Assembly: GCF_004118375.1 (NCBI RefSeq)
Contig: NZ_SDHX01000001.1
Span: forward strand, 1,243,693-1,307,692
Length of the DNA: 64,000 nucleotides
Reading direction: 5' to 3'
DNA from: Oleiharenicola lentus
GTDB lineage: Bacteria; Verrucomicrobiota; Verrucomicrobiia; Opitutales; Opitutaceae
Shown: positions 1 through 64,000 of the stretch, piece after piece
How positions within the stretch are numbered: the stretch's first letter is position 1
How the letters are laid out: each line of letters starts with the position of its first letter
The notes under the pieces: generated by a model
Databases searched by the model: none
What the model saw: the letters and a program-made list of their open reading frames with translations, nothing else
What the model was told of the DNA's origin: nothing
Position numbers and translations under genes: made by a program

Positions 1-2
1 CC

Positions 3-1205
3 GTGGGCCGCGAGCTGGCCGGTTACGAGGAAGGCAACGCGCGGCCGGTGTTCTACGGCCCGGGTTTGGAGCTGCTCGAACGGTTCTACCCGAGCGCGCG
101 CGAAAAGGGTCAGCCGCTCTGGGCGCACTGGGACACGACCTACAACGAGGCGTCGGTCGGCCGGCTGCGCGAGGGTTTCCTTTACTCGGAGACACGCCGG
201 GCGGCGTTCACGACCATCGCCTTCGCCCACTGGCCCGAGGCCTTGCGCACGGTGTTGGACGAGCATTTCGTGCGCGATCAGGTTGGACCGGTCGTGGCGC
301 GGTGGCGCCGGCAGGAGGATGTGCCGGACCGGCAGGTGGACAGTTTTGCGACCCTGGGCAAACTGGGCGGCAACGTGGACGGCCGCGTCCTGCATTTCGA
401 CCGCCGGCCCCTGCGGGCCACGCCCACGGGCAGCGGCACCCACCTTCTCGGCACCGTGGGCGAGGCGGGCCAGGTGCTCTTGCGCGTGCCCATATTCCGC
501 CTGCGCGGTGTGGCGATGGTGCGGCGCATGCCCGGGCGGGAATCCGGCCTGCTCCAGGCGCATTTCAAGGTGATCGTGCACGGGGCCGTGCCGGAGGATG
601 TGCGCTGGTCACAGGCGATTGAGCTGCCGGCCGGGCAGGACGAAGTGAAGGTGCCCTTCGAGGTGGATGGCTCGGGAAAGCAGCTCCTGCTCTGGGTCAT
701 GCAGCCGGGCGGACAACAGCGGGCCCTGCTCGCCGGTTACCGCGACCTTGAGATCACGCACGCGGGCGAGGTGCCGGGTGCGCCGCATCTGCGGCCCTAC
801 CAGTCGCCCGAGGCGGCGCCGGAGCCGGCGTTGGGCGCGAGTCTTTTCGGCGACATCGCCTGGCGTCCCGCCGAGCTGGTGGTGCGGAACGGCCGCCCGG
901 CCGGTGACGGCCTCGAACTGTTGCCCGGTGGCGAGGTCTGGCTGCACACCGCCGGCATGGTCGGTGAATTCCACGGACGCGTGACCTGTGCCGAGTCGGA
1001 GGGACGGCCCTCGGTGGCGCGGGTCGTGTGGTATAAGGGCGGTCGCCTGCAAATCCTCCAGCAGGAGCAGTTGAGCCGCGAGCGACCCTTTGAGTTCCGG
1101 GCCTGGACCGCCGAGCCGGGCGGTTGGATCGGTGTACTCGTGGACGTCGGCGAGGGGCTGGCCCCGGCACGCGTGCGGGTGACCCGCAGCTCGCTGCAAC
1201 CCTGA
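3..1205 (+). CDS. 3' part of an unrecognised protein (5' end outside window)
   Basis: The reading frame is open from the first bases of the window to a TGA at 1203-1205, giving at least 400 residues. The true start probably lies upstream. I see no membrane segments and no catalytic motif I recognise. The second half looks like beta-sandwich material (alternating hydrophobic strands, many Gly/Pro/Trp), as expected for carbohydrate-binding or accessory domains. It converges on the glycosyltransferase gene that ends at 1213, only 7 bp away, so it probably belongs to the same surface-glycan locus. That placement is inferred from position only. Confidence 0.6.
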   Translation: MGRELAGYEEGNARPVFYGPGLELLERFYPSAREKGQPLWAHWDTTYNEASVGRLREGFLYSETRRAAFTTIAFAHWPEALRTVLDEHFVRDQVGPVVARWRRQEDVPDRQVDSFATLGKLGGNVDGRVLHFDRRPLRATPTGSGTHLLGTVGEAGQVLLRVPIFRLRGVAMVRRMPGRESGLLQAHFKVIVHGAVPEDVRWSQAIELPAGQDEVKVPFEVDGSGKQLLLWVMQPGGQQRALLAGYRDLEITHAGEVPGAPHLRPYQSPEAAPEPALGASLFGDIAWRPAELVVRNGRPAGDGLELLPGGEVWLHTAGMVGEFHGRVTCAESEGRPSVARVVWYKGGRLQILQQEQLSRERPFEFRAWTAEPGGWIGVLVDVGEGLAPARVRVTRSSLQP

Positions 1206-1212
1206 GCGCCGT

Positions 1213-4200
1213 TCAGGTGTGCGCCAGCCAGGCCTCGCGGGCGAGGTCCACGTGGAAGGGCAGGACCTTGTGATGGTCGTAGAGGCGCAACGCCTTCGAA
1301 TAGGCGGTGGGCGTCAGCGATTTGCCGCTGCGTTCCTTGGCGAGGCAGGTCCACATCATGCGCGAGAGGCCGAGGTGGTCGCCGGGCTTCACGAGGTAGC
1401 CCTGCTGGCGCTGGCCGATCATCTCGGCGATGCCATGGACGTCGGTCGTGACGATCGGCGTGCGGAACGCCATCGCCTCCATCACCACGCGCGGGAACGA
1501 CTCCTCGTAGCTCGTGCAGACGAACTGGTCGGCCGCCACGAAGAAGTCGAAGACCTCGCGCGTCTCGGGGATGAGCGTGACGTTGGGCAGCTCAAGGCGG
1601 GCGAGGTCGCGCTTGAGCAGGTCGAGGTAGATACCCGGACGGGCGCCGACCATGACGAAGCGGAATTTCCCGCGGTGGCCCTGCCGGTTGAAATGCTCGA
1701 TGGCGCGCAGGAAGACGTGCTGGCCCTTGCGCTCGCAGACGGTGCCGATGTTGGCGATGATCGTCTCGTCGTCGGCGAAGCCGTGTTTGCGCCGCATCGC
1801 CGCGCGGGTGTGCGTGGCGCGGAACGTGTCGATGTCGTCGAGGTTGATCCAGCTCGGCACGAGGCGGAAGTTGCCGCTGACGTTGTGGTCCTCGTAGTAG
1901 GCGCGCGTGGCCTGGCAGAGGAACAGTGCGCGGGTGGCGCGGTGGAAGGCCTCGGCCACGAGCCGGTGCAGGTCGAGCTCCAGCTTGCGCTCGAAGAACC
2001 GGAAGACCGTCGCGCTTTCGTGAATGTAGAACAGCGAGGGCTTGCCCGCGCGCGCGGCCAGCAGCACGCCCCAGAAACTGACGAGTGTGTTGCAGACCAC
2101 GAGGTCGATACTGTCCCAGTCGAGGCGGTGTTTGATCTCCCCGAGGCGCTGGTGAAAGGTGTCCTCGTCGGGCGAGGCGTAGAGCGGGCCGGCGTCGATC
2201 ACCGTGATGTGCGCGCCGAGCGCCTCGTAGGAGGAACGGAGCGGGCCGTCCTGCGACGCGAGCACTTCCAGGGAGAAACCCGCCTCGCGCACCATCCAGG
2301 TGGCGTATTCGAGCAGGAAGAGCGGGGCGCCCTCGAGGTTGAGGTTGTGCGTGAGCAGCAGCAGGCGGAGCTTGCCGGCGCGCGCCACGGTGGCGGGGGC
2401 ACCGGTCGTGACGGCGAGCTGGTTGCCCTGCAAGGAGAGATGCCGGCTGAGGTAGGGATCGCGGATGGCCGGGTAACGTGTGGCAAAAGCGATGTGCTCG
2501 GCGTCGTCGAAGGTCACGCCGCGCGTGGCGCTGCCCCAGTGCATGAGCTTGGCCTGCGGCGTGTAGATCACACGCCGGCCGGCGGCGCGCACGCGGAGGC
2601 ACCAGTCCACGTCGTTGTAGGCGACGCCGAAGTCCTTTTCGTCGAAGCCGCCCAACTCGCGGTAGAGGTCGGTGCGCGTCAGCAGGCAGGCGCCGGTGAC
2701 GGCCGACACCTCGCGCGCGGCGTCGTGCCACGCGACGGGCACGTCGGCGGGATTCGCCCGGGCGAACGGCGTGTCGGCGAGGCCGCCGTGCGGGCCGACG
2801 ACGATCCCGGTGTGGTTGAGCGTGCGGTCGGGGTAGATGAGTTTCGCGCCGACGACGCCGACGTCGGGCTGGATGAACCAGGACGCCATTTCCTCCAGCC
2901 AGCCGGGCTCGAGGGCGTTCACGTCGTTGTTCAAATGCAGCACCAGCGGCGTGTTGAGGTGCGGCAGCGCGAGGTTGACGAGGTTCGAGTAGTTGAACGG
3001 CGCGGCGCGATCTGCAGGGCGCACGACCACGCAGCGCAGGTCGGTGCGTTCCTGGATCGCGGCGAGGTAGCGCACGGCGTCGGCGTCGCGCGAGTGGTCG
3101 TCGGCGATGACGAGCTTCACGTGGCGCCAGTCCACCGTCTCCTCCAGCAGCTCGACGCATTCCTGCAGCAGGTGGAGGCGGTCACGCGTCGGGATGACAA
3201 TCGTCACCGGCAGGCGGGCGAGGATGCCCGGCTCGGGGCGGAACTGGTGGTAACGCAGCCGGCGGTGGTGACCGCTCTCCGGCAAAAAGGGCGCGGTGTT
3301 GCGATGGCGGCGTTGCGCGGCGTCGGCGAGCGCGCGCCGGGCCTCCTCCACGCTCGGGTCGGCCGGATCGGTCTGCGCGGAAACGGAGGCGCGGGCGTGG
3401 TGGCAAACCAGCGACAGATGGGCGACGCGGTCGGTCGGCAGAGAGTCCGCCACGCGTAGCAGCAGGTCGAACCACGGGAGGAGCGGATTTTCGGCGCGGA
3501 AACCGCCGACGGCGGTGGCGCGCTCCTGACGCACGACGCAAAGCTGGCCGGGGAACAGGCCGGAATCGGCGAGCGCGGGACTCCACGCCGGCTTGAAGAC
3601 CGGATCACTCCGCCGGCCGGCATCGTCCATGCGGTCCTCGTCGGTGTAGATGAGATCGAGCGCCGGATTGGCGGCGATGGCATCGGCAATCTCGATGAGC
3701 GCATCGGGGCTCAGCCGCGAGTGGCCGGGCAGGAGGGCGACATGGGTGCCGCGGGCCTGCGCGGCGGCGGCGTTGAGCGTGGCGGCGAAGGCGGTCGGTT
3801 CGTTGACCGGCAGGGCGCGGAACCGGCTGTCGCCCGTCGGCGCGGCTGCGCCGATGAAGCACGCCTGCCAGTGCCGGTAGATTTGCGCGCGCAGCGAGTC
3901 GCCCAACTCGCGGAGGTGGTCGGGCGTGCAGCTGCGGGTGTCCACAAGCACGGTGAAGCGCGGGGCGTCGGCGCCCTTGGCCTGGGCCGAGGCTTCGAGC
4001 AACTGGCGCAGGCGCGGGGTGAGGGCGTTGGCGCGCTGCCATGCGGTGTAGGCGTCCGGACCGCTCTGGCGCAGGTGGGCGAGCGAGACCGGGGCGAAGC
4101 GCTGGTAGAGGCGGTAGGCTTTCTGGCACTGCTCCCAGTAGGCGGAGAGTTTGCCCAGCCGCACGCCGTCGGCGCGGCAGGCGGCGGCGAAGGCCCAGGC

Positions 4201-5133
4201 GACTTCCGCGAAGGTGCCGCGGCTGAACTCCGGCAGCGGGCGCTCCTCCTGGGTGCAGCCGCGCTGGTAGAAGCGGCGGACGAACACGAGGTGGCGCGAG
4301 CCGTCCTCGAGGTCGGCGAAGATCTTCAGGCACGACGGATCGGTCGCGCTCTCGTCGATGTCCACCATGCCGAAATACTGGGACTTCGCCGCGTAGGGGT
4401 GGCCGGGGAACATCGCGCCGGCGTCGAGTCGCTCGCGGTCGCCGTAGTCCATCTCGACCTCGACGAGCGGGTGGGTGGAGGCGACGAGCCGGCGGATGCG
4501 CTGCTCCTGGTGGATGATCCAGCCCTCGACGGTGACCTTGCCGAACTGCGAGCCGCCGGTGAGCAGCGGTTTCTCGAGCGCGCCGAAGAACGGCGGGTTG
4601 GGCAGCGAGTCGAGCGGCACGACGGCGGACTCGCGCACGAGCCGCCGCGCCAGCGGGGCGAGGTCGGCGGCGGGATCGGTGCGGCGCGCCTGCAGGAGCT
4701 TTCGGAGCTGGTCGGGAACGATGCCGGAGATCAGCCGGCCGCCGAAGGACGGACCCTGCTTCACGCGCACGCCGGTGCGCCAGATTTCCACCCAGTTGCC
4801 GCCGTGGTCGAGCAGCTCAAGGCGGAGATCCTTGGCGCCCAGCGGCGGGCACACCTGCAGCACGAAGCCGGCATGAGGCAGGCCGATGCGGCGGCGGTGG
4901 CGCTCCTCGACGTCCGGCCGCGGGATGCCGAGGATGCCGAGGTGGACGGCCCCGCCGGTCACCGCGCGGATGTCCGTGAAATACGCCTCGGTCTTGGACA
5001 CAAACCAGCCGCTGATCCAGGTGGGTTCGCCGGAAAACACCCACTCGGTGGGCAGTTCAACGTCGAAAATGTAGGAGTCGTTTTCGTTCACGCGCGGTCG
5101 CTGAACCAAGGCAGAGCCGGTCCGGTGGCGCAA
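1213..5133 (-). CDS. Large multidomain glycosyltransferase (GT2 + GT4)
   Basis: A protein of about 1306 residues that should transfer sugars from activated donors during synthesis of a surface polysaccharide. In order it has: an N-terminal beta-rich module (motif SGWFVSKTEAYFTDIR); a second module containing VEGWIIHQEQRIRRLVA; a weak GT2-like stretch (about 390-590); a clear GT2 domain at about 640-870 (TIVIPTRDR, HLNNDVNALEPGW, and the NDVDWCLR region); and a GT4/GT-B domain at about 930-1300 (LLLTHNLNLEGAP, SYEESFPRVVMEAM). The first two modules recur in the two transferases upstream, so these are paralogues. The ATG at 5133 lies inside a 44-bp repeat that is duplicated at 5920; a GTG at 5091 is an alternative start. 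No membrane segments are evident, so it is probably cytoplasmic. The acceptor and sugar cannot be told. Confidence 0.9.
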   Translation of the reverse strand: MRHRTGSALVQRPRVNENDSYIFDVELPTEWVFSGEPTWISGWFVSKTEAYFTDIRAVTGGAVHLGILGIPRPDVEERHRRRIGLPHAGFVLQVCPPLGAKDLRLELLDHGGNWVEIWRTGVRVKQGPSFGGRLISGIVPDQLRKLLQARRTDPAADLAPLARRLVRESAVVPLDSLPNPPFFGALEKPLLTGGSQFGKVTVEGWIIHQEQRIRRLVASTHPLVEVEMDYGDRERLDAGAMFPGHPYAAKSQYFGMVDIDESATDPSCLKIFADLEDGSRHLVFVRRFYQRGCTQEERPLPEFSRGTFAEVAWAFAAACRADGVRLGKLSAYWEQCQKAYRLYQRFAPVSLAHLRQSGPDAYTAWQRANALTPRLRQLLEASAQAKGADAPRFTVLVDTRSCTPDHLRELGDSLRAQIYRHWQACFIGAAAPTGDSRFRALPVNEPTAFAATLNAAAAQARGTHVALLPGHSRLSPDALIEIADAIAANPALDLIYTDEDRMDDAGRRSDPVFKPAWSPALADSGLFPGQLCVVRQERATAVGGFRAENPLLPWFDLLLRVADSLPTDRVAHLSLVCHHARASVSAQTDPADPSVEEARRALADAAQRRHRNTAPFLPESGHHRRLRYHQFRPEPGILARLPVTIVIPTRDRLHLLQECVELLEETVDWRHVKLVIADDHSRDADAVRYLAAIQERTDLRCVVVRPADRAAPFNYSNLVNLALPHLNTPLVLHLNNDVNALEPGWLEEMASWFIQPDVGVVGAKLIYPDRTLNHTGIVVGPHGGLADTPFARANPADVPVAWHDAAREVSAVTGACLLTRTDLYRELGGFDEKDFGVAYNDVDWCLRVRAAGRRVIYTPQAKLMHWGSATRGVTFDDAEHIAFATRYPAIRDPYLSRHLSLQGNQLAVTTGAPATVARAGKLRLLLLTHNLNLEGAPLFLLEYATWMVREAGFSLEVLASQDGPLRSSYEALGAHITVIDAGPLYASPDEDTFHQRLGEIKHRLDWDSIDLVVCNTLVSFWGVLLAARAGKPSLFYIHESATVFRFFERKLELDLHRLVAEAFHRATRALFLCQATRAYYEDHNVSGNFRLVPSWINLDDIDTFRATHTRAAMRRKHGFADDETIIANIGTVCERKGQHVFLRAIEHFNRQGHRGKFRFVMVGARPGIYLDLLKRDLARLELPNVTLIPETREVFDFFVAADQFVCTSYEESFPRVVMEAMAFRTPIVTTDVHGIAEMIGQRQQGYLVKPGDHLGLSRMMWTCLAKERSGKSLTPTAYSKALRLYDHHKVLPFHVDLAREAWLAHT

Positions 5134-5154
5134 GCCCTCAGCCGCGGGTGGCGG
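5111..5154. repeat. 44-bp direct repeat, left copy (flanks the TA module)
   Basis: Bases 5111-5154 are identical to 5920-5963. The copy covers the 5' end of the gene ending at 1213, the short linker, and the last codons of the neighbouring transferase gene. It runs up to the stop codon of the PIN toxin at 5155. The shared TCAGGACTTC just beyond it suggests the original homology extended further. Confidence 0.9.
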
Positions 5155-5547
5155 TCAGGACTTCACGGGGCCGATCAATTCCACCACCGGATCCTTGATG
5201 CCCGCGTCAAGGGTCGCCAGGCGCATTTTGTTTTCGCGGGCGATCTGCGCCAGATAACCGTCGGAAGTTTTCGCGGCGGTGCTGGCCCACGGCGGCAGTT
5301 GGGGCGAAGGAGCGGTGGCGACAAAGCCGCCCGCATGTTTTTTCAACTCGGTGAGGGCGGTGGTCGCCTGGGACAGATTGTAGCCGAAGACCTGCATCGA
5401 TACCCGCAAAAACCCCAACTCACTGTGCGCGCAGGTGCGCAAATTGGCCCGGCCCACCTGCCGGACCCAGGCATGAAAGGCCGCATGGTGCGGTGAGTTG
5501 CCATGCTCCCACGCAAGGAGCGCGTTTACGTCCAGGAGATAGATCAC
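5155..5547 (-). CDS. PIN-domain toxin (VapC-like ribonuclease)
   Basis: A 130-residue protein of normal VapC length. PIN-domain toxins are Mg2+-dependent RNases that cut tRNA or rRNA when their antitoxin is lost. The expected acidic residues are visible: an early Asp in LLDVNALLAW, a Glu in SELGFLR, and late Asp residues in the segment TSDGYLAQIARENKMRLATL and just after it. The start is GTG at 5545-5547, overlapping the antitoxin TGA as GTGA, so translation is coupled and the antitoxin is made first, the usual TA order. The pair is wedged between two paralogous glycosyltransferase genes and flanked by duplicated sequence, which points to insertion. The target is unknown. Confidence 0.88.
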   Translation of the reverse strand: MIYLLDVNALLAWEHGNSPHHAAFHAWVRQVGRANLRTCAHSELGFLRVSMQVFGYNLSQATTALTELKKHAGGFVATAPSPQLPPWASTAAKTSDGYLAQIARENKMRLATLDAGIKDPVVELIGPVKS

Positions 5548-5786
5548 GGAAAGTCAGCGAGGGCGGTCCGAATTTCATCCTCTGTGACCACCCGGCTGGG
5601 ACGGGCCGCGTTGAACGGGAGGCCTGAAACCGGGTGCTTCCCGCGCACGATCTTGGCCGGGATCTGATCGCTCTCACCGAGCGCAGCCTTGCGCAGGTAG
5701 GCCGAGACCGAGGTCTTGGCCGCCCGGGCGTTCGCCCGGATGCGGCTCGCGGACTTGTGATCCACTTTGAAACTGAGAACGGGCAT
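5544..5786 (-). CDS. Ribbon-helix-helix-type antitoxin of the PIN toxin
   Basis: An 80-residue protein directly upstream of, and overlapping, the PIN toxin. The N-terminal half has the pattern of a short beta strand (LSFKVD) followed by two helices (RIRANARAAKTSVSAYLRKAAL), typical of RHH DNA-binding antitoxins. The C-terminal half is Pro- and charge-rich and ends TEDEIRTALADFP, fitting the flexible toxin-wrapping tail. By family behaviour it should neutralise the toxin and repress its own promoter. The A/T-rich imperfect palindrome immediately 5' (5787-5803) is the obvious operator candidate. Confidence 0.78.
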   Translation of the reverse strand: MPVLSFKVDHKSASRIRANARAAKTSVSAYLRKAALGESDQIPAKIVRGKHPVSGLPFNAARPSRVVTEDEIRTALADFP

Positions 5787-5803
5787 GGTATTACTTTATT
5801 ACC
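5787..5803. promoter_or_regulatory. Candidate operator of the TA operon
   Basis: GGTATTACTTTATTACC lies directly before the antitoxin start codon. It is an imperfect palindrome (GGTA...TACC ends) and contrasts with the G+C-rich surroundings. Autoregulation by RHH antitoxins is usual, but binding here is inference. Confidence 0.4.
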
Positions 5804-5863
5804 CGGTTCCTCTCGGCGTCAAGTTCTGCCCCGCGTGCCGGATTGTGCGCGGGGTGCGCCGGA

Positions 5864-5918
5864 GCGGATGTCCGTGAAATACGCCTTGGTCCTGGACAGG
5901 AGCCAGCCGCTGATCGAG
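5864..5918 (-). pseudogene. Fragment of a transferase N-terminal module
   Basis: These 55 bp match 4966-5020 inside the GT2/GT4 gene with about six differences, and on the minus strand encode a stranded piece of the same N-terminal module (SISGWLLSRTKAYFTDIR). It has no complete gene attached. It joins directly to the right copy of the 44-bp repeat, omitting about 90 bp that separate the two blocks in the left copy. It is best read as a scar of the event that placed the toxin-antitoxin pair here. Confidence 0.75.
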
Positions 5919-5919
5919 G

Positions 5920-5963
5920 GCAGAGCCGGTCCGGTGGCGCAAGCCCTCAGCCGCGGGTGGCGG
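5920..5963. repeat. 44-bp direct repeat, right copy
   Basis: Identical to 5111-5154. This copy contains the genuine 3' end of the transferase gene ending at 5947. Together the copies bracket the toxin-antitoxin pair. Confidence 0.9.
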
Positions 5964-7854
5964 CGACGTGGGTCAGGACTTCGGTCCAGCGGGGTAACAG
6001 CGCGGCGGGGGCGTGGCGGTCTCGGATCAGCTCGGCGGCGCGGGTGGATTCGCGGACGTGCAGCGTTGGGGCGGCATCGTGGGCGAGCAGGGCGTGGGCG
6101 AGCGCGAGGGGGTTGTCGGGTGCGACGAGGGGCAGGCGGGTGTCGGCGAACCATTCCGCCGTGGTCGGCGTGCGCGGGGCGGCGAGCGGGAGGCCGGCGG
6201 CGGCGGCATCGAGCACGGGTCGCAGCGGGCCGCGGCCGAACAGCGGTCCGAGGCAGAGCGTGACGCCGTCGAGGCTCCACGCCGCGGGGCGTTGGAGGGC
6301 GGGCGCGTTGAAACGGTCGTCCAGGCTCGCGAGCTGTTCGGGCTGGTTGAGCCGGGCGGGCCCCTGCCGGAAGGTCCAGCGGGCGGCGACGGCGGGGTGG
6401 CGACGTTGCAACCACTCAACGGTGCGCAGCGGAGCGAAGGCGTGGCGCGGGGCCTCGGACGCAGGGAGCGGCGGCAGCACCGGCGAATGCCATTGCGGGA
6501 CCAAGGCGGCCGGGAGTCCGGACAGCTGACCGGTCTGGGCGGCAGACGCGGCGGCGGACGCGAAGCACACGGCCGTGGCCTGCCGCCAGGCATCGCGCAA
6601 CAGGCTTTGCACGGCGGGGCTGGCCGTCGGGTCGGGCTCCATCGGTTCGTCGGCCGAGCAGTCGAGGAGGGCGGGGATGCCCTGACGACGGGCGAGCGTG
6701 AGCGCCCAGCCGCAGACAGGATCGAACACCGCCACGGCGTCGAGGTGGCCCCACCAGATTGCGCGTTGCAGGCCGGAGAGCGCCGCCTGCGCGGTTGGCT
6801 TGTCGGGCGCGGCGAAGAGCGGCGCGGGATTGACGATGAGCGACTCGGCGCCGGCCTGTTCAAAGTCCTGACGCAGCGGCCCGTCCTCCGTGCTTACCAC
6901 GCGAGCCGCCCAGCGATGCGAGGCGACGAGGTGGCGCACGATGTCGAGCGCGCGCAGCGAGGCGTCGTCTGGCCAAAGCGTGCGCAACACGACCAGCAGG
7001 CGCCGCGGGCGGGCCGACGGAAGAGCAGGCAGGGTGCGGGCGGCCAACGAGGAGTAGGTTGCGTCGAGCAACTCGCGTGGAGCGCGGGTTCCACCTGGAT
7101 GGGTCGCGGGCGTGATTCGTTGCGCGAAACAGAGGGAGACCGTGCCGTCGGGGCTTTGCGCGTAAACGCGCAGGCAGGCGGGGTGGGTGAGCGTGGCAGG
7201 GAGGTCCACGGCGCCGCGCAGGCGAGCGTGACGGGCACCGGCGTGCTGGGGAAATTTGGCGGCGAGGGCGTCGTCGGTGAGGCTGTGCGCGAGGTGGTTG
7301 AACACCAGCAGGTCGGTCGTCGCGAGCACGCCGGCGAGGGGCTTGGTCTCGTCGAGCAGCCAGCCGAAGACCGGGGCGCGGCCCTCGTGCGGCCGCGGCG
7401 TCGGGCCGGGTTGGTCGAGATGGCCGTGAAACGGGTGATGCGCGTCGCGCACGGTCCAGGTGCCGTCGGGCGAGGTTTCGAGCCGGCCCTCGACCCGCGG
7501 GGCGGGCGCGCCGTCGGGGGCCACTATCAGGTTGATCGTGCGCAGGGCGATCCATGCGCCGTCTGCATCCTGGGCCTCGAGCGTGAGCGTGACGGCCCCG
7601 TCGGTCACCGGCACGCCGAGGATGAACTCCGCGGGCAGCCAGGAACGTTCCGCGCGAAAATGCGCGGCGAGATCCACGCGCGGGAGGCCGAGCACGCCGA
7701 GATGCGTGCCGTCGCCGTGGCGCACGCGGACATCGGTGAAGGCGCAGCCGGGCTTGGCCACGAGCCAGCCGCGGAGCCAGACGACGGGGCCGGCCAGCCG
7801 CGCGTGCTCAGACGGCCATTCGAGATTGTGGAAGCAGGCGGCGGTTTCCTGCAT
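5947..7854 (-). CDS. Glycosyltransferase-like protein with the shared N-terminal module
   Basis: A protein of 635 residues. Its N-terminus (RGWLVAKPGCAFTDVR) and a second module (APVFGWLLDETKPLAGVLAT) match the layout of the two flanking transferases. The remainder (about 270-635) has the alternating pattern of a GT-B/GT4 protein, but the usual GT4 signature with conserved Glu residues is not obvious: the C-terminal equivalent reads LFGRGPLRPVLDAAAAGLPL. It may be a diverged or non-catalytic transferase. It lies 3 bp downstream of the next gene, so they are probably one operon. The role in polysaccharide synthesis is inferred from context. Confidence 0.75.
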   Translation of the reverse strand: MQETAACFHNLEWPSEHARLAGPVVWLRGWLVAKPGCAFTDVRVRHGDGTHLGVLGLPRVDLAAHFRAERSWLPAEFILGVPVTDGAVTLTLEAQDADGAWIALRTINLIVAPDGAPAPRVEGRLETSPDGTWTVRDAHHPFHGHLDQPGPTPRPHEGRAPVFGWLLDETKPLAGVLATTDLLVFNHLAHSLTDDALAAKFPQHAGARHARLRGAVDLPATLTHPACLRVYAQSPDGTVSLCFAQRITPATHPGGTRAPRELLDATYSSLAARTLPALPSARPRRLLVVLRTLWPDDASLRALDIVRHLVASHRWAARVVSTEDGPLRQDFEQAGAESLIVNPAPLFAAPDKPTAQAALSGLQRAIWWGHLDAVAVFDPVCGWALTLARRQGIPALLDCSADEPMEPDPTASPAVQSLLRDAWRQATAVCFASAAASAAQTGQLSGLPAALVPQWHSPVLPPLPASEAPRHAFAPLRTVEWLQRRHPAVAARWTFRQGPARLNQPEQLASLDDRFNAPALQRPAAWSLDGVTLCLGPLFGRGPLRPVLDAAAAGLPLAAPRTPTTAEWFADTRLPLVAPDNPLALAHALLAHDAAPTLHVRESTRAAELIRDRHAPAALLPRWTEVLTHVAATRG

Positions 7855-7857
7855 GGC

Positions 7858-10104
7858 TCAGGTGCGGCGCTCGGCCACGGCGCGCATCAATCGGACATGC
7901 CGGGGCAGCGACTGCGCCTCGTGGTATTTCCGGAGCACGGCGGCGCGGGCTTTTTCCGGGCGCGTGCGGTCGCCGGCAAAATGCGCGGCCAGCGCCTGCT
8001 TCAACGCGTCGGCGAGCCGGTAGCGGTCACCGGCGGGGATGAGCCACGCGTCCTCGGGCCCGATCATCTCGGCGATGCCGTTCACGTCGGTGGAGACGAT
8101 CAGCTTCCGGAAGGCCGCGGACTCAAGCAGCACGCGCGGGAAGGATTCCTCGAAGCTGGTGCAGCAGAAAATGTCGGCGAGGTGGTAGAAGTCGAAGATC
8201 TCGCCCGTCTCCGGCAGGAAGTGCGCGAGCTCGCCGAGTTGCAGCCGGGCGAGTTCCTCCTTGAGCGTCTCGAGAAACAACCCGGGCCGCGCGCCGACCA
8301 TGAGAAACTGGATCTTCCGCCCGGGGTAGGTGCGGGCGAGTTCCTCCTTCAGCAGCTCGACGGCCTGGATGAACACGTGCTGGCCCTTGCGCTCGCAGAC
8401 GGAGCCGATGTTCACGACGAGCACGGCCTCGGGGTCGAGCCCGTGCTTGCGGCGCAGGTCGGCGGCGCGGTGGGCGGCGGCGAAGGCGTCCACCCGGCCC
8501 GCATCCACCCAACTCGGGAGCAGCGAGAAATTACCGCGGCTGCCGAGGTGCGCGAAGACCCGGCGCGAGGAATCGGCGGTGAACACGACGCGGTCGGCGA
8601 GGCGGAAGCCGTCCTCGATGATCGGGAAAAGCGCGGGGTCGTAATCCTGCTTGAAGAAGCGGCGGATGGCCGAGCTCTCGTGGACGTAGAGCGCGATGGG
8701 TTTGTTCACGGCGCGCGCGGCATGAACGGCCCAGAACGTGACCATCGTGTTGGCGATGACGAGGTCGGTCTCGGTCCAGGGCAGCTGCGCGGACACGGTC
8801 GCGAGGCGCTCCGTGAACTCGCCCGCGGATTTCGCCGCCATCACGGGCGCGACATCCACGACCTCGACCGGCATGCCGGCGTCGGCGAAGACGCGGCGCA
8901 TCGGGCCTTCCTGCGGCGAGACCACGCGCACGGTCACGCCCGGCTGGGCCGCGAGGTGCCGGGCCAGCTCGAAGATGAACCACGGGGCGCCCTCGAAGTT
9001 GAGGTTGTGCGTCACCACGAGCACGCACAGCGGCGCGGAGGGATCGCGCGGCGCGGCTGGCTCGGGGGCGAGGCGGGCGCGGCCGGGTTTCGGCGGGGCT
9101 TCGGTGGCGAAGGCCGTCCACGCGGTGCGCACCGCCGGGCGTACGGACGACCAGTCGCCGACGGGCAGGCCGTGGCGCTGGGCGGATTTGCGCAGTTCCC
9201 ACGCGGCCGACGCGAAGGTGCGCAGCGAGCGCACGGGCAGGGAGGTCTCGGCCCCGGCGAGCAGGCGCGGGGTGAAACGCTGGCCGAAGACAAAGTGCTT
9301 CTCGCCGTTGTCAAGCTCGGCGAAAAGTTTCAGCAGCACGGGCACGGCGGTGTCGGCCGGCAGGTCCACGTGGCCGACGAAGGCGGATTTCTCCGCGCCG
9401 GCGAGTCCGGTGAACTCGCCGCCGACGTCGGTCCGCGGCAGGCCGTAGAGCAGGGTGCCCTCCTGCAGCGGGTCCACCATCGCGGTCAGGCGCGTGATGC
9501 GGCGCTCGCGGTGCGCGAGCCAGCCGGTGATGGAGAGCCGGCCGAAGCGCACCCAGCCGATCTCGCGCGGGGCCTCCAGCGCGCCGAAGAACGGCGGGTT
9601 GGGCAGGGAGTGGTGCAGCTCGGTGATCGCGCCCGAGACGATCTCGTCGGCCAGCGCCGGCAACGGCACGCCCGGCCGGCGCACCTGGAGCTGGAGCAGC
9701 GGGTTGAGTTGCGCGGGGAGGAGGTCGGGGAAACTTTTTGGCGGCGGGCAGCCGGCGGCCTCGGCAGTCACCGTGATGGGCGTGCGGAAGATTTCCCGCC
9801 AGGTGTTGGTCTGGTCGCGGACCTCGATGCGCAGGAGCGAGGCGCCCGCGTGGGGTGCGAGCAGCAGGGTGAAACCGAGGTAGGGCGGGCCGGGGCGGTG
9901 CAGATAAACCTCGTCGAGACCGGGCTTCGGCAGACCCCAGTTCGCGAGGAAGCAACGTCCGTCCACCCAGGCCCGCAGGTCGGTGAGCACGCGCTTTTCC
10001 GGCGACCAGAGCCAGCCGGCCAGCCACGTGAAACCCGCCGGGAACCGCCAGTCGGCCGGATGCACCTCGATCGCGAGCTTCCACTGCGGGGTGTCGATGA
10101 TCAT
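7858..10104 (-). CDS. Glycosyltransferase family 4 protein with two N-terminal accessory modules
   Basis: About 748 residues. It carries the same N-terminal module (AGWLWSPEKRVLTDLR) and second module (LSITGWLAHRERRITRLTA) as the 1306-residue transferase, then a GT4 domain at about 370-745 with LVVTHNLNFEGAPWFIFEL, the Lys-containing GSVCERKGQHVF and the nucleotide-sugar signature SFEESFPRVLLES. GT4 enzymes are retaining GT-B transferases. I chose the ATG at 10104 because the protein then begins MIIDTPQWKL, in register with its paralogues; an ATG at 10122 is possible. It is the first gene of a minus-strand operon with the gene ending at 5947. Confidence 0.88.
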   Translation of the reverse strand: MIIDTPQWKLAIEVHPADWRFPAGFTWLAGWLWSPEKRVLTDLRAWVDGRCFLANWGLPKPGLDEVYLHRPGPPYLGFTLLLAPHAGASLLRIEVRDQTNTWREIFRTPITVTAEAAGCPPPKSFPDLLPAQLNPLLQLQVRRPGVPLPALADEIVSGAITELHHSLPNPPFFGALEAPREIGWVRFGRLSITGWLAHRERRITRLTAMVDPLQEGTLLYGLPRTDVGGEFTGLAGAEKSAFVGHVDLPADTAVPVLLKLFAELDNGEKHFVFGQRFTPRLLAGAETSLPVRSLRTFASAAWELRKSAQRHGLPVGDWSSVRPAVRTAWTAFATEAPPKPGRARLAPEPAAPRDPSAPLCVLVVTHNLNFEGAPWFIFELARHLAAQPGVTVRVVSPQEGPMRRVFADAGMPVEVVDVAPVMAAKSAGEFTERLATVSAQLPWTETDLVIANTMVTFWAVHAARAVNKPIALYVHESSAIRRFFKQDYDPALFPIIEDGFRLADRVVFTADSSRRVFAHLGSRGNFSLLPSWVDAGRVDAFAAAHRAADLRRKHGLDPEAVLVVNIGSVCERKGQHVFIQAVELLKEELARTYPGRKIQFLMVGARPGLFLETLKEELARLQLGELAHFLPETGEIFDFYHLADIFCCTSFEESFPRVLLESAAFRKLIVSTDVNGIAEMIGPEDAWLIPAGDRYRLADALKQALAAHFAGDRTRPEKARAAVLRKYHEAQSLPRHVRLMRAVAERRT

Positions 10105-10196
10105 GCGGAGCCGCCAAGGCACGCCAATGCCGCCGGGCAGTCAACGTTAACCCGGATTTTTCACGCCAATGAAAGACCCTGAATCAGAAATATCCG

Positions 10197-10240
10197 TTTT
10201 GCCGTCGGCAAAAGCGACTTCGTCGCGGTTAGCCCCGACA
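10197..10240. repeat. Three adjacent short palindromes
   Basis: In the gap between divergent genes there are three back-to-back hairpin-forming units: TTTTGCCG-T-CGGCAAAA (10197-10213), GCGAC-TTC-GTCGC, and CCGAC-AAA-GTCGG. None is followed by a T run that would make a good terminator. They look like a small palindromic intergenic element. Function unknown. Confidence 0.5.
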
Positions 10241-10379
10241 AAGTCGGCCCGTCAGGGCGCATGTTTCTCTCCTCGTGGTGTGAAATAGGTGGGTTAAGGT
10301 GGCGGGTTTCGCCGCCTCGGTTGTCAGAGGCGCTGAATAGATGTTGCTACGCATTTTCACGGTCCTTTTTTGTCGCGGT

Positions 10380-12467
10380 ATGTCCGTCCAGGCACCTTCC
10401 CGCACCGAGAGCAGACTGCTGGTCGGACTTTTCCTGGTCGCCCTGGCCTACAGCCTGCATGGCGTCACCTACCACTGGACGAAGGGCTTTTTGTCCGGCC
10501 ACGAGTTCCGGCAGACCCAGACGGCGCTGATCACCCACTACATCGACCGGGACGACAACTTCTCCCTGCTCTACGAGACCCCGCTGGTGGGCAAGCCGTG
10601 GGTCTCGATCCTGATGGAGGTGCCGCTTTACGAGTGGGTGGTGGTCGGCCTGAGCCGGGCCACGGGGCTGCCGCATTTCATGGCGGCGCGCTCGGTGTCG
10701 GCGGCCTGCTTTTATCTCTCGTTGCCGGCGCTCTACCTCTTGCTCGGCCGGTTCGGTCTGCCCCGGCCGCGGCGCCTGCTGGTGCTGGCGCTGATCCTCT
10801 GCGCCCCGGTTTACATCTACTACTCGCGGGCGTTCCTGATTGATGCGATGGCGTTCTGCTTCAGCGCGTGGTGGCTGCTGGCGTTCGTGCGCGCGATGGA
10901 TGAGCGGCGCTGGCCGTGGCTGGTGCTGGCCACGGTGGCCGGCACAGGGGCCGCCCTGGTGAAGAGCGCGACCTTTGCCGTCTGGCTGCCGCCGGCTGCG
11001 GCTTACGGAGCGTGGCTGCTCTGGCGGGATCTGCGGGCGGGGACGGGCTGGCGCGCGCCGGGGCAAACGCTGGCGTGGGGATTGGCGACGGTGGTCGTGG
11101 CGCTCGGGGCGTTGCGGGCGTGGATCGCCTACACCGATCCCATCAAGGCCGCGCACGCCTCGGCGTGGATCTTCACTTCCAAAACCCTTTCGCAGGGCAA
11201 CTGGGGTTTGTTTGACCTGCGCGCGCTGTTCTCGGCGGAAGTGTGGCGTCAGCTGTTGCACTGCTGGGAGCAGGCGATCGCGTCGCGCTGGATCATCGCG
11301 GGCGGGTTGCTGGCCGGTCTGGCGCTGCCGCGGGTGCGCGGGCCGGTGCTGGGGCTCGGGGCGGCCTTCTTCGCGGCGCAGGCGCTGTTCCCGAACGCCT
11401 ATGCCTACCAGGACTACTATTTCTATTCCATCGCGGTGTTCGTGCTGGCGGCCCTGGGTTTCACTATGGTCGGGCTGCTCGATACCCGCTGGCCGCGCGT
11501 CTTGGTCGCCCTGGTCGTGGCCGTGCCCTTCGCCGCGCAGGTGCACGCCTACTGGCAGGACTACCGCGTCGGGCAGAGTGCCGATCTGAAAGGCGGTTTT
11601 CCGCTGACCGACCTGCTGCGCGACCACACGCCGGAGGGCAGCGTCCTGGTGATCGCCGGGGCCGACTGGGCGGGCATCGTGCCGTATTACTCCCAGCGCA
11701 AGGCGCTCATGATCCGCAACGGCCTCGAGGACGACCGTGCCTACCTGCGCCGTGCCTTCAACGACCTGGAGGGCGAAAACATCTCGGCCCTCGTGCTCCA
11801 CGGTCCGCTGCGGCAGCATCAGAATCTCATCACGATCGCGGCGAGCCGGCTGGGACTCGACCCGCGCGGCCCGACCTTTTCCTACCAGGAGGTGGACGTG
11901 TATGTGCCAAAGCGACTGGCGGCGGAGCTGCGCACGCGGCTGGCGTCGGCCGCGCCTTATGCCGGTGTGACCGTGCATCCGCCGCGCGCGGACGAGGCCG
12001 TGTGGAAACACCTCGTGGCGATCACCCCGGAGCGCGCGCAGAGCGAGTTCAAGGCGTTCCAGCCGGCGCCGTTTCAGGCGGATTTCCAGTTCGGACTGGG
12101 CTGGATGGGCGTCGGCGGGCGCCAGGTGCTCTCCGCCCATCCCGACGCGAACCTCTGGATCAAGCCGCCGGCGGACGCGACGCGGATCACCTGGACCTAC
12201 GGCCTGCTGCCGGGCGCCTACGAGAATCCCACGTCGAAGACCGACGGCGTGGAGTTCATCATCACGGGCGAACTGCCCGACGGCAGCGAACGGCGCCTCC
12301 ACCGGCGGGTGCTGGACCCGTGGGCCAACCCGGCGCACCGCGGCGAGCAGACGGAAACCATCGCCTGCTCCCTGCGGCCGGGAGAGGTGCTGCGCTTCTC
12401 GAGCGGCCCCTTTGAAACCCCCGAGCGCGACTGGGCCTACTTCGCGGCAATCAGGATCGAGCCCTGA
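10380..12467 (+). CDS. ArnT/PMT-like membrane glycosyltransferase (first of tandem pair)
   Basis: A polytopic protein of about 695 residues with about ten hydrophobic segments in the first 400, then a soluble C-terminal domain. The first loop carries SGHEFRQTQTALITHYID; an acidic residue in this loop is the catalytic position in GT-C enzymes of the ArnT/protein-mannosyltransferase type, which use polyprenyl-phosphate sugars on the outer face of the membrane. The ATG at 10380 is preferred over 10341 because MSVQAPSRTESRLLVGLF then aligns with the start of the adjacent paralogue. The next gene begins 58 bp downstream. Likely a surface-glycan transferase of the adjacent locus; substrate unknown. 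Confidence 0.82.
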   Translation: MSVQAPSRTESRLLVGLFLVALAYSLHGVTYHWTKGFLSGHEFRQTQTALITHYIDRDDNFSLLYETPLVGKPWVSILMEVPLYEWVVVGLSRATGLPHFMAARSVSAACFYLSLPALYLLLGRFGLPRPRRLLVLALILCAPVYIYYSRAFLIDAMAFCFSAWWLLAFVRAMDERRWPWLVLATVAGTGAALVKSATFAVWLPPAAAYGAWLLWRDLRAGTGWRAPGQTLAWGLATVVVALGALRAWIAYTDPIKAAHASAWIFTSKTLSQGNWGLFDLRALFSAEVWRQLLHCWEQAIASRWIIAGGLLAGLALPRVRGPVLGLGAAFFAAQALFPNAYAYQDYYFYSIAVFVLAALGFTMVGLLDTRWPRVLVALVVAVPFAAQVHAYWQDYRVGQSADLKGGFPLTDLLRDHTPEGSVLVIAGADWAGIVPYYSQRKALMIRNGLEDDRAYLRRAFNDLEGENISALVLHGPLRQHQNLITIAASRLGLDPRGPTFSYQEVDVYVPKRLAAELRTRLASAAPYAGVTVHPPRADEAVWKHLVAITPERAQSEFKAFQPAPFQADFQFGLGWMGVGGRQVLSAHPDANLWIKPPADATRITWTYGLLPGAYENPTSKTDGVEFIITGELPDGSERRLHRRVLDPWANPAHRGEQTETIACSLRPGEVLRFSSGPFETPERDWAYFAAIRIEP

Positions 12468-12525
12468 GCGCGCGGCGGCCCGATAAATTATTGCCCGGAA
12501 AATTCTCCCGGTTTTTTCTGTCCGC

Positions 12526-14610
12526 ATGGTTTCGCCGGAAACATCCTCCAAGGAAGCACGGCTGTGGACCGGCCTGCTGGTCGCGGCGCTGATCTACAGC
12601 GTCTGCGGGATCGGCTACCACTGGACGATGGGCTTCATGTCGGGGCACGAGTTCCGGCAGGCGCACACGGCGATCGTGGCGCACTACATCGACCAGCAGG
12701 ACAACTTCGGGCTGCTCTACGAGGTGCCCATCTTCGGCAAGCCCTGGGTGTCGCTCCTGCTGGAGGTGCCGATCTACGAGTGGGCGGTGGTGCTGCTGAG
12801 CCGGGCGACCGGCTGGCCGCACGTGGTGGCGGCGCGCACGGTGACGGCGGCGTGTTTCTACCTGACCTTGCCCGCGGTGTGGCTGCTGCTCGGCCGGCTC
12901 GGTCTGCCGAAGCCGCGGCGGATGCTGATGCTGGCGCTGGTCCTGTGCACGCCGCTCTACATCTACTATTCGCGGGCGTTCCTGATGGACTCGATGGCGC
13001 TGATGTTCAGCGCGTGGTGGCTCGTGGCCTTTGTGCGCGCGATGGAGCGGCGCAGCCCGGCCTGGCTGGCGGCCGCGGTCGTCACCGGCACCGCCGCCGC
13101 CCTGATCAAGAGCGCGGTCTGGGCCGCGTGGCTGGTGCCGGGCGCGACCTACGGCGCGTGGCTGCTCGGGCAGGACCTGCGCACGCGGGCCGGCTGGAAG
13201 GCCACGTTGCGGACGGTCGCGTGGGGGCTCGCCACGGTGGTGGTCGGGCTGGTGGCGCTGCGCGCCTGGGTGGCCTACACCGATCCGATCAAGGCCGCGC
13301 ACGCCTCGGCGTGGATCTTCACCTCGAAAAACCTCACGCAGGGCAACTGGGGCCTGTTCGAGCTGAAGGCGCTCTTCTCGGCCGAGCTCTGGAAAAATCT
13401 CCTCCACTGCTGGGAACAGGGCATCATGTCGCGCTGGCTGGTCTTCGCCTACCTGGGCGCGGGCCTGCTGCTGCCGGCGGTGCGCTGGCGGGTGCTGGGG
13501 ACGGCGGCACCGTTCTTCGTCGCGCAGGCCATGTTCCCGTTCGCCTATGCCTACCAGGACTATTACTTCTACGCCTGCGCCGTGTTCCTGGTCGTGGGGC
13601 TGGGGTACACGCTGCTCGGGCTCGTGGACTCGCGGCTGCCGCGATGGGTGGTCGGCGTGCTGGTGCTCGTGCCCTTTGCCGGGCAGGTGCGGGCCTACTG
13701 GCAGGATTACCGGGTCGGGCAGAGCACCTGGCACCAGGGTGGCTATTCGTTCACGGAGCTGCTGCGCGACTACACGCCGGAAAACACGGTGCTCATCGTG
13801 GCCGGTGCGGACTGGTCGGCGGTCACCCCGCTCTACGCCCAGCGCCGGGCGCTCATGATCCGCAACGGGCTGGAACACGACCGGGCCTACCTCGAGCGGG
13901 CGTTCAAGGATCTGGAGGGTGAGGAAGTCTCCGCGCTGATCGTGTTCAACGAGCTCCGGCAGAACCGGGCGTTCATCAACATGGCGGCGTCGCGCTTCGA
14001 CATCGACACGAGCCAGCCCACGGTGTCGTTCCACACGGCCGACATCTACGCGTCGCGCACCTACTCGAAGAGCCTGCAGCTCATCCTGCAGAGCACGCGC
14101 AAATACCCGCAGCTCACGCTGCCGCCGGGGGCGCTCTCGACGGAGCCGGTCAAGGGCCTGATCACCTTCCCGCCTGAGATGGCCCGCAGCTCCTTCCCCA
14201 ACCTCTCGCCCGCGCCCTACCAGGCGAACTTCCAGTTCGGCCTCGACTGGCTGACCCACGGGCGCATCGCCGTGCTCTCCGCCCACCCGGACGCCGACCT
14301 CTGGATCGAGCCGCCGGCCGGGGCGCGCGAAATTCGCTGGAGCTTCGGCATTTTCGCCGGCGCCTATGAAAAACCCGAGGCGCGCACCGACGGCGTCGAG
14401 TTCAACATCTACGCCGAGCAACCCGACGGACAAACGCGCCGGCTCTACCGCCGCGTGCTGGACCCGGGCCGCGTGGTCAACGACCGGGGCGACCAGCATG
14501 CGGTGATCTCCTACACGCCGCAACCCGGCGACAAGCTGCGCTTCTCCACGCGACCCTACGAGACCACGGCCTTCGACTGGGCCTACCTGATCAAGATCGA
14601 GGTGAAGTAG
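12526..14610 (+). CDS. ArnT/PMT-like membrane glycosyltransferase (second of tandem pair)
   Basis: 694 residues, collinear with and clearly homologous to the preceding gene throughout. Shared blocks include MSGHEFRQAHTAIVAHYID, PLYIYYSRAFLMDSMAL, AYTDPIKAAHASAWIFTS and SAHPDADLWIEPPAG. It is therefore a tandem duplicate, with the same predicted role as a membrane GT-C transferase with a C-terminal periplasmic domain. The upstream spacer ends in a T run after a short CCGG-N8-CCGG motif; that is too weak to call a terminator, and the two genes are probably cotranscribed. It converges on the gene ending at 14644. Confidence 0.85.
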   Translation: MVSPETSSKEARLWTGLLVAALIYSVCGIGYHWTMGFMSGHEFRQAHTAIVAHYIDQQDNFGLLYEVPIFGKPWVSLLLEVPIYEWAVVLLSRATGWPHVVAARTVTAACFYLTLPAVWLLLGRLGLPKPRRMLMLALVLCTPLYIYYSRAFLMDSMALMFSAWWLVAFVRAMERRSPAWLAAAVVTGTAAALIKSAVWAAWLVPGATYGAWLLGQDLRTRAGWKATLRTVAWGLATVVVGLVALRAWVAYTDPIKAAHASAWIFTSKNLTQGNWGLFELKALFSAELWKNLLHCWEQGIMSRWLVFAYLGAGLLLPAVRWRVLGTAAPFFVAQAMFPFAYAYQDYYFYACAVFLVVGLGYTLLGLVDSRLPRWVVGVLVLVPFAGQVRAYWQDYRVGQSTWHQGGYSFTELLRDYTPENTVLIVAGADWSAVTPLYAQRRALMIRNGLEHDRAYLERAFKDLEGEEVSALIVFNELRQNRAFINMAASRFDIDTSQPTVSFHTADIYASRTYSKSLQLILQSTRKYPQLTLPPGALSTEPVKGLITFPPEMARSSFPNLSPAPYQANFQFGLDWLTHGRIAVLSAHPDADLWIEPPAGAREIRWSFGIFAGAYEKPEARTDGVEFNIYAEQPDGQTRRLYRRVLDPGRVVNDRGDQHAVISYTPQPGDKLRFSTRPYETTAFDWAYLIKIEVK

Positions 14611-14643
14611 GATTCTGCGCGAGTTCCGCTCTGCCGGCGCGGC

Positions 14644-15264
14644 TTAGGGTGATTGCAGCTGACCGTCGGCAGTGAGGGTGATGCGGGTGCCCTTGCGGAG
14701 CTTGCGACCGGCGTGGACCCAGGTGTCGCCGAGCAGGCAGGACTTCAGGCGGCCGTTGGCGTGCAGTTCGATCGCGCCGCGCACCAGACCCGGGGCGCAG
14801 GGCACGCCGTCGAGGGTCGTCGGGCGGACCGGGAAAAACTGCTTCAGCGCACCGTCGGGATAAAACGCGGTCTGCACGCCCTTGGGGCCGCCCGTGCCGC
14901 GGCAGAGGTGACCCTGCACGGTCGTGTCGGTGGGAAACGCGCAGGTGGTGATGTTGCCGGCGGTGTCCTGCCGCACCCAGGTGCCGGCGGGAATGGTGAG
15001 GCGCGGGAGCGCGATCTCGTGCGCGGCGGTGAAGGCCGCGGGCGTGCCGTCGGGGTGGAGATGAAGCCAGCCCGGGCGGCAGGCGCGCCCGCCGACCACG
15101 GTTTCGGTGTCGATTTCGCCGACATGAAAGCCCGCGGCGTCGGTGCGGACCTTGGTAAACAGGACGCCGTGCAGCGTCACATTGCGCTGCCAGGACGCGG
15201 CCAGCGCGGCGATGGGGAGGAACAGGGCGAAGCCGAAGATGAGGAGTCGGCGGGGTGTTTTCAT
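14644..15264 (-). CDS. Secreted protein with MORN-like repeats
   Basis: 206 residues with a clear signal peptide (MKTPRRLLIFGFALFLPIAALAA). The mature part repeats a short beta-hairpin pattern built on 'Leu/Phe-x-Pro/Ala-Asp/Asn-Gly' (LHLHPDGTPAAF, FYPDGALKQF, ELHANGRLKSC), resembling MORN/YwqK-type repeats, and has several Cys residues that could form disulphides. It is probably periplasmic or surface-exposed. No enzyme motif is visible. Its upstream region holds the first pair of 21-bp palindromes, the nearer one about 136 bp before the start codon. Confidence 0.7.
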   Translation of the reverse strand: MKTPRRLLIFGFALFLPIAALAASWQRNVTLHGVLFTKVRTDAAGFHVGEIDTETVVGGRACRPGWLHLHPDGTPAAFTAAHEIALPRLTIPAGTWVRQDTAGNITTCAFPTDTTVQGHLCRGTGGPKGVQTAFYPDGALKQFFPVRPTTLDGVPCAPGLVRGAIELHANGRLKSCLLGDTWVHAGRKLRKGTRITLTADGQLQSP

Positions 15265-15390
15265 GCGAAAATCTTACCCGCGCCGCACCGGACCGGCCAC
15301 GACAGAAGCTGCGCATGAATTGCGGCTTTGCGGCCCGCACCCGCCACCCGAACACCTGATTGCTCCACGCCGCACCCATGCCCGCGAGGC

Positions 15391-15429
15391 CCCGAGCCCA
15401 ATGTTCGTATTACGAACATTGGGCTCGGG
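15391..15429. repeat. 21-bp palindrome, copy 1, within a 39-bp perfect palindrome
   Basis: The core at 15400-15420 has two 10-bp arms around a single central T (inner part TGTTCGTATTACGAACA). Here the flanks extend the symmetry with CCCGAGCCC/GGGCTCGGG to 19-bp arms. Copy 2 lies 140 bp further on. Confidence 0.95.
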
Positions 15430-15539
15430 CGGCTCTCAAGGGGAGTGGGCCGGAACGGCCCCGGGCCGGCGGGTTTCCCTCGGGGCGCGGCGTCGCAGTG
15501 AAAGCGCGCAGGCGGGAGGCACCCGGCCCCGCAAGGGGC

Positions 15540-15560
15540 AATGTTCGTAATACGAACATT
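15540..15560. repeat. 21-bp palindrome, copy 2 (central A)
   Basis: Same 10-bp arms as copy 1 but with A as the centre base, so it is in the opposite orientation relative to copy 1. The flanks are not symmetric beyond 1 bp. Confidence 0.95.
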
Positions 15561-15830
15561 GGGGCGGAAGCACGGCGGCAGGGGGCGGGTGAGGAGGGAC
15601 TTGGGACCAAGCACGAGGGACCAGGGACTGAAGTCGGAAGTCAGAGGACTGGTTCCTTGATCCTTGTTACTTCTCTTCGAGGGTGGGGGAAGGGTGGACG
15701 CAGCGGGTGCCCTAGGGGCGGCGAGGACATAAATTCGAGAGCCGTCGGATCAGCTTGGCCTGATCCCGACGGCGGAGCTCGTGTTGTGGCCAACCCTGCC
15801 CGGCGGGCACCCGGTTTAGCCACCCCTGCG

Positions 15831-16328
15831 CTATCGCTTCGGGGCCGCGCCTTTCGGTGCGACCATCTTCGCCCTGCCGGGCTTCGTCCCTCCCACGACG
15901 GCCAATCTGCGGAGCAAACAAGCTTCATTCTTTCGGCGAAGCTCATGCTCCCAAATGCGAATCACTGCCCAGCCGCGTCCGCGCAGGGCGCGGTTTACGC
16001 GGCGGTCGCGGGTCCGGTTGCCCTCGATCTTTTTCCGCCAGAAGGCCGCGCGGGTCTTCGGCCAGATCGCGTGTTTCGGACAGCCGTGCCAGAAGCAACC
16101 GTCCACAAACACCGCCGTCTTAAGTTTAGGGAAGACGAAGTCGGGTTTCACCCTGAACGTCTTCAACTTCGCACTTCCAACTTTCCACTGGAGCGAAGCT
16201 CCTCTTCTCCATCCCCTGATGCCATTTGCCCGGAAAATCTGAATCAGCTGCAGTTCGGTGGCCTTGTTTCCAGTGCTGCGGATGCGGGACATCACAGCCG
16301 ACCGTTTCGTCTTCGAGTAGACATCCAC
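15831..16328 (-). CDS. vsr: Very short patch repair endonuclease (Vsr family)
   Basis: 165 residues. Vsr enzymes nick 5' to T in T:G mismatches left by deamination of 5-methylcytosine and usually accompany a C5 methyltransferase, as here. The family motifs are present: MSRIRSTGNKATEL near the N-terminus, the catalytic core KPDFVFPKLKTAVFVDGCFW (with the essential Asp), HGCPKHAIWPKT (catalytic His and zinc ligands) and the C-terminal VIRIWEHEL. The GTG start at 16328 follows the HNH gene stop by 3 bp. The last 20 or so residues, rich in Lys, Pro and Ala, run beyond the usual fold and may be a tail gained from flanking DNA. It is the last gene of the defence island. Confidence 0.93.
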   Translation of the reverse strand: MDVYSKTKRSAVMSRIRSTGNKATELQLIQIFRANGIRGWRRGASLQWKVGSAKLKTFRVKPDFVFPKLKTAVFVDGCFWHGCPKHAIWPKTRAAFWRKKIEGNRTRDRRVNRALRGRGWAVIRIWEHELRRKNEACLLRRLAVVGGTKPGRAKMVAPKGAAPKR

Positions 16329-16331
16329 TGA

Positions 16332-17306
16332 TTAATCCCACTGGGTTACCATTTTCTCAAAATGCCACCTGAACGCATCTGGATGCACCCGCAGGGCAGG
16401 AGTAGATGCTTCATTAATTTCGCATCCGGCAAATTGATTCAGGTAGGAGTTTACGGTCATCGCGCTAACCCTTCTTGGGATATAAATCCTACGGGTATGG
16501 GAGATACCAAACAGGCCTTTGTCGAAGGCCCAATGTAGAGTTTGAGACAATGCGAAACCGTTGCGGATGTCATCAGTTCCTCCTTCACTCAGTGGCACGA
16601 CGTGAGCGGATTCGGCTTCGTAGAGTTCTGTGGGGGTTGCGATCACAATTCCACTCACTGCGCACCTTCGCGAATATTCTCTTCGAACTCTCTCACTAAA
16701 AACCGAGCTACGCGCAATCCGCCCCTGTCGTGTCTCTGCACGCGGGACAGTCGTCCTCAATAGCTGGAAGGGTTGTCGTATGGCATCTGTGATCTCAGAA
16801 CTTGCTACGATAAGATCAGATTGGGTGACTGGCATCACGTTTGTGGAGAGAGGACCCCATCGCCGGCCTTCTGTGTATTCTTCGATAACCGCGAATTCAG
16901 GGGCATTCCTTTTGATTAGAACTAGCCTGAACCGATTAAGAAGCATCGCGCGTCGTTGCATGATGAGGATATCTCCTTCTTCAGCACGATTCCGCAGAGG
17001 CTGAAATCCATCGGTTATTCGACTTTCTGGAGAGCGTGTTCCTCCCCACGTCTGAAATTGGTATCGAACAACTCCGTTTGCCAGATGTATTGTGCCGACA
17101 AACATCTCGACGAGCAAGTGCCGGTCGACCGTCGGTTCGTTTGGGTTTGTCCTGTTTTCATCCAAAACTGGCAGGAATCGTCTTAGATCCTTCGGTAGGA
17201 CCATACCGGCTTGGTGGCCGATTGCTCCCCCGGTGTCGTTATGCGCAAGACGCTTGAAGAATGGAGCATCCCATTCCGGAGATTGGAGGAAGGTTAGGAT
17301 GCTCAT
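16332..17306 (-). CDS. HNH restriction endonuclease with EcoRII-N-like DNA-binding domain
   Basis: 324 residues. The N-terminal half has the hallmark of the EcoRII N-terminal (B3-like) DNA-recognition domain: KRLAHNDTGGAIGHQAGMVL followed by PKDLRRFLP. The C-terminal part is an HNH nuclease: CAVSG at the first metal position, then ESAHVVPLSEGGTDDIRNGF and LHWAFDKGLFGI, the classic His/Asn arrangement. It should therefore be the restriction partner of the adjacent methyltransferase. The gap to that gene is 21 bp. Base composition is visibly lower in G+C than the surroundings (about half in a line I counted), suggesting acquisition. The recognition site cannot be read from sequence. Confidence 0.88.
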   Translation of the reverse strand: MSILTFLQSPEWDAPFFKRLAHNDTGGAIGHQAGMVLPKDLRRFLPVLDENRTNPNEPTVDRHLLVEMFVGTIHLANGVVRYQFQTWGGTRSPESRITDGFQPLRNRAEEGDILIMQRRAMLLNRFRLVLIKRNAPEFAVIEEYTEGRRWGPLSTNVMPVTQSDLIVASSEITDAIRQPFQLLRTTVPRAETRQGRIARSSVFSERVRREYSRRCAVSGIVIATPTELYEAESAHVVPLSEGGTDDIRNGFALSQTLHWAFDKGLFGISHTRRIYIPRRVSAMTVNSYLNQFAGCEINEASTPALRVHPDAFRWHFEKMVTQWD

Positions 17307-17327
17307 AATCTAGAAGATTTCGAATCC

Positions 17328-18545
17328 TCAGTTCGTTCGTTTCAGTTTCTGCTTATACACTACATTTTTGGAATGAGCCGGTAGGGCGATGCTAATTTTG
17401 CTCTCGGCTGACGTTAGGTGCAATTCCGGTGTGAAGCCAACTGGTCTGCTCAGTGCAGCAACGACTTCCTGTGCAATTTTGGCGACCACGGGCATCACGA
17501 CAGAGTTTCCGAACTGCCGATAAGCTTGTGTATCTGAGACCGGAATTTTGTGAGATTCCGGATAGCCCATAAGCCTAGCGCATTCGCGTGGTGTCAGGCG
17601 ACGCGGAATGCGCCCCGAACCCTGATCGATCAGGATTTCAGAGCCATCCTTGTGATAACGCGCGCTCAGAGTTCGTGCGGTCATTGTTCCGTCCACCTTG
17701 CCGAAGCCGAAACCGTTGCCGGCAGCGGCATGCTTCTTGGCGTAGTTTTGCAAATACTCCCACAGCTTCGGTGTGAGAGTGTATTTCGGGTCTACTTCTT
17801 TATCCAAGATCGACGCGAGTTTAGGGCCTTTGGCCGGGAACTTTGGGAACTCGAAATACCTGGGGGTTTTAAAACCGACTAGGAAAATGCGCTCCCGGTG
17901 TTGAGGAACAAGCCCGATGGCATCGATTACCTTGTAATAGACCTGATAGCCGAGAGCTTCGGTAAGGGTCTCGTGTATGACTTTGAAGGTGCGCCCGCCA
18001 TCGTGGCTCTTGAGGTTTTTGACGTTCTCCAAGACAAACGCTTCTGGTTTGTGGTAATCAAGTATGTCGGCGATCGAGAAAAACAGGTTGCCCTGTTTCT
18101 CGTCATCGAAGCCATGTTTGCGCCCAAGACTGTTTTTCTTAGAGACACCAGCTAAGCTGAAGGGCTGGCACGGAAAGCCGCCGCAGAGAATATCATGTTC
18201 TGGTATATCGGCTACCGCTACGGAATGAATATCTCCGACAGGCTTGTGCCCGAAATTGGCCTCATAAGTGATCTGCGAGTATTTATCCCAATCGCTCGAG
18301 AACACGCATTTGGCACCCACGCTTTCAAAGGCATAGCGGAATCCGCCAATGCCGCAGAAGAGATCAATAAAACGTAGGGGATGGTGCGGTGTGCTTCCAT
18401 TTACACTATACGCTCCTTGTTCCTCCTTGATGCAGGAGGTCTTTTTCTTTTTGTGAGCAATCTTAGTATTCAAGTGGGTTATGGATTTAAAGTCACGTCG
18501 GCTATGAGCAAGCCCTGTCACGTCTTTCCGCCAGAATAGCTGCAA
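17328..18545 (-). CDS. DNA (cytosine-5) methyltransferase; 5' end uncertain or frameshifted
   Basis: Contains all the core C5-methylase motifs: motif [12 protein letters not shown], motif [11 protein letters not shown] with the catalytic Cys, motif [11 protein letters not shown], motif [15 protein letters not shown], and motifs [18 protein letters not shown] and [10 protein letters not shown]. It should methylate the site cut by the adjacent HNH enzyme, and Vsr repairs its deamination products. The continuous frame has no ATG before motif I; the first start is a TTG at 18545, giving about 70 extra residues. In another frame there is AGGAG (18413-18417) then ATG (18400-18398), reading MEAHRTIP. 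One additional C in the CCCC run (18377-18380) would join that start to [10 protein letters not shown] base deletion, a sequencing error, or an atypical start are all possible. The region is lower in G+C than its surroundings. Confidence 0.9.
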
Positions 18546-18671
18546 TGACTGACAGCCTTATGTCAGGAGGCACATAGTATGGCTCAAAGGTAAGCAGCAC
18601 GCGGCTCCGGACTTTCGTTCGTGACCTGACGGCCTGTCCGCTGGCCCCTATATAACCATCGTGGCGGAAGA

Positions 18672-21500
18672 TTACACGCTGAATGCGATGCGTTGTCCCG
18701 GCCCATCCGGCCGTGGAATCACAATTCCGAATCCCATGACAGGTAGGTTCTCCCTAGGCTTTCCCGAAGCGAGCAGTTCCCTAGTCGGATAAAACAGGAG
18801 GACACCGGTCCGTTTCCGCGGTTTGAGGCTGGATTCAAAATTACCTTCCGCTCCCCCCACCAGCCACTTCGCAAATGCGAGGTGCTTCGGAGAGGAATAC
18901 ACACCGAACCGGGATGCTGTTTCCAATCGGGTGCGGGAAATACATTCGAAGCTTTCTGGCCCGACATTCCACGGTCGTGCGTCTCCACTGATCTGCGGCG
19001 CAAGGAATAGCCAAGAGTCCACTGGCGCTAAATTCCGACTGAGAAATTCAATCTCTGCGGCTATCGGGTTGTCGGTCCTGTCCCATTTGGTTCCACTCAG
19101 CAGAGACACCACTTCTGCATGAGATGCCAGTGCCCATTTGTATTTGATACCGGGCGATCGCGAACCGGATGCAGAGACCTCCACCTCGGCTATCCTGAGT
19201 TTAGAGATGAATTTTGAAAAAAGCCGTTCATTGGTCTTACGCCCCGAGCTCGCGGCGGCTTGGCTCGTCGGCTCGCGGTAGTCAAACGCGGCCCACGTGA
19301 TTCTGGCATAATACATCTTGGCCCGCGATGTCGGCCGAAGGCGGGGATGCGAATTAAACACTAAGGCGGGCACCTCAAGGGGAGTTATGCCGCCCTTCCC
19401 TTCATACATTGCCAGCTGGGCTCGAAAATCTTCCTCGTCGCGGCACATTAATTCAAACGCACGGTAGAGATCGATGGTCGCATTGCCGGTCTTGCTGACT
19501 GGTTCAGACCTTCCTATGAACAGCCTCACCAGATCGGAGAAGCCGGGCCTGTAACCGAACCAGCGCCCCATCTGCATGAGTGTATCTTGCATTTTGGACC
19601 GGCGCCGGAAATAGGAGACCGTCAAGCCTTCGATCGTGTAGCCGCGTGACAGCTTTGTCCCTCCAACGATTATTTTCCACACGCCTCCGCGGGCGTCAAA
19701 GTCGGGAACTTCCGCGCCCTCCGCGCTGTTCACCATCAGGACGGGACTCTTGCCTTTCCGGATCTCATCCAGCGCAGCACCAAGATACGGCCGCAGTTCG
19801 GAAAGGTTTTTCGGCATCCGCAATCCATGGAGCTGTCCACGGTCTTTCCAGACCGGCCGGATGTCGTCATCCAGCAGCTTCTGTAGGCGCGGCGCGTAGG
19901 AACTGGGCGAGTCGTATCCGGCCTTCCTCCACAGTGCCTCAATCCTCCGGACCAGGAGCTTGTGGTCATCCTTGCTGACCGAATGATGAACCAGCATTGT
20001 ATGGTGCTTAAATTCCAGTCCGTCCTTTTCTTCCCGGAATTTCTTGATGGCGCCTGTCAGGACAAAGAGGTCCAACGCCTCCAGTAGGCGGTCATCTCCT
20101 GGGGCCTCTCTTGTCGGTATGTCCCTTATATAGGCCTTTTCGTTTGAAAGATGGCCCGGTTCTACTGGTTCGAAGTCGATGAATTCCTGGGCGCCCATGT
20201 AGCCGCCCGGCCGCGGGAGCGAGATGATGAAGCTGCGCGGATAGATGTCCTGGGAATCCTTCGGGTTGATGAATACGTTTGCAAAGGGAGTCGCGGTGTA
20301 TCCGAGGTAGTTGGCGCGGGGTAGCAGCTTCAGGATGGCGACAATGTCCTCGTTGATTGCGCTTCTTTTGCGGTCGACGGCCTTGGGGTTCACGGTGTTC
20401 ACCGAGGCTTGGTCCGATTCATCGTCGATGATGAGCGTCGGAACCTCCGCGCACTTCTCCTTGCCGACGGCGCGAAGCTCTTCCTTGAGTGCCTTCAGCC
20501 GCTCGCGCTGTTTTTTCACGACCGCAATCCGGGCGCCGGCGTGATCCAGATTTTCGCGGTCATACAGCGGCAGCCTGCGATCGCGCTTCTCGAACTCAAA
20601 CTCCAACGGGTTCAGGCCGGCATCCCTCTGCCTGAAATCCTCATGGCTGGTAAGCCGGTGAATGTCGACATGCCCGAGCAGGCTCGGCAGCTTCCCGTAG
20701 GTGATGAACTTGTCCGGCCAGCCTTCGTCCTCGACGTAGTCGTGCCCGACATCCGGTTCGGATGCGCCGCGTAGGATATTCTCCCGGCCCACTAGCTGCA
20801 TGTCCAAGCGCCGCTGGGTCTGGTTGCGTAGTAGATTGGTCGTGCCGGACAGGACGATGATGAGGCGGTATCCCGCATCGATCGCCTTGGCGATGACCGC
20901 GGTGAAGTTCGTCGTCTTTCCGCTTTGCACGTGCCCGACCACGAGGCCCCGCGCCTGGTAGATGTCGGCGGAAGCTGGGTCGGCGAGGCGTTCGATGACC
21001 CGATCGGCGGATGCGTCGACAGAATTGATCCCGTCATTGTCGATTTTGCCCTGCTTGCGCAGGAATTTCCGGAGCCGTTTCCAGTAGAAATTGTGCTTCC
21101 GTCGGAAGTCCAAGGTATACCAATCCTGCAAGGCCTTCGGGTCTTCGATCACCGTGGCCTTTGCGCCTTGGTATGGGGGCAGGTGCTTCTCCAGCGCCGC
21201 TCGCAGCGGGCCGTCTACGCGCAGGAGATCGTAGACGCGGTTGCGCCGGGCAATCGTGTTCGGCGCGGTAGATCCGGTCCACGCGGCGTTTCCCTCATAG
21301 TCCCAGATGCTCAGATGCTCGTTGAGCAACTTGCGGACCTCATCGTTCGGGCCCGCGCCGATGCGTTTCGGCAGCTCGCGCCCGGCGCCGCCGGCGTCCG
21401 CCTGCTCTGCATAGAAGTCGATGGCCCTCATCAGCGGGCTCGGTCCGCCGTTCATTCCGGCGAGAGCCTGGGAAATGATAGATTCCAGCTTGTCGCTCAT
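18672..21500 (-). CDS. Z1-type superfamily 2 helicase/ATPase of the defence island
   Basis: 942 residues, fitting the Z1-domain family. Walker A is GHVQSGKTTNF, Walker B is LIIDDESDQAS, followed by the SF2-like GYTATPFANV. The C-terminal helicase lobe has GGTKLSRGYTIEGLTVSYF and QMGRWFGYRPGF with an arginine-finger-like motif. Z1 proteins are known from computational work on restriction-modification islands, where they occur with MORC/MutL-like ATPases and nuclease-fold proteins; they are thought to translocate or remodel DNA. The ATG at 21500 overlaps the previous gene's stop (ATGA). The next gene, the methyltransferase, starts 126 bp downstream, so it may have a second promoter. Confidence 0.88.
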   Translation of the reverse strand: MSDKLESIISQALAGMNGGPSPLMRAIDFYAEQADAGGAGRELPKRIGAGPNDEVRKLLNEHLSIWDYEGNAAWTGSTAPNTIARRNRVYDLLRVDGPLRAALEKHLPPYQGAKATVIEDPKALQDWYTLDFRRKHNFYWKRLRKFLRKQGKIDNDGINSVDASADRVIERLADPASADIYQARGLVVGHVQSGKTTNFTAVIAKAIDAGYRLIIVLSGTTNLLRNQTQRRLDMQLVGRENILRGASEPDVGHDYVEDEGWPDKFITYGKLPSLLGHVDIHRLTSHEDFRQRDAGLNPLEFEFEKRDRRLPLYDRENLDHAGARIAVVKKQRERLKALKEELRAVGKEKCAEVPTLIIDDESDQASVNTVNPKAVDRKRSAINEDIVAILKLLPRANYLGYTATPFANVFINPKDSQDIYPRSFIISLPRPGGYMGAQEFIDFEPVEPGHLSNEKAYIRDIPTREAPGDDRLLEALDLFVLTGAIKKFREEKDGLEFKHHTMLVHHSVSKDDHKLLVRRIEALWRKAGYDSPSSYAPRLQKLLDDDIRPVWKDRGQLHGLRMPKNLSELRPYLGAALDEIRKGKSPVLMVNSAEGAEVPDFDARGGVWKIIVGGTKLSRGYTIEGLTVSYFRRRSKMQDTLMQMGRWFGYRPGFSDLVRLFIGRSEPVSKTGNATIDLYRAFELMCRDEEDFRAQLAMYEGKGGITPLEVPALVFNSHPRLRPTSRAKMYYARITWAAFDYREPTSQAAASSGRKTNERLFSKFISKLRIAEVEVSASGSRSPGIKYKWALASHAEVVSLLSGTKWDRTDNPIAAEIEFLSRNLAPVDSWLFLAPQISGDARPWNVGPESFECISRTRLETASRFGVYSSPKHLAFAKWLVGGAEGNFESSLKPRKRTGVLLFYPTRELLASGKPRENLPVMGFGIVIPRPDGPGQRIAFSV

Positions 21501-22525
21501 CGTTTTTTCACGGAGCCGAAAAGCGTCCGGTTGAATTGCTTTGTGCCGTGAGCGACTCCGAGACCATCCACGTTGATCGAATATTCGACGTGCTTTATCC
21601 GTGCAACCGCCAATTGGCCGAGACTGTCCAAGGTCCCGGGAACGATCGCGGGAAAATCACCGCTTACGGGAATAGCCATCATCGGAGCCCGGAGATGGTA
21701 ATACGACCGGTAGTGCGGAGCATCTTCGTCCTCCCATCCCTGCTGCCGGATCCGGTCTCGGATCAGCTCTGCCGCGGCGGGTGCGGCGGCCCCCGCCGAT
21801 GCGAGCACGGAGGCTACCATATCCGGCAGCGAAACTGCGCTGCCGCTGGGCCCCGCCCTAGTGAGCTGGACAGATACGAGATACAGCTCGCGTGAACCCT
21901 TGGGGGAAAGCTGGCCGAGGGATCCGATGTGGTGAATCCGCTGTTCCTGCGTGGTCGACTTAACCTCCACATCCGCTTCCGGAAGCACGAAATCGTGCTC
22001 CTCCGAATCCGGTCCGAACCAGGAGTCAGCCGCAGCCTGCCAGCCAAGGACACCGGCGGCCCGCTCCAGGAACAGGAGCTCCCCGAGCAGCCCGGTCTGA
22101 GCCGTCTCCGGCATAAGAGATCTGCTGCGTATCAGCGCGGCCCATGATTTCAGGGTCTGGGTCACCGCGTCGTCGAGCAGTTGTTTGTTGATTTGCACAC
22201 GGTCCGCGATTGCGCAGCAGAGACTGTAGAAATCGCGGTAGAGCGCCGGGTTCCCGGTGGAGACTTCCAGTGCGGTTTTCTCCGCGACGCCGATTTCCCG
22301 CACGGTGACTTCCGTAAGCCGGTTTGTAACTGTCCCCGTGCTGCGGGCAAAAAAGCGGGCGCCGATACGGCGGCCGCCAGGTTCGGTAAAGAAGTGCACT
22401 TCCGGCGGCCCGGCTGAGGACTCGACCGAGGGTTGTTCGCGATTGATGCGCTTCTCGAAAACTTCCCATCGCAGGCGATGCGCACCGACGAGACTGCGGG
22501 ATGGCTTGCCTACACGCCTGCCCAT
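21497..22525 (-). CDS. PD-(D/E)XK nuclease-fold protein (DUF4420-like)
   Basis: 342 residues with the start I prefer. The nuclease core reads GLLGELLFLE, then EEHDFVLPEADVEVKSTTQ, giving the E...D...ExK arrangement of PD-(D/E)XK enzymes, as in DUF4420-type proteins found next to Z1 helicases. Several starts lie upstream, but the ATG at 22525 is preceded by GGAGG at proper spacing and overlaps the end of the MORC gene by 16 nt (ATGGGCAGGCGTGTAG contains the upstream TAG). The longer frames would only read through that gene. It is probably the nuclease subunit acting with the MORC ATPase and Z1 helicase. Whether it cuts or only binds DNA cannot be decided here. Confidence 0.85.
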   Translation of the reverse strand: MGRRVGKPSRSLVGAHRLRWEVFEKRINREQPSVESSAGPPEVHFFTEPGGRRIGARFFARSTGTVTNRLTEVTVREIGVAEKTALEVSTGNPALYRDFYSLCCAIADRVQINKQLLDDAVTQTLKSWAALIRSRSLMPETAQTGLLGELLFLERAAGVLGWQAAADSWFGPDSEEHDFVLPEADVEVKSTTQEQRIHHIGSLGQLSPKGSRELYLVSVQLTRAGPSGSAVSLPDMVASVLASAGAAAPAAAELIRDRIRQQGWEDEDAPHYRSYYHLRAPMMAIPVSGDFPAIVPGTLDSLGQLAVARIKHVEYSINVDGLGVAHGTKQFNRTLFGSVKKR

Positions 22526-24060
22526 TGCGCCTCCAGTTTCAAGGCGGCATTCGCGGATGCCTGGATTGCCTCGAGCCGCATTCGTTCCACAGGACCAATG
22601 CGCTGCCCGGCGAGCAGGGATTCGAAAACGAAGTAGAGCAACGTCCGCAGCAACGGAAGGTCTGTGCCTCCCCCGTGAGCGCCGCGCAGCAGCATTTTCC
22701 GGTAGCGGTCGTTGAGGATTATTTTCCGGTTCTCTTGGTCGATATGGATGAATCCCAAGCCCTTTTTCTTGGACCAGCCGATCGAGCATTTTCGTCCGCG
22801 AACAAACCGCACGTCTTGATTTTCGAGAACCTTCTGCACTTCAGCGGGTATGCCGCTGCCGGGCGCGACGAGCGGACGGGGCTTCTGTTCTCCGCGGCGC
22901 CGATAGACTTCGTCCGCTGTTTTGAGATAATCCTCGATAGACGAGCCATCGCGGGCGCGCGCATTTTCGATGGCACTCGCAAACGTTGCCGGAACGTCCA
23001 CCCCTGCCTTGTTGCTTCTCACTTTGAGATACCCGCGCAGCGTGTCCGGAATGTCGACTTCGATCCGGGCAAGGCTCATATGCGGTTCGTTCGTGCCGAT
23101 CAGACCGCACCAGCCTCCGTCTTGAATGAGCCGGTCGTGGCGGAAGAAATAAAACCCTTGATGGTCCGCCACGCGCCCCCCGCCCAGTTTGTAGCCCTCG
23201 TCCTTGGATTTCTTACGCCAGATATGCCCTCGCATTGTAACGTTCCCTACATTTGGAAATCGAACCACGAAGTCTTTTGGAAATCCGCGGGCGCCACTCA
23301 GATCCTTCGGCGGAAAGGGGTTCATAGGTAGGACTTGACTCGGAGGGCCTACCTCGCCCGTGTCTGACTCCTCGACCTCAATCTGGATGCGAACCTGTTT
23401 CCGCGAGAGAAAACGGTGAAGCTTGAGGCCGAGGTGGTTCTTGATGCGCGTTTTCGCCGACTCCAAGTATTCATCCAACCCCGTGTGAAGCCGATCAAAA
23501 TCGTAGACATCGTCCCATCTGACGACGGTTCCCTTTCTGATTGCACCTAGTGTGCCCCAGTTGTGTCCGAGGATGGTCTCTGCACTGCGTTTCGTAAGAA
23601 TATCGAGCTGCCAGTCATGTTTTTTTATGCCGGCCTTCGTCCACCGCCTGCCCACCGCTTCGCCGGCGCGAGCCCGCGAAGCGACGATCAGGCTGTCGGC
23701 CTGGCTGAGGGAGGCCGTCTTAAGGCCAACGCCAAACATCCCCAAGTCCCGGCTCTTGTAGGCGCGCCGGGCTGCAAACTGCATAGCCAGCCGAATGCCC
23801 GTCGCGGTCATGCCGTCGCCATCGTCGGCGATGCAAAGACTGGTTAGTTTACGTTTGGTCCGAATGAAGCGAATTAGAACATTGCGAGCCCGTGCGTCGA
23901 TCGAGTTGTCAACGAGATCTGCTATGCTCGCCTCAAGCGGATAATCACGTTCGAGGGCATCAAGAATGTCAGGTGTTGGTCGAACTGTCTCTTGCCCGCT
24001 AAATTCAACGCCTTCAAAACTACCGTCTCCTTTCCCCTCACTTGGCGCCGGATTATTCAT
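22510..24060 (-). CDS. MORC/HSP90-like GHKL ATPase of the defence island
   Basis: 516 residues with an N-terminal GHKL ATP-binding fold: N box SIADLVDNSIDARA, G1 box IADDGDGM, G2 box DLGMFGVGLKTASLS. The N-box position that is catalytic Glu in MutL is Asp here, as I recall for prokaryotic MORC-like proteins. A downstream S5-like domain includes GFYFFRHDRLIQDGGW. MORC-type ATPases act as ATP-dependent clamps on DNA; in restriction-modification islands they pair with Z1 helicases and nuclease-fold proteins. It is the first gene of the island, beginning 14 nt after the parC stop on the same strand, with only a weak ribosome site. It may depend on parC transcription or on a promoter inside the end of parC. 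Confidence 0.87.
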   Translation of the reverse strand: MNNPAPSEGKGDGSFEGVEFSGQETVRPTPDILDALERDYPLEASIADLVDNSIDARARNVLIRFIRTKRKLTSLCIADDGDGMTATGIRLAMQFAARRAYKSRDLGMFGVGLKTASLSQADSLIVASRARAGEAVGRRWTKAGIKKHDWQLDILTKRSAETILGHNWGTLGAIRKGTVVRWDDVYDFDRLHTGLDEYLESAKTRIKNHLGLKLHRFLSRKQVRIQIEVEESDTGEVGPPSQVLPMNPFPPKDLSGARGFPKDFVVRFPNVGNVTMRGHIWRKKSKDEGYKLGGGRVADHQGFYFFRHDRLIQDGGWCGLIGTNEPHMSLARIEVDIPDTLRGYLKVRSNKAGVDVPATFASAIENARARDGSSIEDYLKTADEVYRRRGEQKPRPLVAPGSGIPAEVQKVLENQDVRFVRGRKCSIGWSKKKGLGFIHIDQENRKIILNDRYRKMLLRGAHGGGTDLPLLRTLLYFVFESLLAGQRIGPVERMRLEAIQASANAALKLEAQWAGV

Positions 24061-24074
24061 GATTTTCTTTCGAG

Positions 24075-26282
24075 TTACTTGAGCGCCAGATCGTTAACTT
24101 TAACCTCTTTGATGGCCCACTTGGTCACGAGGAGGCCTTTGGAGGTGCGGGTGCTGACGGGGACAGGCGTGAGGTCGAAGTCCAACTCGCGCACTCTCGC
24201 GCCGGAGCGGCCGTCGAGGCTCACGTGGATGGACTTGGGCATGTCTTTTTCCTTCTCGGCGACGTCGAGCCAGATGAGCTTCGAGCCTTCGGTCTTGGCG
24301 AGGGGGTAGAGTTTGTCGCGGCTCAGGCCGCCGATCTGGAATTTCTTGGCGTAGCATTTCCCCTCGGGGCCGTCGCGATAGACCATCGTGTAGAAACGCG
24401 TGTCGCCGTCCTTGGGCCAGATGGCGACGTGGCGAATATCGCGGCCCATGAAGGTCTTGTCGGCGACCTTCGTGACCTTGAGGGAGGCGTCGCCCATGAT
24501 CGTGAGGACGCTGTCGAGGATCGTGCACTCGGTGACGAATTCGTGCTGGCGCCAGTTGAGGCCGATGAAGCCGTCCTCGCGGTTGACGTAGAGGCGCTGG
24601 TTGGCGGAGACCACGGCCGAGGCGTCGATCTGCTCGATCTCGTCGTAACTGGTCTTCCGTTTGATGCCCTTGCCGTATTTCTCCTGGAGCATCTCGAACC
24701 AGGCGACGGCGTATTCCGTGAGCTTCTTCAGGTTGCCCTTCGTCTCCTTGATGCCCTCCTCGATCTTCTTCATGGCCTCGTCGGCCTGGAAGCGGTTGTA
24801 GGCGGAGATGCGCTTGATGCGGATCTCGGTGAGGCGGACGATGTCGTCGTCGGTGACCTCGCGCTTGAGCTGTTTGAGGAACGGCTTCAGGCCGCCGCGG
24901 ATTTCCTCGAGGACGGACTCCCAGGTCTTGGATTTCTCGATGAGGCGGTAGATGCGCTCCTCGATGAAGATGCGCTCGAGGGAATCCCAGTGCCACTGCT
25001 GCTCGAGTTCGCCGAGCTTGATTTCGAGCTCGCGCTTGAGGAGCTCCTTGGTGGCGTCGGCGCTGGCCTTGAGGATGTCGCGCACACCGGTGAAGACGGG
25101 CTTGTCCTGGCCGGTGGTGGGATCGCGGACGATGACGCAGGCGGCGGGGTTGAGCTGCACCTGGCAGCTGGTGAACACGTAGAGCTGCTGGATGACCTTG
25201 TCGGCCTCGGCACCCTGCGGGAGGTGGATGAGGATCTCGACCTTGTCGGCCGTGTTGTCGTCCACGTGCTTGATCTTGATCTTGCCCTTGGCGTTGGCGG
25301 CGAGGATGGACTCGATGAGAGACTCGGTGGTGACGCCGAAGGGGAGCTCCGTGACGGCGAGGAGATACTTGGAGCGCTCCTCGATCTTGGCGCGGACCTT
25401 CACCTTGCCGCCGCGCTCGCCGTCGTTGTATTCCGTGAAGTCGGCGGTGCCGCCGGTGGGGAAATCGGGGAGAATGCGGAAGGTTTTTCCCTGGAGGTGG
25501 TTGATCGCCGCGCGGCAGAGGTCGTTGAAGTTGTGCGGGAGGATCTTGGTGGAGAGGCCGACCGCGATGCCGTCGGCGCCCTCGAGGAGGACGATGGGGA
25601 ACTTGGCCGGGAGCGTGACGGGCTCCTTGGTGCGGCCGTCGTAGCTGGCCTGCCAGGTGGTGGTCTTCGGGTTGAAGAGGACCTCGCGGGCGAAGGGCGT
25701 GAGGCGCGCCTCGATGTAACGCGGCGCGGCCGCGTCGTCGCCGGTGAGGGTGTTGCCGAAGTTGCCCTGCGGCTCGATGAGCCAGCCGCGCTGGGCGATG
25801 CTCACGAGGGCGGCGCCGATGGAGGCGTCGCCGTGCGGGTGGAGCTTCATCGTGGCGCCGACGACGTTGGCGACCTTGTGGAAGCGGCCGTCATCCATGT
25901 CCCAGAGCGTGTGGAGCACGCGGCGCTGCACGGGCTTCAGGCCGTCGTCAATGTGCGGGACGGCGCGGTCGAGGATGACGTAGGAGGCGTAGTCGAGGAA
26001 CCAGTTGCGGTAGGCCAGCGCGAGCGGGGCCTGTTCGTCCTGGACCTTCTGGCCCTTCGGCCGCTTCGCGGCCGGAGGAGCCGAAGCGGCATCCTCGGAA
26101 ACCTGAGAGCTGAGACCTGAAACCTGAAGAGCCGAGGCAGCAGAGGGTTCACCCTTGCCTGAGGCGTCGGAACCTTCAGGTTTCAGGTTTCCGGTTTCAG
26201 GTTTCGTGCCCGCTTCGGGCACTGCCGCGTCAAGCGGCAGCTCGGGCTGGTCGGACTTCTTGGAAGGTTTCTTCTTGGCCAT
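24075..26282 (-). CDS. parC: DNA topoisomerase IV subunit A
   Basis: 735 residues. It cuts and rejoins DNA in the ParC2ParE2 enzyme that unlinks daughter chromosomes. Core motifs are GLKPVQRRVLHTLWDMD, KLHPHGDASIGAALVSIAQR and the active-site block APRYIEARL, with the catalytic Tyr at about residue 189, preceded by Arg. The C-terminal region lacks an obvious GyrA box and resembles the shorter ParC of the Bacteroidetes/Verrucomicrobia type, so ParC rather than GyrA. The first 80 residues are a low-complexity extension, partly encoded by repeats of CCTGAAA (giving KPETGNLKPEG and LQVSGLSSQVS). The partner parE lies upstream across a 3.6-kb insert. The defence island follows directly downstream. 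Confidence 0.92.
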   Translation of the reverse strand: MAKKKPSKKSDQPELPLDAAVPEAGTKPETGNLKPEGSDASGKGEPSAASALQVSGLSSQVSEDAASAPPAAKRPKGQKVQDEQAPLALAYRNWFLDYASYVILDRAVPHIDDGLKPVQRRVLHTLWDMDDGRFHKVANVVGATMKLHPHGDASIGAALVSIAQRGWLIEPQGNFGNTLTGDDAAAPRYIEARLTPFAREVLFNPKTTTWQASYDGRTKEPVTLPAKFPIVLLEGADGIAVGLSTKILPHNFNDLCRAAINHLQGKTFRILPDFPTGGTADFTEYNDGERGGKVKVRAKIEERSKYLLAVTELPFGVTTESLIESILAANAKGKIKIKHVDDNTADKVEILIHLPQGAEADKVIQQLYVFTSCQVQLNPAACVIVRDPTTGQDKPVFTGVRDILKASADATKELLKRELEIKLGELEQQWHWDSLERIFIEERIYRLIEKSKTWESVLEEIRGGLKPFLKQLKREVTDDDIVRLTEIRIKRISAYNRFQADEAMKKIEEGIKETKGNLKKLTEYAVAWFEMLQEKYGKGIKRKTSYDEIEQIDASAVVSANQRLYVNREDGFIGLNWRQHEFVTECTILDSVLTIMGDASLKVTKVADKTFMGRDIRHVAIWPKDGDTRFYTMVYRDGPEGKCYAKKFQIGGLSRDKLYPLAKTEGSKLIWLDVAEKEKDMPKSIHVSLDGRSGARVRELDFDLTPVPVSTRTSKGLLVTKWAIKEVKVNDLALK

Positions 26283-26318
26283 CTAGGGGAGGAAAAGTTT
26301 CAAGTTTCAGGTAACAAG
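26205..26318. repeat. 114-bp direct repeat, copy A (parC 5' end and leader)
   Basis: Covers the first 26 codons of parC and 36 bp of leader. It matches 29846-29959 with five differences. Both copies are in the same orientation and bracket the TPR and VPDSG genes. Confidence 0.93.
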
Positions 26319-26490
26319 GATGAGGAGAGGGAGGAATTAAGGCGGGAGGACTCTTTCGGTGCGCTCGGAAACTTCGCGTTGCTCAGTGTGACGAAGGATG
26401 AGGTGCGTGAATCCGCCCGATTGAGGGAGGGAAATCCGCGGGCTCCGGTCAACGTTTCGTTTTGCGCGGAGCTAAGCCCGGTTCAACAGC
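26283..26490. other. Spacer between the TPR gene and parC
   Basis: Contains the parC leader, then a stretch with GTGCGCTCGGAAACTTC and GCTCAGTGTGACGAAGG. This looks like a decayed copy of the widespread 'ATTCTTCGC..GCTCAGAATGAC' intergenic phrase, which is better preserved at 29988-30013. No gene seen. Confidence 0.5.
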
Positions 26491-28320
26491 TCAGAAAGTG
26501 GCCCAAATAGCGTGCAACGACTGCTCGGACGCGGCCGCCTCTGGAAAATCATCTGAAATCGACAGGGCCTTTTCGTAGAGTTCCGCCGCGATACCCTTGC
26601 GGCCGACCTTTTCATGGACCAAGGCCATGCGGTGCAAGGTTGATGGGTTGATCGGGAGGGCCTTGAGCAGAGGCTGATAGAGCCGTAGCGCTTCCAGGTC
26701 ATCGCCGAGCAGGTGGTTGGTCCAGGCGAGCGTGTCGATGCTGTTCGGATTGCGAGGTGAGAGGTTGAGGGCGGTTTTGGCGAGGGGCAGCGCCTCGGCC
26801 GGCCGGCGGAGTTTGTCGGCGAGGGTCCAGGCCAGCTGGTTGTGGCCAACCGCGGAGCTTGGGTCCAAAACGATCACACGGCGGAAGCAAGTCTCGGCCA
26901 GATCATAGAGGCCGCTACGGTAGGCGATCTCGCCGGCGACGAGCTGGAGCCGGACGGAAGCACCGGAGCGGGCCACCGCCGCCTGCAAGTGTGCGCGAAC
27001 CTGCCCGGCGCGGGCTTCAGTCGCGGCCAGTTGCGCCAGCTCGGTTAACGGCGTGACCAGCTGCGGGTGCCGCTCGACCAGTGCGGTGCAGGCGGCTGAT
27101 ACCGCCTCACGACGCCCCAGCGCGAGATCGGCGCGGACGGCGATGAGGGCCAGCAAAGGGTCGGCGGTGGTGTCGCCGTCTGTCGCCCAGGAGCGAGCAT
27201 CGCGGGCGAGGCCTTCTGTGAGCAGGAAGGTGGCCGCGGCGAATTGTCCGGCCTGGGCCGCGGTCCAGTCGCGGGCGCCGCCGGCGGACGGAGTCTCGAA
27301 CTCGATCAGCACGGCATCGCTGCGGTGCAGGGCACGCAGGGCCTCGTCCTTGCGCCCGGCACCTTTTTCCGCGGCTGCCAGCAGGAGGCTCGCCACCGCG
27401 TCCTGCGGATTGCCGGCGAGGACGGCTTCGGCGCTGCTCCGTGCTTCCTCGTGGCGGGACTGCATCTGGAGGCTCAGGCCGGCGATGAGATGCGCTTCGC
27501 GCAGGCCGGGGTGCTTCTGCAGGAGGGATTGCATCGCCGTGAGCGCAGTTCCGTAGTCCCGCCGGGCAAAGGCGGCGAGACCGACATAGTGACCGACGAG
27601 TGCAGCGCCGTCGCTGTTCTCCGTGAGCTGGCGGAAAGTGGCCGCGGCCGCGGTTTCGCCGGCGAGCAGTTCGGCGGTGCCGCGGAGCAGGAGGGCGCGG
27701 TGATTTTTGGGATCAAGTTCCAGCGCCCGCCGGGCCGCGGCTTGCGCGGCGGGCAGATCACCGAGCATGAGACAACAGCGACTAAGGGCCTCCGGGTCGG
27801 CATGCTCAGGCGGCAGCCCTTCCAAGAGTGCTCGTGCCTTGGCGACGCGGCCCTGCCCCAGATAGATCAGCGCGAGGTCGCGATCGATCGCGGGAGTGGT
27901 GCCGATGGTCCGGGCTCGTTGCAGGCAGGCGTAGGCGAGGTAAGGCCGGCTGGACCTTGCGTAGGTGGTAGCCAGCACACGGAGGATGGCGACGGCGTCC
28001 CGGCCCTCGGCCCCGCGGGCCGCAACGGCCTGGTCGATCGCCTGGAGGTGTTTTTCCTGGCCCACATACGCCAGGGCCCGCAACAGGTGGGCGGAGGAAT
28101 CCTTTTCGTTCTCGGCCAACAAGGCCCCGGCGAGCCGGTGCACTTCATGAAAGTCACTGCGGCGAAGCGACTGGAGGGCGGGGGCATAGCGCGGTGACTT
28201 CAGCTCCAGATCAGCGGCCGGAATCTGGACCGAGATGGCGGCGGATGAAACGAACGAACCGGCAAGGAGGGCCGTGACAAAAAGCGTGCGAAAAGGCCGA
28301 GACAGAAAAAACGGATGCAT
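26491..28320 (-). CDS. Secreted TPR-repeat protein
   Basis: 609 residues starting at the ATG at 28320, which gives a clean signal peptide (MHPFFLSRPFRTLFVTALLAGSFVSS); the longer frame upstream is unlikely. The rest is almost entirely tetratricopeptide-like helices, e.g. DLPAAQAAARRALELDPKNH, LIYLGQGRVAKARALLEGLP and SSAVGHNQLAWTLADKLRR. TPR proteins scaffold protein complexes. A large secreted TPR protein (PrsT-type) is a recurring companion of PEP-CTERM/exosortase systems, and this gene is divergent from a VPDSG-CTERM gene with which it shares a 333-bp promoter region. An envelope-assembly role is inferred. No exosortase gene is in the window. Confidence 0.85.
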   Translation of the reverse strand: MHPFFLSRPFRTLFVTALLAGSFVSSAAISVQIPAADLELKSPRYAPALQSLRRSDFHEVHRLAGALLAENEKDSSAHLLRALAYVGQEKHLQAIDQAVAARGAEGRDAVAILRVLATTYARSSRPYLAYACLQRARTIGTTPAIDRDLALIYLGQGRVAKARALLEGLPPEHADPEALSRCCLMLGDLPAAQAAARRALELDPKNHRALLLRGTAELLAGETAAAATFRQLTENSDGAALVGHYVGLAAFARRDYGTALTAMQSLLQKHPGLREAHLIAGLSLQMQSRHEEARSSAEAVLAGNPQDAVASLLLAAAEKGAGRKDEALRALHRSDAVLIEFETPSAGGARDWTAAQAGQFAAATFLLTEGLARDARSWATDGDTTADPLLALIAVRADLALGRREAVSAACTALVERHPQLVTPLTELAQLAATEARAGQVRAHLQAAVARSGASVRLQLVAGEIAYRSGLYDLAETCFRRVIVLDPSSAVGHNQLAWTLADKLRRPAEALPLAKTALNLSPRNPNSIDTLAWTNHLLGDDLEALRLYQPLLKALPINPSTLHRMALVHEKVGRKGIAAELYEKALSISDDFPEAAASEQSLHAIWATF

Positions 28321-28653
28321 GGGGATGCGCGAGAGATCGAAGATCGCTGCCTCGTTTGCGATCAAACAATTCGCCGGTGGGGTTACGCTGCGGAACAACA
28401 AATACGAAATCATGATGCCGGTTCGGAGGTGCGGACTTGCGGGTCTCCTGCCGGCGCAAGTTTTCCGCATGTCGCGGTCGGCTGAAAGTGTCGGAATTAT
28501 TGACGTTATGGCGGCGCTTCCCGTTATACGTATTCGCCTACGTGAAGGATTTAAGGCTCTGATATCCAGCTTCATGTATTGCTGCACAAGACTTGCCCGA
28601 GTTGTGGCACACCTAATGCGTCTCATGTCGCGTTACTCCACACACTTAACTTC
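28321..28653. other. Divergent promoter region of the TPR and VPDSG-CTERM genes
   Basis: 333 bp. It holds a sigma-54-type promoter (28605-28620) for the VPDSG gene, a pair of 12-bp-spaced hexamers TACGTA (28527-28532) and TACGTG (28539-28544) about 90-105 bp before the predicted transcription start, and a CTTGCG/CGCAAG inverted repeat near 28436-28460. These are in typical positions for enhancer-binding sites. I see no clear promoter for the TPR gene. Confidence 0.5.
28605..28620 (+). promoter_or_regulatory. Sigma-54 (-24/-12) promoter of the VPDSG-CTERM gene
   Basis: TGGCACACCTAATGCG: GG (28606-28607) and GC (28618-28619) are exactly 10 bp apart, the spacing RpoN requires, with TGGCAC matching the -24 consensus. 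Transcription would begin near 28631, giving a leader of about 24 nt before the ATG at 28654. The second VPDSG gene has an equivalent site. Confidence 0.72.
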
Positions 28654-29706
28654 ATGAAAAACAAATTGATCCTCACCGCAATCGCCGCGACGGCGCTAGC
28701 GATCGCTCCCACCGTGAAGGCCGACCTTCAACCCGTTGGCATCTGGAACGGTAAGGTTGGCATGTCGATTGACGCCGTTGGCAGCAACAATTCCCCCGCC
28801 GGCATGATCCAAGCCCAGATCCCTGTCGGAGCCAGCATCAAGGCCGCCTACCTCTATAGCGCGGGCACGCCGTATCCGTGGTATGCCAATTCTCCGAAGA
28901 CCCTGACCGATTACAACAGCTCGGGCATCACGCTCGCCGGCAATGCGGTGACGTTTGACGCGCTCGTTGGCGCTTCCGCGATCCCGAACCGGCCCGACAT
29001 CGGCAACTGGTTCACCGCACGTGCCGACGTGACCTCAATCGTTACCAGTCTGGCGGCCGGTGGCGGCAACTTCAGCTGGGCGGTCAATGAAGGCACGAAG
29101 AACTCCTTCATCGATGGCGAGGTGCTGGCCATCGTTTATGAGCACAGCAGCCTGGCCACTGGCAGTGTGGTGTTCCTCGATGGCGGCCTGAACACCGCCG
29201 GCGAGACCAGCTCGGTCAATTTCGCCAACCCGCTCGGCAACGTTTCCGATCCCAACTTTGTCGCCGACATGTCGCTGGCCATCAGCTTCAGCACCGGTGG
29301 ATCCCAGAGCAGCCAGGTCGACATCAACGGCACCCGGCTCACTTCGTCGGCGGGCGGCTATGATGACGGAATCCTGTCGGATGGCGGTCTCATCACTGCT
29401 GGTGGCATCGGTGACTCCAATGCCAATCCTGGCAGCGCCTTTAGCACCGGAAGCTCTTCCTATGACGACGAGCTCTACAGCCTGAAGCCGTTCCTGAGCG
29501 CGGGCGATACGTCATTCTCGATCTACTCGAAGAACCCCAGCAACGACGACAACCTGTTCTTCATGGGTCTGCGCATTTCGGCCGAGATTTCTCAAGTGAA
29601 CGACACGCCGGCACCTGGCGTGCCGGACAGCGGCTCCACCGTGGCGCTGCTGGGCCTCGCGGCTGGCGGCATGGCGTTTCTGCGCCGCCGGTTCGCCCGC
29701 GCATAA
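28654..29706 (+). CDS. VPDSG-CTERM sorted surface protein
   Basis: 350 residues. It starts at ATG 28654 with a signal peptide (MKNKLILTAIAATALAIAPTVKA) and ends with the sorting tail VPDSGSTVALLGLAAGGMAF plus LRRRFARA. This VPDSG + transmembrane + Arg cluster is the exosortase recognition tail described for Verrucomicrobia. The mature part is Ser/Gly/Asn-rich with beta-strand character (e.g. SLATGSVVFLDGGLNTAGE, GSSSYDDELYSLKPFL) and no enzyme motif. The protein should be exported, cleaved and anchored or released by an exosortase, perhaps as extracellular matrix. It is driven by a sigma-54-type promoter and followed by a strong terminator. Confidence 0.88.
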   Translation: MKNKLILTAIAATALAIAPTVKADLQPVGIWNGKVGMSIDAVGSNNSPAGMIQAQIPVGASIKAAYLYSAGTPYPWYANSPKTLTDYNSSGITLAGNAVTFDALVGASAIPNRPDIGNWFTARADVTSIVTSLAAGGGNFSWAVNEGTKNSFIDGEVLAIVYEHSSLATGSVVFLDGGLNTAGETSSVNFANPLGNVSDPNFVADMSLAISFSTGGSQSSQVDINGTRLTSSAGGYDDGILSDGGLITAGGIGDSNANPGSAFSTGSSSYDDELYSLKPFLSAGDTSFSIYSKNPSNDDNLFFMGLRISAEISQVNDTPAPGVPDSGSTVALLGLAAGGMAFLRRRFARA

Positions 29707-29731
29707 ATCATCCGGGTAACTTGTATTTTCC

Positions 29732-29760
29732 GAGCCGGCCTGCGGGCCGGCTCTTTTTTT
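29732..29760 (+). terminator. Rho-independent terminator of the VPDSG-CTERM gene
   Basis: GAGCCGGCC-TGCG-GGCCGGCTC (9-bp stem) followed by seven T residues, starting 26 bp after the stop codon. Confidence 0.92.
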
Positions 29761-29836
29761 GCTGAACCCGAAGGGTGTCGGAAACTTCCGGTTCCAGGGT
29801 TGCTTAGCCATCTCCGCGCAGAGCGATGCGTCCAAT

Positions 29837-29923
29837 TTAAGAATCCGTGCCCGCTTCGGGCCCTGCGGCGTCGAGCGGCAGCTCGGGCTGGTCGGACTTC
29901 TTGGTGGGTTTCTTCTTGGCCAT
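29837..29923 (-). pseudogene. parC': Truncated duplicate of the parC 5' end
   Basis: Starts with the same ATG context as parC and encodes 28 residues beginning MAKKKPTKKSDQPELPLDAA. It leaves parC identity at the 26th codon and stops at a TAA. It is directly downstream of parE, where the intact parC would be expected, and so looks like a remnant of the original parE-parC junction. Confidence 0.88.
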
Positions 29924-29959
29924 CTAGGGGAGGAAAAGTTTCAAGTTTCAGGTAACAAG
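29846..29959. repeat. 114-bp direct repeat, copy B
   Basis: Matches 26205-26318 with five mismatches. It includes the leader GGGGAGGAAAAGTTTCAAG and the parC start. The strong conservation, including a non-coding leader, suggests a recent duplication. Confidence 0.93.
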
Positions 29960-30074
29960 TAGCAGGAAAGAAAGGAAGCGGGGGCTGGATTCTTCGCGAG
30001 GCTCAGAATGACGGGTGGGCGGGAGTCAAAGGGTTCTTGTTACTTGATCCTTGTGACTTGTCACTTGGAGTCGC

Positions 30075-31916
30075 TCACGCCTCCACGAGGTCCTTCTCCA
30101 CGCGGAGGTTGTCGATGATGAAGTCCTGCCGCTCGGGGGTGTTCTTGCCCATGAAGAAGCTCAGGAGTTCGTCGGAGCTGTAGAGGTGGTGGAGGTTCAC
30201 CGGGTCGAGGCGGATGTTCTCGCCGATGAAGTCCTTGAACTCGCCCGCGCTGATTTCGCCGAGGCCCTTGAAGCGGGTGATCTCGTGGCTGGCGCCGCAT
30301 TCTTCGATGGCGGCCTGCTTCTCACGTTCGTCGTAGCAATAGCGGGTGATCTTCTTGTTGCGGACGCGGAAGAGCGGCGTCTGCAGGATGAAGAGATGGT
30401 TGTTGCGGATGACGTCGGGGAAGAACTGGAGGAAGAACGAAAGCAGCAGCAGCCGGATGTGCATGCCGTCCACGTCGGCGTCGGTGGCGATGACGATCCG
30501 GTTGTAGCGCAGGCCGTCGAGGCCGTCCTCGATGTTGAGGGCGGACTGGAGGAGGTGGAATTCCTCGTTCTCGTAGATGACCTTCTTGGTGAGGCCGTAG
30601 GTGTTGAGCGGCTTGCCCTTGAGGGCGAAGACGGCCTGGGTCTGGACGTCGCGCGTGGCGGTGAGGGAGCCGGCGGCGGAGTCGCCCTCGACGATGAAGA
30701 GGGTGGACTCCTCGGCGCGCGGGTTGCGGTCGCCGAGGTGGAGGCGGCAGTCGCGGAGCTTCTTGTTGTGGAGCGAGGCCTTCTTGGCGCGCTCGCGGGC
30801 GATGTTGCGGATGCCGGCGAGCTCCTTGCGCTCGTGTTCGTTCTCCTCGATCTTCTGCTTGATGATCTCGGCGGTCTCGCGGTTTTTGTGGAGATAGACG
30901 TCGAGGGCCTGCTGGACGAACTTGCCGACGAATTCCTTGATCGTGGGGCCCTTGGGGCCGACCTCGGTGGAACCGAGCTTGGTCTTGGTCTGGGACTCGA
31001 AGACCGGCTCCTGCACACGGACGACGATGGCGGCGTCGATGGACTGGCGGACGTCGGCGGCGTCGAAGTCCTTTTTGAAATGGTTGCGCAGGGTCTCGAC
31101 GAAGGCCTCGCGGAAGGCGGCGAGGTGGGTGCCGCCCATGGTGGTGTGCTGGCCGTTGACGAAAGACCAGTATTCCTCGCCGTAGTGCTTGCCGTGGGTG
31201 ACGGCGATCTCGATGTCCTCGCCCTCGAGGTGGATGATGGGGTAGAGGGGTTCGCCGGAGAGTTCCTTGGTGAGGAGATCCTTGAGGCCGTGCTCGGACT
31301 TGAAGGGCTTGCCGTTGAGCGTGAGGGTGAGGCCGCGGTTGAGGAAGGCGTAGTTCCAGAGCATGTCCTCGATGAACTCGGTGCGGAACCTGAAGTCCTT
31401 GCCGAAGAGTTTCTCGTCGGGCGTGAACTCGATGATCGTGCCGGTACGCTCATCAGTCTTGGTGACGCGCGACTGGGACTTCAGCTTGCCCTGCTCGAAC
31501 TCGACGACCTTGGTCTCGCCGTCGCGGATGGCCTGGGCGCGGTAGGTGAGGGAGAGGGCGTTGACGGCCTTCTGGCCGACGCCGTTGAGGCCGACGGCCT
31601 TCTGGAAGGTCTCGGAATCGTATTTGGCGCCGGTGTTGATGATGGAGACGCAGTCCACCAGTTTGCCGAGCGGGATGCCGCGGCCGTAGTCGCGGACCCT
31701 GACGGTGCGGTCGGTGAGCTCGACCTCGATCTTGCGGCCGCCGCCCATCATGAATTCGTCGATGGAGTTGTCGATGGTCTCCTTGAGCAGGACGTAGATG
31801 CCGTCCTCGGCGTGCGCGCCGTTGCCGAGGCGCCCGATATACATGCCCGGGCGGAGGCGGATGTGCTCGAGCGAGCTGAGGGTCTTGATGCTGGCTTCAG
31901 TGTAGTTGGAGGCCAT
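30075..31916 (-). CDS. parE: DNA topoisomerase IV subunit B
   Basis: 613 residues from the ATG at 31916 ([20 protein letters not shown]). This ATPase subunit of topoisomerase IV has the GHKL domain ([50 protein letters not shown]), a transducer region, and the TOPRIM domain ([32 protein letters not shown]). The C-terminal end is the short ParE type with the conserved [13 protein letters not shown]. Longer frames upstream of the ATG run into a hairpin-rich spacer and are unlikely. It pairs functionally with parC, from which it is separated by an insert carrying two unrelated genes. Confidence 0.93.
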
Positions 31917-32240
31917 GAAGGGTTGCGTAGTGCAGAAGGCGGAATGCGGGAACGCGGATGGGAAAAGTGAAAGTAATACCCGCCGCGGAACCGGGTCGGG
32001 CGGTCGCCGGCACGAAACTGAGTAACCCGCTTTGCGGGAGGCAAGTGCCAAGTGACGCGGATGGGTGGCCGGCCGGCCGGAAGCAGGCCTTCCGTAGGAT
32101 AGGTGCAAACCGGTTTCGCGTCCGATCGAAGCGACCGAAACTAGAAGAAGCCGGCGGACACGCACGTGTCCGCCGGAAAGGCGCAGCCGGTGAATCCTCG
32201 CCAAGGAGGAAGTGGAACCGGCCCGGCTGCGGGCCGGGCG
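31917..32240. other. Spacer between the chemoreceptor gene and parE
   Basis: 324 bp. It contains two strong hairpins (32151-32176 and 32218-32237) just after the chemoreceptor stop codon on the minus strand. The remainder should carry the parE promoter, but I cannot pick a convincing one. No gene seen. Confidence 0.6.
32151..32176 (-). terminator. Hairpin after the chemoreceptor gene
   Basis: Perfect 11-bp stem CCGGCGGACAC/GTGTCCGCCGG with a 4-nt loop, followed on the minus strand by pyrimidine-rich CTTCTTCTAG rather than a pure T run. A second hairpin, CCGGCCCG-GCTG-CGGGCCGG (32218-32237), lies even closer to the stop codon. Confidence 0.55.
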
Positions 32241-33872
32241 TCAGACGAAGTGCGCGGTGTCGTTGGCCTGGCGCGCAGCCGCCCGCGAGGGCGCGGGGCC
32301 CGTGGGGCGCGCGGGCCTGACGATCGGGGCCGCGGCGTGGCCGGAAGCGTGCCCGGCGCCCACCTCGATGATGCCGTGCAGGCGGGCGATGGCGTCGTTG
32401 AGGGCGGCGGCCTGGGAATTGAGCTCGGTGGCGGCGGCGGAGGTTTCCTCGGCGCTGCTGGCGTTGAGCTGGGTGACCTTGTCCATCTGCGCGACGGCGG
32501 TGTTGATCTGGGCGACACCCTGGCTCTGTTCCTCCGAGGCGGTCGCGATCTCGCCGACGAGGCGTTCGAGGGTGCGGACGTGGCCGAGGATTTCCTCGAA
32601 GCTGTGGGCGGCCTCGGTGCTGATCTGCACGCCGTGCTGGCTCTTCTGCACGCAATCCTCGATCTTGGTGGCGGTCTCCTTGGCGGCCGAGGCCGAGCGC
32701 TGCGCGAGGGCGCGGACTTCCTCGGCGACGACGGCGAAGCCGGCGCCATGCTCGCCGGCGCGGGCGGCCTCGACCGCGGCGTTGAGCGCGAGGATGTTGG
32801 TCTGGAAGGCGATCTCGTCGATGGTCTTGAGAATCTTGGTGATTTCCTGGTTGGCCGCCTCGATGGAGTGCATGGCGGTTTCCATCTGGTGCATGCGGGT
32901 GCTGCCGGTGTCCGCGGTGACCCGGGCCTGGCCGGCGGTGGTGCGGGCCTCCCGGGCGTGGTCGGCGTTGCGCTTGGTCATGGACGCGAGTTCCTCGAGC
33001 GAGGCGGAGGTTTCCTCGAGGGAGGCGGCCTGTTCGCTGGCGCCGCTGGCGAGCTGGTGGCTGGCGGCGTTGATCTGGCGCGAGGCGGCGCTGGTCTCGG
33101 TGCTGGCGCGCTCGATGTGGCTGATGGAATCGCGCAGGGGTTTCACGATCACGCGGCGGTTGAAGAGGGTGAAGGTCAGGCCGACAACGACCGCGAGCGG
33201 GAGGACCCAGCCGACGGTGCGCAGCATGCTGGCGCGGGCGATGGCGTCCACGCGGTCGAGGGAGGTGGTGAGCACGAAGGCGCCGTGCACCTCGCCGGTC
33301 TTCCAGTTTTCCATGGTGAAGCCGAGGATGTCCTTGCCGTCCTTGGTCGGGCTGTTGGCGGGATCGCCGTGGCAGGCGAGGCAGTCCTGGCTGAGCTTGA
33401 TGGGCCGGGCGAAAACCAGCTGGTTGGCCGCGCGGTCTTCGTGGATGTATTCGGCCTGGGTGCCGGATTCGAGCTGGCGGAGGATCTCGGCCTCGGCGGC
33501 GGTCGGCGTGTTGTCGGGGTTGCGGGCCTGGTGCTTGGGCACGCGGAAGGTGTAGCCGGAGCCGCTGGCGGCCTGGCGGATGGCTTCCCAAGCGGCGACG
33601 ACCGGGATGGTGCGGTAGAGGGTGGAGCCGCGGAGATCGCCGGAGGCCTTGTATTCCTCAAACAGCTTCTTGCGATCAAAGGCCCCGCGCTGGCCGAGCG
33701 CGGAGATGCTTTCGCGGACATTCTCGGCTTCGACCACCATGGAGCGCATCTCATTGATTGTCATGCTCACGCCCTGTTGGTGGATAACCCGGCTCTGGAC
33801 GAACAAGGCGGCGCCTACGCTCAGCGCGAGGGCCACCAGGACGGCAATGATGATTTTTGTGCCTAATGTCAT
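32241..33872 (-). CDS. Methyl-accepting chemotaxis protein with haem-binding (Tll0287/DUF3365-like) sensor
   Basis: 543 residues. An N-terminal membrane helix (about 7-27) and a second one near 200-220 bracket a periplasmic sensor of the Tll0287-like type. The sensor contains C164-L-A-C167-H168 ([10 protein letters not shown]), a c-type haem attachment motif. The cytoplasmic part has the methyl-accepting signalling hairpin with the highly conserved tip [20 protein letters not shown] and the [10 protein letters not shown] region, then a Pro/Ala-rich tail. No clear HAMP is visible beyond a short linker. It probably senses redox state or a gas ligand through haem. It is divergent from two response regulators; no CheA or CheW is nearby. 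Confidence 0.88.
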
Positions 33873-33923
33873 GGAGAGTTTCCGTGTGTTTCCCCCAATC
33901 GGTTGGCCGGATGCCTCCGGGAA

Positions 33924-33941
33924 GTCACAAAATGGTCACAA
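33924..33941. promoter_or_regulatory. Pho-box-like direct repeat in a divergent promoter region
   Basis: GTCACAA-AATG-GTCACAA: two identical heptamers with an 11-bp period, the arrangement bound by tandem dimers of PhoB/OmpR-family regulators. It lies between the chemoreceptor and the OmpR-family regulator gene, 50 bp before the latter's start, so autoregulation is a reasonable guess. Confidence 0.5.
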
Positions 33942-33990
33942 AGCGCTCAACCGGGGGGGGGAGGTGTCGAATTAAGGGCGGGCCGCCAAC

Positions 33991-34719
33991 ATGTCTGTCC
34001 ATTTCCCAGTCTCGCTTCACCCCAAGATACTCCTCGTCGATGATTGCGATCTGCACCGTGCGGTGTGCTCCGAGGTGCTGCGCCACGCCGGTTATCAGGT
34101 GATGGAGGCGGGTGACGGTTTGGAAGGATTGCGGAGCTGGAGCCAGCATCCGGCCGACCTGGTGATTCTCGATGTCAACATGCCCGGCTTGGACGGCTGG
34201 GGCACCCTGGCGCGACTCCGCCAACTCGGATTCGAAGGCCCGGTCATCATTTTCTCCTCCGAAACCAGCGTGGACTGCCGGGTGCGCGGGCTGACGGAGG
34301 GGGCGGACGATTACATCTGCAAGCCTTGTGACGACCGGGAGTTGCTGGCCCGGGTCAATGCCTCGTTGCGGCGCCACGGGGCCGCGGCCCCGGCGCGGTT
34401 GCCGGTCCTGCATTTTGGGGACACGGTGGTGGACCTGGCCCGGAGCTCCGCGCGGAACAGCGCGGGCGACCTGCACCTGACGCGCACGGAACTGGCGCTG
34501 CTGGCGCTTTTTGCCCGGCACGGCGACCGGACATTGCCGCGCAGCTTCATTCTGCACGAGCTGTGGGGTTACGATGGCGAACTGCCAACCCGCACCGTGG
34601 AGACGCACATCTACCGACTCCGGCACAAGCTGGGTGATTCGGCCGACGCTCCCCGCTGGATCATCACCGTGCCCGGCGGCTACCGGATGCAGGCGGATCT
34701 CGAGCCGGTGGCGGCGTAG
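33991..34719 (+). CDS. OmpR/PhoB-family response regulator
   Basis: 242 residues. Receiver domain: acidic pair in LLVDDCDLHR, phospho-acceptor Asp61 in LVILDVNMPGLDGW, and the Lys in YICKPCD. C-terminal winged helix (about 140-235) with the typical LTRTELALLALFARH, RTVETHIYRLRHKLGD and GYRMQ ending. When phosphorylated it should bind tandem direct repeats. No histidine kinase is adjacent, so its partner is elsewhere. A Pho-box-like repeat lies just upstream. Another response regulator follows 52 bp downstream in the same direction. Confidence 0.92.
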   Translation: MSVHFPVSLHPKILLVDDCDLHRAVCSEVLRHAGYQVMEAGDGLEGLRSWSQHPADLVILDVNMPGLDGWGTLARLRQLGFEGPVIIFSSETSVDCRVRGLTEGADDYICKPCDDRELLARVNASLRRHGAAAPARLPVLHFGDTVVDLARSSARNSAGDLHLTRTELALLALFARHGDRTLPRSFILHELWGYDGELPTRTVETHIYRLRHKLGDSADAPRWIITVPGGYRMQADLEPVAA

Positions 34720-34771
34720 AGGGCTTCAACCCGACGCGGATTGTGACGATGTCGGGTAACCGCTGATTCCC

Positions 34772-35503
34772 ATGCGCATCCTCATTGCCGAAGACGACCC
34801 CTATTCCCAACTGATTCTCCGCATGATGTTGGAGAAGGAGCCCGGCTGCGAGGTTGTGACCTCGGCCAACGGGGCGGAGGCGTGGAAGCTCCTCGAGACC
34901 GGCCCGGCGTTCGACCTGTGCATCCTCGACATCATGATGCCCGAGCTCAACGGGCTCCAACTCGCGGCCCGCATGCGGGATGATCCGCGTTTTGAGGATC
35001 AACCCATCATTTTCTGCACCGCCTTGAATGACCGCGGTTCCGTGGAGCAGGCCACGCAGCTGGCGGTCAGCCACTACATCACCAAGCCCTACAAGCGCGA
35101 CCATATCATCCGCCAGGTGCACCGGGCCGTGGCGCAACGCGGCGACGGTTGCCGGATCGAACCCGTGGCCAAGGTGGCGGAGCGGCTCGGCCTCGACCCC
35201 GGCCAGATCGAACAGCTGCTGGAGGGCGTGCAGGCCGAGGTGGAAAAGCTCTCGGCCGAGCTGACGGCCGCCGCGGAAAAATTTCGGGAACCAACCACCG
35301 GCATCCGGCTCAACGCGCTCAAGGGCGCGGCGGCCAACCTCGGGGCCCGGCGCCTGGCCGAGGAACTCAGCGAGTTGGAATCCGCGCAGCTCATCGTGAC
35401 CCAGCAACCCGGCTTTGACTGGGGGGCGATTCTCAAGCGGGTCGCAGCCGAAACCGGGCACATCCGGCGAAAGCTGGCCGCCATGCGACCCGCTGCGGCG
35501 TAG
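34772..35503 (+). CDS. Response regulator with a degenerate HPt-like C-terminal domain
   Basis: 243 residues. The receiver domain (1-125) is intact: EDD at 7-9, phospho-acceptor Asp53 in ILDIMMPEL, and Lys in TKPYK. The C-terminal part is helical and contains IRLNALKGAAANLGARRLAE. This closely resembles the phosphotransfer core of HPt domains (xHxLKGxAxNLGA), but the phospho-accepting His is replaced by Asn181. It therefore cannot relay phosphate in the usual way and may act as a binding decoy or scaffold. It has no DNA-binding domain. It is likely cotranscribed with the OmpR-family gene upstream. Confidence 0.85.
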   Translation: MRILIAEDDPYSQLILRMMLEKEPGCEVVTSANGAEAWKLLETGPAFDLCILDIMMPELNGLQLAARMRDDPRFEDQPIIFCTALNDRGSVEQATQLAVSHYITKPYKRDHIIRQVHRAVAQRGDGCRIEPVAKVAERLGLDPGQIEQLLEGVQAEVEKLSAELTAAAEKFREPTTGIRLNALKGAAANLGARRLAEELSELESAQLIVTQQPGFDWGAILKRVAAETGHIRRKLAAMRPAAA

Positions 35504-35558
35504 CGGCTTGCCGGGCGCATGGAACCGGGTAGGGGTGGAGCGAGTCATCTCCTCCCTC

Positions 35559-36305
35559 ATGAAAAAAGCGCTCCTCGTTCTCGGGCTCGGCAGCCTGATC
35601 GTCCTCATCGCCGTCTACATCGGCGTGGCCTATTTCCTCGGCTCGATCGTGAAAACCGGGGTGAACACCCTCGGTCCGAAGCTCACGCAGACGAAGGTCG
35701 AGCTGGCCGGCGCGCACCTGTCCCCGCTGACCGGTTCGGGCACGCTCTCCGGCCTGACGGTCGGCAACCCCAAGGGCTGGAGCGAGGGCAATGCCTTTTC
35801 GCTGGGCAAGGTGCATGTGGACGTCGAGCCCTTCTCCATTTTCGGCGAACATGTCGTGATCAACGAAATCGTCATCGACGAACCGGTCTTCAACTACGAG
35901 ACGAAGATCGTCTCCAGCAACATCAAGGACCTGCTGAAGAACATTGAGAAGTTCTCGGGCAGCGGCGAGAACCAGGCCGCGACCAACGACGCCAAGCCGG
36001 TGAAGTTTGTCGTGAAGCAATTCCGCCTGACCAACGCCAAGGCCACGCTCGGGCTCGGGGCGACCGCGCTGCCCGTGCCGCTGCCACCGGTGAGCCTGGA
36101 CAATATCGGCGTGGACCGAGGCGGCATCACGGCCGACGAACTGGCCGGGGAAATCATGTCCAGCGTGCTGGGCAGCATCGTGAGCGGCACGGCCAACGCG
36201 CTCGGGCAGGTCGGCTCGGCCTCGGGCTCCATGACGGTCGAGCAGGTCAAGGAGGCCGCGAAGAACGCCGGCGACGCCATCAAGGGACTGTTCAAAAAAG
36301 ACTGA
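35559..36305 (+). CDS. AsmA-like membrane-anchored protein
   Basis: 248 residues from the ATG at 35559. It has a single N-terminal transmembrane helix (ALLVLGLGSLIVLIAVYIGV) followed by a beta-rich periplasmic domain with the pattern of AsmA/lipid-transfer-type proteins: TQTKVELAGAHLSPLTGSGT, GLTVGNPKGW, INEIVIDEPVFNYE. It ends in an amphipathic helix with KNAGDAIKGLFKKD. Members of this group are thought to aid outer-membrane lipid or protein traffic. The frame is open further upstream, but those starts lack a signal. It is followed by a DsbA-like gene on the same strand. Confidence 0.75.
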   Translation: MKKALLVLGLGSLIVLIAVYIGVAYFLGSIVKTGVNTLGPKLTQTKVELAGAHLSPLTGSGTLSGLTVGNPKGWSEGNAFSLGKVHVDVEPFSIFGEHVVINEIVIDEPVFNYETKIVSSNIKDLLKNIEKFSGSGENQAATNDAKPVKFVVKQFRLTNAKATLGLGATALPVPLPPVSLDNIGVDRGGITADELAGEIMSSVLGSIVSGTANALGQVGSASGSMTVEQVKEAAKNAGDAIKGLFKKD

Positions 36306-36403
36306 GCCACGCAAGGTGTGCCGGGCTCCGTTGCACTCCCGTGTGACACGCGCGGTCACGCCGGACGGTTGACGGGCGGGCCACCCCGCGAGAGCATCGC
36401 ATC

Positions 36404-37087
36404 ATGAAAGTCACCTACTACCTCGAGGTGTTGTCGTCCTGGTGCCACTGGGCCGAGCCGGTCTGGACGGAGCTGAAGAGAAGCTATGCCGGGCGTGTGG
36501 AGTTTGAATGGCGCATCGCCCTCATGAATCCCGGCGACTTCCCGGGGTCGCAGGCGCAGTGCGACTGGTTCTACCGGCGCAGCGGAGGCACGGTGATGCA
36601 CTCGCCCTACATGCTGAACTCCGGCTGGTTCGAGGCGGAGCGCAAGGGCCGCTACGAGGCGCCCAACCTGGTGGCCGAGGCCGCGCGGGACTTCGGTTTC
36701 AACGGCGACGAGATCCGCCTCGCGCTGGCGCACGCCGCGCTGCGCGAGGGCCAGAAGATTGGTGATCTGGCCACGGCGGTAAAGGTCGCGGCCAAGGCGG
36801 CCCATTCGACAGGCTCAGGGCAGGCCAAGATCGACCCCAAGAAGCTGCTCAAGGCCGCCGAGTCCAACGTGGTGAAGGACCGCGTCGCCACCAGCACGGC
36901 GGATTTTCATGCCCACCAGATCAACCAGCGGCCGGCTTTCGTGTTGACCGACCCCATCGGTGACAAGGCGGTGTTCTCCGGCCTCGTGCGGATCGAGCCG
37001 CTGGCCGCGACCATTGACGCGATGCTGGCGGACTCCGCGGCCTACGCCGCGCACCTCACGCATCACGGCGCGGTGCCGAAGGTGTGA
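36404..37087 (+). CDS. DsbA-family (FrnE-like) thioredoxin-fold protein
   Basis: 227 residues without a signal peptide. The N-terminus MKVTYYLEVLSSWCHWAEPV has the beta strand and active-site turn of DsbA/FrnE/HCCA-isomerase proteins, but only the first Cys of the CxxC remains (SWCHWA), as in glutathione-type or isomerase members. A later conserved block reads RPAFVLTDPIGDKAVFSGL. About residue 135 the sequence AAHSTGSGQAKIDP is encoded by CATTCGACAGGCTCAGGGC, a phrase that recurs in many bacterial genomes as an intergenic element, so this loop is probably an in-frame insertion. The substrate is unknown. Confidence 0.78.
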   Translation: MKVTYYLEVLSSWCHWAEPVWTELKRSYAGRVEFEWRIALMNPGDFPGSQAQCDWFYRRSGGTVMHSPYMLNSGWFEAERKGRYEAPNLVAEAARDFGFNGDEIRLALAHAALREGQKIGDLATAVKVAAKAAHSTGSGQAKIDPKKLLKAAESNVVKDRVATSTADFHAHQINQRPAFVLTDPIGDKAVFSGLVRIEPLAATIDAMLADSAAYAAHLTHHGAVPKV

Positions 37088-37151
37088 GCAAGCGCGGTAT
37101 TGCGCGGACCACGCTGTCGCTGCGCTTCAGCGCGGCTACTGGTTTCGCCGC

Positions 37152-37376
37152 TCAGGCGATGTGCCGGTAGCGTTGCGGGGGGATCTTGAAACGGTGCCCC
37201 GAGTCGAGGTCCGTGAAAATGTGCCACTGCGGGTCCGAGGTGTCGTGGACGAACACCTCCAGTTTGTGGCCGGGTTCGTAGCTGTATTCTTCCATGGCGA
37301 AGCCGTGGTCTTCGTGTTTGATGGCTTCGCCGAGTTCGCCGCTGTGCGGTTCCGTGATCTCAATCTTCCAGTTCAT
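37152..37376 (-). CDS. Small acidic conserved-looking protein, function unknown
   Basis: 74 residues, starting at ATG 37376 (MNWKIEITEPHSGELGEAIK). It has no signal peptide or membrane segment, and its composition is charged with several His and Tyr residues (KHEDHGFAMEEYSYEPGH). The predicted pattern is beta strands. I do not recognise it. It lies alone between the DsbA-like gene and the thioredoxin operon, about 190 bp downstream of the latter on the same strand. Confidence 0.6.
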   Translation of the reverse strand: MNWKIEITEPHSGELGEAIKHEDHGFAMEEYSYEPGHKLEVFVHDTSDPQWHIFTDLDSGHRFKIPPQRYRHIA

Positions 37377-37567
37377 TGGAGGAACGGGGTCGAGGGTTGG
37401 GGGTTGCCGGGCTGACGCCCGGGGCGTGAGGGAAGTATCCGCCCGCGGGGCCGGCCGGTCAAGCCGCGGGCCGGCGCAAGGGCTCACCAACCCTGTGCAC
37501 GGATTGGCTTCCGCCGGCGGCAGAAGCGCCACGGGCGGACGGTGGGGGCGCGGGCCGGTTCGCGCCC

Positions 37568-37996
37568 TCAGTAGCCAAGCGCCTCGCACCACTCGTTGAC
37601 CAGGGCGCGGGCCGGCTTGTGGTCGCCGACATCCTCGGCCAGCAGCTTGCCGTCGGGGCCGAAGATCTTGAAGCGCGGGAGGGAATCCATGTGATACTGC
37701 CGCGCGACCGGGGAGTCCCAGTCGATGCGCTTCACGTCGGGCCGGTTGATGTCGACCTTGACCACGGCGAGGTCGGCCCGTTTCTGGTGCAGGCCCTTGA
37801 GCGGTTCGTCATACATCCGGCACGGCCCACAATAGCGGCTGGTGAAATCGAAGACCGTGATCTTCCCGGCCACAAGGTAGTCGGCGAGTTCAACGCGCTC
37901 TCCGCGGGCCACGACCAGGGGTTCGGGCCCCTTTTCCGCCGCGCGCGCGCCGGGGATGGACAGCAGGAGGGCGAGGGCGAGAAGCGTCCGGCTCAT
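37568..37996 (-). CDS. Secreted thioredoxin-like protein (second of the trx/DUF1684/trx operon)
   Basis: 142 residues with a signal peptide (MSRTLLALALLLSIPGARA). The thioredoxin active site is FDFTSRYCGPCRMYDEPL, with the cis-Pro region SLPRFKIFGPDGKLLAED. It should reduce or exchange disulphides in the periplasm. It is a paralogue of the gene ending at 38900; they share ...VKVDINRPxVxRIDWDSPVA. It starts 4 bp after the DUF1684 gene, so the three are one operon. Confidence 0.85.
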   Translation of the reverse strand: MSRTLLALALLLSIPGARAAEKGPEPLVVARGERVELADYLVAGKITVFDFTSRYCGPCRMYDEPLKGLHQKRADLAVVKVDINRPDVKRIDWDSPVARQYHMDSLPRFKIFGPDGKLLAEDVGDHKPARALVNEWCEALGY

Positions 37997-38000
37997 GGGC

Positions 38001-38903
38001 TCAAGGTTTGTCCCGGTATTTCTTCTCTCCGGCGGTGAGCCGGAAGGGCAGGACGTTCTCCTTCGGCGGCAGGGGGCAGGTGGTGAAGGGGGTGAACGCG
38101 CAGGGCGGGTTGTAGAGCCGGTTGAAGTCGAGGACGACCTTCCCGTCCTTGGGCGGCGCGCTGTAGAGGAAGCGGCTGGCCTCGTAGGTCTCCTCGCCGG
38201 CTGTGGCGTCGGTGAGGATGAAGAACAGGTCGTCGTCGGGCGAGTCCTGCAGGGGCAGCAGTTCGTAGGTCCGTCCGTCGAGGGTGAACACGGCCTTACC
38301 CGGGCAGGCGGCATCCTGGGTGAGGCCGACCACGTTGGTGATGGGCAGCTGGCGCGGGGTGGCAAAGGGCACCCAGTTCGCCTCGATGCGCCACTTCGGG
38401 TCCACGGGATAGTTGTCGAGACCGGCGAAGTTCTTGCGGCGGGCGGATTCGCTGTCGCGCACGCGCAGGAAGTAGCGACCGCCCTGCTCGAGGATGTAGA
38501 AATTGACCGTGCCGGCGCGCACGTAGGTGGGTTTCCCGGCGCTGCTGGTAGCGAGCGGGGCGGTGCGCTCGGTCGTGCCGTCGATGGCGGCCTCCACGCC
38601 GTCGGCCAGGGCGAAGGTGAGGGTGTTGTCGCCGGTGCGGGTGACGGTACCGAGCTGGTCGGGCCCGGCCGCGAGCCGGATCGCGTTGCCCGGGGCGGAG
38701 CCGACGGACCACACGCCGACCTCCAGGGGGTGACGGCCGATGAGCGCGAGCCAGCCGTCGGCGCGGGTGAGGCGCTCAAGGCGGCCGGCGCGCCATTGCT
38801 CGACGGACTGGACGTAGTCGGCGGGATCGGCCGCGAAGGCGGGGGCGGCGAGCACGCCCGCCAGCAGGAAAATGCGGAGGAGGCGGGGCGGCATGGGATT
38901 CAC
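38001..38903 (-). CDS. Secreted DUF1684-family protein
   Basis: 300 residues with a signal peptide (MNPMPPRLLRIFLLAGVLAAP). Family features are the opening ...WRAGRLERLTRADGWLALIG, the block NYPVDPKWRIEANWVPF, and the C-terminal VVLDFNRLYNPPCAFTPFTT with TCPLPPKEN. DUF1684 proteins have no established activity that I know of. Here it is translationally coupled on both sides: its ATG overlaps the upstream thioredoxin stop (ATGA), and another thioredoxin follows 4 bp later. Being enclosed between two periplasmic thioredoxins suggests that its Cys pair (PPCAF...TTCPL) may be their substrate. That is inference. Confidence 0.82.
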   Translation of the reverse strand: MNPMPPRLLRIFLLAGVLAAPAFAADPADYVQSVEQWRAGRLERLTRADGWLALIGRHPLEVGVWSVGSAPGNAIRLAAGPDQLGTVTRTGDNTLTFALADGVEAAIDGTTERTAPLATSSAGKPTYVRAGTVNFYILEQGGRYFLRVRDSESARRKNFAGLDNYPVDPKWRIEANWVPFATPRQLPITNVVGLTQDAACPGKAVFTLDGRTYELLPLQDSPDDDLFFILTDATAGEETYEASRFLYSAPPKDGKVVLDFNRLYNPPCAFTPFTTCPLPPKENVLPFRLTAGEKKYRDKP

Positions 38904-39340
38904 TTCAGCTTAGCGATCCAGCGGTCCACGAGCTTGCGGGCCGCGGCATCGCGGACCTGCTGGCTGATGCGGTCCTCGGCGAGCAGTTTGCCGTCGGGGC
39001 CATAGACCTTGAACTGCGGGATGGACCGGAGTTCGAACTGCTGGGCGACCGGCGAGTCCCAGTCGATGCGCGTGACGCCCGGGCGGTTGATGTCCACCTT
39101 CACGACCACGAGGTCGTCACGCGTGGTGTGCAGTTTGTGCAACGGCTCGTCGTAGGCGCGGCAGGGCGGGCAGTATTTGCTGGTGAAGTCGAAGATCACC
39201 GTCTTGCCCGGCACGAGGTAGTCGGAGAGCTGGACGGTCTCGCCCTGCGCGATGCGCAGCGGCTCGGCGGACTTGGTGGCGCCGATCAGCGCGGAGGAAA
39301 ACAAACCGGCAACGGCAAGCAGGGTGAAGAGGCGTTTCAT
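38900..39340 (-). CDS. Secreted thioredoxin-like protein (first of the operon)
   Basis: 146 residues with a signal peptide (MKRLFTLLAVAGLFSSALIG) and the active site FDFTSKYCPPCRAYDEPL. The CPPC motif differs from the CGPC of its paralogue downstream, which usually shifts redox potential, so the two may have different duties. Its stop overlaps the DUF1684 start. The promoter region contains a pair of 21-bp palindromes, the nearer 56 bp upstream of the start codon. Confidence 0.85.
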   Translation of the reverse strand: MKRLFTLLAVAGLFSSALIGATKSAEPLRIAQGETVQLSDYLVPGKTVIFDFTSKYCPPCRAYDEPLHKLHTTRDDLVVVKVDINRPGVTRIDWDSPVAQQFELRSIPQFKVYGPDGKLLAEDRISQQVRDAAARKLVDRWIAKLK

Positions 39341-39393
39341 GCGTAGTCACGATGGCAGGAATGCGCCGTTGCGCAAGCGGCGCATCCGGCGGA

Positions 39394-39420
39394 ACCAATG
39401 TTCGTATTACGAACATTGGT
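39394..39420. repeat. 21-bp palindrome, copy 3 (core 39397-39417, central T)
   Basis: Same core as copies 1 and 2 (TGTTCGTATTACGAACA inside), with flanking ACC/GGT extending the symmetry. It is located upstream of the thioredoxin operon. Confidence 0.95.
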
Positions 39421-39448
39421 CTGAGTGCGCCTAGGGAGAGGGCTCCCG

Positions 39449-39469
39449 AATGTTCGTAATACGAACATC
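39449..39469. repeat. 21-bp palindrome, copy 4 (central A)
   Basis: Same arms with A at the centre and one mismatch at the last base (C instead of T). It lies 52 bp from copy 3 and in the opposite orientation by its centre base. Confidence 0.93.
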
Positions 39470-39509
39470 GGTGGGCGGGCGTGCTTGCCAGGGGGAGGGG
39501 AGGCCGGGT

Positions 39510-40544
39510 TCAGCGGCCGGAGAGCCCGGCGGGGACCTGGTCGCGGGTGATGACGCGCGGGTCGTTGTAGAATTCCTTCGCGAAGTGGTTCTCGGCGGGA
39601 TTCCATTTTTCGTTCCAGCAGAGGAAGTGCCGGAGCTGCGGGAAATTCTTTTCGACGCCGTCAAGCAGGCGGCGAAAGTCGAAGTTGCCAGGAGGATTGG
39701 AGGCACCGTGGGGGCCGAACTCGGTCAGACCGACAGGTTTCTTGATTTTGGCCAGACGGTCGAAGCCGACGATCTTGTCGGGATTGATGTGCTCGGTGTA
39801 GGCGTCGAGGCCGATGAGGTCGGCGTAAGCGTCGCCGGGGTAGTAGAGGTCGGCGTGTTTCTGGCCGTGGTTCGGGCCCCAGGCCCAGATGAGATTGTGG
39901 AGGCCCTTCTTGTGCGTGAAGTAGTCGAACATGTGGCGCCAGAGCGCGATGAAGTCCGCAGGCTCCTGGGCGCCCCACCAGAACCAGCCGCCGTTCATCT
40001 CGTGCAGCGGACGCCAGATCACGACGACGCCGGCCGTCTGCAGTTCCTGCAATCCGGCGGCAACCGTATCGAGGGACTTCAGCCAGGCGTCGTGCAACGG
40101 GCCGGGTTTGAGCACGTCGGCGAGCTTGAGATTGTTGGTCTTGAGACTGGCGCCGCTGGGGTTGGGGGCGTGCCAGGAAAGGTTGACGAGTCCGCCGGCC
40201 TGCCAGTAGGCGCGGGCCAGTTCATTGGGCTGGCGCACGTCGATGAGGGCCATGTCGGGCTTGTCGCCCTCTCTCCATCCGCAGTAATCGAGACCGATCA
40301 TCACGGGCCACCGGCCCGAGGCCTGGTGGATTTTGCCGAGTTCACCGATGCTGGCGGTGCCGCTCCAGCCGGCGAATTGACCGGAGACGAGGCGCAATTG
40401 CGGCGAGGCTTGCAGCTGCTGGAACCAAGCCAGGATGGCGCGGCCCTGGGGGTTGAGCTGGGCATCGGCCGGCGCGGCGGGGTCGGCGGCACGGGCCGTG
40501 AGCAACAGGGTGGAAGCGAGGAGCGCAAGGATGGGGCGGATCAT
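39510..40544 (-). CDS. Secreted glycoside hydrolase family 26 (beta-mannanase-like)
   Basis: 344 residues from the ATG at 40544, with a signal peptide (MIRPILALLASTLLLTARAA). A single GH26 (beta/alpha)8 domain covers the rest. The acid/base Glu is in IWRPLHEMNGGWFWWG and the nucleophile Glu in VGLTEFGPHG; aromatic subsite residues (WAWGPNHG) are also typical. GH26 enzymes cleave beta-1,4-mannans, less often beta-1,3-xylan or lichenan. There is no carbohydrate-binding module. Together with the GH5 gene at 46.7 kb it points to growth on plant or algal polysaccharides. Confidence 0.9.
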   Translation of the reverse strand: MIRPILALLASTLLLTARAADPAAPADAQLNPQGRAILAWFQQLQASPQLRLVSGQFAGWSGTASIGELGKIHQASGRWPVMIGLDYCGWREGDKPDMALIDVRQPNELARAYWQAGGLVNLSWHAPNPSGASLKTNNLKLADVLKPGPLHDAWLKSLDTVAAGLQELQTAGVVVIWRPLHEMNGGWFWWGAQEPADFIALWRHMFDYFTHKKGLHNLIWAWGPNHGQKHADLYYPGDAYADLIGLDAYTEHINPDKIVGFDRLAKIKKPVGLTEFGPHGASNPPGNFDFRRLLDGVEKNFPQLRHFLCWNEKWNPAENHFAKEFYNDPRVITRDQVPAGLSGR

Positions 40545-40645
40545 TGGGTTGAAACGTGGAGAAGTTTCGCGGCCGCGCAACCTTGTCATGACAATAGAGC
40601 AACGTGCCGCTTGCGCGCCTCGGTCCCGTGGTTTTGGTGGGTCCG

Positions 40646-41803
40646 ATGATTACCCCACGCCCCCTGCGTCTGCTCCTTGCCTGTGGCCTGCTGGCCGGCG
40701 CCGCCCTCACCGCGGTCGCGGCGAATCCGCCCGTCATGGCCATCGGTTCGCCATTGCCCGATTTCGCCCTGCCGGGGGTGGACGGCAAGATGTACAAGCC
40801 CGCTGATTTCGCCGCCGCGAAAATCCTGGCGGTCGTCTTTACCTGCAACCACTGCCCGACCGCCCAGGCCTACGAGGAGCGTCTGAAGCGCCTCGCGGCC
40901 CAATACGGCCCGAAGGGCGTGGCGCTCGTCGCCATCAATCCCAATCACGCGCCGGCCGTCCGGCTCGACGAGCAGGGCTACGGCGACCTGGGCGATTCGT
41001 TTGAGGAGATGGTCATCCGGCACAAGGACCACCAGTGGAACTTTCCCTACCTGGACGACGGCGAGACGCAGGAACTGACGATGAAGTTCGGCGCCATCGC
41101 CACGCCGCACGTCTATATCTTCGACCAGGAGCGCAGGCTGCGCTTCCAGGGCCGCATCGACAACTCCGAGCGCGAGGACCTCGCCACCGGGCATGACACC
41201 CGCGCCGCGCTCGACGCGCTGCTGGCGGGCAAGGATCCCGAGGTGAAGACCACACGGGTCTTCGGTTGCTCGGTGAAGTGGAAGGACAAGGTCGAGGACA
41301 ACCTGCGCTGGCGCGCCAAGGTCGCCCGCGAACCCGTCACGCTCGAGAAAGTGGACGTGGCCGGCATCAAGGCCCTGCGCGCCAACACCGACTCCGGCAA
41401 GCTCCGGCTGGTGAATTTCTGGGCCACGTGGTGCGGGCCGTGCGTCTCGGAGTTTGACGAGCTCATCGAGCAGAACCTGCGCTTCCGCCACCGAGGCTTC
41501 GAGATGGTGACGGTCGCCGCGCAGTTCCCCGACGAAGAGGCCAAGGTCCTGAATTTCCTGAAGGAGAAAAAATCCTCCGGCCGCAACCTGATCTTCGGCG
41601 AGAAGGACAAATACGCCTTCATCGAGGCCTTCGACAAGGAGTGGAACGGCGAGCTGCCCTACACGCTGCTCATCGGCCCGAAGGGCGAGGTGCTCTACCG
41701 CGAGAGCGGCTCGATCAACTTTCTCGCGCTGCGCCGGGCGATTTATCCCGCGCTGGACAAAGTCACGCCCTGGGTGAACGCGGACAAGGTTTACGACCGC
41801 TGA
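40646..41803 (+). CDS. Secreted protein with two thioredoxin-fold domains
   Basis: 385 residues from the ATG at 40646, with a signal peptide (ITPRPLRLLLACGLLAGAAL). Domain 1 (about 30-210) is an AhpC/TSA-like redoxin with VFTCNHCPTAQAYEER, a CxxC-type site common in secreted redoxins. Domain 2 (about 240-385) is a TlpA-like thioredoxin with NFWATWCGPCVSEF. The two CxxC sites suggest an internal electron relay. The upstream gap of about 100 bp to the divergent GH26 gene probably holds both promoters. It is followed by a 9-bp hairpin at 41834-41854 that separates it from the convergent peptidase gene. Confidence 0.88.
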   Translation: MITPRPLRLLLACGLLAGAALTAVAANPPVMAIGSPLPDFALPGVDGKMYKPADFAAAKILAVVFTCNHCPTAQAYEERLKRLAAQYGPKGVALVAINPNHAPAVRLDEQGYGDLGDSFEEMVIRHKDHQWNFPYLDDGETQELTMKFGAIATPHVYIFDQERRLRFQGRIDNSEREDLATGHDTRAALDALLAGKDPEVKTTRVFGCSVKWKDKVEDNLRWRAKVAREPVTLEKVDVAGIKALRANTDSGKLRLVNFWATWCGPCVSEFDELIEQNLRFRHRGFEMVTVAAQFPDEEAKVLNFLKEKKSSGRNLIFGEKDKYAFIEAFDKEWNGELPYTLLIGPKGEVLYRESGSINFLALRRAIYPALDKVTPWVNADKVYDR

Positions 41804-41833
41804 GCGCCGCGCGGCCATCGGACACCCGGGTGG

Positions 41834-41854
41834 AACCCGCGCACCGCGCGGGTT
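41834..41854. terminator. Hairpin between convergent genes
   Basis: AACCCGCGC-ACC-GCGCGGGTT, a perfect 9-bp stem between two convergent stop codons. It lacks a T run, so termination is only inferred from position. Confidence 0.45.
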
Positions 41855-41899
41855 GACCAGGAAAAGCGAAACCTGCCCGCGCGGAGCGCCGGCTCCCCC

Positions 41900-43921
41900 T
41901 CACCGCTTCGGCATCAGGTGCCGGTCGAGGAAGACGAGGATCTGGTCGTAGAGTTCGACCTCGTTCTTGAGGTGGGCCATGCCGTGGCCTTCGCCGCCGA
42001 CGAAGAACTTTTCATGGGGAATGTTGTGGCGGTCGAGCTCGGCGACCAGCTTGCGGGACTGGCCGATCTCGACGGTCTGGTCGTCCTTGCCACCCGCGAC
42101 GAAGACCGGGGCCCTGATCTTGGCGACGTGGCGCAAGGGGGACATGGCCTCATATTTCGCCTCCTCCTTCTTCGGGTCGCCGAGCTTCTTGATCATGCGA
42201 CCGTAAAAGGGGCGGTCGTATTGGTCGTATTTTTCCGACTGCACCTGCAGGGCCCAGTCGAAGACACCGGCGTTGGTGACGGCGCAGCGGTAGAGGTCGC
42301 TCTCGTGCGCGGCGCCCGACACGGCGAGGTAGCCGCCGAAGGAGGCGCCCATGATGCCCACGCGGTTCTGGTCGACGAGGCCGGTGCGGAGGATGGTTTT
42401 CACGGCATCGGTCACGTCGTGGTGCATCTTCACGAAGTCATATTCGTCCTCCGCCGGGAACCGGCCGACCGAGCCGGTGGAGCCGCGGTAATTGGGCTGG
42501 AGGACGGCATAGCCGTGATAGGCGAGGAACTGCACCTCGCCGTTGAAGCCCCAGTTGTCGCGGGCCCAGGGACCGCCGTGACAGAGCACGACGAGGGGGG
42601 CGGGGTTTTCCTTGGAGGCGCCGGCGGGCAGGGTGAGGTAGCCTTCGAGCTTGTGGCCGTCGCGCGTCTTGAACTGCACGATCTGCATCGGCTGCATGCG
42701 GGCCGGGTCGATCCACGGGGCGGAGTTCTTGAACAGGCCGGCCTGGCGGGTGGCGAGGTTGACCCAATGGTAGGCGACCGGCTGGCGGTCCGAGAAAGTG
42801 GCGACGAGGAAGATCGCGTGCTGGTCGTCGCTGCCGATGATGCGCACGACCTGCTTGGGGAACATGCCGTCGAGAATCTTCTGGAGCGCCTTGTAGTCCT
42901 CGTTGAACCAATAGACGCGCGGGCCGCCCTTCTGAAAGACGGCGCCGAGCACGTCACCGGTGGCCGGGTTGTTGTAGGTCCAGCCGTTGAAATCGTAGGC
43001 GGGGTCCTGCAGCACGATGTCACCGAGCTGGCCGGTGGCGGCGTCGAGCAGCTGCAGCGGGTTGGGTTTGCCGTCCTTGGCCGGCCCGATGACGAGCAGC
43101 TGCCCTGGCTCGTTGGCGTTGTCGAGGATGTCGATTTCCTCGAGATCGACCGGGCAACGGATCCACTTCTCCCCTTCGAGGCGGAACATGGAGAGGTTGC
43201 CGTTGTGCGAGGTGAAGGCGTAGGCGAGGTTGCCCTTTTTGTCGGCCATGTAGCGGTAGGTCACACCGGCCTCAGGCGGCAAAGGGTAGCTGTGGTCCAC
43301 GGCCTTCTGGTTGCTGTCGCGCACCTTGTCGCGCTTCGCCATGTATTCGAAGTCGTTCATCGTGACCGTGAGATCCACGATGGAGGCGCTGCGATTGCGG
43401 GAATCGATGGCGGAGACGCCGGTGTCCCGGCGGTTCTCGATGTCGTTCCGGTTCCAGATCAGCGGGTGGGTCGGCTTTTCGAGCGGGATCGAAACCAGGC
43501 TGGAGCCGTTATACTGCTGGAGCGCGTAGGCGTCGCGCAGGTTGCTGATGTCGGCGGCCATGATGCCGAGGCCGTACATCTTGCGGGAGGCGAGGTGGAA
43601 AAGGACCCGCGTGTTGCTGAGCCAGGAAATGCCGTAGATGTCGCGGGCCCCCCGGAAGGCAAGCGTGTCGGGCTTGGCCGTGGCGATGTCGTAAACCATC
43701 AACATGTGCTTGTCCTCGTCGGCGGCGACGAGTGCGGCAATGTGGGTGCCCGCCCGGTTGAGACTGGGCTGCGACAGGGCGCGGGGCCGGAAAAAGTCCT
43801 GCGTCGGGATCGGTTGGTCGGCGGGGACCGGGGTGACGCGCTCAAGGTCGAACTTGTCGGCGGCGAGGAGCGAATGGGCCGTCAGGGCACAGGCGAGGCA
43901 GGCACGGAGGATCCGTTTCAT
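41900..43921 (-). CDS. Secreted S9 (prolyl oligopeptidase) family peptidase
   Basis: 673 residues from the ATG at 43921, with a signal peptide (MKRILRACLACALTAHSLLA). A seven-bladed propeller region (about 40-400) precedes an alpha/beta-hydrolase domain. The catalytic Ser is in GIMGASFGGYLAVSGA, the Asp in VFVAGGKDDQTVEIGQ, and the His in EGHGMAHLKN. This layout matches acylaminoacyl-peptidase/dipeptidyl-peptidase-like S9 enzymes, which trim short peptides in the periplasm. It is a single gene with no partner; the next upstream gene (SNF2) ends about 100 bp away on the same strand. Confidence 0.9.
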   Translation of the reverse strand: MKRILRACLACALTAHSLLAADKFDLERVTPVPADQPIPTQDFFRPRALSQPSLNRAGTHIAALVAADEDKHMLMVYDIATAKPDTLAFRGARDIYGISWLSNTRVLFHLASRKMYGLGIMAADISNLRDAYALQQYNGSSLVSIPLEKPTHPLIWNRNDIENRRDTGVSAIDSRNRSASIVDLTVTMNDFEYMAKRDKVRDSNQKAVDHSYPLPPEAGVTYRYMADKKGNLAYAFTSHNGNLSMFRLEGEKWIRCPVDLEEIDILDNANEPGQLLVIGPAKDGKPNPLQLLDAATGQLGDIVLQDPAYDFNGWTYNNPATGDVLGAVFQKGGPRVYWFNEDYKALQKILDGMFPKQVVRIIGSDDQHAIFLVATFSDRQPVAYHWVNLATRQAGLFKNSAPWIDPARMQPMQIVQFKTRDGHKLEGYLTLPAGASKENPAPLVVLCHGGPWARDNWGFNGEVQFLAYHGYAVLQPNYRGSTGSVGRFPAEDEYDFVKMHHDVTDAVKTILRTGLVDQNRVGIMGASFGGYLAVSGAAHESDLYRCAVTNAGVFDWALQVQSEKYDQYDRPFYGRMIKKLGDPKKEEAKYEAMSPLRHVAKIRAPVFVAGGKDDQTVEIGQSRKLVAELDRHNIPHEKFFVGGEGHGMAHLKNEVELYDQILVFLDRHLMPKR

Positions 43922-44026
43922 AGGGGGATGGGGTGGCGCTTCGCTGGCCCGACGAAGCGAGGGCATTCTTGGGGCGGATTGAAGCCGGGCAAGCCGGGAC
44001 CTGCCGCACCCCTTGGCTATGACTCG

Positions 44027-46660
44027 CTATTTCAGCAACTCGCGCAGGTCGGCGAGGCTGAGGCTCGCGGCGGCCTCGTCGCTGGCCTCGAAGACGTCGG
44101 CGAGGAGCGCGCGCTTGGTGTCCTGGAGGGCGAGCACTTTCTCCTCAACGGTGCCGGAGCAGATGAGCTTGTAGCTCGTGACGACCTTGGTCTGCCCGAT
44201 GCGGTGCGCGCGGTCGGTGGCCTGCGCCTCGGCCGCGGGATTCCACCACGGGTCGAAATGCACGACGATGTCGGCGCCCGTGAGGTTGAGGCCGGTGCCG
44301 CCGGCTTTGAGCGAGATGAGGAAGACGGGGATCGCGGCGTCGTTTTGAAACTTGTCCACCGCGGCCTGCCGCGCCTTGGGCGTGAGCGAGCCGTCGAGGT
44401 AGCAGCAGGGCACTCCCTGGGCGTCGAGCTCCTCGCGAAGCAGGCCGAGCAGCGCGGTGAACTGCGAGAACACGAGCATGCGGTGGCCTTCGTCGATGCT
44501 CTCGGCGAGCAGTTCGCGGAAGGCGTCGAGCTTGGCGGAGTCGGCTGCGGCCGCGTTGCGGGCGGAAGGCACCAGCCGCGGGTCGCAGCAGATTTGGCGC
44601 AGACGCAGCAGCTGGGTGAAAACGGCGAAGCGCAGGTTGCCCTCGGACGAGCCCTGCGCGGCGAGGTCCAGCAGTTCACGTTCGCTGTCCTCCTGCATGC
44701 GGCGGTAGAGCGCGGCCTGCGCCGGGGTGGGCTCGCACCAGATCGTCTGCTCGATCTTCTCCGGCAGTTCAGGGGCGACGGCGGCCTTGGTGCGGCGCAG
44801 GATGTAGGGCGCGGTCTGCGTCCGCAGCTGGGCGTCGTGCCAGGAACGTTCATCGCGTTTGAGGCTGGGCGGGACCTTGGCGAGGAAGCCGGGCATCAGG
44901 AACTCGAAGAGCGAGCGCAGGTCGTCGAGCGAGTTCTCCAGCGGGGTGCCGGTGAGCAGGAACCGGCCGCGTCCGCGCAGGGCGCGCAGCGACTGGGCGG
45001 CCTGGGTGCGGCGGTTTTTCAGGTGCTGTGCCTCGTCGGCGAGGATGAGGTCGAACTCGACGGACTCGAACAGCACGGTGTCGCGCGCGAGCGTGCCGTA
45101 GGACGTGAGGACGAGGTCGTGGGCGGCGAAGTCCCTGCCGGCGAGGCGGCGGGTGCCGTGATGGACGAAGACTTTGAGTTCCGGCGCGAAGCGCGCGGCT
45201 TCGCGCCGCCAGTTTTCGACGAGCGAGGCGGGGCAGACGACCAAGTGGGGCACCGTTCCGGCGTGCTCGCCGGCCGGTGTTTGTCCCCGGTTCTGGCTAC
45301 GCGAAACCGAGGCAAAGGCCGGCAGCACGGCGCGAGTGTTTGCGGCCCGGGCCGCGGCCACCAGCGCCAGCGCCTGCAGGGTTTTGCCGAGGCCCATCTC
45401 GTCGGCGAGGATGCCGCCGACTTCCTGCCGGTAAAGGTGCCAGAGCCACGCGACGCCGAGTTTCTGGTAGGGTCGCAGGATGGCATCGAGCGCGGCGGGC
45501 ACCGGTGCGGGCGGCAGCGAGGTCAGGTTGCGCAAGGCGGCGCTGCGGCGGCGCCAGGTCTCGGGTGCCTGGAAATGCGGCGCGAGTTCCTCGAGCAAAT
45601 CGTTCACCTCGGCCGCGCGGGCCTTGCTGATGCGGTGCTGGCGGACGGCGCTGCCGGTCCCGGTGGGATCGCCGGCGAGCTTGCGGTGCGCGGCCTGGAT
45701 TTTTTCGAGACGGCTTTGGTCGATCAGGTAGATGGCCTGGCCGTCCTCGACGTAGCCGCGGCCGCTGGCGACCGCCTCGCGCACCTGCGTCTCGGTGGCC
45801 CGGCCGGCATTGAGCCCGAGCGACACGTCGTAGCCGTCGGGTGATTCCGAGACCTCGGCGGAGGCCTCGGCTTCCCGCAGCCGGGCCGTGTTGCGCTTGA
45901 AGTTGTCGGTGAACTCCGCGCCAAAGTCCTCGCGCAACCGGCGGCCATGCGTGGCGAGGAGGTTCAGCACGCGGTGCCGGTCGCGCAGCCACCACTTGCG
46001 GTTGAGCGGATCGAGCACGAAGCGATGCTCGCGCAGGAACTCCAGCACCGCGTCGTAATGCACCGAGCCACGCGCCGGGAGCATGACCGCCAGAAAGTGC
46101 TCCGAGCCGTCGATGAGCAGCGGCGAGCCCGATTCCCCCGCCGGCGCCGGTGCCCGCCCAATGTTCGTATTACGAACATTGGCGGCGGTGGGCCCGGGGG
46201 AGGCGGCCGGGCGAATGTTCGTATTACGAACATTGGGCGGGGGCGCGGCGTTGAGCAGTTCGCTGACGCCGGAGAGCTCGGTCCCGTGCCAGGCGAGGGG
46301 GACTTCGGGCAGGGTGCCGTAGAAAAACACGGGCTGGCCGGCGAGGGCGGTGATCAGCTCGCGCAGTTGCGGGCGGGTGAGCTGGATGAGCGAGGCGGGC
46401 TGGGGCTTCACGCCGAGGCGCTGGAGCAGGGCGAGGCCGGGCAGCAGGTTTTCGGGAAGATCGCCGGGCGCCGTTCCGGCGTTCCTGTTGCCGGCCGCAG
46501 CCGGCCCAAGCCCAGTCGCCGAGCCTCCGCTCTGGCTGGGCGGGCTGGCCGGTGTTGGTCCGGGCCGGTCGCCCGGCAAAAGGTCGAGCTCCACCCGGAT
46601 GGCGATGGCGTCGCGCGGGATGGCGGCTTCGAGGTTGGGCGGCAACAGCAGGCGGAGCAT
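44027..46660 (-). CDS. SNF2-family helicase with in-frame palindrome insertions
   Basis: About 877 residues from the ATG at 46660 (MLRLLLPPNLEAAIP). The C-terminal 480 residues are a full Snf2 ATPase: Walker A ILADEMGLGKTLQALAL, DEAQHLKNRRTQ, FLLTGTPLENSLDDLRSLFE, MLVFSQFTALLGLL, LISLKAGGTGLNLTGADIVV and ATDRAHRIGQ. It resembles bacterial HepA/RapA-like remodellers that act on nucleic-acid-protein complexes. The N-terminal third is unusual. Two copies of the 21-bp palindrome at 46160 and 46214 are translated as NVRNTNI twice, 18 codons apart, and further Ala/Pro/Gly-rich inserts occur near residues 32-65 and between Walker A and PHLVVCPASLVENW. All keep the frame, so the gene tolerates insertions. 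Confidence 0.9.
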   Translation of the reverse strand: MLRLLLPPNLEAAIPRDAIAIRVELDLLPGDRPGPTPASPPSQSGGSATGLGPAAAGNRNAGTAPGDLPENLLPGLALLQRLGVKPQPASLIQLTRPQLRELITALAGQPVFFYGTLPEVPLAWHGTELSGVSELLNAAPPPNVRNTNIRPAASPGPTAANVRNTNIGRAPAPAGESGSPLLIDGSEHFLAVMLPARGSVHYDAVLEFLREHRFVLDPLNRKWWLRDRHRVLNLLATHGRRLREDFGAEFTDNFKRNTARLREAEASAEVSESPDGYDVSLGLNAGRATETQVREAVASGRGYVEDGQAIYLIDQSRLEKIQAAHRKLAGDPTGTGSAVRQHRISKARAAEVNDLLEELAPHFQAPETWRRRSAALRNLTSLPPAPVPAALDAILRPYQKLGVAWLWHLYRQEVGGILADEMGLGKTLQALALVAAARAANTRAVLPAFASVSRSQNRGQTPAGEHAGTVPHLVVCPASLVENWRREAARFAPELKVFVHHGTRRLAGRDFAAHDLVLTSYGTLARDTVLFESVEFDLILADEAQHLKNRRTQAAQSLRALRGRGRFLLTGTPLENSLDDLRSLFEFLMPGFLAKVPPSLKRDERSWHDAQLRTQTAPYILRRTKAAVAPELPEKIEQTIWCEPTPAQAALYRRMQEDSERELLDLAAQGSSEGNLRFAVFTQLLRLRQICCDPRLVPSARNAAAADSAKLDAFRELLAESIDEGHRMLVFSQFTALLGLLREELDAQGVPCCYLDGSLTPKARQAAVDKFQNDAAIPVFLISLKAGGTGLNLTGADIVVHFDPWWNPAAEAQATDRAHRIGQTKVVTSYKLICSGTVEEKVLALQDTKRALLADVFEASDEAAASLSLADLRELLK
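46160..46180. repeat. 21-bp palindrome, copy 5 (inside the SNF2 gene)
   Basis: Perfect 10-bp arms around a central T. On the minus strand it is read in frame as NVRNTNI. Confidence 0.95.
46214..46234. repeat. 21-bp palindrome, copy 6 (inside the SNF2 gene)
   Basis: Identical to copy 5 and in the same orientation, exactly 54 bp (18 codons) away, and also read as NVRNTNI. This contrasts with the other pairs, whose centre bases are opposite. Confidence 0.95.
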
Positions 46661-46744
46661 GGGCCAAGGCACTCCAACCGCCCAACCGCCAAAGGCCAAA
46701 GAAAATCCTCGGGCCTCAGTTCCGCCCCGGCCGGGAGCAACCGG

Positions 46745-47761
46745 TCACTTTCCCCAGTTGCGAATCAGGTCGCGGACAAAGAGACCGGAGGGCGTCAGGT
46801 CACTGTCACTCCATCCGCCCTTCGAAGCGGCGCCGGGTTTGACGATGGAGGCGGTCTCGCGTTTGTCGGAGACGGACCAGTTGCAGTGGCTGAGTTCGTG
46901 TTTCCGCATGAAGTCCATCCACTCGCGGACGGAGGCCTGGTCGATCGGGCCGTTGCCATCGGCGTTGCAGGTGCCCCATTCGGTGACGAAGAGCGCAGCG
47001 CCAAGCGAGAGGGCCTGTTCCGCCCTGGCGCGGAGGTCCGCCTTGTGGGTGCCGGCGTAGAAATGGAGCGCGTAGGCGACGTTGGGATCCTTGATCGGGT
47101 CGGCGGCGGCGAGGTCCACGCGCTGGGCCCAAAAGGGAGTCCCGACGACGATCAAGTTGTCGGGGTCATGCTGGCGGATGGCGGCGATCACCTTTTCGGC
47201 GTAAGGTTTGACCGTGTCCGGCCACGAGACCCGCAGCGGCTCGTTGTAGATTTCGTAGATGACGTTGGGCAGGTGGCCGTAGCGCCTGGCCATGTCGGCG
47301 AAGAAATCGGCGGCCTGGGCGGCGTGGTCTTCCGCGTGGTGGTCGTGCCAGTCGATGATGACGTAGAGGTCGTGGGCGACAGCGGCGTCCACCACCTTCA
47401 GGACGCGCTGTTTGTTTTCCTTGGGATGCTGGAGGTAGCCGTCCTCCTGGTGCACCCCGAGGGCGGCGCGGACGATCGTGGCGCCCCAGTCCTTTTTCAG
47501 CCAGGCGACGGTTTCGGCCTGGTAGAAGCGTCCCATCCACTGGCTCCAGAAAAAGCTGTTGCCCGCGAGGCTGACCGGTCGGCCGTGGGTGCCGACGATG
47601 CGGTTGCCCTGGACCTGCAGGCGGCCGTGCTGGCGGACAATGCCGCTGGTGGCAGGTTCCGGTGCGGCGGTCGGGGCGGAGGAGGGCGTAGTGGCGCAGC
47701 CTGATTGAGCGAGCGCAACGGCAAGGGTCGCGCAAAGAAAGGCGGGGCGGAGCTGGATCAT
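46745..47761 (-). CDS. GH5 family cellulase-like lipoprotein
   Basis: 338 residues from the ATG at 47761. The N-terminus has a lipobox ending in Cys (AVALAQSGC), so it should be lipid-anchored. A GH5 (beta/alpha)8 domain follows, beginning HGRLQVQGNRIVGTHGRPVS. The acid/base Glu is in VIYEIYNEPLRVSW and the nucleophile Glu in LFVTEWGTCNADG, with DWHDHHAED and the conserved HFYAGTH. This is the GH5_2-like endoglucanase pattern: cleavage of beta-1,4-glucan. A start 12 bp upstream (MPHPMIQL) is possible. It lies 84 bp downstream of the L,D-transpeptidase operon end region on the same strand as the SNF2 gene. Confidence 0.9.
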   Translation of the reverse strand: MIQLRPAFLCATLAVALAQSGCATTPSSAPTAAPEPATSGIVRQHGRLQVQGNRIVGTHGRPVSLAGNSFFWSQWMGRFYQAETVAWLKKDWGATIVRAALGVHQEDGYLQHPKENKQRVLKVVDAAVAHDLYVIIDWHDHHAEDHAAQAADFFADMARRYGHLPNVIYEIYNEPLRVSWPDTVKPYAEKVIAAIRQHDPDNLIVVGTPFWAQRVDLAAADPIKDPNVAYALHFYAGTHKADLRARAEQALSLGAALFVTEWGTCNADGNGPIDQASVREWMDFMRKHELSHCNWSVSDKRETASIVKPGAASKGGWSDSDLTPSGLFVRDLIRNWGK

Positions 47762-47876
47762 GGGGTGCGGCACTTAATTCCGGGATGCATCGGGCGGCAA
47801 ACGCAGAGAATTGAGAATCCCAGCATTGGTTATTCAATATCCGGCGCGGGCAAGCGCGCGGCCCGCGGGTCCGGGG

Positions 47877-48884
47877 TTACGGATCCACTGTCACCGGCAA
47901 TCCGACCCAGGCGAGGCGGACGAGGACGCGGGCGTCCCAGTTGGCGAGGCGGAAGCAGCCGTGGGACTCGGTGCGGCCGACCTTTTCGGGGTCGGGGGTG
48001 CCGTGGATGCCGTAGCCGGTGCGATCAAGACCGATCCAGGCGACGCCGACGGGGTTGTTCGGACCGGGGGCGATGATGAGCTTGCGGCCGAGTTCCTGCG
48101 CCTCGGGCACCTCCGGGAAGACGACCGGGTCGAAGGTGTAGTTGGGATCCGGAATGACGACCGTGACGTGCAGCTCACCGACGGGGCGTTTTTCGACGTT
48201 GCGTGCGATGCTTACGGGACTGTGCAGCAGGATGCGGCCGGTCTCGTCCACGGCCTGGAGGATTTTCTCGGCGAGGTAGATGTGGATGCGCGCGACCTTT
48301 CCGGGAGCGAGGACGGGATCGGCGGAGGGTACGACGAGCCTCGTGCCGGGCAGCAGATCGTCCCAGTTCACGCCGGGGTTGACCTTCGCGAGCAGCTTGG
48401 GATTGGCGCGGAAGCGCTCGGCAATCATTTCCAGCGGCGTGGCGTGGCGCAGGGCGTCGAGTTCGGATTTTCCGAGCCAGGTGTCGGGCACGGCGGCGGT
48501 GGCGGCGCTGTCCTCAACGGTGAAGATGTAGTCGGTGAGGGCGGGTTCGGAAAGGAGCAGGGCCGCCTTGGTGGCGCGATCCAGGTCGCCGGATTCGCGC
48601 AGGCCTTCGTTTTTTTGCCAGGCCTTGAGGGCGGCGGCGGTCTGTGCGCCGCGCACGCCATCGATCGAGCCGCAGGAAAAACCGCGACGATGCAGTTCGA
48701 CCTGGGCTTCGAGCCAGTCGTTCACCGGTCGTCCGGGCGGTGACTCGGGTTCGGCGCCCGGTTCTTCGATCGCCTCCTCGGCGGGCAGGGCCGGGGTGTC
48801 CTCGGGTCGCGGCGGGGGTTCGGTGGCGGATTGTCCGCGCATGATGACGGCGGCGCCCAGGAGGAGGAAAAGCAGAAACGGCAT
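47877..48884 (-). CDS. L,D-transpeptidase with peptidoglycan-binding and LysM-like regions
   Basis: 335 residues from the ATG at 48884, with an N-terminal membrane or signal segment (MPFLLFLLLGAAVIM). In order: an acidic Pro-rich linker; a PG_binding_1-like domain (VELHRRGFSCGSIDGVRGAQ); a LysM-like stretch (LEMIAERFRANPKLLAKVNP); and the YkuD catalytic domain, with GVAWIGLDRTGYGIHGTPDP and the nucleophile motif TESHGCFRLANWDARVL. These enzymes make 3-3 crosslinks in peptidoglycan or attach proteins to it, in the periplasm. It starts 11 bp after a small zinc-ribbon gene in the same operon. Confidence 0.92.
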   Translation of the reverse strand: MPFLLFLLLGAAVIMRGQSATEPPPRPEDTPALPAEEAIEEPGAEPESPPGRPVNDWLEAQVELHRRGFSCGSIDGVRGAQTAAALKAWQKNEGLRESGDLDRATKAALLLSEPALTDYIFTVEDSAATAAVPDTWLGKSELDALRHATPLEMIAERFRANPKLLAKVNPGVNWDDLLPGTRLVVPSADPVLAPGKVARIHIYLAEKILQAVDETGRILLHSPVSIARNVEKRPVGELHVTVVIPDPNYTFDPVVFPEVPEAQELGRKLIIAPGPNNPVGVAWIGLDRTGYGIHGTPDPEKVGRTESHGCFRLANWDARVLVRLAWVGLPVTVDP

Positions 48885-48895
48885 GGCGGCGGGAG

Positions 48896-49060
48896 TCAGC
48901 GCGAGGTGAGGTGCCAGTGACCGCACACGGTGCAACGGTAGGCTGCGCGTTGGCGCTCGACCCCGGCGCAAAGCGCGGCGTCGAGGGCGTCGCCCTGGGT
49001 GCGGTAGCGGCGCTTGCCGGTGCACATGCTCTTCCGTTGCTCGACCGTGGGCTTCTTCAT
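48896..49060 (-). CDS. Small zinc-ribbon-like protein
   Basis: 54 residues. It has an N-terminal Cys in MCTGKRRYRTQGDALDAALC and a C-terminal YRCTVCGHWHLTSR, giving a CxxCxxxH cluster likely to bind zinc. Very similar short proteins ending 'YRCxxCxxWHLTS' occur in bacteria and phages without a known role. Its ATG overlaps the asparaginase stop as ATGA and it is followed 11 bp later by the L,D-transpeptidase, so it is part of a three-gene operon. Confidence 0.8.
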   Translation of the reverse strand: MKKPTVEQRKSMCTGKRRYRTQGDALDAALCAGVERQRAAYRCTVCGHWHLTSR

Positions 49061-49542
49061 GCCTTGGGCTCGAACCGGCTTTCGGCGCGGTTCTTCTTCA
49101 CTTCGGTGGCGGGGAAGACGCGTCCGTTCATGGCGATATAGACGCCGGGCGGCAGCACCTGCAGCGCACCGACGGCGCACCCGAGGTTGAAAAATGCATC
49201 GGTCTGCCGGAAGCGCGCCGGCACCATCGACCCGGTGAACACAATGACCTTTCCGGGCAGGCCGGTGAGGTGCGCCGCGGTTGCGGTCATGGTGTCGGTG
49301 CCGTGGGTGATGAGGATGAGGTTTTCGGGGGCGGCGGCCACGCGGGCCCGGATCAGGGCGCGGTCCTCATCGGTCATGTGCAGGCTGTCCTTCTGCATAA
49401 CCGACTCCACGACGTAGTCGAAGGTGACGTTGGCTTCCTTGAACAGCGGGCCGACCTGGGGGTCGCCGACGTTGAAGGTGCTGGCGTCGTCGAAATACAC
49501 TTTGTCGATGGTGCCGCCGGCGGTGATGACTCGGATGCGCAT
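49057..49542 (-). CDS. Single-domain asparaginase-like protein
   Basis: 161 residues from the ATG at 49542 (MRIRVITAGGTIDKVYFDDA). It carries both nucleophile-region motifs of L-asparaginases: TAGGTIDKVY with the first Thr, and LILITHGTDTMTATAAHL with the Thr-Asp pair. Normal asparaginases are about 330 residues with a second C-terminal domain, which is missing here and looks naturally absent, not truncated, since the gene runs straight into the next with a 4-nt overlap. Short asparaginase-domain proteins are known in bacteria but their substrate is uncertain. It is the first gene of an operon with the zinc-ribbon and transpeptidase genes. Confidence 0.85.
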   Translation of the reverse strand: MRIRVITAGGTIDKVYFDDASTFNVGDPQVGPLFKEANVTFDYVVESVMQKDSLHMTDEDRALIRARVAAAPENLILITHGTDTMTATAAHLTGLPGKVIVFTGSMVPARFRQTDAFFNLGCAVGALQVLPPGVYIAMNGRVFPATEVKKNRAESRFEPKA

Positions 49543-49656
49543 GGGCGGGAAAATGACCACGGGCGGGGCCGGTTCAATGCGGATTGCGGGCGTGTAAAAG
49601 GTAAAACCGTTTGATTCCGGCGTGAACCAACCTAGCTTGCCGGTGTCCTAAACGGC

Positions 49657-50490
49657 ATGAAAACCCCCGTCCTGAGCGCCGCCCTGTTTGCCCTGATGAC
49701 TGCCGTGGGAGCGGGCGCCGGGGTGAGCCCCGGGGCCTCACTCGACGAGGTGCGCGCGGTCCTGGGCAAACCGAATGGGCAGATGCAACTCGGGGCGCGG
49801 CAGGTGCTCCTGTATGAGCGCGGCTCGGTTGAGCTGAGCGCGGGCCGGGTCACCCGGGTCGATTTGCGTTCGGAGGAGGAGCAGGCGGTGTGGGCGGCGC
49901 GGGAAGAACGTTTGCAGACCCAGCTCTCCGCGCAGCGTTCACAATCCCAGGCGGAAGGCACGGCCCTGCGGGACCGCAAGCTGGCGGATGCGGCTTTTCT
50001 GGCGTCGCCGGTCGCCTACCAGGTGGCTTTTTGGGAAGACTTCAGCCGGCGCTATCCCGCCGTGCCCTGCGCCGAGCCGCTGACCATCGCCCGGCTGAAG
50101 CTCAGCGAGCAACGGGAGGAAAAGGCGCGCCGGGAGGCGGATTCGCTGCGTTTGCGCGAATTGGAAGCGCGGGTGGCCGCGGCCGAGGCCGAGCGCGAAC
50201 CCGTTTACTACCGCGTGCGCAGCTACCCGCGTTATCGCGACCGCTACGACTACCACCAGGAATTTGCCCTCTGGCCGGTTAGCTATACCTACTACGATTC
50301 GCCCAAGCCGGTTTACGAAACGCCCACGACGCCGGTCATCAGCCCGATCATCAGTAGTCCGGCCCTGCCTGAGCGACGCAGCTATGATGGCAGCCAGCGT
50401 GAGCATCGCGGACGTGGACGCGATGACCACGCGGTTCCGCCCGGGCGTTCGGACTGGCGGCGCGCGCACTCCCGCTACGAGCGGATGTGA
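49657..50490 (+). CDS. Secreted protein of unknown function, coiled-coil and Arg/Tyr-rich
   Basis: 277 residues with a signal peptide (MKTPVLSAALFALMTAVGAG). The early mature part, SLDEVRAVLGKPNGQMQLG followed by QVLLYERGSVELSAGRV, resembles the short SmpA/OmlA-like fold used by envelope lipoprotein adaptors. It is followed by a charged helical region (REERLQTQLSAQRSQ, READSLRLRELEARV) and a Tyr/Arg/Pro-rich tail. It is probably periplasmic. It is divergent from the asparaginase operon and converges on the flippase-like gene. I cannot assign a role. Confidence 0.65.
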   Translation: MKTPVLSAALFALMTAVGAGAGVSPGASLDEVRAVLGKPNGQMQLGARQVLLYERGSVELSAGRVTRVDLRSEEEQAVWAAREERLQTQLSAQRSQSQAEGTALRDRKLADAAFLASPVAYQVAFWEDFSRRYPAVPCAEPLTIARLKLSEQREEKARREADSLRLRELEARVAAAEAEREPVYYRVRSYPRYRDRYDYHQEFALWPVSYTYYDSPKPVYETPTTPVISPIISSPALPERRSYDGSQREHRGRGRDDHAVPPGRSDWRRAHSRYERM

Positions 50491-50503
50491 GGCGGGTGGC
50501 CGA

Positions 50504-51475
50504 TCAGGCGAAGCGAGCGGGGAGCTTGGGCGCGAACAGCACCACGACACCGCCGACCAAGCTCCAACCGACGGACAGCGCGAAGAAGGCCAGGGCCAGC
50601 AATGCGACCAGCGTTTCCTGTCCCGATCCGATGCCCAGCAAGTGGAGCAGGGCGACCAGAGTGCCCTCGCGCAGGCCGTGACCCCCGATGCTGAGTGGCA
50701 GTGACGCCACCACGTAGGCGCCGGCGGAAGCTGCGGACAGGCTCCAGAATCCCGGTTCCAGCCCAACGGCGCGGGCGAGCAACCAGAGGGCGGCAAAGTC
50801 GGCCAGCCAAACCGTGATACTCAGCAGCAGACACAACGTCGCGACCCGGATTTTAGTCAACGGCAGCAGGGCGGCGTGGAGCACGGCCGTGCGCTCACTG
50901 CCCAGGAGCCGTGTGGCGAGGGGCGCCCAGAGTCGTGGCCATGCCAGGGTCGCGGCCCCGCCCAACAGCGCGATGAAACCGCCGGCGCTGGCCAGGAGCA
51001 GCAACCGCTCGGATTCGCTGGCGTTGCCCGCGGCGAGATGCAGCCCGAGGAACAGTGCGGCGAGGCCAAACAAGGCCGCCAACCCGACAAGGCGATCGGC
51101 CAGCAACCCGGTGGCGGCGGCGGTCTTGCGGTCCGGGGCGTGTTGCCAGAGCAGGTTGAACCGCACCGCGTCGCCCGCGATGCCGCCGGGCAGGAACGAA
51201 TTGTAGAAAAAACCGGCCCAGCTGGCGAAATGGACGCGACCAGCCGGAACGGCGAAACCTTGGGCGCGCAGCAGCACCTGCCAGCGGACAATTTGCAGCG
51301 GGTAGGCGAGGCCCGCGAGGAGGATCGCCGGAACGGCCAGCCGCCAGTCGAGGGCGCGCAGTCCGCCGAGTGCCGTCCACTCCACGCGCGTGACCAGCCA
51401 GCCGAGCAGGCCAAGCGTCAGCGCGTAGCGCAGCACGACGCCCACGGGGCTTTGCAGGAAGGAGAACCAGCGCAC
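50504..51475 (-). CDS. Flippase-like membrane protein (AglD/MprF TM-domain family)
   Basis: About 323 residues with seven or eight hydrophobic helices. The start is probably GTG 51475 (VRWFSFLQSPVGVVLRYAL); longer frames have no plausible N-terminus. Family landmarks are LQIVRWQVLLRAQGF near the N-terminus, FFYNSFLPGGIAGDAVRFNL and SLPLSIGGHGLREGTLVALL, characteristic of the lysylphosphatidylglycerol synthase transmembrane/UPF0104 family. Relatives are thought to flip lipids or glycolipids across the membrane. It is divergent from a methyltransferase gene with about 100 bp between. Confidence 0.85.
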   Translation of the reverse strand: MRWFSFLQSPVGVVLRYALTLGLLGWLVTRVEWTALGGLRALDWRLAVPAILLAGLAYPLQIVRWQVLLRAQGFAVPAGRVHFASWAGFFYNSFLPGGIAGDAVRFNLLWQHAPDRKTAAATGLLADRLVGLAALFGLAALFLGLHLAAGNASESERLLLLASAGGFIALLGGAATLAWPRLWAPLATRLLGSERTAVLHAALLPLTKIRVATLCLLLSITVWLADFAALWLLARAVGLEPGFWSLSAASAGAYVVASLPLSIGGHGLREGTLVALLHLLGIGSGQETLVALLALAFFALSVGWSLVGGVVVLFAPKLPARFA

Positions 51476-51578
51476 GACTCGGGTGATGCCAGTCCGGCGG
51501 ACTGACGCAAGCCGCGGCCGCCGCGCCGTGGAATTTGTTCGCCACGCGGAGCCGGGAGCGCGGACATTTGCCGGCCCG

Positions 51579-52307
51579 ATGCAACTGGACGAATACCGCA
51601 AGCTCGCCGAGACCGAGGACCGGATGTGGTATTTCCGTGCGCTGAACCGACGGATGGCGCACTGGCTGGGGCGGCTCCAGCCCGAGCGGGAAGCCCGCGT
51701 GCTCGACGCCGGCTGCGGCACCGGCGGACTGATCAAGTCGCTGCGTGCGGCGAATCCCGGCTGGCGGATCACGGGATTGGATTTCATGCCGCTGGCCTGC
51801 GAACTGGCCCGTGAGCGCACCGGCGCAGAGATCGTGCAGGGCTCGATCACGAGCCTGCCGTTTGCGGACGCGACGTTTGATGCGGTCGTGTCCGCCGACG
51901 TGGTCTGCCAGGTGGAGGACCACGCGCAGGCGTTGCGCGAGTTTGCGCGCGTGGTGCGGCCCGGTGGCGCGGTGTTGGTCAATGTGCCCGCCTACCGCTG
52001 GCTCTGGTCCTATCATGACGACGCCTGCCAGACCAAGCACCGCTACACGCGACCGGAACTGGTCGCCCTGTTTCAAGCGGCGGGATTGGCGGTGCGGTTT
52101 GCGAGTTACGCCAATCTGCTGCCCCTGCCCCTGATCGCGGCGCGGCGAAAGCTGTTTCCGCCCGCACAACCGACGAGTGACGTGCAGGTTTATGCCGCAC
52201 CGGTGGAGGCGGTTTTCTCCACCATGGCGGCAGGGGAGCATGCCTGGACCAAGCGGGGCTGGCCGCTGCCGGCGGGGAGCTCGGTCTTTGTGGCGGCCCG
52301 CAAGTGA
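51579..52307 (+). CDS. Class I SAM-dependent methyltransferase
   Basis: 242 residues from the ATG at 51579 (MQLDEYRKLAETEDRMWYFR). SAM-binding motif I is RVLDAGCGTGGLIKSLRAA, with the acidic loop ITGLDFMPLACE, motif post-II PFADATFDAVVSADVVCQVE and motif III VVRPGGAVLVNVPAY. The opening 'E..YW/WYFR..N' resembles methyltransferases of glycan and lipid loci that act on small molecules. The neighbouring flippase-like gene supports a membrane-lipid or glycan substrate, but that is context only. Confidence 0.85.
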   Translation: MQLDEYRKLAETEDRMWYFRALNRRMAHWLGRLQPEREARVLDAGCGTGGLIKSLRAANPGWRITGLDFMPLACELARERTGAEIVQGSITSLPFADATFDAVVSADVVCQVEDHAQALREFARVVRPGGAVLVNVPAYRWLWSYHDDACQTKHRYTRPELVALFQAAGLAVRFASYANLLPLPLIAARRKLFPPAQPTSDVQVYAAPVEAVFSTMAAGEHAWTKRGWPLPAGSSVFVAARK

Positions 52308-52359
52308 ACAATTGCCTCCAGGCCGGGTCCCAGCAGTGTCAATCAATCCCCCAAAGCCC

Positions 52360-53196
52360 ATGTTACCCCGCAATGCCCTGTTAGCCGCCGCGCTCTGCGT
52401 GGCGGTGGTTTCGTCAGCCCAGAACCGCGTCGAGGAGGAAGAGACGGCCGTCTACTCCAAGGTTTTCAACAACTATGTCCGCACGCCTTCCGCTCTGGGT
52501 GGATTCAAGCCCGAACGCATCGCATTCGCCAACGGTGGTCCCGTGCTGGGGCGCATCCGTGACCGTTCGGTGGACAACGCGACTTTCAAGCAGGTTGTGC
52601 ACCTCCTGAGCCCGGCTCTCACCCGGCAAAACTACGTGGCCGCGGCCAACCCCGAGGACACCGACCTGTTGATCTACGTCTATTGGGGTGCGACCGACGG
52701 CTATGGCGTCTCGTCGCTGTTGTCCGATGGCACGATGCAGCAGGCGGCGGACATGAATGGCGACTGGTATGGAGCCTCCTCCCTGATGGACGAGGCCAAC
52801 CGGCGGCGCGATTCGGCCAACTTCAGCAATGCTGGCTTGCTCGGCTACCGCGAGGCGCTCGCCCACCACCATGGCCTGCGCGCCTGGGGGGTGCATGGCA
52901 CTGTCTATGGCGACTTGGTGGCCGACGTGGAGGAACCGCGCTATTTCGTCATCATGACGGCGTTCGACTTCAAAGCCGCCTGGAAGGAGAAGCGGCTCGT
53001 GCCGCTCTGGTCCACGCGTTACAACATCGCTTCCCAGGGCAACAACTTCATCGCCGCACTGCCGGACATGAGCATGTTTGCCTCGCGCTATTTTGGGCGC
53101 GACAGCAACGGACTCATCCGCCGGCTGAATCCCACCGGCAAGGTGGACATGAAGGACGTGCAGATCCTCGGAGCGGTCGAAACCCCGGCTGAGTAA
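52360..53196 (+). CDS. Secreted protein of unknown function
   Basis: 278 residues from the ATG at 52360, with a signal peptide (MLPRNALLAAALCVAVVSSAQ). The mature part includes PEDTDLLIYVYWGATDGYG and RYFVIMTAFDFKAAWKEKRL, a mixed alpha/beta pattern with no catalytic signature I know. No membrane helix after the signal. It starts 52 bp after the methyltransferase stop and may be cotranscribed with it. Verrucomicrobia contain many lineage-specific secreted proteins of this kind. Confidence 0.7.
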   Translation: MLPRNALLAAALCVAVVSSAQNRVEEEETAVYSKVFNNYVRTPSALGGFKPERIAFANGGPVLGRIRDRSVDNATFKQVVHLLSPALTRQNYVAAANPEDTDLLIYVYWGATDGYGVSSLLSDGTMQQAADMNGDWYGASSLMDEANRRRDSANFSNAGLLGYREALAHHHGLRAWGVHGTVYGDLVADVEEPRYFVIMTAFDFKAAWKEKRLVPLWSTRYNIASQGNNFIAALPDMSMFASRYFGRDSNGLIRRLNPTGKVDMKDVQILGAVETPAE

Positions 53197-53338
53197 AGGC
53201 TCCCCGGGGCCGGCTCCCGGGTTACGACCCAAAGGAATCGCGCCAGCCGCCGGCGGGAGGAGGCGGGCCGTGCCTGACCGGTCTTCCTTCGCGTTGGCGC
53301 GATCCTTTCCCCGGGAGGATGGCGTGGGCGCCGGAGCG

Positions 53339-53348
53339 CCTACGTAGG
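53339..53348. promoter_or_regulatory. CCTACGTAGG palindrome upstream of the beta-propeller gene
   Basis: Perfect 10-bp palindrome, followed at once by ACTACGCAT, giving two CTACG half-sites. It lies 45 bp before the ATG at 53394. A TACGTA/TACGTG pair also occurs upstream of the VPDSG gene at 28527. A regulator site is possible. Confidence 0.3.
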
Positions 53349-53393
53349 ACTACGCATTGGCGGGGCGGGCGAGTTCTCCTAGAATCGGGGACC

Positions 53394-55184
53394 ATGATTG
53401 CCCCCATCCTCCGTTCGTTCCGCACCGTCGCAGCGGTCGCCTTGCTGACCGCCGCCATTTCCGGCTGGGCTGCCGCCAGCAAGCCAGTCTGGACCCTGCC
53501 GCTGGGCGAAGACGCCAAGTGGGAAACCCTGACCGATCTCGGCGTGCTGCTCGTCGGCACCGATTCGGCCATCCACTGCATCGACCCCGACACGGGCAAG
53601 GTGCTCTGGAAGAACGCCACCTTCAAGAAGAGCAACACGATGAACGCGCGCGAGATTCCCGGCACGCCGTTCCTGCTCTGCAACCAGTTTTCGGGCATGG
53701 CCAATTCCAAGTCCACGTTCACGCTGATCGATTACCTCACGGGCGAGACCGAGTGGACCGCGCCCGAGGTGTCGGGCCAGTATCTCGGGACCATTCCCGT
53801 GCCGGAGAAGGGCCTGGCCATCCTCGTGATGACCACCTGGAAGGACGGCAAGGGCCAGGAGCACGGCACCTTCCTCTTTGCCCACGACCTCGCCACGGGC
53901 GAGCGCAAGTGGTCCACCCTGCTCACGAAGGCCAACGGCATCCCGCTGCACATGGCGGACAATTCCGGAAAGTTCATGCCGCGCATGGACCTCTCGGGCT
54001 ACCACGATCCCGTGCTTGAAGGGGACACGCTTTATCTCGGTTACCTCGGCGTGCACGCGCTCGACCTCAACACCGGTGCCATCAAGTGGGGGGTCGAGTT
54101 TCCCCCGGGCGACAAGGGCCTGAAGCGCACCTACGCGCCTTTGCGCATCGTGGGCGACGTCCTCTATGGTGCCGGTGGCGGCAGCATCCATGCGATCAAC
54201 AAGGAAACCGGCGCCACCCTCTGGAAGAGCGACCGCATCTCGGAATACGCCGGGCTCTTCAAGGCGCGGGACAACGCCATCGTCACGCAGATCGAGGTCA
54301 TCGACGACAAGATCTACGCCCGCTATGGCGGCAACTTCTCCAACGGCCAGACCGTGATGCTCAAGGAGCCGCTTGGCGTGGTCGTGGTGTCCGCCGCTGA
54401 CGGCAAGCCGCTCTATCAGGACAAGAAGATCGAGGGTGGCCTGACCAACCTCATGGCGTTGCCCGAAATCGGGGCGGTGATGTTCGCGGACGGCAAGGAG
54501 CTGGTCGGTCTCAGCGCCGGCGCGACGGTGGAGGAAATCTTCCGCGTGCCAATCGAGTTCAAGCGCAAGATGGGCGGCGGAGACATTGCGAAGATCGGCC
54601 TGGGTCTCACGGGCGGTCTCATGGGCACGGTCAAGGCCGTGAGTTCCTCCAGCAAAGCGCGGCTCGACGTGCCGGTGGCCATTACGCGGCAGGACGGCCA
54701 CATCGTCGTGCAGGGCAAACAGCACCTGCTCGGCTTCGACCCGGTGGCCAAAGGCCAGAAGTGGTCGCTCTACTACGCCGCGCCCAGTGACGCCTTCGCC
54801 ACGATCGCGATGTTCGCCGTGACGCTCGCGGCCTCGGCCCAGGGCAACGCGCAGGTGGCGCAAAACGGCAGCATCATGACCTCCGGCGGCCGCCAGGGCA
54901 TGGAGAACATCCAGAATGCCCTCGACCGCTACAACCGTTACACCGAGACGCGCGCCCGCAAGATTGGCGGTTCCAAGAGCTCAGGCGGTTACACCTACAT
55001 CATCACCAAGCTCGAGAAGGAGCATGGCGGTGGTGTGGGCCTGGTGGGAGTGAATCTCGGCAACGGTGAAACCGACCGCCGCCTGGCGCTCGGGGACAAG
55101 GAACCCAAGTATCTCGCGGACGAGGCCGCCGGCCGCATTTTCTACTTCAAGGGCGGCGACCAGATCCAAGCCTACGAATTCTGA
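53394..55184 (+). CDS. Secreted PQQ-like beta-propeller protein
   Basis: 596 residues from the ATG at 53394, with a signal peptide (PILRSFRTVAAVALLTAAIS). It contains repeated propeller blades of the PQQ/BamB type, such as IHCIDPDTGKVLWKNATF, FAHDLATGERKWSTLL, VHALDLNTGAIKWGVEF and IHAINKETGATLWKSD. There are no PQQ-binding or dehydrogenase residues that I can point to, so a binding or scaffold role is more likely than an enzyme. The C-terminal 150 residues include a Gly-rich helix region unlike a propeller. It ends at a shared strong hairpin (55212-55244) with the convergent malectin gene. Confidence 0.85.
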   Translation: MIAPILRSFRTVAAVALLTAAISGWAAASKPVWTLPLGEDAKWETLTDLGVLLVGTDSAIHCIDPDTGKVLWKNATFKKSNTMNAREIPGTPFLLCNQFSGMANSKSTFTLIDYLTGETEWTAPEVSGQYLGTIPVPEKGLAILVMTTWKDGKGQEHGTFLFAHDLATGERKWSTLLTKANGIPLHMADNSGKFMPRMDLSGYHDPVLEGDTLYLGYLGVHALDLNTGAIKWGVEFPPGDKGLKRTYAPLRIVGDVLYGAGGGSIHAINKETGATLWKSDRISEYAGLFKARDNAIVTQIEVIDDKIYARYGGNFSNGQTVMLKEPLGVVVVSAADGKPLYQDKKIEGGLTNLMALPEIGAVMFADGKELVGLSAGATVEEIFRVPIEFKRKMGGGDIAKIGLGLTGGLMGTVKAVSSSSKARLDVPVAITRQDGHIVVQGKQHLLGFDPVAKGQKWSLYYAAPSDAFATIAMFAVTLAASAQGNAQVAQNGSIMTSGGRQGMENIQNALDRYNRYTETRARKIGGSKSSGGYTYIITKLEKEHGGGVGLVGVNLGNGETDRRLALGDKEPKYLADEAAGRIFYFKGGDQIQAYEF

Positions 55185-55211
55185 GGCGAATCTTCGGACT
55201 CACCCAACAAG

Positions 55212-55244
55212 CAGGGTGGAACCGGTTCAGCCGGTTCCACCCTG
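55212..55244. terminator. Bidirectional terminator between convergent genes
   Basis: 14-bp perfect stem CAGGGTGGAACCGG/CCGGTTCCACCCTG with a 5-nt loop, followed on the plus strand by TCGTTTTG. It lies between the convergent stops at 55184 and 55264. Confidence 0.85.
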
Positions 55245-55263
55245 TCGTTTTGGCGGAAAGACT

Positions 55264-55800
55264 TTAAGACGCCGGGATGATCTCGAGCGCGTTGATCTCG
55301 GGATTCTCGATGTTGTGCGTGAAAGTGATGTCGAGCTGGCCGTCCTTGACCTCCACCTCGACGGTTTCCACATGGGCGCGCATCACGCCTCCGGCCCGGG
55401 CGGTGACGTCGAAGTCCTTGAACTCCCGGCCCTCGACGTTGAACGAGAACACCCGCTCGCCCTTGCCGTAGATGCCCTCGTAGGTCTCGGCGAAGTGGAG
55501 TTTCACGGTGTATTTTCCGTTGGGCAGCTTGCGGGTGAAGCCGCTCAGGCTGTAGCGCTCGGCGGTGTAGATCGACGGGGTCTTGGTGTTGGCCACGACG
55601 ATGCCCGTGCGGTCGATGGTGTCGCCGCCGTTGAAGCCCTGGTCGGCGAGCCAGACCACGCCGTTTTCATCGGTGTGGTCCTTGGTGGTGCCGGCGCGGA
55701 TGCGGATGGCCTCGGCGGCCAGGGCGAAGGCCGTGCAGCCGAGCGCGAGCGCGGCGGTCAGGGTGAACAGGAGCGGGCGGTGGGGATGCGGGTTTTTCAT
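55264..55800 (-). CDS. Secreted malectin-domain protein
   Basis: 178 residues with a signal peptide (MKNPHPHRPLLFTLTAALAL). The rest is one malectin-like carbohydrate-binding domain: IRIRAGTTKDHTDENGVVWL, YSLSGFTRKLPNGKYTVKLH, FAETYEGIYGKGERVFSF, and the ending FTHNIENPEINALEIIPAS. These domains bind di- or oligosaccharides, and in Verrucomicrobia are often parts of secreted polysaccharide-use proteins. It is a stand-alone domain here. A XylR-type sugar-responsive regulator gene lies 155 bp upstream on the same strand and could control it. Confidence 0.85.
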   Translation of the reverse strand: MKNPHPHRPLLFTLTAALALGCTAFALAAEAIRIRAGTTKDHTDENGVVWLADQGFNGGDTIDRTGIVVANTKTPSIYTAERYSLSGFTRKLPNGKYTVKLHFAETYEGIYGKGERVFSFNVEGREFKDFDVTARAGGVMRAHVETVEVEVKDGQLDITFTHNIENPEINALEIIPAS

Positions 55801-55955
55801 GGGGAAAGCGGGAGAGGATGTGCCGGCATGGCTGCGGAGGTGGCGGCAGATTCCGGGGCGTGCGACCGGGCGGCCGGGGCGGAGGACATGCCGGTGAGGC
55901 CTAGCGGGGAACGGCGTTGGAGCAAGTGCGGCGGTGCCCGCAACAATAGACCGGA

Positions 55956-57119
55956 TCAGTGGGGCTTGGTGCGCGTGCGCTTGCGGTATTGCCCCGGCGA
56001 CTCGCCGGTCATGCGCTTGAAGACCACGGAGAGATACTCAATGTGCTCGAAACCCGTGAGCCCGGCGATGCTCTTCAGCGGCAGGTCGGTCTCGGTGAGC
56101 AGTTCCTTGGCGCGGGCGAGCTGCACCCGGCGGATCTCCGCCTGCGGGGAGCGGCCGATGAAGCGGCGGAACTTTTTCTCCAACTGGCTGCGCGAGGCGG
56201 CCGTGTGGGTGACGACCTCCTCCACGCTCAGTCCCTTGCACGCGTGTTCGCGGATGTAGTTGAGCGCCGTGCTCACGTTGCGGTCGCCCACGGCCAGGAT
56301 GTCGGTGGATAGGCGGGTGACGACGCCCACCGGATCGATGCGGACGTCCATCGCCTCGGGAGCCCGGCCGCGCAGGAGGTGGTCGAGCACCTCGGCGGCG
56401 TGATAGCCGGACTGGTGGGCGTTGAGGGCCACGCTGGAAAGCGGCGGGTCGGAGAGTTCGCAGCGCACGACATCGTTGTTCACCCCGAGCAGCGCGAACT
56501 CCTCGGGGACCTTGAGCCCGGCTTGCTGGGCGGCGGCAATGACCTGAAAGGCGCGCACATCCACGCAGGCCATGATGGCGCAGGGGCGGGGCAGACGGCG
56601 CAGCCACGAGCCGATGATGCGCGACTGGCTGGCGTTCCAATCGGGGGTGATGATGCCGGGGTATTCGACGTCGAGCACATCGCAGCCCTGGCCGGCAAGG
56701 CGCAGGGCCTCGACAAACCCGTCGCGCCGCTCGCAGGACCAGCCTTCGTTGCCGAAGCCACAGAAGGCAAAGTGCCGGAAGCCGCGCTCGAGAAAATGCT
56801 CGGCGCCCAGGTGGCCGATGGCGTGGTTGTTCGGCCGGATCTTCGGCACGCCGGGGAAGGGCGGGGTGTCGTTGAGGTCCACCAGCGGGATGCCGAGTTT
56901 CGCACAACCCTTAACCAGCGCCGGGGTTGTGTGCCGGCTGATGACGCCCGACCATTTTTCACCGCGCAGAAAATCGGGGTCACTCATCGCGCGGGCCTCG
57001 TCGTCCAGGAAAGTCGCCCACTGCCGGTGCGAGCGCTCGTGCTGCACGATCCCCTGCAGCATGCGGGCGGCCTCCTCGAATCGCATGAGGAAAACGAGCA
57101 GGATCTTCGGGCGGGTCAT
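55956..57119 (-). CDS. XylR-type AraC-family transcriptional regulator
   Basis: 387 residues from the ATG at 57119 (MTRPKILLVFLMRFEEAARM). The N-terminal 275 residues are a LacI/periplasmic-binding-protein-like sugar sensor (GAEHFLERGFRHFAFCGFGN, ALLGVNNDVVRCELSDPPLS, VALNAHQSGYHAAEVLDHLL). The C-terminal 100 residues are an AraC double helix-turn-helix (SVEEVVTHTAASRSQLEKKF, LKSIAGLTGFEHIEYLSVVF). This fusion is the XylR architecture of Verrucomicrobia and relatives that activates sugar-use genes on binding a sugar. The adjacent malectin gene is the nearest candidate target. Confidence 0.92.
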   Translation of the reverse strand: MTRPKILLVFLMRFEEAARMLQGIVQHERSHRQWATFLDDEARAMSDPDFLRGEKWSGVISRHTTPALVKGCAKLGIPLVDLNDTPPFPGVPKIRPNNHAIGHLGAEHFLERGFRHFAFCGFGNEGWSCERRDGFVEALRLAGQGCDVLDVEYPGIITPDWNASQSRIIGSWLRRLPRPCAIMACVDVRAFQVIAAAQQAGLKVPEEFALLGVNNDVVRCELSDPPLSSVALNAHQSGYHAAEVLDHLLRGRAPEAMDVRIDPVGVVTRLSTDILAVGDRNVSTALNYIREHACKGLSVEEVVTHTAASRSQLEKKFRRFIGRSPQAEIRRVQLARAKELLTETDLPLKSIAGLTGFEHIEYLSVVFKRMTGESPGQYRKRTRTKPH

Positions 57120-57293
57120 CAAGCAGATGCTGCGCACTCCGCGAAGGCATGCAAGTGCGGCGGTGTGCTAACGAACTCCCCGGCTTGAACCGAAGGCCTG
57201 CCCCGGGATTGGCCGGCGGGCGCAGCCTGCCGGCGGAAATGAGAATCAGCTTCCCATGCCGGGATGCGGCCGTATGGTGCCAACCGGAAACAC

Positions 57294-58145
57294 ATGGGAC
57301 AAGAGACCGTCACGTATCTGACCAACATCATCATTTGCACGATTCTCGCGTGCCTGATGACCCACTACTGGATGGCGCAGGGACGGACGGCGGCGATGCG
57401 CTATTGGATGATCGCCGCGTGGATCATGACGGTGGCCGATGTGTTTTTCGCGATGCGGTCCGGCTTACCGTATTGGTTTGGACGGTTGGTGCCGCCGTTG
57501 CTCGTGACGGCCGGGCATGCCGCCCTGTTCCTCGGCACGCAGCGCACCGCAGGTTTGCGCCTCCGGAAACGGCTTATCTGGGGCGTACTCGGACTGCATG
57601 CAGCCAGCCTGATCTTTTTCATCTGGCAGAATGAGTATTCCAGCTGGCGCATGGTATCCAACGGGCTCATCTGGGGCGGGCTTTCCCTGGCCTCGGCCTG
57701 GTGCCTTTACCGCGCATCGCCTTATTACTTCAAACCGGCCTTTGCCCCGGCCAAAATTTTTCTGGCCCATGCGGTCTTTCATGCCCTCCGCGTGGCCTTG
57801 GCGGCGCTGTTCACCCTGCAGGGGTGGGAGGGCGCGGCCTTGGCTCTGCAAGTTGTCGGTGATCTCGAAGTCAGCTTCTTCATGGTCGCGCTGTTTGCCG
57901 GCATCCTGATCGCCAACCTCCAGGTCCGCCACGACGAGCTCTCCAGCGCCCATGCCGAGGTGCAAACCTTGTCCGGTTTGTTGCCGATCTGCGCCTGGTG
58001 CAAAAAAGTCCGCAACGACAAGGGTTACTGGCAGCAGTTGGAGGAGTATTTTTCCTGCCGCAGCCAGATCACGTTCACTCACGGTGTTTGTGTTGATTGC
58101 CTGGAAGACCAGAAGGCGGAGAGCCGGGAACTCAGCCGGCGCTGA
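57294..58145 (+). CDS. Seven-helix membrane protein with C-terminal Cys/His zinc motif
   Basis: 283 residues from the ATG at 57294 (MGQETVTYLTNIIICTILAC). Seven hydrophobic segments occupy about 1-215, a 7TM-sensor-like layout. The tail has LPICAWCKKVRNDKGYWQQL followed by THGVCVDCLE. This 'LPICxxCKKxRxDxxYWxQ...HGxCxxC' module is common at the ends of PAS, GAF and receiver proteins in Verrucomicrobia and Planctomycetes, and probably binds zinc. A signalling role is likely but no output domain is attached. Confidence 0.78.
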   Translation: MGQETVTYLTNIIICTILACLMTHYWMAQGRTAAMRYWMIAAWIMTVADVFFAMRSGLPYWFGRLVPPLLVTAGHAALFLGTQRTAGLRLRKRLIWGVLGLHAASLIFFIWQNEYSSWRMVSNGLIWGGLSLASAWCLYRASPYYFKPAFAPAKIFLAHAVFHALRVALAALFTLQGWEGAALALQVVGDLEVSFFMVALFAGILIANLQVRHDELSSAHAEVQTLSGLLPICAWCKKVRNDKGYWQQLEEYFSCRSQITFTHGVCVDCLEDQKAESRELSRR

Positions 58146-58268
58146 TGGGGTGGGATTACCGGACGGGGTCCCTCCTTGATGGTCACATAAGATGATGGCT
58201 GCGAGGGTTTAGAAAAATAACAGCCCCTTGCTTGCATTCTGGGCCAAGCAAACCATTTTGGTCGGCGA

Positions 58269-58364
58269 TGGACGGGGTTGGTAACCGTCCAGTTGTTCTA
58301 TGAAACAGTCTGAACCCCTCACGGGGAACGGACTCTCAAGCCGCCTAGGGCGGCAACAAAGGAG
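58269..58364 (+). ncRNA. Structured 5' leader (candidate cis-regulatory RNA) of the micropeptide gene
   Basis: Three hairpins precede the ribosome site. The first is TGGACGG/CCGTCCA (58269-58291). The second is AGTC-TGAA-CCCC-TCAC-GGGG-AACG-GACT (58307-58334), with a symmetric internal loop. The third is GCCGCC-TAG-GGCGGC (58340-58354). AAAGGAG (58358-58364) then sits 10 nt before the ATG. I do not recognise it as a known riboswitch class. Confidence 0.45.
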
Positions 58365-58374
58365 ACGATAAGTC

Positions 58375-58470
58375 ATGCTGACCATCGCCACCATTGGAGT
58401 AGCTTGGTTCGCCGCCGTCGTGATTTATTTCATGGCCGGTCGCGATCGCCGGGTGCGCTCCTATCGCTAA
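58375..58470 (+). CDS. 31-residue membrane micropeptide
   Basis: The frame encodes a hydrophobic helix (TIATIGVAWFAAVVIYFMAG) and a basic tail (RDRRVRSYR), the form of single-span small membrane proteins, inserted with the tail inside. The start is well supported: AAAGGAG lies 10 nt before the ATG. A strong terminator begins 10 bp after the stop. It therefore looks like a free-standing transcription unit with a structured leader. I do not recognise the peptide. It could be a small subunit of a membrane complex, a stress-linked micropeptide, or a type I toxin-like peptide. Confidence 0.72.
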   Translation: MLTIATIGVAWFAAVVIYFMAGRDRRVRSYR

Positions 58471-58480
58471 GAAAACAACG

Positions 58481-58513
58481 CCGCCCCGGGGGATTTCCTC
58501 CGGGGCGGTTTTT
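58481..58513 (+). terminator. Rho-independent terminator of the micropeptide gene
   Basis: CCGCCCCGG-N10-CCGGGGCGG (9-bp stem) followed by TTTTT. On the minus strand it could also serve the gene ending at 58555. Confidence 0.9.
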
Positions 58514-58554
58514 CTTTGGCGGGGGCAAAGAGAGCCGCAGCGGAAGCTGCAGCC

Positions 58555-58905
58555 TCAGATATTGCCCGGCTGGGCGGGGGACTCGTTGGAATGCTTGGGC
58601 GGCGATTTCAGGTCTTCTGCCTGAAGTTCGACCGGGAGCATCGGGGGCTTGGAGCCGAGGATTTTCCGTCCTTCCGGTTTCACATCCGAGGGCGGACTCG
58701 CCCTTTCAGTGTTGTCGGGTAGAAATGGGGTGGAAGGGACAGTCGGGGCAGGGGAAAGGAAAAGCGTGGCGGGTGTCGGACCGAAATGGAAGCCGACCTC
58801 ATCTTCGTAGCCCTCCATGGCGTGGCGGATCGCATGGATAAAGCTTCCGCTCGAGGTGAGCACCAGCGCGGCGAAGGTGAGAATCAGAAAAACGGAGAGG
58901 GTCAT
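58555..58905 (-). CDS. Small membrane-anchored Pro-rich protein, function unknown
   Basis: 116 residues. One N-terminal hydrophobic helix (MTLSVFLILTFAALVLTSSG) is followed by a polar, Pro-rich tail (PTPATLFLSPAPTVPSTPFL, ESPAQPGNI). There is no strong ribosome site before the ATG and no relative I recognise, so this is a moderate call based on the sensible membrane helix, the length, and the lack of a better frame on either strand. Confidence 0.5.
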   Translation of the reverse strand: MTLSVFLILTFAALVLTSSGSFIHAIRHAMEGYEDEVGFHFGPTPATLFLSPAPTVPSTPFLPDNTERASPPSDVKPEGRKILGSKPPMLPVELQAEDLKSPPKHSNESPAQPGNI

Positions 58906-59016
58906 TAGGGGGTAGGAATGAACCTGACGAAGCCGGGCAGGAGAAACATCAGCCCGGGGAAGAAAGAGGGGGGAGCGGCTACCTGGTTTTCGCTTCGCAA
59001 CTTGTTTGCGGATAGC

Positions 59017-59042
59017 AAAAAGGGCGGCCGGTGGGGCCGCCC
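59017..59042 (-). terminator. Orphan minus-strand terminator
   Basis: On the minus strand: GGGCGGCC, a short loop, GGCCGCCC, then TTTTT. It is well formed, yet I see no protein gene ending before it. Confidence 0.7.
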
Positions 59043-59390
59043 ATGAAGGAGTCGAATTGAGGGGTGCTGCTGGAGAAGGTATTTCACTAAAATACTTCCG
59101 CCTAATCTAGGTGACGAAAAAACGAATGTTTCGAAATTTTCACTTGGCAAGCCAAACCATGCGCAGGGTGTGCTTATTGCTCGGGAAAGTCTGAGCTTTG
59201 GCGCAGGGGCGGAAACAGATCAGGCGAAAGACACGCCATGAAGTTTGGGTGTGGGCTCCTGCTTTGTCTCCTCCGCGGCTTCATGGCTTCGTTGACAGTC
59301 GACACGTGTATTGTGACGGGTTCTTGGCGCGACAAAATTCTGTTTTGGGAAATCGTCCAGGTCGTTCCTGTGAAGGCGGGATGTTGCAGA

Positions 59391-59419
59391 AAAAAGCCGT
59401 CGGAATTTTCCGACGGCTT
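59391..59419 (-). terminator. Terminator of the second VPDSG-CTERM gene
   Basis: On the minus strand: GCCGTCGGAA-AA-TTCCGACGGC followed by TTTTTT-rich sequence, about 30 bp after the stop codon at 59447. Confidence 0.9.
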
Positions 59420-59446
59420 CGTGCAAGTCAGGATTCTTGTTCAGCG

Positions 59447-60130
59447 TTAGCGCGCATTTCTGCCCTTGAACAGTCCAAGGCACACCAAGCCCAAGCCGAT
59501 CAACAGGGCGGTGTTGCCGCCATCTGGCACCAAGTTGTTGCCACCGGCATCATGGGAGAAGGGGGCGAACTTGATTTTCAGCTCTCCGTTTTGCTTGGTG
59601 GAATAGTTGTAGAGGTCAAAATGGATCCCGGTTTCCGGGGCCAGACCGCTCAAATCGATGGAGAATGCGGCGAACCGCGAGTTGCCAGTATTGCTCTGGA
59701 TCGGTCCGGTGTGTTCGCCTACAACTGACTGGACATCATAGTTGGTGAACCGGTTCGAATTATCAGAAGTAGAGAAGGTGAATGCGAACTCCTTGTAGTA
59801 GGTCGGAAAGATGTCGTGGCTGGGCAGTAAGGTGGGAGTGCCCCAGCTCATGTCCGAAGTGACGTTGACCGTGGTTCCGTTGAACTTGAAGGAACCGTAG
59901 TTCCCTGACGGCGTGGCCGGAGTCAAAGCGGCCGAGATGTAGTAGGTGCCGCTCGGAGTAAGCCCGTTGAACAGGGCAAAGAGGGTGAACTCCGGGCTGC
60001 TGGCTAACGTCGTTTCGGTCGCGGCATCATATGCGGCGTTGGACGCATCAAGTTGAAGGGTCGGGATACCATAAGCGGTGGTTCCGAACACGGTGGCGGC
60101 TGCGACTAATGCGATGAAAGGTTTCTTCAT
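59447..60130 (-). CDS. VPDSG-CTERM-type sorted secreted protein
   Basis: 227 residues with a signal peptide (MKKPFIALVAAATVFGTTAY). It ends in LVPDGGNTALLIGLGLVCLG and FKGRNAR, the VPDSG/VPDGG sorting tail with hydrophobic helix and basic end. The mature part is a Ser/Thr/Asn-rich beta-sandwich-like region (SGTYYISAALTPATPSGNYG, FAAFSIDLSGLAPETGIHFD). Like the gene at 28.65 kb it should be exported and processed by an exosortase, and it too has a sigma-54-type promoter, at 60153-60167. It is followed by a clean terminator, so it is monocistronic. Its A+T content is higher than that of neighbouring genes. Confidence 0.87.
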   Translation of the reverse strand: MKKPFIALVAAATVFGTTAYGIPTLQLDASNAAYDAATETTLASSPEFTLFALFNGLTPSGTYYISAALTPATPSGNYGSFKFNGTTVNVTSDMSWGTPTLLPSHDIFPTYYKEFAFTFSTSDNSNRFTNYDVQSVVGEHTGPIQSNTGNSRFAAFSIDLSGLAPETGIHFDLYNYSTKQNGELKIKFAPFSHDAGGNNLVPDGGNTALLIGLGLVCLGLFKGRNAR

Positions 60131-60473
60131 GGAAAATGTTTCCCTATAGCTAGCTGAACCTGTGCCACAGATTTCGTAAAATACATAAAATCATGCATTA
60201 CATATAGAAGAGAGTATTTAAGGGTGATTTTTGAATGCTATTCATCCTGACTCTCGCTAACTTTTCCGACAACCGAATAGGTTCGAAATACCCTGTTTAA
60301 GGATAGTCCAACTCTGTGCGCTTGGCGGCCTTTTCATTAAAGCCTCCCCGAACAGGAAGCATCTTCTCGAAGTGGAATGTTCGGAGGCCCGAACCGGTAA
60401 ATTCTAATCAAGGCCAGAGATATTTAGTCAAGGGATGCGCAGCCAATGCTGTGAAACCAGATTATCCTTCAGC
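60131..60473. other. A+T-rich upstream region of the second VPDSG-CTERM gene
   Basis: 343 bp. It carries the sigma-54-type promoter (60153-60167) and, near 60232-60244, TGAATGCTATTCA, a 5-bp-arm palindrome about 90-100 bp upstream of the predicted start, where an enhancer protein could bind. No gene seen. Confidence 0.5.
60153..60167 (-). promoter_or_regulatory. Sigma-54 (-24/-12) promoter of the second VPDSG-CTERM gene
   Basis: On the minus strand: TGGCACAGGTTCAGC. GG and GC are exactly 10 bp apart, and TGTGGCACA is shared with the first VPDSG promoter. The predicted start near 60141 leaves a leader of about 11 nt. Confidence 0.7.
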
Positions 60474-60689
60474 ATGCCTCATTCCCTCAATGTGGATGCG
60501 ACGCGGTATCCGGTGCGGATGCGCTGGTTTCTCGGCGTGGCGTGGGTGGTGATCCTGGCGAAGTGTGCGCTTGTGTGGTGGGCGATGAACCACTGGCAAG
60601 TGCCCATCAATCCCGCCTGGATTATCGGGCCCACGCTGATGCTGGCAGTGATCGCCACCGCGCTCTGGGTTGCTCCGCACGCGGATTGA
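60474..60689 (+). CDS. Small two-helix membrane protein
   Basis: 71 residues from the ATG at 60474 (MPHSLNVDATRYPVRMRWFL). There are two hydrophobic segments (LGVAWVVILAKCALVWWAMN and WIIGPTLMLAVIATALWVA) with a short polar loop between. The codon usage fits the surroundings. No strong ribosome site is visible and I do not recognise the family. Confidence 0.55.
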   Translation: MPHSLNVDATRYPVRMRWFLGVAWVVILAKCALVWWAMNHWQVPINPAWIIGPTLMLAVIATALWVAPHAD

Positions 60690-61068
60690 GCTGTCGCTCA
60701 CGGCCGCGCGCTGCTCCGACCTCTCCCGGGGTCGGGGGCCGTTGTTTGCGGCCGGTCGGGTGTTCTGAGTGGACGTGAGACCAGCGGAGATTCTCCTTGC
60801 GACGAGGCGGGTTGTGCCGATGTGTAGGGGAGTTCGATGTCAGGTCGTCAGATGCACGGTCAGGATCGTGATTTGAGTCAGACAAGGACAGAGCGTCAGA
60901 TTCCGCGTTAGCGACACTTCTACGAGTTAGCAGGTCAGGCAAACGACAGGGACAGCGCCAGCGATTGAGTCAGGACAGTGCCACGGCATGGGCCGCGGCG
61001 GCTTGTCCGCCGTGCAGGTTATCATCCGGTCCAGCGAGACAACCACCCGCAACCAAGGAGAACCCGCC
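60690..61068. other. Spacer with a cluster of GTCAG motifs
   Basis: About 380 bp without a gene. GTCAG occurs seven times on the plus strand between 60839 and 60973 (60839, 60847, 60859, 60877, 60895, 60934, 60969). The ribosome site of the next gene (AAGGAG) is at the right end. Confidence 0.6.
60839..60973 (+). repeat. Seven-fold GTCAG cluster
   Basis: Irregularly spaced (8, 12, 18, 18, 39 and 35 bp) but all on one strand. By chance a 5-mer would occur well under once per strand in 135 bp. Confidence 0.5.
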
Positions 61069-61497
61069 ATGAATATCCACCACCTTCTTCATCAACGTGA
61101 CATGTTGCTCCGCCAGGCGCGGCTCGCCAACGTGGCTTACGCCTACCAACGCCTCGGCGAGTTTGCCGCGCGGATCAGCCGCGCGCGCCTGTGCGGCGCG
61201 GTCGCGATCTGCCCCGGCGACCCGGCGGGCGAACAGCCCTGGCCCGGCATGGCTGCGCTCGAGGGCAGCCAGGCGGTGATCGAGGAGCACTTCCTCGACG
61301 AGGAACTCGTCGAGCTCACCGACATCCTCGCCTTTCTCGGTGAGGACGTGCGGACCGACCGGCTGACGCTCCGCTTGGAGGACCTGGCGGATCGCTACCT
61401 GCCGCGGCTCCGCGCGGAACTCCTGGCAGCCGGGGTGACGCCCGCCAACACCTTGCCGGCATCGGAGGATTCCAGTTCGCGACTCGAACGGCCCTGA
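61069..61497 (+). CDS. Small helical protein of unknown function
   Basis: 142 residues from the ATG at 61069 (MNIHHLLHQRDMLLRQARLA), supported by AAGGAG at good spacing. It is mostly alpha-helical, rich in Leu, Arg and Glu (AALEGSQAVIEEHFLDEELV, LEDLADRYLPRLRAELLAAG), with two Cys residues (RLCGAVAICPGDP). No signal peptide. The mirror frame on the minus strand is an overlap artefact. Function unknown. Confidence 0.72.
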   Translation: MNIHHLLHQRDMLLRQARLANVAYAYQRLGEFAARISRARLCGAVAICPGDPAGEQPWPGMAALEGSQAVIEEHFLDEELVELTDILAFLGEDVRTDRLTLRLEDLADRYLPRLRAELLAAGVTPANTLPASEDSSSRLERP

Positions 61498-61534
61498 CGC
61501 CGCCGCCGTTCGCATCTCTGTTTCCGGCTTCGCG

Positions 61535-61559
61535 AATTGTGACGAAATACGTCACAATT
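61535..61559. promoter_or_regulatory. Perfect 10-bp inverted repeat before the SixA-like gene
   Basis: AATTGTGACG-AAATA-CGTCACAATT, 44 bp before the ATG at 61603. The symmetry and A+T-rich ends suggest a dimeric repressor or activator site. The TGTGA...TCACA ends resemble CRP-family sites, but the spacing (9 bp between) does not fit the usual 6. Confidence 0.6.
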
Positions 61560-61602
61560 GGACTCTTGTCGCCTTGCGCCGCTTCCCCGCAGGATGCGCC
61601 GC

Positions 61603-62067
61603 ATGACGATTTATCTCATCCGGCACGCGCACGCGGTGGAGGGCGACGACGATGCCCGGCGTCCCCTGAGCGACAAAGGCCGGCGCCAAATTCGCGCGAT
61701 GGCGAAGTTTCTCCGGCGCAGCGGCCGGCTCAAGACGCGCGAATTCTGGCACAGTCCGCTCGAGCGGGCGAAAAACACCGCGGCCTTGCTGGCCGGCGAC
61801 ATGGAACTCGACGCCAAGCTCAGCGAGGTCGCGGGCGTTGAACCGTATGCCAACCCGGCGACGATGGCGGCGAAGCTGAAATCCATCCGCCGGTCGGTTG
61901 CCGTGGTCGGTCATGAGCCGCATCTTAGCGCGCTGGCCACCTTGCTGATCCTGGGCCGTGCCGAGCATCCGGTGCTGGTGCTCAAAAAGGGCGCGGTTGC
62001 CGCGCTGGAGCGCAAGGACGGTCGCTGGGCCCTGCGATGGCAGGTGTCGCCCAAGGAAATCGCCTGA
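61603..62067 (+). CDS. SixA-like histidine phosphatase
   Basis: 154 residues from the ATG at 61603 (an in-frame ATG lies 9 bp upstream). It has the phosphoglycerate-mutase-type phosphatase motifs: MTIYLIRHAHAVEG with the catalytic RH, FWHSPLERAKNTAALL, and the second His in VAVVGHEPHLSALATLL. The short size matches SixA, which removes phosphate from His residues of phosphorelay proteins; the substrate here is not known. It converges on the DUF2306 gene with 8 bp between. A perfect inverted repeat upstream suggests dedicated regulation. Confidence 0.9.
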   Translation: MTIYLIRHAHAVEGDDDARRPLSDKGRRQIRAMAKFLRRSGRLKTREFWHSPLERAKNTAALLAGDMELDAKLSEVAGVEPYANPATMAAKLKSIRRSVAVVGHEPHLSALATLLILGRAEHPVLVLKKGAVAALERKDGRWALRWQVSPKEIA

Positions 62068-62075
62068 GCGTTGGC

Positions 62076-62678
62076 TTACTTCTGCGCCTTGGCCCGGCCG
62101 AGCAGCATCCACTCGAGCAAAATCAGGTTGGGCACCCAGCAGAGCCACGCCTGCACCGGGTAGAAATCCTCGAAGGCGATGCCGGCGGCAAAGAACAACG
62201 GCATGTAGAGCCGCAGGGTAACCGCCGCAAAGGTCAGGGCGAAACTGCGCAGCGCCCAGCGCTCATGTGCCTCGAAATCACGACGGCGCGCCGCATGGAT
62301 CGCAGCCAGTGCGGTCCAGAGCCAGACCAGCGCCAGCATCCCGAACCCGACCCTTGCCACGAGACCTCCATAGGCAATGAAGGCCGTGCAAAAACCCGCG
62401 ATTCCTCCGCCCATCACACCGAGAAAATAGAGGTAACCGAGCCCGCGGTGCAGCCTTCGCCGGGCTCGCAAGGCCGGGAAAAATTGCAATGGCCCGACTG
62501 CAAGCGCCAAGGCGGAGAACGCCACGTGCGCCACAATCCGACCGGGGTGCGCGGCGTAAGCGGCCTTCATGTCGGGATGGACCGACGTTCCCGGCGGAAG
62601 GGCGAGGTAAGCGTAGAGGCCGTAACCGGTCACCCCCAGCGAGAGAATCAGCACCAGCCAGCGGGAGAACGAAATCAT
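62076..62678 (-). CDS. DUF2306-family membrane protein
   Basis: 200 residues with five or six hydrophobic segments. The family pattern is present: HPGRIVAHVAFSALALAVGP, the conserved RRRLHRGLGYLYFLGVMGGG, and AHERWALRSFALTFAAVTLR with LYMPLFFAAG. The conserved His residues on membrane helices recall haem- or quinone-linked proteins, but no function is established to my knowledge. It stands alone. Confidence 0.85.
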   Translation of the reverse strand: MISFSRWLVLILSLGVTGYGLYAYLALPPGTSVHPDMKAAYAAHPGRIVAHVAFSALALAVGPLQFFPALRARRRLHRGLGYLYFLGVMGGGIAGFCTAFIAYGGLVARVGFGMLALVWLWTALAAIHAARRRDFEAHERWALRSFALTFAAVTLRLYMPLFFAAGIAFEDFYPVQAWLCWVPNLILLEWMLLGRAKAQK

Positions 62679-62777
62679 GGGAGTGGACTGGCAAGTTCGT
62701 CGGCAGGCATGCCGGGATGAGGCCGGCCCTGCGGCGGGGAGTCAAAGCGACAGTGCGCGGTCTCCGGGCAAACCTCG

Positions 62778-63632
62778 ATGGTTGCCATGCCGGCGCGAGC
62801 GGCATTGCCTGCGGGCGTGATCCGCATCCTATCGGACCTTCACTGCTACGACGCCCGCACGCTGGTCCGGGACTTCCAGCAGTTGCTCCCGCTGCTCGAG
62901 GGCGTGCCGGAACTCGTGCTCAATGGCGACAGCTGCGAGATGCGGCGAGATGTGTCGCCCGCCATGGTCGAGGCGTTGCGCAATTTTTTCCGCCAACGGG
63001 TGCCTGCGGTGACGTTTATCACCGGCAATCACGATCCCGACATCAGCGACACCCATGAGCTCCTGCTGGCAAAAGACCGAATTTGGGTGACGCATGGCGA
63101 CATCTTCCTCGACGGGCTGACGCCCTGGAGCCGGCATGCCGGGCAGCTCCGGCGCTTGCTGGCCGCGGAACGCGCCGCCGATCCCTCCGCCGATTTTGCG
63201 CTGCCGGCCGTGCGCCTGCGGCTGGCGCGCGCGGTGGCGCGGGCGGAGGAGGATTTGCCCGATTACGTGACCGGCGGCTGGCGCGCACACCTCAAGTGGA
63301 TCGCGCGCACCTTCTTCCCTCCGCGCCAGGTGCTGGCGATGCTGCGGGCGTGGCGCGACTTGCCAAGTTTGGCCGCGCGTCTGGCCGTGGCGCAACGTTC
63401 CTCCACGCAGGTGGTCGTGACCGGTCATGTGCACTTTCCGGGGGTGTGGCGTCATTCGGGCGGCCCCACGATCATCAACACCGGTTCCTTCTTCCAACCG
63501 CTGGGCGGCAATCTCGTGGACATCTTCGCCGACCGGGTCGAGGTCCGCCGGATCCGGCGATGCGGGAGCGATTTTGCGCCGGGTGCGTTGCTGGCCACGA
63601 TTCCGCTGCACCTTTCCGGCTCGCGAACTTAA
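62778..63632 (+). CDS. Calcineurin-like metallophosphoesterase (LpxH-like)
   Basis: 284 residues from the ATG at 62778 (a second ATG is 9 bp further). The metal-binding motifs are in order: GVIRILSDLHCYDAR, LVLNGDSCEMRR, TFITGNHDPDISD, WVTHGDIFLDG, and VVVTGHVHFPGVW with NTGSFF. This spacing is that of the UDP-2,3-diacylglucosamine hydrolase/YbbF-like group, but the usual DGD signature is NGD here and the middle helical region differs, so the substrate is uncertain. It ends at TAA overlapping the stop of the minus-strand frame. Confidence 0.87.
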   Translation: MVAMPARAALPAGVIRILSDLHCYDARTLVRDFQQLLPLLEGVPELVLNGDSCEMRRDVSPAMVEALRNFFRQRVPAVTFITGNHDPDISDTHELLLAKDRIWVTHGDIFLDGLTPWSRHAGQLRRLLAAERAADPSADFALPAVRLRLARAVARAEEDLPDYVTGGWRAHLKWIARTFFPPRQVLAMLRAWRDLPSLAARLAVAQRSSTQVVVTGHVHFPGVWRHSGGPTIINTGSFFQPLGGNLVDIFADRVEVRRIRRCGSDFAPGALLATIPLHLSGSRT

Positions 63633-63967
63633 TCCTGAGCCGCGGCGTTTTGCGCCGCCAAGGCGCGGATGCGCTCGGCGTGGAAGACCTTGGCCTTGCG
63701 CACGGCCTAATCAAAGAACGCCTCGCCGTGGATGGCGGTGAGATGACGCTCCATGACTTCGTTGTATTCATCGACGTAGCGCATTTGCCCTTTCGTCACG
63801 ATACAACCGGCCACGGTGCGCAACTCGATGCCGTGATCCCGGTGCAGCACTTCCATCAGGGCGAGACTCCACGGGGCCGGCAGCCCGTAGGTGAGAATCG
63901 TCAGCCGGCCCCGGCGCAGGTCGGCCGTCGCTTCCTTGCGGCCGTCGCGATGGGCAAACTCGTCCAC
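63629..63967 (-). CDS. Unknown protein with in-frame amber codon (5' end may lie outside window)
   Basis: Translation from a GTG at 63967 gives 86 residues ending at TAG 63709-63707 (HGEAFFD*). The same frame then continues for 25 sense codons (AVRKAKVFHAERIRALAA...) to TAA at 63631-63629, so the gene may once have been 112 residues or longer. The frame is also open to the right edge of the window, so the real start may be further upstream. Visible segments include LTILTYGLPAPWSLALMEVL and MRYVDEYNEVMERHLTAIHG. I do not recognise the family. It could be a recent nonsense mutation, a sequencing error, or a natural stop. Confidence 0.55.
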
Positions 63968-64000
63968 TGGTGCCGCGGTTGGATCAGTGCAGCGGGAATG

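Follow-up and report, generated by a model that had tools for sequence, protein, structure and literature searches.

A conserved mini-gene of Opitutaceae with a structured leader RNA and a predicted membrane micropeptide

Results

Layout of the mini-gene

The window, which is the whole 64,000-nucleotide stretch of Oleiharenicola lentus DNA analysed here, contains at 58231-58515 a compact unit. From sequence and fold, it consists of a promoter-like element, three hairpins (P1, P2 and P3), the sequence AAAGGAG, a 31-codon ORF and a 13-bp terminator, in that order. The unit is present in one copy in the 4.7-Mb genome. Its features are listed below.

58231-58259, + strand: promoter-like element CTTGCA-N17-CATTTT, with A/T-rich DNA upstream; TTG-N19-CA spacing in 12 of 12 genus members
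58264-58297 (coordinates approximate), + strand: hairpin P1, core 58270-58275 with 58285-58290; predicted fold
58295-58305, + strand: linker GTTCTATGAAA, GTTRATTGAAA in the majority of relatives; sequence conservation
58308-58333, + strand: hairpin P2 with AA/AA internal loop, outer stem 58308-58312/58329-58333, inner stem 58315-58318/58323-58326; covariation in 15 sequences
58340-58354, + strand: hairpin P3, 58340-58345 with 58349-58354; covariation in 15 sequences
58358-58364, + strand: Shine-Dalgarno sequence AAAGGAG; AAGG(A) kept in relatives
58364-58374, + strand: possible 3-bp mini-hairpin GAC-GATAA-GTC between Shine-Dalgarno and start codon; seen by eye, too short for certainty
58375-58470, + strand: ORF of 31 aa, MLTIATIGVAWFAAVVIYFMAGRDRRVRSYR (ATG 58375, stop 58468-58470); 18 relatives, pN < pS in 66 of 66 pairs
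58480-58515, + strand: intrinsic terminator, 13-bp stem and U tail; terminator scan, GAAAAYNACGCCGCC-type terminator at the equivalent site in relatives

An earlier note on this DNA had described a single compact unit with AAAGGAG and a one-helix peptide with an Arg-rich tail, and direct reading of the sequence and the relatives bear this out. The unit does not begin at 58269, as that note had it (58269-58513), since the promoter-like element precedes that position. Upstream, on the same strand (57264-58145), lies a gene for a 293-aa membrane protein with a C-terminal CAWCKKVRNDKGYWQQLEEYF motif and no match in Pfam or NCBIfam; this neighbour is found also in G113 only. The downstream flank is a 116-aa ORF on the opposite strand with no Pfam match. 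Farther on, at 59447-60130 (- strand), a 227-aa protein of secreted type gave a weak match to VPDSG-CTERM (E 0.011, below the cut-off).

TTG-N19-CA recurs at a constant distance in each of the 12 genus members, mostly as CTTGC...CATNTT with A/T-rich DNA ahead, and we read this upstream element as the putative promoter of the unit. Exact CTTGC-N18-CATNTT occurs three times in the genome, and the other two occurrences are in or beside coding sequence. The spacing of CTTGNN-N17-CATNTT is identical to that of E. coli dnaK P1, and the genome encodes a 393-aa sigma factor that scores 169.5 bits against the RpoH model, below the cut-off of the model. A heat-shock sigma promoter was nevertheless rejected and the sigma factor left unassigned, because the pattern was found in no other clear promoter and is absent from the hsp20 genes.

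The terminator had been called strong with a stem of 9 bp; the stem has 13 bp (11 G-C) before the U tail. A terminator scan returned four terminator-like sites against 3.2 in shuffles, and the site of the unit has by far the longest stem. It is kept in all relatives, and is potentially bidirectional because an A-rich stretch (58471-58478) precedes the stem. A GAAAACAACGCCGCC-type terminator also stands behind unrelated ORFs in other Opitutaceae genera (L011, L013, L017, L025), and we therefore regard it as a common terminator module of the family.

Fold and covariation of the leader

The RNA from 58240 to 58375 folds with a predicted energy of -52.2 kcal/mol (z -2.92; equalled by 2 of 200 shuffles). 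The fold gives the three hairpins seen in the earlier note, and pairing in P2 and P3 is supported by covariation. P2 comprises an outer stem of 5-6 bp, an AA/AA internal loop and a 4-bp stem capped by UCAC. The internal loop had been drawn as symmetric TGAA/AACG; the loop itself stands, but its size does not, and 2x2 (AA/AA) is the better description, with the U and G that had been placed in it pairing as U-G and G-C. On its 5' side the loop is AA or GA in the majority of members and on its 3' side almost always AA.

The leader structure was built on four members and then used for aligning 15. Both sides change in 7 of the 13 pairs of P2 and P3 taken together (four of eight in P2, three of the five modelled in P3), a count from an alignment that was fitted to the structure and so favours it; the helices are short, though, and the alignment is nearly ungapped there. 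Standard pairs form in 94.8% of P2 and P3 cells (97.3% in P3), versus 32-51% with slid structures, and none of 500 shuffles reached any of the covariation measures. Compensating changes include GUCUG/CGGAC to GCCCG/CGGGC, and GCUC/GAGC, in P2, and GCCGC/GCGGC to GCTGC/GCAGC in P3 of G187. A covariation search had been suggested in the earlier note, and these paired changes in relatives are its outcome.

A P1 hairpin is predicted at the same site in most relatives; no covariation count is given for it because its length is too variable for the pairs to be aligned. In the more distant G028, G003 and G239 a P3-like hairpin still precedes the Shine-Dalgarno sequence, but their P2 is different. A pseudoknot between the linker (GUURAUUGAAA) and the P3 loop could form at least 4 bp in 9 of 15 members, but the members' own pairings did not surpass permuted ones (811 of 5000). 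By eye, GAC...GTC or ACG...CGT with a variable loop lies between Shine-Dalgarno and ATG in most members, and the mini-hairpin at 58364-58374 possibly shortens the spacing between the two.

The leader RNA is thus structured and covaries; a covarying structure upstream of an ORF is one general criterion for a cis-regulatory element, the other being a signal-dependent change in expression of that ORF. The earlier note had gone as far as a new cis-regulatory RNA: the structured, covarying leader is there, and cis-regulation by it is plausible. No part of the window matched an Rfam family at its gathering threshold; sub-threshold matches were weak and caused by the terminator. The unit resembles Rfam cis-regulatory leaders in its conserved covarying hairpins immediately 5' of an ORF, but belongs to no family at gathering score.

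The peptide

The peptide of the window has a single hydrophobic stretch (Kyte-Doolittle mean of 2.1 for residues 2-20) and a C-terminal net charge of +4. In the 18 aligned peptides, which are 27-31 aa long, M1, T3 and W11 are invariant, V9 and A21 nearly so, and D stands at position 24 in most. The hydrophobic stretch followed by a basic tail recurs in most members, whereas the tails of G030 and G092 are slightly negative (net charge near -1). Across the 12 members of the genus mean pN is 0.23 versus a pS of 0.48, with most variation at third codon positions, and pN is below pS in 66 of 66 pairs, which are not independent of one another. The ORF evolves under purifying selection. The membrane micropeptide of the earlier note is thus a conserved one-helix peptide with 18 members.

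No match to the peptide was found in Pfam, NCBIfam, PADLOC or PHROGs, and the best E value in a PDB profile search was 0.15. An order-wide peptide search gave only weak matches outside the family, at a search depth that is poor for 30-aa peptides.

Distribution, neighbourhood and losses

The unit is found in 12 of the 21 genomes of the genus of the window; six further genomes that carry it belong to four other genera of Opitutaceae.

Same genus: G000 (this genome), G071, G113, G130, G161, G187, G198, G230, G231, G232, G233, G234
Other genera: G092 and G030 (g31); G028 (g29); G003 (g4); G239 and G241 (g38)

Searching 200 family genomes at the DNA level, together with a peptide search, yielded clear matches within the genus and a single one in a different genus. 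We also scanned 252 family genomes with a pattern (AAGG, ATG, a 76-106-base gap and the terminator motif), which matched 16, comprising 14 real members and two chance hits (G015, G150). G187 came from the DNA and peptide searches and G230, G234 and G241 from the leader model; trained on four members, this model led to those three further genomes with the same peptide downstream in each. In a species-wide scan the pattern gave nine real matches, all of the same kind as the Opitutaceae members; seven others, from outside Verrucomicrobia, code for unrelated sequence and are chance hits. A search for the peptide beside the same leader in Opitutaceae, as proposed earlier, thus recovers the unit in 18 genomes of five genera; conservation of neither pairing nor peptide in any relative would have spoken against the unit, and both are conserved.

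The flanking genes are mostly unshared between members, and a conserved operon partner is absent. Local synteny links G000 with G113, and another set of members shares surroundings with a SEC-C-like protein and a YsxC-like GTPase (motifs identified by eye). Because the flanks differ, we regard the unit as a stand-alone gene. It is lost in about 9 of the 21 genus genomes, including some close relatives; among the nine is G175 (L006), where a remnant retains the terminator but just the 3' half of the ORF. These losses fit an accessory function. A phage or plasmid origin was rejected: phages and IMG/VR contigs gave no match and plasmids a single weak one.

Access to the Shine-Dalgarno sequence

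The leader had been likened to an RNA thermometer controlling the micropeptide, and its hairpins do sit immediately 5' of a strong Shine-Dalgarno sequence. We modelled Shine-Dalgarno access with partition functions from 10 to 45 C in the 12 genus members and two more distant ones. In the genus, AGGA is predicted to be unpaired at about 0.3-0.95 with little change over this range (0.73 to 0.75 for the window's own sequence). A clear rise, from 0.17 to 0.56, was obtained only for G092, one of the two distant members. As modelled, the ribosome-binding site in most genus members is neither sequestered at low nor freed at high temperature, and the thermometer is set aside as very improbable.

Discussion

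We favour, with a probability of roughly 0.55, a self-contained gene that encodes an accessory or regulatory micropeptide of the inner membrane and whose leader sets the synthesis of this peptide, controlling or protecting the mRNA. This reading is based on the recurrence of the same unit in 18 genomes of five genera, the covariation in P2 and P3, the purifying selection on the ORF, the differing flanks and the losses. The unit would be transcribed from its own promoter, probably into an RNA of about 250 nt ending at the terminator. The 5' leader would fold into P1, P2 with its purine internal loop, and P3, with the Shine-Dalgarno sequence placed between P3 and the start codon. Translation would yield a peptide of about 30 residues, predicted to insert as one membrane helix with its basic tail in the cytoplasm. 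The leader could set the amount of peptide through mRNA stabilisation, through binding of a protein, RNA or ligand to P2, or both; it may also only protect the mRNA, without regulating.

CydX, KdpF and MgtS are small inner-membrane subunits or regulators of about 30 aa, and the genes of CydX and KdpF usually adjoin those of their complexes. The peptide of the window is like these three in size, one-helix anatomy and putative accessory character. Unlike CydX and KdpF, it has no conserved neighbour; nothing links it to a partner complex, and it matches no Pfam or NCBIfam family.

The main rival to the accessory micropeptide is a type I toxin mRNA, in which the peptide would damage the membrane and an as-yet-unseen small antisense RNA would pair with the structured leader. 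We consider this unlikely, though it has real points in its favour. Membrane type I toxins are commonly shorter than 60 aa, hydrophobic and of one predicted helix with a cationic C-terminus (PMC8309996), as is the peptide in most members, and structured leaders, such as the one here, are usual among toxin mRNAs (PMC11228461). The unit is also dispensable in the genus, and a set of related peptides exists. TisB, Ldr, Fst, AapA1 and TimP (PMC8309996, PMC11228461) share with it the short single-helix peptide, the cationic tail, the structured leader and a terminator of its own. Here, however, there is one copy per genome, with no tandem repeats, and no sequence relation to these toxins in the libraries searched. 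A weak search found no antisense RNA: a consensus scan (itself a weak test) of the opposite strand around the unit detected nothing resembling a sigma-70 promoter. Moreover, the models show a Shine-Dalgarno sequence that is not strongly sequestered, and the tail charge is about -1 in two members (G030, G092).

The RNA could instead be the main product, as a small or dual-function RNA, with the peptide secondary. The compact terminated transcript, its lack of links to neighbours and the conserved single-stranded GUURAUUGAAA, a potential seed, are compatible with this. Yet conservation of the ORF, with its start signal and reading frame, extends more widely than that of the leader sequence. The G003 unit is barely detected by the leader model although its peptide is clear. 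We judge this explanation improbable. That a chance ORF lies beside chance hairpins might be entertained from the shortness of the ORF and from a fold that alone reaches just z -2.9, but it is refuted by conservation, covariation and coding selection and retains practically no probability.

No paper turned up in a text search combining Opitutus or Verrucomicrobia with small ORFs or noncoding RNA. The phylum, which has little small-protein or RNA annotation, gains here a conserved structured leader and a family of membrane micropeptides. Deletion and overexpression should be simple to interpret, since this short unit is present once per genome and missing in some close relatives.

Related micropeptides

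A peptide-profile search revealed further micropeptides in Opitutaceae; we call the unit of the window type A. Type B peptides have 30-31 aa (MIAALAVAWLAVVGLVLIARADYGRRPLTR in G003) and occur clearly in 12 genomes of eight genera. Their leader carries a nearly invariant hairpin, GGCC-GAA-GCUC-N4-GAGC-AA-GGCC, together with AAAGGA and a terminator. Types A and B have in common a related helix, a D-Y/R tail, a P2-like hairpin, AAAGGA and the terminator, whereas the type B leader lacks P3, lies mostly behind a tRNA end and is not detected by the type A leader model. From shape and position we infer that the P2-like hairpins of the two types are homologous.

Most type B units lie within tRNA arrays, with as many as 23 tRNA genes in 3 kb (L179, at G003:C1 ~1,306,515, L178, L181, L176, L185, L180 and L182). 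The leader begins right after the CCA end of tRNA-Asn in L180 and of tRNA-Gln in L182, so tRNA 3' processing may create the mRNA 5' end. In L179 it follows the CCA of a cloverleaf-like sequence for which ARAGORN and Rfam give no call. This sequence (L179:1335-1413; same site in L174, L176, L181 and L185) has a CCA end, an unusual T-loop and C33, and is possibly a decayed or unusual tRNA.

A further micropeptide variant, from genus g11 (L186, L187, L195), encodes MIALIIAWVAVAGIFVIAGYDYNSVKE behind a leader hairpin GCC-RAA-GCUCCGUG and ends in the terminator CTCCGGCCCGGA. It is a tentative and rather doubtful idea that types A, B and g11 form a lineage-specific set of Opitutaceae membrane micropeptides and have in common an undescribed cis-acting element: a hairpin just 5' of the ribosome-binding site whose internal loop is of purines (RAA/AA), bound by one cellular factor or ligand and attached in type B to tRNA 3' ends, whose processing would create the mRNA 5' end. 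If the P2 hairpin were such a shared binding site, one controller would serve the whole micropeptide group.

Type C, common in the genus, has 56-63 aa, two hydrophobic stretches and the tail DYR. It is like type A in its related helix and D-Y/R tail, but has two helices and a TATA-type promoter. In this genome it lies at G000:C2:508211-508393 (L208), with a TTGGCT-N17-TATAGT promoter and a terminator, and the second half of its peptide resembles that of the window.
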